This document shows, one piece after another, positions 1 through 28,577 of a stretch of 28,577 nucleotides of DNA (positions are counted from its first letter, which is position 1; each line of letters opens with the position of its first letter). The notes beneath the pieces were generated by a model. That model saw only the letters and a list, made by a program, of their open reading frames with translations. It searched no databases and was not told where the DNA came from. Source of the DNA: a virus; the IMG/VR virus record IMGVR_UViG_3300046028_000212, positions 1 to 28,577 of that record; one strand, written 5' to 3'. The translations under genes were made by a program, and so were the position numbers.

Positions 1-171
1 CTTAGGCGCCAGCACCAGCCAGCGCTTGACGTGCCCGTCGCGGATCATCTCCCACATGGCCGTCAGTGTGATGGCGGTCTTACCCGCACCAACTGGCGCC
101 AAGATCATGGCGCGGTCATGCTCAAAGAGAAAGTCAGCGGCTGTCTCTTGATACGGTCGTAATGAAACCAT
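1..171 (-). CDS. SF2/SNF2-like DNA helicase, N-terminal fragment (runs off left end)
   Basis: Only the first 57 residues are in the window. They hold the start of a superfamily 2 helicase/translocase: a Q-motif-like LRPYQ at residues 4-8 followed by the Walker A loop APVGAGKT at 25-32 (Lys31), then a hydrophobic strand ending in LAPK, as in motif Ia of SNF2/DEAD-type enzymes. Such proteins use ATP to move on or open DNA and are common in phage replication modules. The start at 171 lies inside the upstream VRR-NUC gene (38-nt overlap), so the two are probably co-translated. Whether this is SNF2-type or a DEAD/UvsW-like helicase cannot be told without the missing C-terminal motifs. Confidence 0.82.
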   Translation of the reverse strand, partial: MVSLRPYQETAADFLFEHDRAMILAPVGAGKTAITLTAMWEMIRDGHVKRWLVLAPK

Positions 172-421
172 CAACTTGTTCCTTAGTCCATAAACACGCG
201 TAGTTTTGATTCAACAACGCCATCTCTGTCTGAAATAGTTTTTGCAGTTCTGACAATCTGCCGCCTTTGGTTTTCAATTCCACAAACCAAGTCTGGCCAT
301 CGGGTAAACACGCAATGCGATCAGCTACACCTTTGCGTCCGGGAGATGTAAACTTCCAAGTCCGGCCACCAATGCGCTGCACCGCCCAATCAAAATAAAC
401 TTCAATTTCTTTTTCTCTCAT
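134..421 (-). CDS. VRR-NUC domain nuclease
   Basis: A 95-residue protein matching a stand-alone VRR-NUC (PD-(D/E)XK) nuclease. The core can be read: GVADRI with Asp34, FVELK with Glu48 and Lys50, then GRLSELQ with Gln60. The family includes the FAN1 C-terminal domain and many small phage nucleases thought to act on branched or single-stranded DNA. I chose the ATG at 421 because homologues begin close to the REKEIE-like helix; an upstream in-frame ATG at 487 would add 22 residues unlike the family and cover the divergent promoter region. The gene precedes and overlaps the helicase, a frequent phage pairing. No clear ribosome binding site precedes 421, and a -10-like box lies only about 8 nt upstream, so a leaderless message is possible. 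Confidence 0.85.
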   Translation of the reverse strand: MREKEIEVYFDWAVQRIGGRTWKFTSPGRKGVADRIACLPDGQTWFVELKTKGGRLSELQKLFQTEMALLNQNYACLWTKEQVDGFITTVSRDSR

Positions 422-428
422 GTTGCAA

Positions 429-456
429 AGTATACATGTAAAAAAGATTTGCACAA
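429..456 (-). promoter_or_regulatory. candidate leftward promoter for VRR-NUC/helicase
   Basis: On the minus strand TTGTGC (456-451) and TATACT (434-429) are separated by 16 nt, close to sigma70 -35/-10 boxes. Transcription would begin around 422, directly at the VRR-NUC ATG at 421. Inferred from consensus only. Confidence 0.35.
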
Positions 457-477
457 CAATATTTTCTGTGCTAACAT
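449..477 (+). promoter_or_regulatory. candidate rightward promoter for the replication operon
   Basis: TTGCAC (449-454), a 17-nt spacer and TAACAT (472-477) preceded by TGC (469-471), giving an extended -10 arrangement. The predicted start near 484 would leave a short leader containing the ribosome binding site AAAGGAA just before the ATG at 504. Inferred from consensus only; it overlaps the leftward promoter candidate, so the two may be mutually exclusive. Confidence 0.4.
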
Positions 478-503
478 TCAAGTTCAATTCAATAAAGGAA
501 AGT

Positions 504-1631
504 ATGCTTCACTCAAATATCGTCGGCGGCTCTACAGCCAAGCGCGTCATCAACTGCCCCGGTAGTGTGGCGCTGGTGCAGAAAATGCCGCCAAGACCTT
601 CTAACAAATACGCTGACGAAGGCACACTACTACACAACGTCATGGCCGAACTCATCATGGGCGATGAAGCCCCTGAGCATTACCTTGGCGCGCGTTACGA
701 AGACCAAGTTCTGACGCAAGAATTGATTGACACAAAAATCAAACCGGCATTGGAGGCATTAGATGCAATCGATCCTGAACGAATCATGGAAATCGAGGCC
801 GAGACAAGCGTCAATTTTGGTGACTTGCTTGACGGTGTTTTTGGGTCTACTGACCTTATCGGTCGTATTGGCTCTCGTGCCGTTGTACTCGATTGGAAGT
901 TCGGTGACGGCGTTATGGTCGAGGTTGAGGAAAACCCGCAACTGATGTTCTACGCGGCGGCGGCCATGCGCACGCCAGATGCGCAGTGGGCATTTGAGGG
1001 CGTCACTGAGATTGAGTGCGTCATTGTTCAGCCGCCTGAAGTGCGCCGCTGGGTAACAACGCCTGAGCGCATTGCCAAGTTTGAACTGGAACTGGTGCAG
1101 GCCGTTAAGCAAGCAGAGAAGCCAAACGCCAAGTTGGCTGTGGGCGATCACTGCAAGTGGTGCGCAGCCAAGCCCATTTGCCCCAAGATGACCGGCGCTG
1201 CCGACCGCGCATTGAAGGTGCAGATTGAAGCATTGCCAGCGCCGCAGATCAGCGACTATCTTAAGACCGCTGACATGCTGGAAGACTGGATCAAAGACTT
1301 GCGCGCCCTTGCATTGCAGATGCTTGAGTCTGGCGCCAAGTTGCCCGAATACAAACTGGTGGCCAAGCGTGCTATCCGGTCATGGTCAGACGACGAAAAA
1401 GCAAAGATCGCTTTGTTTGCGTATGGCCTCACAGAATCTGAAGTGATGGAGACAACTGTCGTCTCCCCCGCCAAGGCCGAGAAGGCGCTTAAAAAACGCA
1501 AGCTCGGCCTACCGGAAGACTTAGTCGTCGCCATCTCGTCAGGTAACACTTTGGCAACCGTGGATGACCCACGACCCGAAGTGATGCTCTTGGGCAAGCA
1601 ATTAAGCTCTGCCCTTTCTAAACTACAGTAA
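504..1631 (+). CDS. RecB/Cas4-like exonuclease with Fe-S cysteines (DUF2800-type)
   Basis: A 375-residue PD-(D/E)XK nuclease of the phage DUF2800 / RecB-like type. Visible motifs: EGTLLH with His44, GSTDLIG with Asp117, VVLDWKFG with Asp130 and Lys132, then NPQLMFY with Gln146 and Tyr150. Four cysteines (Cys18 near the N-terminus and Cys217, Cys220, Cys226 in CKWCAAKPIC) match the iron-sulphur staple of Cas4/AddB nucleases. The expected role is 5' or 3' resection of DNA ends during phage replication or recombination. The start at 504 is set by AAAGGAAAG a few bases upstream; a longer in-frame start at 420 would run through the promoter region. It is the first gene of the rightward replication operon, 9 nt before the next gene. 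Confidence 0.85.
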   Translation: MLHSNIVGGSTAKRVINCPGSVALVQKMPPRPSNKYADEGTLLHNVMAELIMGDEAPEHYLGARYEDQVLTQELIDTKIKPALEALDAIDPERIMEIEAETSVNFGDLLDGVFGSTDLIGRIGSRAVVLDWKFGDGVMVEVEENPQLMFYAAAAMRTPDAQWAFEGVTEIECVIVQPPEVRRWVTTPERIAKFELELVQAVKQAEKPNAKLAVGDHCKWCAAKPICPKMTGAADRALKVQIEALPAPQISDYLKTADMLEDWIKDLRALALQMLESGAKLPEYKLVAKRAIRSWSDDEKAKIALFAYGLTESEVMETTVVSPAKAEKALKKRKLGLPEDLVVAISSGNTLATVDDPRPEVMLLGKQLSSALSKLQ

Positions 1632-1640
1632 GGAAAAATC

Positions 1641-2297
1641 ATGTCAAATTTAGTAACCTTCTCTCAAGCTAATCTACCCGCTGTTTCTACTTTGTCCAGC
1701 GCTTTGCGTTCGATCCAAGCCGAAGTTGGCCCGTCTGGTGTTGTCATCATCAAGATGGACAAGACCGGTCACTGGGTCTTTGGCGCAGATCAAACCGAAG
1801 TCGAAGACGACGCTATCTGGGCAGTCAACCCTTTCTCATTTGTGCATGGTTTCATCGCTTGGGGCGATGGCGAAGTGCTGGGCGAGAAGATGACAAGCGT
1901 GAGCAACCCACTGCCTGAGTTGGATGAGGCGCCGCCCCAAGCCAAGAAGGGCTGGGAGACTCAAGTCGGCATGTCCATCAAGTGCCTGACAGGCGAAGAC
2001 AAGGGCATGGAAGCGCGGTTCACCACCACGTCAGTGGGCGGCAAACGTGCGGTTCAAACCTTGGCCGTGGCTCTGGCCGAGCAGGTCGAGAAAGACCAAA
2101 CCAAGCCAGTGCCAATCGTGCGTCTGAAGAAAGACCACTACGCTCACAAGTCCTATGGCAAGATTTACACGCCAGTGTTTGAAGTTGTTGAGTGGGTAAG
2201 CATGGACGGTGAAAAGCCCAAGGCCGATGAGCCAGCATGGCCAACTGCCGAACAGGAAGCTGCTAAAGCGCCTGCCCGCCGCCGCCGTAGCGCTTAA
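1641..2297 (+). CDS. unidentified replication-module protein, possible ssDNA-binding protein
   Basis: A 218-residue soluble protein with no family I can name firmly. It is preceded by TAAGGAAA. The central part alternates beta-strand-like segments (VVIIKMDKTGHWVFG, IWAVNPFSFVHGFIAWGDGEVLG, YTPVFEVVEWV) and the C-terminal end is a disordered Ala/Lys/Arg tail finishing in ARRRRSA, basic rather than the acidic tail typical of single-stranded DNA-binding proteins. Position between an end-resecting nuclease and the DNA polymerase is where many phages keep an SSB or annealing protein, which is why I suggest that role. This is inference from context; a polymerase accessory factor is equally possible. 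Confidence 0.55.
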   Translation: MSNLVTFSQANLPAVSTLSSALRSIQAEVGPSGVVIIKMDKTGHWVFGADQTEVEDDAIWAVNPFSFVHGFIAWGDGEVLGEKMTSVSNPLPELDEAPPQAKKGWETQVGMSIKCLTGEDKGMEARFTTTSVGGKRAVQTLAVALAEQVEKDQTKPVPIVRLKKDHYAHKSYGKIYTPVFEVVEWVSMDGEKPKADEPAWPTAEQEAAKAPARRRRSA

Positions 2298-2304
2298 CTT
2301 TCTG

Positions 2305-2325
2305 AAGCCCCGTGACAGGGGGCTT
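2305..2325 (+). terminator. stem-loop between the SSB-like gene and the polymerase gene
   Basis: AAGCCCC (2305-2311) pairs with GGGGCTT (2319-2325) around a 7-nt loop. Only three T residues follow, then the polymerase ribosome binding site AAAGGAG. It may be a weak or regulated terminator, or an mRNA stability element that lowers polymerase expression. Confidence 0.45.
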
Positions 2326-2341
2326 TGGAAAGGAGACGCCA

Positions 2342-4243
2342 ATGCTTTGGTTAGATTTCGAGACACGTAGTACGTGTGACCTACGCGCCAAGGGCGTGTA
2401 CAACTACGCGCAAGATGCAAGCACCGATGTGTTGTGTATGTCCTATGCGTTTGACGATGAGGACGTGGTGACGTGGACGCCTGCCGAGCCATTCCCCGAG
2501 CGCGTGCGCAACTACACCGGCCAGATCAGGGCGCACAACGCAGCGTTTGAGCGCTTGATTTTTTGGTACGTGTTGCAGATCGACTTTAAATTGGATCAAT
2601 TTTATTGCACTGCAACACAAGCCCGCGCTAATTGTGCGCCTGGCAGTCTGGAGGACGTTGGCCGCTTTGCTGGCGCGTCTATGAAGAAAGATCACAGAGG
2701 CGCGCAACTAATCCGCTTGATGTGCGTGCCACCATTCAAAGACTCGCCAGAACTCATGGCCGAGATGATTAAGTATTGTGAACAGGACGTGCGCGCCATG
2801 CGTGCAATCAGCAAGGGCATGCGTGACCTTAGCGATGAGGAACTGCTGGACTATCACGTCAACGAGCAGATCAACGACCGAGGCGTGCTGATTGACGTGC
2901 CGTTATGCCACGCCGCAGTCAAGTACGCCTCAGACGAGCTTGTTGAGATTGAGCAGATCGTGCAAGAAGTCACCGGCGGCGCTATTGCCAGCGTCAGGTC
3001 GCCCCGCATGCGTGAGTGGGTGCTTGAGCGTGTGGGCGATGAGGCCAAGAAGCTGATGGAAAAAGACGGCAAATATTCCATCGACAAAACTGTTAGAGCT
3101 AATCTTTTACTAATGGAGAACCCCGATGAAGTTCCAGCCGACGTCCAAGAAGTCATCCAATGCGCCGACGACCTATGGGCGTCGTCGGTTGCAAAATTTA
3201 GCCGCCTCGCGCAACTTGCAGACGTGGAGGATCAGAGAGTTCGAGGCGCGTTTGTGTTTGCTGGAGGCTCAGCTACAGGCCGTGCATCTAGCTATGGCGC
3301 CCAGGTTCACAACTTTACCCGCAGATGCGCCGAAGAACCCGACGATGTCCGTCACGCAATGGTGCGAGGCCATGCAATCGTGCCAAGGTATGGAAAGCGC
3401 GTTACCGATGTTCTTAAAGGAATGCTCAGACCTGCAATCGTCCCCGCCGAGGGCAAGCACCTTGTCGTCGCAGACTGGGCAGCTATCGAAGCCCGAGTTA
3501 ACCCTTGGCTCTCGGGCCGAGGTCAAAACAAATTGGATCTCTTTAAATCAGGCGAAGACGTTTACAAAGTTAACGCCGCCGCAACATTCAACATTCGCGT
3601 CGATGACGTCAGCAAGGATCAGCGCCAAATCGGAAAGGTACAGGAACTTGCGTGTGGGTTTGCTGGAGGCGTTGGTGCATTTGCTGCCATGGGCCGCGCT
3701 TACGGCATTAGTCTTCCAGAGCCTGTGGCCAAGCGAATGGTTGATGGCTGGCGCCGTGCTAATCCTTGGAGCGTACCTTACTGGTCGGCTTTAGAGGAAT
3801 CCTATACCCGCGCCATGCGCAACAAGGGGCGTGAGTTTAAGGCTGGCCGTATAACATATTTATACGATGGCCTGCACCTGTGGTATGCCCTACCGTCAGG
3901 GCGCATTTTGTGCTACCCCTATGCCAAACTGGAATCAGAGGGCGTCAGTTATGCCAAAGCGGCATGGAAGCCAGCGCAAGACGCAAAAGAATGGCCTAGA
4001 GCAAGGCTTTGGAAAGGCTTGGCATGTGAAAATGTAACGCAGGCAGTGGCCAACGATTTGCTTCGCCACGCCCTGCGCCAACTCGACGACGTTGTGCTGC
4101 ATGTGCATGATGAAATTGTGCTTGAAACCTCTGACCCTGATGCAGAACAAAATCTAAAACGTGTGATGTGTAACCCTCCAGCATGGGCAGATGGCTTACC
4201 CTTGAACGCTGAAGTTGAAACTATGAAAAGGTATGGCAAATGA
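2342..4243 (+). CDS. polA: family A DNA polymerase with 3'-5' exonuclease domain
   Basis: A 633-residue phage replicative DNA polymerase of the Pol I family. The N-terminal DnaQ-like proofreading domain shows exo I LDFETRS (Asp5, Glu7), exo II AHNAAFE and exo III YCEQDVRA. The polymerase part shows motif A VVADWAAIEARV (catalytic Asp378), motif B with Arg428, Lys432 and Leu436 followed by CGFAGGVGAF, and motif C HVHDEIVLE (Asp590). There is no 5'-3' exonuclease domain, as usual in phages. The residue matching E. coli Phe762 is Leu436. The start at 2342 has AAAGGAG at good spacing; the in-frame ATG at 2312 lies in the upstream stem-loop and adds ten unconserved residues. The stop overlaps the next ATG (ATGA). 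Confidence 0.93.
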   Translation: MLWLDFETRSTCDLRAKGVYNYAQDASTDVLCMSYAFDDEDVVTWTPAEPFPERVRNYTGQIRAHNAAFERLIFWYVLQIDFKLDQFYCTATQARANCAPGSLEDVGRFAGASMKKDHRGAQLIRLMCVPPFKDSPELMAEMIKYCEQDVRAMRAISKGMRDLSDEELLDYHVNEQINDRGVLIDVPLCHAAVKYASDELVEIEQIVQEVTGGAIASVRSPRMREWVLERVGDEAKKLMEKDGKYSIDKTVRANLLLMENPDEVPADVQEVIQCADDLWASSVAKFSRLAQLADVEDQRVRGAFVFAGGSATGRASSYGAQVHNFTRRCAEEPDDVRHAMVRGHAIVPRYGKRVTDVLKGMLRPAIVPAEGKHLVVADWAAIEARVNPWLSGRGQNKLDLFKSGEDVYKVNAAATFNIRVDDVSKDQRQIGKVQELACGFAGGVGAFAAMGRAYGISLPEPVAKRMVDGWRRANPWSVPYWSALEESYTRAMRNKGREFKAGRITYLYDGLHLWYALPSGRILCYPYAKLESEGVSYAKAAWKPAQDAKEWPRARLWKGLACENVTQAVANDLLRHALRQLDDVVLHVHDEIVLETSDPDAEQNLKRVMCNPPAWADGLPLNAEVETMKRYGK

Positions 4244-6540
4244 ACTTTCTTGAATTTTTAATTTCCTTGGCGCCCGAGGGTGAGACTGCGCTGATCGTGC
4301 GTCAAAAGCCCATCGGCAAAGAACTGCAATTCCATGCAGACGGCGCGATCAAATGTACTTGGCCGGCTATGTTGCCTACCGCACGCATCAAGTCCGATTG
4401 GGCAATCTACGGCAACACGGCCAGCTTTATCATCGACCGCTTTAAAGATGGCCACGTCAGCGCCAGCGCCGCCAACTGTGAGTATGTGCTTGTGATGGTG
4501 CTAGATGACGTGGGCACCAAGGCCGCCATCCCGCCACTTGAGCCGACGTGGAAGATTGAAACCTCAGAGGGTTCATTTCAATGGGGCTACGCCTTTTCGG
4601 AACAGCCCACAAAAGCCGATTTTTCAGCGGCCATCAAAGCAATTGCCGATGCCGGTTTTACTGACGCTGGCGCAATCAATGCCGTGCGTAACTTCCGCCT
4701 GCCTGGCTCGATCAACTTGAAGCCAGGTCGTGAGAGTTTTGCCGCCAAGCTGGTGGAGTTTCACCCATCGCGTGACTTTACGCTCGACCAAATTTGCACT
4801 GCCCTTGACGTGGTGCCTGCGCCTGCTGACTCAGTGGGCGTGCGCCCTATCCGTTTGTCAGACGATGGCGCAGATGATGTGATGGCGTGGCTCAGCGGCC
4901 AAGGTCTGCTATTGTCTAAACCCAATCAAGAGGGCTGGGCTGGCGTGATCTGCCCCAACTCAGCCGAGCATACGGACGGCAACCCTGAAGGCCGCTACAT
5001 GCCCGCCAACCGCGCCTACTGCTGCCTGCACAGCCACTGTGTTGAGTTTGGCTCGTCGCTGTTTTTGCAATGGGTGTCAGACAACGGCGGCCCCAAGCAT
5101 GCGCCCGGCCTACGTGAGGAACTTTTGGCCTCGGCTATGGATGTGGCCTTATCCAAACTGACGCCTAATGAGGCTTACCCTGACGCGGCTGCGGCCATCA
5201 TTGCCGAGGTCGAGCGTAAGGAACTAGGGCGCATTGAAAAAGATGGCTGGTGGGATCGTTTTGCGTACATCCAAGACGATGACGCTTACTTTGATATGCA
5301 AGATCGCCGTGAAATTGGGCGCGGGACATTTAACGCCTTGTTTCGTCACCTTAACTGCCGGTCAATCAACAACGTCAAACGCAAGATTGAAGCGTCTGTT
5401 TGTTTCGATGAAAACAGACAAGCCAAAGGTGCAAAAACCCTTGTGGGTGTAACTTACGCCCCCGGCGAGACGATTCTTTGCGCCCGTGAGGGTTTGGTTT
5501 ATGGCAATCGCTGGCGCGACGCCCGCCCATCCGTGGCTAAGAGTGTTGATCCTACGCCGTGGCTTGACCACGTTGAGCGCATGATTCCTGACGATATTGA
5601 GCGTGAGCATGTTTTGAACGTGATGGCCTTCAAAGTGCAAAACGCAAACGTCAAGGTCAATCACGCCGTGCTACATGGCGGTCACCCAGGCTCAGGCAAG
5701 GACACCATGTGGGCGCCGTTCTTTTGGGCAATCGGTGGCAACTCGCTTGCCAACGTCAAGAAGCTGGACAACAAAGACTTGTCAACCCCTTGGGGCTATC
5801 ACCTTGAGTGTGAGGTGCTCATCATCAACGAGCTGCGCCAGCCCGAGGCGTCAGACCGGCGCGCGCTTGAGAACAGTCTGAAGCCCGTGATCGCCGCCCC
5901 GCCTGAGTTTTTGTCTATTCAGCGCAAGGGTCTAGCACCTTATGAGGCGGTAAACCGTCTGCAAGTGGTGGCGTTCTCGAATGAGCGCATGGCGATCACT
6001 ATTCCCTCGAATGACCGCCGGTGGTTCGTTTTGTGGTCTAACGCCGTTTGCATGGATTCTGAGGCCGCCGCCCGCATGTGGGAGTGGTACAAGTCCGGCG
6101 GGTTTGCGGCGGTGGCGGCGTGGCTCGCGTCCCGTGACGTCTCCGCATTTAACGCCGGTGCTGCGCCTCCCATGACTGAGGCCAAGGCCATCATGGTTGA
6201 GACGGGCATGAGTGGTGCTGAGTCGTTCCTTGTCGAGATGATGCGCTCGCGTATCGGTGAGTTTGCCTCCGGCGTGCTCGGTGGCCCTTGGCAGTCGGTT
6301 TGCGACCGCCTGACTGGGCAAGCCCCTACGGGTATGAAATTGCCCGTTGCGGCCTTGTTGCATGCGTTCCGTGAGGCCGGATGGATTGACATGGGTCTGC
6401 TCAAGTCGCGGGCGAATACCACAAAGAAGCACATTTACTGCGCGCCTGACATGGTCAACCGTGGCAAGTCAGAATTGAGAGACGCGGTGCAGTCAATGCC
6501 TGAGTCTAAAATCGCGTCTTTGGTTCGCTTGGTCAAATAA
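4240..6540 (+). CDS. primase-helicase (RepB-like primase plus D5/VapE-type SF3-like helicase)
   Basis: A 766-residue two-part replication protein. The N-terminal region looks like a RepB/AEP-type primase: an acidic pair at Asp89-Asp90 ending a hydrophobic strand, and FRLPGSINLKPG at 152-163, a motif shared by plasmid and phage primases. Cysteines and histidines around 238-267 (CPNSAEH, YCCLHSHC) suggest a zinc-binding knuckle. The C-terminal ATPase has Walker A GGHPGSGKDT (Lys487), Walker B EVLIINE (Glu531), a SNERMAI sensor-like segment and NDRRWFVLW with Arg593-Arg594 as likely arginine finger, as in D5/VapE-like helicases. It would open DNA and lay primers for the polymerase just upstream, with which it is translationally coupled through ATGA. 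Confidence 0.85.
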   Translation: MNFLEFLISLAPEGETALIVRQKPIGKELQFHADGAIKCTWPAMLPTARIKSDWAIYGNTASFIIDRFKDGHVSASAANCEYVLVMVLDDVGTKAAIPPLEPTWKIETSEGSFQWGYAFSEQPTKADFSAAIKAIADAGFTDAGAINAVRNFRLPGSINLKPGRESFAAKLVEFHPSRDFTLDQICTALDVVPAPADSVGVRPIRLSDDGADDVMAWLSGQGLLLSKPNQEGWAGVICPNSAEHTDGNPEGRYMPANRAYCCLHSHCVEFGSSLFLQWVSDNGGPKHAPGLREELLASAMDVALSKLTPNEAYPDAAAAIIAEVERKELGRIEKDGWWDRFAYIQDDDAYFDMQDRREIGRGTFNALFRHLNCRSINNVKRKIEASVCFDENRQAKGAKTLVGVTYAPGETILCAREGLVYGNRWRDARPSVAKSVDPTPWLDHVERMIPDDIEREHVLNVMAFKVQNANVKVNHAVLHGGHPGSGKDTMWAPFFWAIGGNSLANVKKLDNKDLSTPWGYHLECEVLIINELRQPEASDRRALENSLKPVIAAPPEFLSIQRKGLAPYEAVNRLQVVAFSNERMAITIPSNDRRWFVLWSNAVCMDSEAAARMWEWYKSGGFAAVAAWLASRDVSAFNAGAAPPMTEAKAIMVETGMSGAESFLVEMMRSRIGEFASGVLGGPWQSVCDRLTGQAPTGMKLPVAALLHAFREAGWIDMGLLKSRANTTKKHIYCAPDMVNRGKSELRDAVQSMPESKIASLVRLVK

Positions 6541-6542
6541 AA

Positions 6543-6566
6543 AAAGCCCCTATTTCTAGGGGCTTT
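6543..6566. terminator. bidirectional terminator between convergent operons
   Basis: AAAGCCCCTA (6543-6552) and TAGGGGCTTT (6557-6566) form a perfect 10-bp stem with a TTTC loop. Read leftward, the stem is followed by a run of seven U residues (6545-6539), a strong intrinsic terminator for the small-gene operon. Read rightward, only three U residues follow, so termination of the replication operon is probably weaker. Confidence 0.85.
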
Positions 6567-6572
6567 GAACTT

Positions 6573-6632
6573 CTATAGATCAAGAAGGATGGCAACTAAC
6601 GCCGCCAGTATAAGCGAGAATAATAAAATCAT
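6573..6632 (-). CDS. 19-residue membrane micropeptide
   Basis: A complete 19-codon reading frame encoding MILLFSLILAALVAILLDL, almost entirely hydrophobic and long enough for one short membrane helix. Its ATG overlaps the stop of the upstream gene (ATGA, 6629-6632) and GAGG lies upstream, so translation would be coupled. It is the last gene of the leftward operon and stops 7 nt before the terminator stem. No function can be assigned. Because it is so short it could be chance, but the coupling, placement and composition argue for a real peptide. Confidence 0.45.
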   Translation of the reverse strand: MILLFSLILAALVAILLDL

Positions 6633-6820
6633 CGCATCATGGCCTCCATCGCACCCCTATTAAGCAATCGGCGCGCCTCCGCGCCTTCGGCCTGCGCTTG
6701 TTTGTATTCGTAATCTTCGGCCTTGCCTAGTTCGTAGCGATAACCTAAGTCAACGTAATAATGCTCGGTATAGGTCAACGGCCTAAAAGGCGCGAGCGCC
6801 TCCGCTATGGTCTGGTTCAT
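6629..6820 (-). CDS. hypothetical protein, 63 aa
   Basis: An unrecognised 63-residue protein, charged and tyrosine-rich in the middle (YTEHYYVDLGYRYELGKAED) with an Ala/Glu-rich helical C-terminus. No signal or membrane segment. The start overlaps the stop of the upstream gene (ATGA at 6817-6820) with GGAAG upstream, and its own stop overlaps the 19-residue gene. It is the seventh gene of the leftward eight-gene operon. Confidence 0.65.
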   Translation of the reverse strand: MNQTIAEALAPFRPLTYTEHYYVDLGYRYELGKAEDYEYKQAQAEGAEARRLLNRGAMEAMMR

Positions 6821-7227
6821 TTAAGCGCTTCCGTCAAGATACATTGAGCCGTGTCAATGTCGCCCGCCTTGAGCGCGTCAAGGGCTTGCACAATGGCCTG
6901 CTTAGGCGTGATCTTGCGCGCCTTGATTGTGGGCACATAATCCGCGTCTAATTCCTCCAAAACCTCGGGCGTGCTGCCGTCGTACATGGTCGGCGCCTGG
7001 TCATAGTTGGCACATGTGTGGCCACACTCAAGCATGCGGCGGCGGTCGTTTAACCTAATATATGCCTGCAAATAATCGGCGGTCGTCATGGCTGGCGACC
7101 ACTTGGGATAGTCGCGCTTTTCGTTAACCGCTTTGGCCTTTGGCGGCTTGTCCATTGCTGCGCGATATGCGGCGGCGTTTTCAGGCTTGCATTTTACGGT
7201 TATGCCGTGATGTTCAAAAGTGATCAT
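6817..7227 (-). CDS. hypothetical protein, 136 aa
   Basis: Unrecognised soluble protein. Visible features: a start MITFEHHGITVKCKPENAAAYRAA, where a short strand precedes a helix; a Lys-rich linker; a CGHTCANYD segment with two Cys and one His that might bind metal; and a helical C-terminus (TPKQAIVQALDALKAGDID) resembling a small helical repeat. It is coupled to its neighbours by ATGA overlaps at both ends, and GGAGG precedes the start. Probably an early or accessory phage protein; nothing in the sequence decides its role. Confidence 0.7.
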   Translation of the reverse strand: MITFEHHGITVKCKPENAAAYRAAMDKPPKAKAVNEKRDYPKWSPAMTTADYLQAYIRLNDRRRMLECGHTCANYDQAPTMYDGSTPEVLEELDADYVPTIKARKITPKQAIVQALDALKAGDIDTAQCILTEALK

Positions 7228-7655
7228 GCTACGGCCTCCGCGTTCATAAGGTTGCGCCGGGCGGCTTTGTGCGTTGCCCGGTTCAATAAGCGCGCAACGG
7301 CGCCCCGGTATTCAGTGGGCCAATACTGACCCACGCAGTAATCAAGATCAAAGCCACCCGCCGTGCGTTCAAGGGTCAACCGTTCGCCCCGGCTGCACTC
7401 AACCAGATCGTCATCCGTAACGCCCGCATAATAGGCGGCAAGAATGGCCTCACGTACGCGGCGCAGATCGTTTGTGATGCTGCGCGCTTCGCTAAAATAA
7501 GCCGCGCGCCCATCCTTATCTTGCCAGTCACGGCAATAATCGCGGAAATCAAGCCCCGGATTTTTTGCGGCGTAGGCGGCGAGCATGCGGAGGGCTTGCG
7601 GCTGGGTGCTAACGTCAACCCATGACGGGAAAAGAGAGAGAGTACGTTTGTTCAT
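7224..7655 (-). CDS. hypothetical protein, 143 aa
   Basis: Unrecognised 143-residue soluble protein, the largest in the leftward operon, mostly helical by composition with many Arg and Ala. Segments such as ALRMLAAYAAKNPGLDFRDY and AYFSEARSITNDLRRVREAI recall short phage proteins of unknown function that carry a NPGLDFRDY-like motif. It begins 1 nt after the stop of the 31-residue membrane gene and its end overlaps the next ATG (7224-7227). No catalytic motif is visible. Confidence 0.7.
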   Translation of the reverse strand: MNKRTLSLFPSWVDVSTQPQALRMLAAYAAKNPGLDFRDYCRDWQDKDGRAAYFSEARSITNDLRRVREAILAAYYAGVTDDDLVECSRGERLTLERTAGGFDLDYCVGQYWPTEYRGAVARLLNRATHKAARRNLMNAEAVA

Positions 7656-7656
7656 G

Positions 7657-7752
7657 TTATTTCACCAAAATGTCAAAGTAGGCCAACGCGCCCACGGTTA
7701 ATAAAAGGCCGATAAGCACGGCGGTAAGAATGTCATAAATAGCGTGTTTCAT
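7657..7752 (-). CDS. 31-residue single-pass membrane protein
   Basis: A complete 31-codon gene. After a short polar start (MKHAIYDI) comes one hydrophobic stretch (LTAVLIGLLLTVGALAYF) long enough for a membrane helix, then DILVK. The ATG overlaps the stop of the upstream gene (ATGA, 7749-7752). It could be a small inner-membrane modulator of the host, such as an exclusion or holin-like factor, but this is only inferred from topology; a lone helix this small is short for a classical holin. Confidence 0.6.
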   Translation of the reverse strand: MKHAIYDILTAVLIGLLLTVGALAYFDILVK

Positions 7753-7895
7753 TTATTTAGCCCTTGCAAATATTTGAGAATGGGAACCGCCTCATAGCGC
7801 GCGGTGTTGATCTTGGCAATGATTGAGGCTTGAAACGTCTCAAACAAGGCCGCGCCGGTTTGTTTGTCAATAATGACCCATGATGCGGTTTTCAT
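7749..7895 (-). CDS. hypothetical protein, 48 aa
   Basis: A complete 48-codon frame. The protein starts with a short beta hairpin-like part (SWVIIDKQTGAALFETFQ) and continues as a helix to LKYLQGLNK. The pattern of a strand, a turn with Lys-Gln-Thr-Gly and another strand recalls small phage proteins describing a parameter-like fold, without a known role. GGAGG lies upstream inside the end of the preceding gene, and the stop overlaps the next ATG. Confidence 0.6.
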   Translation of the reverse strand: MKTASWVIIDKQTGAALFETFQASIIAKINTARYEAVPILKYLQGLNK

Positions 7896-7898
7896 AAC

Positions 7899-8036
7899 TT
7901 ACGGCCTCCAGATTGAAAACGCGCCGTTATATTCGCGCCATGCGGTAACGGGTAACGCTAACGCGTGCCATGTGCCCGCGCATTGACGCAAAACGCAAAT
8001 TGTGCCTTTAGGGTGTCCCGCGTTGAAATAAGTCAT
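7899..8036 (-). CDS. hypothetical protein, 45 aa
   Basis: A complete 45-codon frame beginning MTYFNAGHPKGTICVLRQ and rich in Trp, Ala and Arg towards the end (WREYNGAFSIWRP). Two cysteines. The ATG overlaps the stop of the upstream gene (8033-8036) and a purine-rich GAGGGGG precedes it. It stops 3 nt before the next start. No family recognised. Confidence 0.55.
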   Translation of the reverse strand: MTYFNAGHPKGTICVLRQCAGTWHALALPVTAWREYNGAFSIWRP

Positions 8037-8221
8037 ACAGTCACCCCCTCGATCGCGGGCGAATCGGTACAGATGCACGCGACGCGTTGACCATTATCTA
8101 ATGCGCGCGCGATCAAATTGCGCCCAGTATGTGTGAAACTTTCCACGCGCATGGCGCGCCCTTGAACTTGGATAACTTGGCCAATTTTGTATTGAGCCTT
8201 AGGGATAAAAGCGAATCGCAT
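8033..8221 (-). CDS. hypothetical small beta-barrel-like protein, 62 aa, first gene of the leftward operon
   Basis: A 62-residue protein whose spacing of strands (YKIGQVIQVQGRAMRVESF, NLIARAL, GQRVACICT) suggests a small SH3/KOW-like barrel, often seen in phage proteins that bind nucleic acid or proteins. This is a fold guess, not a recognised family. AAAGGAA lies at good spacing before the ATG at 8221, and a sigma70-type promoter is about 55-80 nt upstream. It leads the eight-gene leftward operon. Confidence 0.65.
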   Translation of the reverse strand: MRFAFIPKAQYKIGQVIQVQGRAMRVESFTHTGRNLIARALDNGQRVACICTDSPAIEGVTV

Positions 8222-8249
8222 AATGTTCCTTTACTGTAGTTTAGGTTTT

Positions 8250-8269
8250 ACCGCGTTTTGTCGCGCGGT
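8250..8269. repeat. inverted repeat at the leftward transcription start
   Basis: ACCGCG (8250-8255) and CGCGGT (8264-8269) are perfect inverted repeats around 8 nt. They fall at about +1 to +20 of the leftward promoter, so they could be a repressor operator or a 5' hairpin on the mRNA. Confidence 0.5.
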
Positions 8270-8275
8270 GAATGT

Positions 8276-8303
8276 ATTGTAAGAGATTCTTTTACACTGT
8301 CAA
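8276..8303 (-). promoter_or_regulatory. sigma70-type promoter of the leftward small-gene operon
   Basis: Read on the minus strand: a perfect -35 TTGACA (8303-8298), a 16-nt spacer and TACAAT (8281-8276), one base off the -10 consensus. Predicted start near 8269, about 48 nt before the first ATG at 8221. It is the best promoter match in the window and points to use of the host RNA polymerase, so the operon is likely expressed early. Confidence 0.75.
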
Positions 8304-8382
8304 GCACTATTTAGCATGTATGCGCATTTTGCATAAAGTGTGTGTTAATGTGTATTTGCGTGGGTAGTGAAAACGTACCTCA

Positions 8383-8711
8383 ATGACTCACGCGGGAAGC
8401 CATGTGCAATAAGGCTTTTTGCTTGTTGTGTGTCAATGTGAGTTATGTTTTTCTAATAACTAAAAAAAATATATGTGTGTAAGTTTGTGTAAAGTACGCC
8501 GTTCTGGGCGCGCTTGAAAGTACCGCCCACGACTGCCCACATGACCCACAAACCGCGTGCACAAAGTTCGTGCCTTTTCCGCGTGAGTCATGGTGAGTCA
8601 TAAAAAGGGAATGACCCACAATGACTCACAAAGCATAACGGCGCGCAAAACCATGCAGCACAATGTTGCAGTGCAACATGACCGCACAAACCATGGCACA
8701 CAATGACCCAC
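8383..8711. repeat. iteron-like family of 9-bp repeats ATGACYCAC
   Basis: Seven exact copies: ATGACTCAC at 8383-8391 and 8621-8629; ATGACCCAC at 8541-8549, 8611-8619 and 8703-8711; and the reverse GTGAGTCAT at 8583-8591 and 8593-8601. The core cluster 8583-8629 has two reverse copies 10 bp apart facing two forward copies 10 bp apart, so each pair lies on one face of the helix. Imperfect copies occur near 8678 and 8720. The order suggests cooperative binding of a protein. Confidence 0.75.
8663..8679. promoter_or_regulatory. 17-bp perfect palindrome, operator-like
   Basis: ATGTTGCA and TGCAACAT flank a single G. The size and symmetry fit a binding site for a dimeric helix-turn-helix regulator. 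It lies between the 9-bp repeat cluster and the terminase genes. No regulator gene is visible in the window. Confidence 0.5.
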
Positions 8712-8859
8712 CGGCCAAAATGACCAGGAGGCCGAGGGGGAGGGGGTAGGGCCGGCGGCAAAGGGCCAGCAGAAACGTACGGATCGTGAACAATTTTTTT
8801 TAGCTACAAAATTTTTTTTCTTGTAGAATAAAAGCACTCGCAAACGCGCAGGAGAACAC

Positions 8860-9288
8860 ATGTTCCATTCGATTCCATTTACACCGCGCAAGGTCGAAGC
8901 GACAGAGTCGCGCTTGAAAGCGGTGTACGACGCCGCCAAACTTGGCCTTAAAGGCGACACCTTAGCGCTTGCCGCTGGCATGTTGCCCACCGAATACCGA
9001 CAACTTACGCAACTTGACCCCGTCGTTGAGATGGCTGCGCAAAAAGGCAAAGCCGACGGTGAGATAGAAATGGCCAACATCATGCGCAAGGCGGCGCTAG
9101 ATGGCGACGCCAAGATGGCGTTAGAAGTCTTAAAGCACCAGCACGGCTGGGTGGCCAAGCAAGCCATATCTGTCGAGGTAGATCAGCGCATATCCATCAC
9201 AGGCGCGCTGGCCGAGGCACAGAAGCGCGTATTAGACGTAACAGACGTAGAAGCCAAACACCATGCAATCGACCATATACAGCGCTGA
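8860..9288 (+). CDS. terminase small subunit
   Basis: A 142-residue protein directly before and overlapping (26 nt) the large terminase gene. The N-terminal half reads as a small helix-turn-helix (AVYDAAKLGLKGDTLALAAGMLPTEYRQL), followed by a helical oligomerisation region with the phrase GDAKMALEVLKHQHGWVAK, typical of small terminases. It would recognise the packaging site on the phage DNA and hand it to the large subunit; in related phages that site often lies within or just before this gene. AGGAG precedes the ATG at 8860. It starts the late rightward block. Confidence 0.82.
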   Translation: MFHSIPFTPRKVEATESRLKAVYDAAKLGLKGDTLALAAGMLPTEYRQLTQLDPVVEMAAQKGKADGEIEMANIMRKAALDGDAKMALEVLKHQHGWVAKQAISVEVDQRISITGALAEAQKRVLDVTDVEAKHHAIDHIQR

Positions 9289-10789
9289 AGACGAGCAAGA
9301 ACTAATGGCGCGTTTATGGGCGCCAGCCATCAAGGACAACCCGTTAGCGTTTGTAATGTTTGCGTTTCCTTGGGGTCAGCCTGGCACACCGCTGGAACAT
9401 TTCAAAGGCCCACGCAAATGGCAGCGTGAAGTCTTGCAACAAATTACAGACCACATCAAACAGAATCAAGGCAAGCTAGACTTTAATACCCTCAGACATG
9501 CCGTGTCATCTGGCCGTGGTATTGGTAAGTCAGCCTTAGTGTCATGGATCACAATCTGGATGCTGACCACGCGGATTGGCTCGACGACCATCATCTCGGC
9601 CAACAGTGAGTCTCAATTGCGAAGTGTCACTTGGGCCGAGATTACCAAATGGTTAGCAACTGCTATCAACAGCCATTGGTTTGAGGTGTCGGCCACCCGC
9701 GTGATGCCCGCCAAGTGGCTCACGGAATTAGTCGAGCGTGATCTCAAGAAAGGCACCAGATATTGGGGCGTCGAAGGGCGCTTGTGGTCAGCAGAGAACC
9801 CAGATGCGTACGCGGGCGTCCACAACTTTGACGGTGTGTTGGTGGTGTTTGACGAGGCCAGCGGTATTGACGACTCAATTTGGGCGGTGACGTCTGGCTT
9901 CTTTACAGAGAACACGCCCAACAGGTTTTGGATGGCGTTCTCTAACCCACGGCGCAACACGGGGTACTTTTACGAAGCGTTTAATTCCAAGCGGGAGTTT
10001 TGGGTAACCAAGGTGGTGGACGCCCGAACGGTTGAAGGCACGGACAAGCAGACGTATCAGCAGATCATTGACGAATACGGCCCTGACTCATCACAGGCGC
10101 ACGTCGAGGTGTACGGTCAATTTCCGTCTGAAGGCGACGATCAATTCATTTCGGTCAGTTTGGTAGACGACGCAATGAAGCGACCTAAGTATCAGGATCA
10201 GTCAGCACCCATAGTGATCGGCGTTGACCCCGCGCGGTTTGGTGCAGACGCAACAGTCATCGCTGTGCGGCAAGGTCGGGACATTATTAGCATCCAGCGC
10301 CATAGAGGCGACGACACCATGACGGTGGTTGGCCATGTGATCGAGGCTATCGAGCAGTATCGGCCTACGCTAGTGGTGATTGACGAAGGCGGCTTGGGTG
10401 CAGGTATTGTTGACCGTTTGAAAGAGCAAAGGTACAAAGTTAAAGGTGTCAACTTTGGCAATAAATCGACAAATCCGATCATGTATGGCAACAAAAGGGC
10501 CGAAATGTGGGGGAAAATGAAGGATTGGTTGAAAACTGCTTCGATCCCGCTTGACAGGTTTCTTAAAACTGATTTAATTTCGCCTATGATGAAACCCGAC
10601 TCTAAGGGTACGATATTTTTGGAGTCAAAAAAGGACATGAAATCGCGCGGGTTAGCCTCTCCAGACGCGGCTGACGCGATCTGCGTGACTTTTGCCTTTG
10701 CCGTAGCCCACCGCGAGGCGCGTGAATCCACGCAGCGCCGAGCGTACAGTGACAGAGGCGTGGTTGCAACTTCTTGGATGGGATCATGA
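9263..10789 (+). CDS. terminase large subunit
   Basis: A 508-residue packaging motor. The ATPase half has Walker A SGRGIGKSA (Lys89) and Walker B VLVVFDEAS (Asp197, Glu198). The RNase H-like nuclease half has GVDPARFGAD (Asp322), VVIDEGG (Asp374) and SPDAADA (Asp468, Asp471). It pumps DNA into the empty head through the portal and cuts it. The ATG at 9263 lies within the small-subunit gene with a poor ribosome binding site, so coupling is likely; an ATG at 9305 is an alternative. The stop overlaps the next ATG (10786-10789). Confidence 0.95.
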   Translation: MQSTIYSAEDEQELMARLWAPAIKDNPLAFVMFAFPWGQPGTPLEHFKGPRKWQREVLQQITDHIKQNQGKLDFNTLRHAVSSGRGIGKSALVSWITIWMLTTRIGSTTIISANSESQLRSVTWAEITKWLATAINSHWFEVSATRVMPAKWLTELVERDLKKGTRYWGVEGRLWSAENPDAYAGVHNFDGVLVVFDEASGIDDSIWAVTSGFFTENTPNRFWMAFSNPRRNTGYFYEAFNSKREFWVTKVVDARTVEGTDKQTYQQIIDEYGPDSSQAHVEVYGQFPSEGDDQFISVSLVDDAMKRPKYQDQSAPIVIGVDPARFGADATVIAVRQGRDIISIQRHRGDDTMTVVGHVIEAIEQYRPTLVVIDEGGLGAGIVDRLKEQRYKVKGVNFGNKSTNPIMYGNKRAEMWGKMKDWLKTASIPLDRFLKTDLISPMMKPDSKGTIFLESKKDMKSRGLASPDAADAICVTFAFAVAHREARESTQRRAYSDRGVVATSWMGS

Positions 10790-11043
10790 CGAAGAAATCA
10801 GTATCACTGTCAGTCGGACGCGGCGAAAAGTTGCCGGTCAGCAAGGGCGCTGGCTTGACGGCCAAAGGGCGTGAGAAGTACAACCGCGAGACTGGCTCAA
10901 ACCTTAAAGCGCCAGCGCCTAACCCTAAAACCAAGGCAGACCAAGGTCGCAAGGATTCATTTTGTGCAAGGATGGGCGCTGTAGCGGCCAACGCCAAGGA
11001 CGGCGAACGCGCTAAAGCAGCTCTTAAACGATGGAAATGTTGA
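10786..11043 (+). CDS. small basic conserved phage protein (DUF6321-like)
   Basis: An 85-residue, Lys/Arg/Gly-rich protein. Phrases such as GRGEKLPVSKGAGLTAKGR, YNRETGSNLKAPAPNPK and KDSFCARMGA with a C-terminal RWKC match, from memory, the short family named DUF6321 that is common in aquatic phages beside terminase or portal genes. The function is unknown; its charge suggests contact with DNA or RNA. The start at 10786 is chosen because it overlaps the terminase stop (ATGA); an ATG at 10774 would add four residues. Confidence 0.75.
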   Translation: MTKKSVSLSVGRGEKLPVSKGAGLTAKGREKYNRETGSNLKAPAPNPKTKADQGRKDSFCARMGAVAANAKDGERAKAALKRWKC

Positions 11044-11044
11044 T

Positions 11045-11197
11045 ATGGCTACCAAACCCGGACTCTATGCAAATATTCACGCAAAACAGGCTCGTATAGC
11101 CGCTGGCAGCAAAGAAAAAATGCGCCAGCCAGGCGCCAAAGGCGCACCAACAGCCAAAGACTTTAAAGAGTCTGCTAAAACTGCAAAGAAGAAATGA
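11045..11197 (+). CDS. small basic conserved phage protein, 50 aa
   Basis: A complete 50-codon gene. The protein is polar and Lys/Ala-rich: KPGLYANIHAKQARIAAGS, then MRQPGAKGAPTAKDF and a lysine tail. This KPGLYANIHAK pattern is familiar from small phage proteins next to the preceding family in aquatic phages, but no function is known. Only 1 nt separates it from the upstream stop and its stop overlaps the GroES-like start (11194-11197). Confidence 0.72.
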   Translation: MATKPGLYANIHAKQARIAAGSKEKMRQPGAKGAPTAKDFKESAKTAKKK

Positions 11198-11427
11198 AAG
11201 CACTGCAAGACTGCATCATCATTGAGCGCGATGTGGACAAGCACCCCTTGTTTGTATTGCCTCAGACTGAGAAGCTAGGCACTGGCATTGCAATTTCGAT
11301 TGGCCCAAAATGCCTAGACATCAAAGTTGGTGACCATGTATACTTCGATGTAGGGCAAGAATTTAAGCAGGATGGCAAAGATTATGTCATCATGCGTGAG
11401 CCTCACATTTTAGGGGTTTTGGAATGA
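11194..11427 (+). CDS. GroES-like co-chaperonin
   Basis: A 77-residue protein of the GroES (Cpn10) fold. The start ALQDCIIIERD matches the GroES beta strand PLxDRVxVKR; the middle has GIAISIGP and KVGDHVYFDVGQEF, and the end YVIMREPHILGVLE matches the GroES DILA segment. A short loop KHPLFVLPQTEK sits where the mobile GroEL-binding loop would be, with FVL where GroES has IVL. It is shorter than bacterial GroES (about 95 aa). Phages such as T4 (gp31) and RB49 use their own co-chaperonin to fold the coat protein in host GroEL, so the same role is likely here. It is followed directly by the portal gene. Confidence 0.82.
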   Translation: MKALQDCIIIERDVDKHPLFVLPQTEKLGTGIAISIGPKCLDIKVGDHVYFDVGQEFKQDGKDYVIMREPHILGVLE

Positions 11428-13616
11428 ATGATCCTACTGGTATTGTTGCGGCGGCTAACGTAGCTGCTGGCGGTAAGCCTAAAAAGAGTGCTTCAGATAT
11501 ATTGACAACCGCCCGTGCGCGGTTGGACATGGCTGTCTCCGCGTTGGCCGAGAGCCGCGAAGATGAGATAGATGATCTGCGCTTTTATGCTGGATCGCCT
11601 GACAATCACTGGCAGTGGCCTGCTGACGTATTGGCCACCCGTGGCGCGGTGCAAGGTCAAACGATTAACGCCCGCCCAACACTCACAATTAACAAACTGC
11701 CGCAACACGTTCGTCAAGTGACGAATGACATGCGTCAGAACCGCCCAGGCGCGAAGGTCATCCCTGTGGATGACAATGCTGACGTGGAAGTGGCTGACAT
11801 CTTCAACGGCATGATTCGCCACATTGAGTACATCTCTGACGCTGACGTGGCATACGACACGGCTTGCGAGAATCAGGTGTCTTACGGCGAAGGCTACATT
11901 ACCTTGATGACCGAATATTGTGACGAAAACACATTCGATCAGGACATCAAGATTGGCCGTGTTCGCAATTCTTTCTCGGTCTACATGGATCCTTTGATCC
12001 AAGATCCAACGGGTGCGGATGCCACGTATTGTTTTATTACCGAAGACCTGACCAAAGCAGAATATGAGCGCCAGTATCCTGATGCCGCGCCTATCTCTAC
12101 CTTGCAATCCCTTGGTGTGGGTGATCAGTCAATCAGCAATTGGCTCAATGAAGACACTGTGCGCATTGCTGGGTACTACTACATTGACTATGACCAGACA
12201 ACTTTAAATCTGTACCCAGGCAATCAGACTGCATTTGAAGGCACGCCGGAAGACAAGGTTTTGCGGTTGCAATTTGGCAAACCCAAGCGCAGCCGTGAGT
12301 CTGACCGCCCACGGGTTAAGTATTGCAAGATCAATGGGTATGAAATTCTTGAAGAAAAAGAATGGGCTGGCAAATGGATTCCTGTGATCCGTGTTGTTGG
12401 TAACGAGTTTGAGGTCGATGGCCGTTTGTATGTCTCCGGCCTTGTGCGTAACGCCAAGGATGCCCAGCGCATGTACAACTATTGGGTGAGCCAAGAAGCT
12501 GAAATGTTGGCTCTGGCGCCCAAAGCTCCTTTTATTGGCTATGGTGGCCAGTTCGAGGGCTATGAGGACAAGTGGAAAACTGCTAACACAAATAATTGGC
12601 CATATCTAGAGGTAAACCCTGATGTGACTGATGGCCAAGGTGCGGTGTTGCCGATACCCCAACGCGCCCAACCGCCAATGGCTTCTAGTGGATTGCTCCA
12701 AGCCAAGGCTGGCGCATCTGAGGACATCAAGTCTACAACTGGCCAATACAATGCTTCGCTTGGTATTGGCGGCAATGAAAGAAGCGGTAAAGCCATTCTG
12801 GCTCGTCAGCGCGAGGGTGATGTTGGCACATACCACTATGGCGACAACCTGACACGCGCTGTGCGCCACGTTGCCCGTCAACTGGTGGATTTGATCCCCA
12901 AGATTTACGACACCCAGCGCATTGCTCGCATCATTGGTGAAGATGGCGAGACTAAGATGGTCAAGATCAACCCAGAGCAGCCGCAACCTGTTAACAAGAT
13001 TGTGGATCAGGCCGGTATTGTGATTGAGAAGATCTACAATCCAGGCGTGGGCAAGTACGATGTGGTGGCTACCACTGGCCCAGGCTATGCAACCAAACGC
13101 CAAGCGGCATTGGAAGCCATGGCTCAACTCTTACAGGGTAATCCCCAACTGTGGGCTGTGGCTGGCGACTTGTTTGTTAAGAACATGGACTGGCCTGGTG
13201 CGCAGGAGATGGCCAAGCGTTTTGCCAAGACCATTGATCCCAAGTTCTTGTCTGATGGTGACGAAGATCCAGCATTGCAGGCCGCACAGCAACAGATTCA
13301 GGCCATGGGTCAAGAGATGGAGCAGATGTACCAAATGATCCAGAATGTTGGCAAGTCTATTGAAGTGCAAGACATGGAGCGCAAAGACTTTGAGGCTCAG
13401 ATTAAACTTTATGATGCTGAGACTAAACGCATTGCCGCTGTGCAGGCGGGCATGAGCGAAGAACAGATCCAAGATATTGCCATGGGTGTTGTTGCTGCGG
13501 CCATGGAGTCGCAAAACACAATGAACCAGATGCCTGAAATGCGCGAGGAATCCATGCCTATGGAGATGATGCCTCCTTCGCAAGAGATGATGCCACCACA
13601 AGGAATGCCACAATGA
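11424..13616 (+). CDS. portal protein (P22 gp1-like)
   Basis: A 730-residue portal protein, the size and style of the P22 gp1 family. Typical segments are LNTARPTLTINKLPQHVRQVTND-like text at about residues 75-105 (here NARPTLTINKLPQ), then ENQVSYGEGYI and PFSVYMDP-like SFSVYMDPLIQDPTG. The C-terminal third is a long helical region rich in Gln, Met and Glu that should form the barrel, ending in a Met/Pro/Gln tail (MPMEMMPPSQEMMP). Twelve copies form the ring through which the terminase threads DNA. It overlaps the GroES-like gene by 4 nt and the next gene by 4 nt. Confidence 0.92.
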   Translation: MNDPTGIVAAANVAAGGKPKKSASDILTTARARLDMAVSALAESREDEIDDLRFYAGSPDNHWQWPADVLATRGAVQGQTINARPTLTINKLPQHVRQVTNDMRQNRPGAKVIPVDDNADVEVADIFNGMIRHIEYISDADVAYDTACENQVSYGEGYITLMTEYCDENTFDQDIKIGRVRNSFSVYMDPLIQDPTGADATYCFITEDLTKAEYERQYPDAAPISTLQSLGVGDQSISNWLNEDTVRIAGYYYIDYDQTTLNLYPGNQTAFEGTPEDKVLRLQFGKPKRSRESDRPRVKYCKINGYEILEEKEWAGKWIPVIRVVGNEFEVDGRLYVSGLVRNAKDAQRMYNYWVSQEAEMLALAPKAPFIGYGGQFEGYEDKWKTANTNNWPYLEVNPDVTDGQGAVLPIPQRAQPPMASSGLLQAKAGASEDIKSTTGQYNASLGIGGNERSGKAILARQREGDVGTYHYGDNLTRAVRHVARQLVDLIPKIYDTQRIARIIGEDGETKMVKINPEQPQPVNKIVDQAGIVIEKIYNPGVGKYDVVATTGPGYATKRQAALEAMAQLLQGNPQLWAVAGDLFVKNMDWPGAQEMAKRFAKTIDPKFLSDGDEDPALQAAQQQIQAMGQEMEQMYQMIQNVGKSIEVQDMERKDFEAQIKLYDAETKRIAAVQAGMSEEQIQDIAMGVVAAAMESQNTMNQMPEMREESMPMEMMPPSQEMMPPQGMPQ

Positions 13617-13975
13617 AAGCAAATGAATTTTTAGGTTTGTTGTTCTTGGCTCGGGATGTTGCACATTCCGTGCATTTGAACACTCGCAGCTTTAGCAAGC
13701 ACGAAGCGCTCAATATCTTCTATAACCGCATCATTGGTGCGGCTGATGACTTTGCCGAAGCCTACCAAGGCCGGTACGGTCTGATTGGCCCAATTACCTT
13801 GAATTCAGCTAAGAAGACGGCTAACATCACTGAATTCTTGCAAGATTCTCTTGCTGAAATTGAAGCCGCAAGATACGATGTGGCTGATAAATCTGATTCA
13901 TCACTGCAACAATTGATAGATAATATCGTTGAGATATATCTTCGCACGCTGTACAAGCTCAAATTCTTGGCATAA
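13613..13975 (+). CDS. conserved phage protein (DUF5856-like)
   Basis: A 120-residue all-helical protein. Phrases LGLLFLARDVAHSVHLNTRSFSKHEALN, IIGAADDFAEAYQGRYG and the ending IVEIYLRTLYKLKFLA match, from memory, the DUF5856 family of marine and freshwater phages. Pairs of His and Glu in the helices (AHSVH, KHEAL, DFAEAY) recall ferritin-like bundles but I see no complete di-metal set. Function unknown. The start overlaps the portal stop by ATGA. Confidence 0.75.
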   Translation: MKANEFLGLLFLARDVAHSVHLNTRSFSKHEALNIFYNRIIGAADDFAEAYQGRYGLIGPITLNSAKKTANITEFLQDSLAEIEAARYDVADKSDSSLQQLIDNIVEIYLRTLYKLKFLA

Positions 13976-13981
13976 GGAAAT

Positions 13982-14293
13982 ATGATGGAACTACTTAACC
14001 CGATGAGCAAAGCGGATTTCCCCGCTTTTACTGCAACAGCCGGTGCAAGCGCAGGCAACACAACCGCATGGAACGCTGGCCCTCAAGGCGTTTTGGTTTG
14101 GTGCGAGGTGCCTTGCTACGTTGAAGTCGGTGTGGGCGCTGTTGCCACCAGCGCCAGCACACCAATTCCAGCTTACACGCCAATCCCTTTTGTTCTGACA
14201 CTCAGTTCAAACGGCTCCCCTTGGCGGGTCAGTGTGATACGAATTGGTAGCACAGATGGCACTGCGTACTGCAAACCAATTAACAAGCAATGA
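13982..14293 (+). CDS. small beta-rich virion protein, 103 aa
   Basis: A 103-residue mostly beta-strand protein with no signal peptide. The alternating pattern VLVWCEVPCYVEVGVGAV, PAYTPIPFVLTL and RVSVIRIGSTDGTAYCKPI resembles small phage decoration or fibre-associated proteins that sit near tail fibre genes. AAGGAAAT precedes 13982; an ATG at 13985 is an equal choice. The stop overlaps the next start. The exact role is not known. Confidence 0.65.
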   Translation: MMELLNPMSKADFPAFTATAGASAGNTTAWNAGPQGVLVWCEVPCYVEVGVGAVATSASTPIPAYTPIPFVLTLSSNGSPWRVSVIRIGSTDGTAYCKPINKQ

Positions 14294-14454
14294 GTTTTGG
14301 TGTCGCCCTTCGCAATTCGGTGGCCATTGGCCTAGCCGGTATTGTCACGCTGTTTTCAGGCACACGCGACAGTGGCGCGTCAGTAGGCAACCTTCTCACC
14401 GAGTCTGGCGACAATCTCGTCCAAGAGGACGGTGGACAAATTCTTTTGGAGTGA
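14290..14454 (+). CDS. 54-residue protein with 8-residue acidic repeats
   Basis: A complete 54-codon gene. The first half holds a moderately hydrophobic segment (VAIGLAGIVTLF) that could be a membrane helix or amphipathic anchor. The second half is a run of 8-residue repeats: LLTESGDN, LVQEDGGQ, ILLE. The same type of repeat appears in the gp10-like tail factor at about residues 411-430. Its ATG overlaps the upstream stop by ATGA, and the tailspike gene starts 5 nt after it. It may be a small virion or assembly protein; function unknown. Confidence 0.6.
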   Translation: MSFGVALRNSVAIGLAGIVTLFSGTRDSGASVGNLLTESGDNLVQEDGGQILLE

Positions 14455-14459
14455 CCTAA

Positions 14460-16307
14460 ATGGCCGTCAATCTTTCCGCGCTGGCTGGTGCCGGTCAACA
14501 GTTTTTTGACAACAACGGCGACCCATTGACTGGTGGCAAGTTGTATAGTTACGAAGCTGGAACAACTACGCCACAAGTTACATATACCAGTGTTAGTGGT
14601 GCAACGGCGCACACAAACCCAATTGTTTTAAATTCTGCTGGCCGTGTGGCAACAGGTGAAATTTGGTTGACGGCTGGTCAAAACTACAAGTTTGTGTTGA
14701 AAACGTCAGTTGACGTGACAATTGCAACTTGGGACAATATTACGGGCATTAACGGTACTGGTATTACATCAAACGCCGTCAATGTTGAATACGACCCACC
14801 GTTTACCGGGGCTGTAACAAATAACTATACGGTACAAGACAAACTGGCGCAGACTATCAGCGTCATGGATTTTGGAGCTGCGGGTGACGGAGTAACTGAC
14901 GACACGGCAGCATTTGCGGCGGCTGTTAGCTACATCGTCTCTCAAGGCGGTGGTACTTTGTACATGCCACACGCTCAATATCTTTTGAATGGCACTACGG
15001 GTGCTGATGGAATAGTCAACGGCATAGTTTTGCCATTCACGGGCGGTTCTGACACTGGGGCAACCGCAATAAGCGTTAACCTGATTGGCGCTGATCGTGA
15101 CACTACACTCTTGGCTGGCACGAACAATATGATCGTGGTCAGATGCTCGACTAGCTACTCGGAAATTGGCAGTTTTCAAATTCTTGCAAACAGTAAGACT
15201 GGGGTTCAGGGCATTGCGTTGATTCCTGAAAACACCACAACTCCCAATTTAAATTCTCAACAGTCGTTCAACACCGTGCGTGACTTCTACATCAGCGCGT
15301 GTGCTGAAGGTGTTGTTTTGCAATGCGGTGGCAATGGTGGGGCGTACTACAACCAAATCGGCCCCGGTCATGTTCACGGAAGTAGTTTAAGCGGCACCCG
15401 TGGTGTGTGGCTGAAATCTGGCGTAGGCACCGGAACCCCTAGCAACGCAAACCGGAATCACTTCATCAGCGTTCGAGTGGGGTTTGCCAACACTGGTTTT
15501 GAAGTGGAGTCAGGCGATACCAACAGATTTACGGGTTGTGCGGTAGAGGGTATTCTGGCAGGCACAAGTCCGAACGCAACTCCAACTGGCGTGAAAGTGT
15601 TGGCTGTCGATCTTAATGGTCGAGGCAATCAAGGCTGCACATTTTTTGGCTTTGTAGCCGAATCATGTACCAGAGATGCCGAAATCCTTGACCCGCGCAC
15701 ATCGTTTTTTGGGTTTGTTCTTGACGCATCAAAAACAATTCTTGCCGCTGATTTTGTTTCTGGACAAAACGGCACAATGATTGGGTCTTACGATGTAACA
15801 GTTTTCCCCAACATTTATGCTGGTACTCTTGAATACGGCAGTCAACTGCCTGCCGGAATCGGTGCTTATGAGTTTGGTTCTAACCGAACAAACTTGGAGT
15901 ATTTTGATAAAGGTTACAAATACAAATCCTTTGCACTATCAACATCAAATGTCACAGGTGTAAATTCAATTGGCGAGTCAAAAAGTTATTACACAAAACT
16001 CGCCAACATGGTGGATTGGTCATTCAGATTTGACTTCAACCCCACATCGTCAAGTGTTGTGCTAACCATCCCGTTGCCTGTTACTGCGTTTTTGCAAGCA
16101 TACGCAACACTTAACACAATCAACCCGTTTACATTTTTGGTTCGGTTGAGCGCAGGCGCATCGGAAGTTGTCGGGTTTGCAGAAGTAAATTGGGAATCTC
16201 CTGCGGGTACGTTCTTGAAAATTCGATTGCCTGCGGGAACAACGTGGGATACGTCTGCGGGTAACAACAACCGCATTGATTGTGCAATTCGCTATCGTGC
16301 TGCATAA
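14460..16307 (+). CDS. tailspike / tail fibre protein with pectate-lyase-like beta-helix
   Basis: A 615-residue receptor-binding protein. The N-terminal 100 residues are a widely shared phage head- or tail-binding domain: FFDNNGDPLTGGKLYSYEAGTT, then IVLNSAGRVATGEIWL and YKFVLKTS. From about residue 133 the ISVMDFGAAGDGVTDDTAAF phrase marks the start of a pectate-lyase-type (Pectate_lyase_3) right-handed beta-helix, the fold of P22 tailspike and other spikes that bind or cut surface polysaccharide. The C-terminal 120 residues (from KSYYTKLANMVDWSF) look like a separate beta-sandwich, probably for trimer formation or binding. Whether it is enzymatic is unknown. It uses more A/T than the neighbouring structural genes, which fits exchange of host-range genes. 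Confidence 0.82.
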   Translation: MAVNLSALAGAGQQFFDNNGDPLTGGKLYSYEAGTTTPQVTYTSVSGATAHTNPIVLNSAGRVATGEIWLTAGQNYKFVLKTSVDVTIATWDNITGINGTGITSNAVNVEYDPPFTGAVTNNYTVQDKLAQTISVMDFGAAGDGVTDDTAAFAAAVSYIVSQGGGTLYMPHAQYLLNGTTGADGIVNGIVLPFTGGSDTGATAISVNLIGADRDTTLLAGTNNMIVVRCSTSYSEIGSFQILANSKTGVQGIALIPENTTTPNLNSQQSFNTVRDFYISACAEGVVLQCGGNGGAYYNQIGPGHVHGSSLSGTRGVWLKSGVGTGTPSNANRNHFISVRVGFANTGFEVESGDTNRFTGCAVEGILAGTSPNATPTGVKVLAVDLNGRGNQGCTFFGFVAESCTRDAEILDPRTSFFGFVLDASKTILAADFVSGQNGTMIGSYDVTVFPNIYAGTLEYGSQLPAGIGAYEFGSNRTNLEYFDKGYKYKSFALSTSNVTGVNSIGESKSYYTKLANMVDWSFRFDFNPTSSSVVLTIPLPVTAFLQAYATLNTINPFTFLVRLSAGASEVVGFAEVNWESPAGTFLKIRLPAGTTWDTSAGNNNRIDCAIRYRAA

Positions 16308-16336
16308 CAACAGCAATTTAACAAAGGAAAATTGAC

Positions 16337-17083
16337 ATGGCCGATTTAAAAATTTCCCAACTTTCTTCAGCAACACTCCCACTTGCAGGGACTGAAGTTT
16401 TACCAATTGTTCAATCTGGTGCTACAACAAAAGTACCCACAGACGATCTGACGGTTAGAAACATCAGATCAAACGCCAGTACAGGTATTTTGCAAATGAC
16501 TGGGCCTGCTGCTGGTAGCACTCGGGTCATGACTGTACCGAATGCCAATTTCACTGCTGCAAGAACCGATGCTGCGCAAACTTTTACAGGTACGCAAAGT
16601 TTTGGAACAATGGACACAACTGGCTTGCGAACCAGCACGTCAAACGGAACTATTTTGACGTTTGCCGGGTATTTGGGCTTGGTTCCTGCAAATGGAAATA
16701 CTAAAACTCTTACCATTACATTCGATAGTGCGCTAGGTACAAATTCTGATGCGCAGATGTTAGTTGATACAACTCTGTTTGGCGATTACAACAATTGGGA
16801 CGCTCGTGGCGTAAAACAAATAGTTTCTACTTTTACAATTCCTGCCGCCAAAACAACAATTACAAATACAGGTGATGTAACAGGGGTATCAACGGCTACG
16901 GGAATCGGCGGCGTTGGTGTGTTTACTCGAACTGGTGCAACTTCATCTACCTCGGCAATGACCGTTGTGTACACATTTAACGCTGCAAGCGCAACAGGCT
17001 CTTATATTGCGTATAGAGTATCTGTTGTTTTAAATTGTGTAACAGCAGCAGACTCGCGTAAATTCACATTGTCTTGGTCATAA
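16337..17083 (+). CDS. second tail fibre-like protein, 248 aa
   Basis: A 248-residue beta-rich protein. The start ADLKISQLSSATLPLAGTEVLPIVQSGATTKVPTDDL is the recurrent N-terminal anchor found on many phage tail fibre proteins, and ARTDAAQTFTGTQ is a common connector before a variable end domain. The last 120 residues form a Thr/Val-rich sandwich likely to bind a surface ligand. AAAGGAAAAT precedes the ATG. It directly follows the tailspike and shares its A/T-leaning composition, so the two are likely exchanged together. Confidence 0.75.
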   Translation: MADLKISQLSSATLPLAGTEVLPIVQSGATTKVPTDDLTVRNIRSNASTGILQMTGPAAGSTRVMTVPNANFTAARTDAAQTFTGTQSFGTMDTTGLRTSTSNGTILTFAGYLGLVPANGNTKTLTITFDSALGTNSDAQMLVDTTLFGDYNNWDARGVKQIVSTFTIPAAKTTITNTGDVTGVSTATGIGGVGVFTRTGATSSTSAMTVVYTFNAASATGSYIAYRVSVVLNCVTAADSRKFTLSWS

Positions 17084-17096
17084 TAGGAGTTAAATC

Positions 17097-17414
17097 ATGG
17101 AATTTTCAATCAAACCCACGAAGCTGCATTTTGAAACAATCAGTAATCTACCAAAAGTTGTTCGCAAGGTGGAGTATTCGATCATTGCGGTGGACGGTGC
17201 AGACAAAGTTCAATCCGAACATACAGCACACGTAGGCGCTTTAGACACATCGAAATTCATCAAGTTTGATGATTTGACTGAAGCCGCCGTAATCGGATGG
17301 ATCAAGGATGGCATTGGCGATTACTATGGCGTTCTGTGCAATCACCTATCCGATCAAATCCAAGAAATGAAAACCAATACGAATGGTTCAGAAACCCCTC
17401 CTTGGCTGTCTTAA
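17097..17414 (+). CDS. hypothetical protein, 105 aa
   Basis: A 105-residue acidic protein: beta strands at the start (KVVRKVEYSIIAVDGADKVQSEHTAHVGALD), then a helical part with FDDLTEAAVIGWIKDGIGDYYGVLCNHLSDQI. The FxxLTExxVIxWI pattern followed by a helix is common in small phage proteins next to fibre genes (possibly DUF7936-like; recalled, not searched). AGGAG precedes the start. It could be a fibre chaperone, by position only. Confidence 0.65.
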   Translation: MEFSIKPTKLHFETISNLPKVVRKVEYSIIAVDGADKVQSEHTAHVGALDTSKFIKFDDLTEAAVIGWIKDGIGDYYGVLCNHLSDQIQEMKTNTNGSETPPWLS

Positions 17415-17467
17415 CAAGCGTCTTCTTAGCGCATAATCTAGGAACTGTATCGGCCCAGTAGACCGAG

Positions 17468-17481
17468 GAATCCAAGGATTC
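17468..17481. promoter_or_regulatory. inverted repeat overlapping the scaffold gene ribosome binding site
   Basis: GAATCC (17468-17473) and GGATTC (17476-17481) are perfect inverted repeats 2 nt apart. The right half contains the AAGGA ribosome binding site of the scaffold gene (ATG 17489). On mRNA it could fold with a 4-nt loop and hide that site; on DNA it could be an operator. Confidence 0.4.
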
Positions 17482-17488
17482 ATAAAAA

Positions 17489-18265
17489 ATGACTCAAGAA
17501 GTCCAAGCCCTAGCGGAAGTAGACTCCGCGCCAACCACGGATGTGACGGCCACACCTGAAGTTGTTGAAAGTACGCCGGAAGTAGCTGAAACACAGCCAA
17601 GCAAGACATTCTCGCAAGAGGAACTTGATGCTGCTATTGGCAAACGCCTCGCAAGAGAGCAACGTAAGTGGGAAAGAGAACAAGCAAATCGGTCTGCGGA
17701 AACGCAAATCGTGAGAGCTGCACCAACTGCATCCGTTGATCAATTTGAAAGCCCTGAGCATTATGCGGAAGCATTGGCTTACCAAAAGGCAGAAGAATTG
17801 ATCGCCAAACGTGAAGCGGCCAAGCAGCAATCGGCTGTTCTTGAGAGTTATCACGATCGTGAAGAAGAAGCTCGGACTAAGTACGACGACTTTGAACAAG
17901 TCGCCTACAACCCCAAGCTACCAATCACAAACGTGATGGCAGAAACGATCCAGTCTTCGGACGTTGGGCCAGAGTTAGCGTACTATCTCGGCTCTAATCC
18001 AAAAGAAGCAGATCGCATCTCACGCATGTCGCCATTGAGCCAGGCGAAGGAAATTGGGAAAATTGAAGCCAAATTGGTTTCTTCGCCCCCAGTTAAGAGA
18101 ACAACATCTGCGCCAGCGCCGATTTCTCTTGTCACCGCACGCTCCAATGGAGTGTCGGCTTATGACACTACTGATCCACGGTCTACCAAGTCCATGAACG
18201 CATCAGAGTGGATTGAGGCCGAGCGCAAACGACAAGTGAAGAAGTGGGAAGCGCAGAACCGCTAA
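17489..18265 (+). CDS. scaffolding protein
   Basis: A 258-residue highly charged, mostly helical protein between the portal/fibre block and the coat gene, the usual place and make-up of a P22 gp8-like scaffold. The N-terminus is a disordered Thr/Glu/Pro segment; the middle (LDAAIGKRLAREQRKWEREQANRSAE, AYQKAEELIAKREAAKQQ) is coiled-coil-like; the C-terminus (ASEWIEAERKRQVKKWEAQNR) is a short basic helix of the type that binds coat protein in P22. It would guide coat assembly and then leave the shell. No similarity to a protease is seen. Confidence 0.82.
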   Translation: MTQEVQALAEVDSAPTTDVTATPEVVESTPEVAETQPSKTFSQEELDAAIGKRLAREQRKWEREQANRSAETQIVRAAPTASVDQFESPEHYAEALAYQKAEELIAKREAAKQQSAVLESYHDREEEARTKYDDFEQVAYNPKLPITNVMAETIQSSDVGPELAYYLGSNPKEADRISRMSPLSQAKEIGKIEAKLVSSPPVKRTTSAPAPISLVTARSNGVSAYDTTDPRSTKSMNASEWIEAERKRQVKKWEAQNR

Positions 18266-18294
18266 AACTTTGACTTTTTTAAAAGGAATTTATC

Positions 18295-19497
18295 ATGAGT
18301 AATTCAATCCTAACGATTGACATGATCACACGTAAGTCTCTCGAAATCCTCGAGAACAACCTTGTGATCACCCGTAACGTGAACCGCCAGTATGACGACA
18401 GCTTCGCTGTTGAAGGTGCTAAGATCGGTTCAACCCTGCGTATCCGTTTACCTGACCGCGCTCTGGTAACTGACGGCGCCGCCTTGCAAGTGCAAGACGA
18501 CAACGAGCAGTTCACCACTTTGACCGTTGCCAGCCAAAAGCACATCGGTGTCAACTTCACATCTGCTGAATTGACCATGCAATTGGATGACTTCGCAGAG
18601 CGTGTGTTAAAGCCTCGTATCAGCCAGTTGGCATCTTCCATTGATGCTGATGTGGCCAATGCGTACAAATCAATCGGTAACACCGTTGGTACTCCTGGCA
18701 CCACTCCTTCTACTTCTTTGGTCTTGCTCCAAGCCCAGCAGAAGCTGAACGAAAACGCAGCTGTGATGTCACCACGTTACGCTACCGTAAACCCTGCTGC
18801 TAACGCTGGCTTGGTTGAAGGCATGAAAGGTCTGTTTAATCCTACAGACACTATCAGCAAGCAATTCAAGAACGGCATGATGGGCACTGGCGTGTTGGGC
18901 TTTGACGAGATCAACATGTCTCAGTCTATCAAGCAACACACCACTGGCTCACGTGTTGCTACTGGCAATTCTGTGACTACTACTGTGTCTACTCAAGGCG
19001 CTACCAGCATTGCTTTGACCGTTGGCTCTGGCTTGACAGTTAAAGCCGGTGACGTGTTCACTGTTGCTGATTGCTTTGCTGTGAACCCACAAACCCGTGA
19101 ATCCACTGGTTCGTTGTTCCAGTTCGTAGCTTTGGCCGATGCCACTGCCGTTGGCACTGACATCACTGTGACTGTTGCTGCTATCTACACCGCCGCCAAT
19201 GCTTTGGCTACTGTTGACAGCTTCCCTACCGCTGCTAAAGCAGTCGTGTTTGTGGGTGCTGCATCTACTCAGTACGCTCAAAACTTGGTCTATCACAAGG
19301 ACGCCATCACCTTCGCCACTGCTGACTTGCTGTTGCCCCAAGGTGTTGACATGGCTGCCCGCGCAGTTCACAACGGTATTTCTTTGCGTATCGTGCGCCA
19401 GTACGATATTAACAATGACCGTATGCCTTGCCGTATTGACGTTTTGTACGGTTTCAGCACAATTCGTCCACAAATGGGCTGCCGCATCTGGGGCTAA
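18295..19497 (+). CDS. major capsid protein (P22 coat-like)
   Basis: A 400-residue coat protein of the P22 gp5 family. The N-terminus (ITRKSLEILENNLVITRNVNRQYDDSF) and the segment GSTLRIRLPDRALVTDGA match the N-arm and E-loop of that family, and VLKPRISQLASSIDADVANAYKS forms the long spine helix. The length is close to P22 coat (430 aa). The middle contains a beta-rich insert (about residues 225-330), where P22 has its I-domain. AAAAGGAA precedes the ATG. Immediately after the stop there is a hairpin terminator. Highest expected expression in the window; the coding sequence has many frequent-looking GCT, ACT and CGT codons. Confidence 0.93.
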   Translation: MSNSILTIDMITRKSLEILENNLVITRNVNRQYDDSFAVEGAKIGSTLRIRLPDRALVTDGAALQVQDDNEQFTTLTVASQKHIGVNFTSAELTMQLDDFAERVLKPRISQLASSIDADVANAYKSIGNTVGTPGTTPSTSLVLLQAQQKLNENAAVMSPRYATVNPAANAGLVEGMKGLFNPTDTISKQFKNGMMGTGVLGFDEINMSQSIKQHTTGSRVATGNSVTTTVSTQGATSIALTVGSGLTVKAGDVFTVADCFAVNPQTRESTGSLFQFVALADATAVGTDITVTVAAIYTAANALATVDSFPTAAKAVVFVGAASTQYAQNLVYHKDAITFATADLLLPQGVDMAARAVHNGISLRIVRQYDINNDRMPCRIDVLYGFSTIRPQMGCRIWG

Positions 19498-19504
19498 TCT
19501 GATT

Positions 19505-19521
19505 GGGGCTTCGGCCCCTTT
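19505..19521 (+). terminator. stem-loop terminator after the coat gene
   Basis: GGGGC (19505-19509), tetraloop TTCG, GCCCC (19514-19518), then TTTCGTCTT. Short GC-rich stem with a stable UUCG loop but a modest U tail, so it may let part of the transcription through to the next genes. Confidence 0.75.
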
Positions 19522-19550
19522 CGTCTTAACATCTTTTTAAGGAAATTATC

Positions 19551-19961
19551 ATGGCATTACCTAATGGCGCAGGCGGTTACCAACTTGGTGACGGCAATCT
19601 TAACGAAGTCACGCTGGGCTACGGCCCAACTCCCGCAACCTATACAGCTAACGCAACTGTTGCTTTGACAGTTGCTGATCTGGAAGGCGGCATCATTCTG
19701 TACACGCAAACCAATGCCAACAACCTTCAGCTTCCGCTAGTGGCTGGTGTGGGTGGTGTAGATGATCGCATCAGCAGCGCTAAAGTTGGCAGCACTTTTG
19801 ACTTTGTTGTTATGTCCACCAGCACTGGTGTGGGCACTGTAACTGTCAACACTGGCTGGACTTTGGTTGGCTCTGGCGCAACTCCTGCATCCGGCGTTGG
19901 CGCTATTTTCCGTGCTCGCAAGAGTTCTGAAGGCGCTTGGTCTGTGTACCGCATTGCGTAA
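19551..19961 (+). CDS. putative capsid decoration protein, 136 aa
   Basis: A 136-residue beta-rich protein of Gly, Ala, Thr and Val, isolated between two terminators right after the coat gene. The pattern (NLNEVTLGYGPTPATYTANATVALTVADLEGG followed by LQLPLVAGVGGVDDRI and TGWTLVGSGATPASGVGAIFRARK) is the text of small phage virion proteins with a jelly-roll or immunoglobulin-like fold, probably on the outside of the capsid. AAGGAAAT precedes the start. The role is inferred from place and composition. Confidence 0.65.
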   Translation: MALPNGAGGYQLGDGNLNEVTLGYGPTPATYTANATVALTVADLEGGIILYTQTNANNLQLPLVAGVGGVDDRISSAKVGSTFDFVVMSTSTGVGTVTVNTGWTLVGSGATPASGVGAIFRARKSSEGAWSVYRIA

Positions 19962-19968
19962 GCATCAA

Positions 19969-19993
19969 GCCCCGCTTCGGCGGGGCATTTTTT
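19969..19993 (+). terminator. strong intrinsic terminator after the decoration-like gene
   Basis: GCCCCGC (19969-19975), TTCG loop, GCGGGGC (19980-19986), then A and six T residues (19988-19993). It has all the parts of an efficient Rho-independent terminator. Confidence 0.9.
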
Positions 19994-20023
19994 CCCTTTT
20001 GGAATTAATAAAGGAATTTAATC

Positions 20024-20635
20024 ATGGCAAATACTAAAGCTGTTGGCGTTGCATTCGCTGACCCTGAATTTGATTCGGTACAAGTTGGCTCGTCTAACGC
20101 TCCTATTGCTCTTACATCTTCTGGTGTGTTGAACGGTTCTTACGCTACAACGAGCGCGGCCAGTGGTGATACTCGCTTGTCTTACAACAAGTTGACCTTC
20201 ACAAGCACAGGCTCTGGTGAAACGCTTCGTGCGTTCTCCGTAGTAACTGGCACTGCAGCTGCAACTGCTGGCACTATCAACGGCGCTCACATTTCTTTGA
20301 GTGTTGACGGCTCTGCTGCCACTATTTCTGGTGCGGCTAACGCTATTCGTGCTACTTTGGGCGGCAGTGATGCAACCCCTGGCGGTACTTTGGCTGTTAT
20401 CCAATTGGACACTGCCTACACAGTTAACGCTTCTTTACCTGCTACAGCCTCGTTTATTCGTGTGTCTGACAGCGGTTCAAACACAGGTGAAATTCCTTTG
20501 TTGATGAATATTGAAACTGCTCCCGCTGCCACAATTGCACCCGCTGCAACCAGCGTAACTACTGTGTCTAAAGCAATCAAAGTGATGATTGGCGGCACTG
20601 TGTATTACGTCCCTGCTTACGCTTCATTTGCATAA
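20024..20635 (+). CDS. virion structural protein, 203 aa
   Basis: A 203-residue Ala/Thr/Ser/Gly-rich beta protein, probably on the capsid. The alternating strands and turns (ALTSSGVLNGSYATTSAASG, GETLRAFSVVTGTAA, TINGAHISLSVDGSAATISGA, IKVMIGGTVYYVPAYASF) resemble phage head-fibre or decoration proteins. AAGGAATTT precedes the ATG. It begins the block after the strong terminator, so either a promoter I could not identify or read-through must serve the genes after it. No family is recognised. Confidence 0.65.
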   Translation: MANTKAVGVAFADPEFDSVQVGSSNAPIALTSSGVLNGSYATTSAASGDTRLSYNKLTFTSTGSGETLRAFSVVTGTAAATAGTINGAHISLSVDGSAATISGAANAIRATLGGSDATPGGTLAVIQLDTAYTVNASLPATASFIRVSDSGSNTGEIPLLMNIETAPAATIAPAATSVTTVSKAIKVMIGGTVYYVPAYASFA

Positions 20636-20796
20636 TGCAGATCACCAAGGAATTCTTGGTTTGCGAGATCGAGGAACTTGAGCGTGAAGCAGAAAAGGCT
20701 CGTACTTTTTTAATTCAAGCCCAGTCCACGATCTCCGCATATCGGATGTTAATAGCCCGTATTGAAGCACCCGAACCCACGCCTTTGGAGGAATAA
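20635..20796 (+). CDS. small coiled-coil protein, 53 aa
   Basis: A complete 53-codon gene overlapping both neighbours by TAATG. The protein is one long charged helix (TKEFLVCEIEELEREAEKA, then QAQSTISAYRMLIARIE) ending in PEPTPLEE. Heptad-like spacing of Leu/Ile suggests a coiled coil, common in tiny phage proteins between coat and tail genes. Function unknown. Confidence 0.68.
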   Translation: MQITKEFLVCEIEELEREAEKARTFLIQAQSTISAYRMLIARIEAPEPTPLEE

Positions 20797-20981
20797 TGGC
20801 CGTCATTTATCTCACACACCCTGTTCATGGCGCTAAAGTAGCGACTATGGATATTGAAGCAGAAGTTGATGAAAAAAATGGCTGGACTCGCTATAATTCA
20901 GACACGTCTTCTGAACTTGAAGCGGCTCCTGTGAACGTGCTGGAAGTTAAACGCCGTAGAAAAACCACAACTGAGGTTTAA
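20796..20981 (+). CDS. hypothetical small phage protein, 61 aa
   Basis: A 61-residue protein starting AVIYLTHPVHGAKVATMDIEAEVDEKNGWTRYN and ending in the basic KRRRKTTTEV. The HPxHGxKVA and EKNGWxRY phrases recur in small phage proteins located before the head-completion gene. The GGAGG before its ATG lies at the end of the upstream gene. Function not known; a structural or linking role is possible. Confidence 0.7.
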   Translation: MAVIYLTHPVHGAKVATMDIEAEVDEKNGWTRYNSDTSSELEAAPVNVLEVKRRRKTTTEV

Positions 20982-20983
20982 GC

Positions 20984-21697
20984 ATGACAACGTACACCGC
21001 TGGCGAACAAATCAATCGGGCGCTTCGGCTCCTTGGCGTGCTTGCTGAAGGTGAAACGCCCTCTGCATCGGTTTCTCAAGACGCTTTGATGGCGTTTAAT
21101 CAAATGATCGACAGCTGGAACACAGAGCGTTTGGCTGTGTTTTCTACGCAAGATCAAATCTTTACATGGCCTGCAAGTTTTATTAGCCGCACGCTTGGCC
21201 CGTCTGGTGACTTCGTTGGCCTGCGCCCCATTTTGCTTGATGATGCTACATACTTTAAAGCGGCCAACAATGTGTCGTATGGCATTAAGATGATTAACCA
21301 ACAGCAGTACAACGGTATTGCTGTTAAGACCGTAACGTCCACTTACCCACAAGTTATGTGGGTCAACATGACGTTTCCTAACATTGAGATATACCTTTAC
21401 CCAAGACCTACGCAAGACTTAGAGTTTCACTTTGTGTCGGTTCAAGAACTAACGCGGCCTGCTGATTTGTCTACCGTAATGTATTACCCACCAGGCTATC
21501 TGCGTGCGTTTACATACAACTTGGCCATGGAGTTTGCTCCCGAGTTTGGCGTTGAGCCAAGCCAACAAGTGCAGCGCATTGCCATGACTTCTAAACGTGA
21601 CTTGAAACGCATCAACAACCCTGATGATGTGATGGCACTGCCTTACGCATTGGTGGCCAACCGCCAACGCTTCAACATCTATGCCGGTAACTATTGA
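20984..21697 (+). CDS. head completion / tail accessory protein (P22 gp4-like)
   Basis: A 237-residue protein of the P22 gp4 (packaged DNA stabilisation, tail accessory) family. The start AGEQINRALRLLGVLAEGE..SVSQDALMAFNQMIDSWNTERL is the typical helical domain of this family, followed by IYLYPRPTQDLEFHFVS and YPPGYLRAFTYNLAMEFAPEFGVEPS. It would bind below the portal after packaging and make the link to the tail. It is 2 nt after the previous gene, and its stop overlaps the next ATG (TGATG). Confidence 0.85.
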   Translation: MTTYTAGEQINRALRLLGVLAEGETPSASVSQDALMAFNQMIDSWNTERLAVFSTQDQIFTWPASFISRTLGPSGDFVGLRPILLDDATYFKAANNVSYGIKMINQQQYNGIAVKTVTSTYPQVMWVNMTFPNIEIYLYPRPTQDLEFHFVSVQELTRPADLSTVMYYPPGYLRAFTYNLAMEFAPEFGVEPSQQVQRIAMTSKRDLKRINNPDDVMALPYALVANRQRFNIYAGNY

Positions 21698-23235
21698 TGA
21701 AAACGCCGATTCTTGGATCGTCTTATGTAGTGCGGTCTGTCAATGCGGCAGACAACCGCATGGTCAATTTGTTCCCCGAGATCATTCCCGAGGGCGGTAA
21801 AGAACCTGCATTTTTAAACCGCGCACCAGGTTTAAAATTGCTTAACACCGTTGGCACTGGCCCAATTCGTGGCTTGTGGGCATTTTCTCCAGATGACGGC
21901 ACTGGCTTTGTTGTTTCTGGCACCCAGCTTTATAAGATTAACAATGCCTATGCAGCCACGCTAATCGGCACGGTAGCCGGCACTGGCCCCGTCAGTTTGG
22001 CTGACAACGGTACGCAGCTATTTATTGCTTGCAACGGCCCTAGTTACATTTACAACAACACTACCAATGCGTTTGGTCAAATTACAGACCCTGACTTTCC
22101 AGGCGCTGTGACTGTGGCTTATTTGGATGGCTATTTTGTGTTTAATGAGCCAAATAGCCAAAAACTGTGGGTTACTTCGTTACTTGACGGCACATCCATT
22201 GACCCACTTGATTTTGCCAGCACCGAAGGCTCACCTGATGGCCTGCTTGCTGTGGTGTCGAACTTCCGCGAAATATGGGCTTTTGGCACAAACTCAATTG
22301 AAGTTTGGTTTGACTCTGGCGCAACAGACTTCCCTTTGCAACGCATCCAAGGCGCGTTCAATGAGTTGGGTTGTGCCGCGCCTTACTCCATAGCCAAAAT
22401 GGACAACGGTTTGTTTTGGCTTGGCCGTGACCGCCGTGGCCAAGGTATTGTTTATCGCGCCAATGGCTACACTGGCCAGCGCATCTCAACCCATGCGGTT
22501 GAATGGCAGATTCAACAGTACACCGATATGTCGGACGCAATTGGGTACACATACCAGCAAGACGGTCATAGCTTTTACGTGTTGGTTTTTCCTACTGCTA
22601 ACACCACTTGGGTTTACGATGTAGCAACGCAAGCATGGCATGAGCGTGCGGGATGGAATAACGGATCGTTTACTCGGCATCGCGGCAATTGCCAGATGGC
22701 GTTTAATAATAAAATTCTTATTGGTGATTTTGAAAACGGTAACGTCTACGCATTTGATTTAACTGATTACAGTGACAATGGCGGCATTCAAAAATGGCTT
22801 CGCACATGGCGTGCGTTGCCCACTGGTCAAAACAATCTTAAACGCACTGCCCAGCACAGTTTGCAACTAGACATTGAGTCTGGTGTTGGCTTAAACGGGT
22901 CAATGATTGCCGAAACCATATATCTTTTGACTGAAGACAGTGATTATTTAATTACCGAAAACGGTGATTATTTAATTAGCGATGACACCACACCCGTTAC
23001 TCAAGGCAGTGATCCAGAAGTAATGCTTCGTTGGTCAGATGATGGTGGCCACACTTGGTCAAATGAGCATTGGGCACCGATTGGTAAAATTGGAGAATAT
23101 TACAAGCGTGTTTTTTGGCGACGTTTGGGGATGACGCTAAAGCTGCGTGATCGCGTCTATGAAGTGTCTGGCACTGATCCCGTAAAGATTGACATCATGG
23201 GCGCTGAACTCATTTTGAGTCCAACGAATGCCTAG
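21697..23235 (+). CDS. tail hub / DNA stabilisation protein (P22 gp10-like)
   Basis: A 512-residue P22 gp10-like protein that follows gp4-like as in P22. The N-terminus (GSSYVVRSVNAADNRMVNLFPEII) is typical; the body has repeated beta-propeller-like blades (LADNGTQLFIACNG, YLDGYFVFNEPNSQKLWVTSL, IWAFGTNSIEVWFDSG, GRDRRGQGIVYRANGY). At about residues 411-430 an 8-residue repeat (YLLTEDSD, YLITENGD, YLISDD) forms an insert before RWSDDGGHTWSNEHWAPIGKIG. I start at ATG 21697, which overlaps the gp4-like stop, rather than the TTG at 21694. It plugs the head and carries the tail needle or spikes. Confidence 0.85.
   Translation: MKTPILGSSYVVRSVNAADNRMVNLFPEIIPEGGKEPAFLNRAPGLKLLNTVGTGPIRGLWAFSPDDGTGFVVSGTQLYKINNAYAATLIGTVAGTGPVSLADNGTQLFIACNGPSYIYNNTTNAFGQITDPDFPGAVTVAYLDGYFVFNEPNSQKLWVTSLLDGTSIDPLDFASTEGSPDGLLAVVSNFREIWAFGTNSIEVWFDSGATDFPLQRIQGAFNELGCAAPYSIAKMDNGLFWLGRDRRGQGIVYRANGYTGQRISTHAVEWQIQQYTDMSDAIGYTYQQDGHSFYVLVFPTANTTWVYDVATQAWHERAGWNNGSFTRHRGNCQMAFNNKILIGDFENGNVYAFDLTDYSDNGGIQKWLRTWRALPTGQNNLKRTAQHSLQLDIESGVGLNGSMIAETIYLLTEDSDYLITENGDYLISDDTTPVTQGSDPEVMLRWSDDGGHTWSNEHWAPIGKIGEYYKRVFWRRLGMTLKLRDRVYEVSGTDPVKIDIMGAELILSPTNA
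22940..22978 (+). repeat. direct repeat, 24-bp period, inside the gp10-like gene
   Basis: The 14-bp word TGATTATTTAATTA occurs at 22941-22954 and 22965-22978. It encodes the tandem 8-residue repeat described for the gp10-like protein. Confidence 0.8.
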
Positions 23236-24832
23236 CCCTAACGCTACACCAACGCCAATCACACCCCCACGGGTGCCGTTGGTTGACCCTCGCACGGGCT
23301 ATATTGACCGTGCTTGGTATTTGTTTTTCTTGTCTCTTAATAATGTGGCCACAGCCGTTATTGACGATTCTGGCTTGACGTTTAGTTCTGAGTCAATAAT
23401 TGCTTCGTATGAAGCTGCTTTGCAAGCGCTGGCGCAAGAAGTTGAAACGCAGCCCCCGCCAGTGGATTTAAGCGCTGAGTTAATTAAACAGATTGAAGCG
23501 GCTGGTTTAGTTGATTGTTGTTCTAGCTTGTTGTCCCAAGTGGCCGAGATGCAAAAGCAATTAGAAGCGCTTAATCTGCTGCCTCCACCCACACAAGGCA
23601 CAGTGACCGCTGTAACAGCCACAGCGCCCGTGGTGTCTTCTGGTGGTATAGCGCCTGACATTAGTCTTGCGGCTGCCTATGGGGACACTTTAAACCCTTA
23701 CGCTGCCAAGACCGCTAACTATGTGCTAGCTGGCCCTACTACGGGCGCGTCTGCCGTGCCTGCTTTTAGGGCTTTGGTGGCCGCTGATATTCCTGTGTTG
23801 CCGTATGGTGATGTCTTTGGCCCCGCTAGCGCCACGGATAACGCTGTTGCTAGGTTTGATAGCACTACGGGCAAGTTAATTCAAAATTCTGTAGTCACAA
23901 TTAGCGACACAGGCGCAACTACAGGAATTACAACATTAGCTGCTTCTACCAGTGTTACTACACCTATAGTCCAAGCATCAAACTCTGCTGGTTTATCGCT
24001 TAAAAATGCGTCAGGCACAACCCAAATGAGTGTTGGTGCTGGTGGCGGCGATAATATGTCCATCAATGTTTCTACCAATTTAAACGGTACAAACGCACAA
24101 ATAGACATTAGTCCTACTGGCACTGGCCATGTGCATATAAAACCTAGTGGTACTAATTCGGTTGAAGTTGCCCCTACTAATGTAGGAACAATTGACAATA
24201 TGACTATTGGGGCTACAACTCCTAAAAACGCAAGTGTTGTAGATTTAAGCGTTACAGGAACACTCAGTTTTGATGCGGCACAAGGAACAGCAGGCCAAGT
24301 CCTTACATCGGCTGGAACAGGTGTAACGCCCACTTGGACAACCCCAACAACAGGAACTGTAACGGCTGTTTCTGTTGTGTCGGCCAATGGTTTTGCTGGT
24401 ACATCAAGTGGCGGGGCAACGCCTGCTTTGACCTTGACCACCACAATTACTGGCATTCTAAAAGGCAACGGCACGGCAATTTCTGCCGCTGTGGCCAACA
24501 CAGATTACATGGGCGTTGGTGCGCCAGTCACCAAGACGGCTGACTTTACAGTGGCCGATGGCGAGATTTGGTATATCAACAATAAGTCAGGCTCGACTTG
24601 CACCGTGACGTTGCCTACGGCTTCATCTTGGACTGGCCGCACTTTGACTTTTAAGAACATGCAGGCGCAGACTTTGGTGTCTGCATCAAGCAATGTGGTG
24701 CCTATTGACAGCACCAGCGCGGGCACCGCAATCCTCTTGGCAGTTGTAGGAAATTGGGCGACAATGGTGTCTGACGGCACAAATTGGATCATCATGCAAC
24801 AGGCCGCTAACAATTGCCTATTATTGGAGTAA
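23228..24832 (+). CDS. large tail fibre-like structural protein, 534 aa
   Basis: A 534-residue protein following the gp10-like gene and overlapping it by 8 nt. The N-terminal 100 residues (RTGYIDRAWYLFFLSLNN, then a helical ASYEAALQALAQEVETQ) are a typical adaptor of phage fibre proteins. The rest is Thr/Val/Gly repeats with two GTVTAV blocks (about residues 126 and 378), connector phrases such as VLAGPTTGASAVPAFRALVAADIP and FAGTSSGGATPALTLTTTITGILKGNGTAISAAV, and a C-terminal beta domain (NWATMVSDGTNWIIMQ). It probably forms a trimeric fibre on the tail or collar. A tail needle role, in the gp26 position, is an alternative but the composition does not suit it. Confidence 0.72.
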   Translation: MPSPNATPTPITPPRVPLVDPRTGYIDRAWYLFFLSLNNVATAVIDDSGLTFSSESIIASYEAALQALAQEVETQPPPVDLSAELIKQIEAAGLVDCCSSLLSQVAEMQKQLEALNLLPPPTQGTVTAVTATAPVVSSGGIAPDISLAAAYGDTLNPYAAKTANYVLAGPTTGASAVPAFRALVAADIPVLPYGDVFGPASATDNAVARFDSTTGKLIQNSVVTISDTGATTGITTLAASTSVTTPIVQASNSAGLSLKNASGTTQMSVGAGGGDNMSINVSTNLNGTNAQIDISPTGTGHVHIKPSGTNSVEVAPTNVGTIDNMTIGATTPKNASVVDLSVTGTLSFDAAQGTAGQVLTSAGTGVTPTWTTPTTGTVTAVSVVSANGFAGTSSGGATPALTLTTTITGILKGNGTAISAAVANTDYMGVGAPVTKTADFTVADGEIWYINNKSGSTCTVTLPTASSWTGRTLTFKNMQAQTLVSASSNVVPIDSTSAGTAILLAVVGNWATMVSDGTNWIIMQQAANNCLLLE

Positions 24833-24835
24833 ACC

Positions 24836-25171
24836 ATGACCGTATCAGTGAAGGTACTTGTACCCGCAAAATTTGCCGAAAACTCGCAAACAACCCAGTA
24901 CACCGCGACTGGCGTGACTGCCATTATTGACAAGTTTACTGCCACCAACATCAGCGCATCAGCGGCTACCATTAGCGTGAACTTGGTGACAACCGCAGGC
25001 TCTGCGGGTAACACCAACTTGATCACCAAGACCAAGACGCTTCAAGCATCTGAGGTTTATACGTTCCCAGAACTTGTTGGCCAAGTGCTTGGCATTGGTG
25101 ATTTCATTAGTACAATTGCCGGAACAGCCAGCGCAATCAATATCCGCGTCAGCGGTCGTGAGGTGACCTAA
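24836..25171 (+). CDS. beta-rich virion-associated protein, 111 aa
   Basis: A 111-residue protein with an even alternation of strands (VKVLVPAKFAENSQTTQYTATGVTAIIDKFTATN, SAATISVNLVTTAGSAG, LQASEVYTFPELVGQVLGIGDFI), ending SINIRVSGREVT-like text. This resembles small phage proteins with an immunoglobulin-like or galectin-like fold located beside fibre genes. It starts 3 nt after the fibre stop and ends immediately before the ejection protein. Function unknown. Confidence 0.65.
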   Translation: MTVSVKVLVPAKFAENSQTTQYTATGVTAIIDKFTATNISASAATISVNLVTTAGSAGNTNLITKTKTLQASEVYTFPELVGQVLGIGDFISTIAGTASAINIRVSGREVT

Positions 25172-26641
25172 ATGGGCTTTTTTAACGATTTAGCTACTAC
25201 TGTTTCAGACACGCAAATTAAGGATTACTTATCTGCCAATCCTAATTTGACAGGTCAGCAATTGGCTGATGCCATGAAGACCTACAATGTGTCGCCCGAA
25301 CAGCTTGTAAAAGCTGTTGGCGCAGGGCCAGACACAGCCGCTAATGTTGCGGGAACTTTTTATCAGCCTCAATACGCAAGTACAGGTTCTGGTGAAACTT
25401 TTCAACAAGGCCCATTGTCAGGTTTACTTACTTATTCCGAAGCGGCAAATAAGCCAGGCGGCGCATATAGCACGTTTGATCCCACAGGCAAATTTACAGG
25501 CACTGGCACACAACAAAAAGTTAGCAACAACATGTTGCCGTTTTTGCTAGCTACTGGCGGCATGATGTTTGGTTTGCCTGGTCTTGGTGAAGCTGGCGCG
25601 GCTGGAGCAGGTGCAGCGGGTACAGCAGGCATGACCGCCGCCGAACTAGCACAACTTGATTTGGCGTTGGGTGGTGCGGGCGGTACATTGGGTGCAGAAA
25701 CTTTAGCAAATGCTTTGGCCACAGGTGCGGCTGTGCCTACGCTTACTAATTTAACTGGTGGTAGCGGTGTTTTAACTGGCGCTGCGGCAGGCATTACTGC
25801 TGATTCTGTTGCCAAAAAATTAGCAGCTGACGCACTTATTTCTGGAGCTGTTGGCGCTGGTGCAGGTGCTTTAACTGGTGCTGGTGCTGCTGGTGCGGCA
25901 GGTGCTGGAGCCGCAGGTGCTGCTGGTGCAGGCGCAGGCTCAACTTTAACTTCTTTATTAACCCCTGCGGCCATTGCCGCATCTGGCTTAGTAGGTGCAA
26001 ATGCTGCAAAATCCGCAGCTGAAACACAAGCCGAGTCAGCCAGAGAAGCCAATGCGTTGCTCTACAAGATGTATCAAGAGCAGAAAGGTCTTCAAGAACC
26101 TTTCCGTGGCGCAGGCATTACTGCGCAAAACAGATTGCTTGATCTGTTGGGCTTGAGCCAAAACAGAGGCGCAGAAGGATTTGGTAAGTACGGCAGAGAC
26201 TTTGCCATGTCTGACTTTCAACAAGACCCTGGCTACGCTTTCCGTTTGGCTGAAGGCCAAAAAACACTTGATCGGCAAGCCGCGGCTCGCGGTGGTTTGA
26301 TCTCAGGTGGCGCATTAAAAGCGGCCACACGATACGGTCAAGAAATGGGTTCGCAAGAATATCAAAACGCATTCAATCGCTACCAGACAAACCGCGCTAA
26401 TCAATTGCAACCTTTGGGCAGTTTGCTTAGTAGCGGTCAAGCGGCGGCAAGCAATCAAGCGGCGGCTGCGGGCAACTACGGCACGCAAGCAGGCGGCAAC
26501 ATAACTGGTGCAGGCGCGGCCACTGCGGCTGGCCAAGTTGGTAGCACCAACGCGTTGACAAATGCGTTAAGCTCTTATTTGAATTATTCATCTGGCCAGA
26601 ATTTGGCTGATGCTATTCGCAAATCTACATACGGCGGGTAA
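25172..26641 (+). CDS. DNA ejection protein (P22 gp7-like)
   Basis: A 489-residue internal virion protein. The centre is an Ala/Gly-rich hydrophobic region (about residues 117-275) with several possible membrane stretches (MLPFLLATGGMMFGLPGLG, AAIAASGLVGANAAKSAA). The C-terminal part has the hallmark FQQDPGYAFRLAEGQKTLDR..AARGGLISGGALKAATRYGQEMGSQEYQNAFNRYQTNR found in P22-type DNA transfer proteins. It would be ejected before the DNA and help make a channel across the cell envelope. The Gly/Ala stretch (residues 224-256) is nearly pure low complexity. Typical of the first of three ejection proteins. Confidence 0.85.
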   Translation: MGFFNDLATTVSDTQIKDYLSANPNLTGQQLADAMKTYNVSPEQLVKAVGAGPDTAANVAGTFYQPQYASTGSGETFQQGPLSGLLTYSEAANKPGGAYSTFDPTGKFTGTGTQQKVSNNMLPFLLATGGMMFGLPGLGEAGAAGAGAAGTAGMTAAELAQLDLALGGAGGTLGAETLANALATGAAVPTLTNLTGGSGVLTGAAAGITADSVAKKLAADALISGAVGAGAGALTGAGAAGAAGAGAAGAAGAGAGSTLTSLLTPAAIAASGLVGANAAKSAAETQAESAREANALLYKMYQEQKGLQEPFRGAGITAQNRLLDLLGLSQNRGAEGFGKYGRDFAMSDFQQDPGYAFRLAEGQKTLDRQAAARGGLISGGALKAATRYGQEMGSQEYQNAFNRYQTNRANQLQPLGSLLSSGQAAASNQAAAAGNYGTQAGGNITGAGAATAAGQVGSTNALTNALSSYLNYSSGQNLADAIRKSTYGG

Positions 26642-26650
26642 GGAACGACT

Positions 26651-28132
26651 ATGGCTCTTGATCCATCTATTGCATTGGGCGTGCGCCCTCTCCAACTGCC
26701 AGACCCATTGGCGCAAATGGCGCAAGTCTCGCAGATTAAAGCTGGTCAACAGCAACAACAACTCAATCAAATGAAAATTGAGGAATTAGTTGCGGATCGA
26801 AAAGAGCTTAATGACTTTGCCCTTAAACTTAAAGACACAGGAATTACTCCTCGCCAATACATGGAAATGCTTAGGTCATCACGCGACCCTGTAAGACAAA
26901 AAACAGGTATGGAAGGTTTGATGCGTTTGGATGAGCAAGACAAATTTGAACGTATCGGTAAAGGACTTTACCCTGAGTTGTTTGGCCCTGCACCTACAGC
27001 CACGCCTACAGCCGCACCTGCCGCCGCGCCTGCGCCTTCAATGATGCGTCAACCTGCTGTTGCGCCAGCCGCACCAACTCAAGATATGTTGGGCACTGGC
27101 ATGTATGGCATGCAACCTACAAATGCTTTAGCGCCTAACGTTGCGCAAGCCGCGCCTGTGAATGCGTTAGCACCTACTGCCGCGCCTGCTGGTAAAAACG
27201 TAGATCAGCTACGCCGCGAAATTATCATGTTTAGCCAGTCAACTGACCCTCGCGCAAAAGCAATGGCAGACATGCTTAAAGCTCAGTTAACTGAGATGAG
27301 TAAAACACAAACTTTGGCACCCGGTCAGCAACTTTATGCCGGCGGTAAAGTTGTATACACAGCGCCTGAAAAAGACTCTGAGTTTGAAAGATTATTAACA
27401 AAATCTGGGTTGTCAGACACAGAAAAAACAGCTTTGCGGATCGCACGGGCTAAAAAAGAAGCGACGCATGCGCCTGGTACAACTGTTACTGTCAGTACAG
27501 AGAAAAAGTACGGTGAAGCATTTGGCAGCAAACTTGCAGATGTAGACATTACTAAGATGACTACTGCTGAAACAGCGCCAGCAATGGCTGAAAACGCTAA
27601 TCGAATTATTGGTCTGGTAAAACAAGGCGATGTATTTACAGGCCCGATTGCCGACGTTAAGTTAAATCTTGCGCGCGCGTTAAATGTAGCAGGTGCTAAC
27701 AATGAAGAAAAAATCGCTAACACTGAACTGCTTATTGCAGGAACAGGCCAAAGCACTTTAAATGCAATTAAAGGCGCTGGTTTGGGTACTGGACAAGGAT
27801 TTACTGATAAGGATCTTAAATTCTTGCAAGGTATTGCGGGCGGCACAATTGGTTTAACTCAAAAAACACTTACGGACTTGGCCACACTACAACACCGTGT
27901 TGCAACAAGCAGCGCAGCCGCCTGGAACAAACGGGTTGGAGAAATACCAAAAGAAGTGGTGCAAGGCACTGGCCTATCTGTCACACCAATTAAAGTGCCC
28001 CCACTATCATCGATTATGGGCGGCGCGGCGCGTCCAGCAGGTGTCGGCACTAATTGGACATTTGAAAGCGATGCCGCAGGCAACAAAGCATGGGTTAGCC
28101 CAGATCGTAAATCATTCAAAGAGGCGCAATAA
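26651..28132 (+). CDS. DNA ejection protein 2 (internal virion protein)
   Basis: A 493-residue protein right after the gp7-like gene, where P22 has gp20. The first 35 residues contain a Gln-rich helix (VSQIKAGQQQQQLNQMKIEEL), then a helical domain, an Ala/Pro-rich linker (about residues 114-185, APTATPTAAPAAAPAPS), then helices around KYGEAFGSKLADVD, GPIADVKLNLARALNVAG and GQGFTDKDLKFLQGIAGGTIGLT. That last part looks like many phage internal proteins. TAAGGAA precedes the ATG. Its stop overlaps the next start (TAATG). No enzymatic motif is visible. Confidence 0.75.
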   Translation: MALDPSIALGVRPLQLPDPLAQMAQVSQIKAGQQQQQLNQMKIEELVADRKELNDFALKLKDTGITPRQYMEMLRSSRDPVRQKTGMEGLMRLDEQDKFERIGKGLYPELFGPAPTATPTAAPAAAPAPSMMRQPAVAPAAPTQDMLGTGMYGMQPTNALAPNVAQAAPVNALAPTAAPAGKNVDQLRREIIMFSQSTDPRAKAMADMLKAQLTEMSKTQTLAPGQQLYAGGKVVYTAPEKDSEFERLLTKSGLSDTEKTALRIARAKKEATHAPGTTVTVSTEKKYGEAFGSKLADVDITKMTTAETAPAMAENANRIIGLVKQGDVFTGPIADVKLNLARALNVAGANNEEKIANTELLIAGTGQSTLNAIKGAGLGTGQGFTDKDLKFLQGIAGGTIGLTQKTLTDLATLQHRVATSSAAAWNKRVGEIPKEVVQGTGLSVTPIKVPPLSSIMGGAARPAGVGTNWTFESDAAGNKAWVSPDRKSFKEAQ

Positions 28133-28577
28133 TGGCTTTTGATCTTAGCACCGCCGCGCCAGTCGCAACTGGTGGATTTGATCTTAGTACGGCAAAGCCA
28201 ATACCAAGCGGTGGCGGCATCCCCGGCCCCCGCCGTGCTTGGTCTGACGTGCCCGGCGAAGCCTTGGCTAATGTTGGCACAAGCGCGCAGAAGTTTTTTG
28301 GTGGCGTTGTTGAAGCAGTCACAAGCCCTTTACAAACAGCCAAAGGCGTTCTTGATATTGGTGCTGGCGCGCTTCAAAACGTACTGCCCAAGAATGTTGT
28401 TGATTTTGTCAATCAATTTGACGCACATCCAGAAGCCGCGCAACAGGCGGTTAAAGTTGCTAACGCTGTTGGCGGCATGTACAAAGAGCGCTATGGCAGT
28501 ATTGAAGGGTTAAAAAATACGCTTGCTACTGATCCAGTAGGCGCGGCGGCAGACATGTCTACATTGTTTTCTGGTTT
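28132..28577 (+). CDS. third ejection protein, N-terminal fragment (runs off right end)
   Basis: The first 148 codons of a longer gene. The start carries two copies of FDLSTA (residues 3-8 and 16-21) with Pro/Gly linkers, a short motif often repeated at the N-terminus of very large phage internal proteins. Then come SDVPGEALANVGTSAQKFFGGV and a hydrophobic-amphipathic segment. By position it should be the gp16-like ejection protein, perhaps with a lytic transglycosylase or other enzyme further on, which the window does not show. Confidence 0.65.
   Translation, partial: MAFDLSTAAPVATGGFDLSTAKPIPSGGGIPGPRRAWSDVPGEALANVGTSAQKFFGGVVEAVTSPLQTAKGVLDIGAGALQNVLPKNVVDFVNQFDAHPEAAQQAVKVANAVGGMYKERYGSIEGLKNTLATDPVGAAADMSTLFSG

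Follow-up and report, generated by a model that had tools for sequence, protein, structure and literature searches.

Short repeats upstream of the small terminase gene as a probable iteron origin that follows the wing of a DUF5906 primase-helicase in an uncultured phage family

A cluster of 9-bp repeats with the sequence ATGACYCAC precedes the small terminase gene in a 28,577-bp IMG/VR virus record, analysed here over its whole length (the window). We estimate a probability of roughly 85% that these repeats are the initiator-binding iterons of the replication origin of the phage, bound by its own primase-helicase (encoded at 4240-6540, forward strand). In related phages the repeat has been replaced by other words at the same place. 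The word present follows the DUF5906 primase-helicase, not the terminase or the other genes tested, and single bases of the word covary with single residues in the predicted DNA-binding domain of this protein.

Repeat cluster and candidate unwinding element

The repeats lie in a 638-bp gap (8222-8859), bounded by a cluster of small leftward genes and by the next gene, that of the small terminase (TerS, gene terS; 8860-9288, forward strand), which is assigned by its position before the large terminase (TerL). Neighbouring genes include those for a DUF2800 exonuclease, PolA, the DUF5906 primase-helicase and the terminase. A first-pass annotation of this DNA had reported seven exact copies of the repeat in one non-coding region, and all seven are present inside the gap. 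Three of them flank the centre of the cluster on the forward strand: the outer copy ATGACTCAC at 8383-8391, ATGACCCAC at 8541-8549 and the outer, terS-proximal ATGACCCAC at 8703-8711. The other four form the core described in that annotation (8583-8629), with two copies of ATGACTCAC on the reverse strand (8583-8591 and 8593-8601) pointing away from ATGACCCAC (8611-8619) and ATGACTCAC (8621-8629) on the forward strand. A degenerate copy with one mismatch, ATAACTCAC, is located at 8438-8446 on the reverse strand, and an upstream reverse copy of this kind is common among the relatives.

The number of copies far exceeds chance. Dinucleotide shuffling of the gap yielded a mean of 0.006 copies and a maximum of one (5000 shuffles). 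Among all 9-mers with one wobble position in the gap, ATGACYCAC is the top word (n = 7), and the best such word in 1000 shuffles never exceeded five copies. When counted over the whole window, as had been proposed, the word occurs eight times against 0.41 expected, a number reached by no whole-window shuffle; the eighth copy, at 1564, is within a gene.

The degenerate copy sits at the edge of an AT-rich stretch (8441-8498), also reported in the annotation (as 8441-8483), with a GC content of 0.22 compared to 0.46 for the whole gap; it is a candidate DNA unwinding element. Short repeats clustered beside an AT-rich stretch, an arrangement looked for in replication origins, are found here. A change in cumulative GC skew at the repeat site, proposed as a further sign, was looked for and is absent, and a search of 7800-9300 against Rfam matched no known RNA element.

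Iteron alleles and layout in related phages

Eighty loci sharing a common gene order were found via the primase-helicase. At the same place they contain ATGACYCAC, ATGACCCAA or ATTGTCCAC, and the words are nearly mutually exclusive. Loci without ATGACYCAC clusters carry ATGACCCAA or TTGTCCACA there, the latter being the word of allele D; ATTGTCCAT is a further iteron, named beside those of the window (allele A), b and D, and the wider family contains about 20 iteron words. Counts of the words A, b and D in the gap are 199, 0 and 0 for A loci, 0, 190 and 5 for b loci and 23, 0 and 157 for D loci, and all three words are rare outside it. In the relatives with the window allele, ATGACYCAC is almost limited to the gap, with 199 copies inside (7.1/kb) and 15 outside (0.04/kb). 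Its clusters are mostly kept at a primase identity of around 75% or more and mostly absent at around 71%–74%; TerS is mostly 81%–91% and TerL 91%–98% identical both in loci that keep the clusters and in those that do not.

The layout is conserved. If one mismatch is allowed, a divergent core is present in 31/33, 20/21 and 19/21 loci of the three main alleles, compared to a convergent pair in five loci; the full four-site core (<<>>) is present in 18/33, 16/21 and 6/21. The AT-rich minimum is located around 440–470 bp before terS in all three. Of the arrangement originally described, the relatives preserve the orientation of the sites but not the 10-bp spacing, which is specific to the window allele; the other two main alleles keep the same layout at a pitch of 9 bp. 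The argument from helix phase is weak for this reason, and helix phase was rejected as the organising rule.

The gap of one locus, L076, is chimeric: its D-type words are the closer to terS, and its b-type iterons lie upstream of them; it is probably a swap intermediate. D-allele loci often retain one ATGACCCAC around 150–260 bp before terS, joined to the last TTGTCCACA; it may be a relic or have a second function.

Wider searches, based on TerL and on distant primases, showed that many lineages have iteron clusters within 1 kb upstream of terS, and that the words differ. TerL relatives in which no primase homologue or TerS was detected (L130 and L146, for example) have no such iteron cluster.

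Association of the iteron allele with the primase-helicase

Trees were built for 78 loci (65 for TerL); on them, the distribution of alleles requires six changes for the primase, 29 for TerS and 28 for TerL, where shuffled labels give about 37, 36 and 32, respectively. The allele of the nearest neighbour predicts that of the query perfectly (1.00) for primase residues 331-766; the same prediction is near chance for PolA, DUF2815, TerS, TerL and portal (0.32 for TerS and 0.39 for TerL, against 0.34 by chance). In a stricter test, with neighbours of more than 90% primase identity removed, residues 698-753 scored 0.92, residues 641-766 0.87, residues 331-640 0.85 and residues 1-330 only 0.26, while PolA, TerS and TerL scored 0.06, 0.08 and 0.16. 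Scanning along the primase with close relatives removed, prediction peaks at 0.95–0.97 around residues 698-753. Four loci that reached the D word independently (L073, L080, L081 and L083) are A-like over most of the primase and D-like mainly at residues 653-752.

Primase-helicase and its C-terminal domain

The primase-helicase has 766 residues and contains a DUF5906 helicase domain (PF19263, 37.1 bits against a cut-off of 27.6) at residues 479-594; its PHROG annotation is DNA primase. An AlphaFold2 model based on 99 sequences has a mean pLDDT of 82 for the full protein. The best Foldseek match of this model is the C-terminal region of NrS-1 (6k9c, E 2.9e-12), followed by MPXV E5, ASFV PrimPol and D5, with modest TM-scores because the model leaves the packing of the domains uncertain (pTM 0.42). 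As judged by fold matching, the N-terminal domain resembles the archaeo-eukaryotic primase (AEP) fold (AEP domain of 6zp9, E 2.6e-6, TMt 0.63). Among 50,697 phage records, there is one full-length relative.

Residues 659-750 (6214-6489, forward strand) are predicted to form a winged-helix domain with a pLDDT of about 90, consisting of a helix (659-669), a strand (679-681), two further helices (684-692 and 703-712) and two wing strands (716-721 and 730-734). The same topology was obtained when the domain was modelled alone, with a block pLDDT of 89 or more in the folded part. Residues 698-753, the strongest predictor of the allele, correspond in this model to the recognition helix and the wing. 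The wing, Gly719-His731 (GLLKSRANTTKKH; 6394-6432, forward strand), contains Lys722, Arg724 and position 727, which residue-base associations point to as specificity residues. The domains of L231/L242 are near-identical to those of L206/L211, the main difference being in the wing, and each pair of loci has the iteron that corresponds to its wing.

For the isolated C-terminal domain, none of the Foldseek matches was significant; the best E-value was 0.037, and many winged helices were listed, RFX5 among them. Searches of Pfam and of PDB sequences with the domain returned nothing useful. The Pox_D5 Pfam domain, present at the C-terminus of many, though not all, DUF5906 or D5-like members, did not match any of 67 C-terminal domains at E-values up to 0.1. 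For the C-terminal domain of vaccinia D5, RFX1 was the best, not necessarily significant, hit (PMC9611036).

Covariation between wing residues and iteron bases

An unguided de novo search for motifs settled on unrelated repeats in some relatives (AAGTTAGTG and tandem G+C-rich arrays); alleles were therefore called with the template AT..YC.A., in which positions 1, 2, 6 and 8 are fixed, position 5 is C or T and positions 3, 4, 7 and 9 are free. As positions 7 and 9 are free, the associations of residue 724 with base 9 and of residue 722 with base 7 are not built into the template. Alleles were called in 260 of the 354 gaps with sequence, the remainder, including the L165-L167 group, falling outside the code. 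The rule was read from 114 loci by aligning the word to the wing; predictions were written down before new loci were fetched, giving a held-out set of 85 contigs (69 distinct), all relatives of the discovery set.

In 112/112 discovery loci and 85/85 held-out loci, C9 accompanies Arg or Lys at position 724 and a different base accompanies any other residue, the held-out loci being made up of 50/50 with Arg or Lys and C9 and 35/35 with another residue and another base. The equivalence of Lys724 to Arg724 was seen in the data and was not among the predictions. Val, Ile or Thr at 724 was accompanied by G9 in 17 of 21 held-out loci, and G9 without one of these residues was found once. Asp727 was accompanied by T5 in 23 of 28 held-out loci; it fails for T5 in one of 33 discovery loci and in the other five held-out ones, and T5 never occurs without Asp727 in either set. 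The written prediction on this residue had numbered it 728, through an indexing slip put right after the new loci were fetched. Lys or His at 722 was found with C7 (31/31) and Gly722 with T7 (22/22) in held-out loci; from the discovery set only part of these rules had been noted (Lys to C7), the pairing of Gly722 with T7 being added afterwards. Mutual information ranks Arg724 first for base 9, position 727 for base 5 and position 722 for base 7.

Because held-out and discovery loci are related, the weight lies on phylogenetically independent contrasts and not on raw counts. With residues from 690 onwards left out of the tree, residue 724 and base 9 change 11 times each, and all eight supported contrasts agree (p = 0.008). 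For residue 727 and base 5, about 11 of 13 contrasts agree and none is opposite (p about 0.001). The contrast between Val, Ile or Thr at 724 and G9 is based on about three independent pairs and does not reach significance on the phylogeny. The repeat thus coevolves with the predicted DNA-binding domain of its proposed initiator, as looked for in an origin.

We lean towards the view that this large freshwater phage family diversifies its replication specificity via a readable wing-to-base code, giving about 20 origin alleles, many of them likely to be mutually incompatible, which are repeatedly swapped as modules. In such a code, residue 724 would set base 9 (C for Arg or Lys; mostly G for Val, Ile or Thr; A or T for Gly, Ser, Phe or Ala), residue 727 would influence base 5 and residue 722 base 7. 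Module swapping is perhaps driven by co-infecting phages, satellites or origin-targeting nucleases.

Genes in the interval and other possible binders

The gap separates divergent transcription units, and a promoter-like site of the leftward genes (TTGACA-16-TACAAT, 11/12 matches) is present at 8303-8276 on the reverse strand. The sites could be an operator array for a phage regulator, possibly the primase-helicase itself, controlling the divergent leftward and terminase promoters without being an origin. We regard this as improbable, since no regulator gene in the interval is common to all loci, the most widespread interval gene (69/75 loci) predicts the allele poorly (0.44 with close relatives removed, against 0.35 by chance), and the covariation indicates as the binder the helicase-primase, a kind of protein that usually binds origins. 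An operator function or autoregulation is possible as a secondary, additional function of the origin.

About 2 kb separates the primase gene from the gap, and since they can pass on together, a degree of association would be expected from linkage alone; the two might be inherited as one block, with another co-transferred gene encoding the true binder. Two gene families are indeed confined to allele b and occur in all 21 b loci. Another, present in 32/75 loci and almost only with allele A, reaches a prediction of 0.82, a value to be read against the high chance level caused by the class mix. However, no interval gene is universal, the wing residue-base contrasts recur independently, and domains that differ mainly in the wing come with different alleles; linkage is thus unlikely to be the full cause, and such hitch-hiking is very unlikely to explain the pattern.

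A packaging (pac or cos) site read by the small terminase, also suggested in the first-pass annotation, was rejected and has next to no probability left: the repeats are directly upstream of terS in all loci, but their sequence does not track TerS or TerL, identical or near-identical copies of which are mixed freely among the alleles, and a separate block at 8734-8801 stays constant when the allele changes.

The reading as a replication origin, raised in the same annotation, is instead strongly supported by the tracking of the primase-helicase, the residue-base covariation and the contrasts.

Proposed mechanism and comparison with known systems

The primase-helicase may bind each 9–10 bp iteron through its C-terminal winged helix, the wing reading the variable bases; an Arg or Lys opposite C9 would fit a contact to the paired guanine. 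The two tandem sites on each side of the divergent core might load two outward-facing helicase rings, and melting of the AT-rich stretch could help loading and unwinding. On firing of the origin, the same protein would unwind and prime, and the phage PolA would copy. The best reading is that of a self-loading SF3 primase-helicase origin, like that of P4 alpha or SaPI Rep, with a specificity code that appears to evolve fast and to be readable in part.

P4 alpha, SaPI Rep and Cch2 are analogues for this mechanism (PMC4234260, PMC7581432). P4 alpha, which also acts with ori iterons, is set apart by its description as a Toprim-type primase (PMC4234260), whereas the N-terminal fold is AEP-like here. 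SaPI Rep and SCCmec Cch2 are likewise self-loading helicases of the D5/Primase_Cterm or a related type, with a C-terminal domain that binds iterons, but their origins are directly downstream of the helicase gene, while here the gap is around 2 kb off, across the leftward gene cluster, and the window protein has a fused primase. The pRN1 ORF904/phage BIP-1 type has an AEP primase, an SF3 helicase and a C-terminal winged helix, to which the AEP-like fold, the helicase domain and the predicted winged helix of the window protein correspond; assembly of that type has been suggested to occur at a stem-loop (PMC4234260), whereas the window family points to iterons. In PLE, the DNA-binding domain of RepA_N and the origin also covary and are swapped as a module, with only cognate pairs replicating, but the iterons are semi-palindromic, about 30 bp long and of two types (PMC8263062); the window family has short 9–10 bp iterons, about 20 alleles and single-residue covariation.

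Prior examples thus exist for iteron origins, for origin-binding domains at the C-terminus and for modules in which initiator and origin covary, from P4, SaPI, PLE RepA_N and geminivirus Rep. The last serves replication in plant viruses with small single-stranded DNA genomes, and we know of no relation between it and the window primase-helicase. What this analysis adds is the phage family, the range of alleles found at a single conserved putative origin and the residue-to-base pattern; a search of open-licence papers found no description of such a system. For this uncultured phage family, the results point to a putative origin and its initiator, and they suggest that phage primase-helicases of the DUF5906 type can use iterons. 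They also yield about 20 naturally matched pairs of protein and DNA specificity, in which the choice of a single base seems to lie with a single residue. With these natural proteins, the evolution of origin specificity, and of incompatibility between phage origins, can be tested directly.

Other elements in the gap and its relatives

Several relatives contain further repeats. The gap of the most distant group (L165-L167) has 13–19 copies of a ATGTAAAC-type word, outside the family template. An inverted-repeat family, AAGTTAGTG/CACTAACTT, is found in the gap before terS of L129, L131, L133, L158, L163 and their relatives, as evenly spaced pairs between the iterons and terS. Short tandem arrays (GCCGTAGC, CGGTCGGC, CCCTGCCCTG) occur in L196 (around 11268), L216 (around 11884), L223 (around 4528) and L182 (around 11415). 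L455, a distant relative of the primase-helicase, is in a contig of a Rhodoferax MAG, a weak host hint that may be a binning effect.

The constant block before terS (8734-8801, forward strand) was delimited by alignment; it consists of a G-rich part (GAGGGGGAGGGGGTAGGGCCGG...) and AACGTACGG...GAACAATTTTTTTT. It is retained in all three main iteron alleles, and its core is present in 229/354 gaps. It does not belong to the iteron system and is a candidate packaging or regulatory element. The G-rich block is G-quadruplex-like. The spacer of the promoter-like site at 8276-8303 holds a dyad, TGTAAGAGATTCTTTTACA, and the same element is found in L044 and L070.
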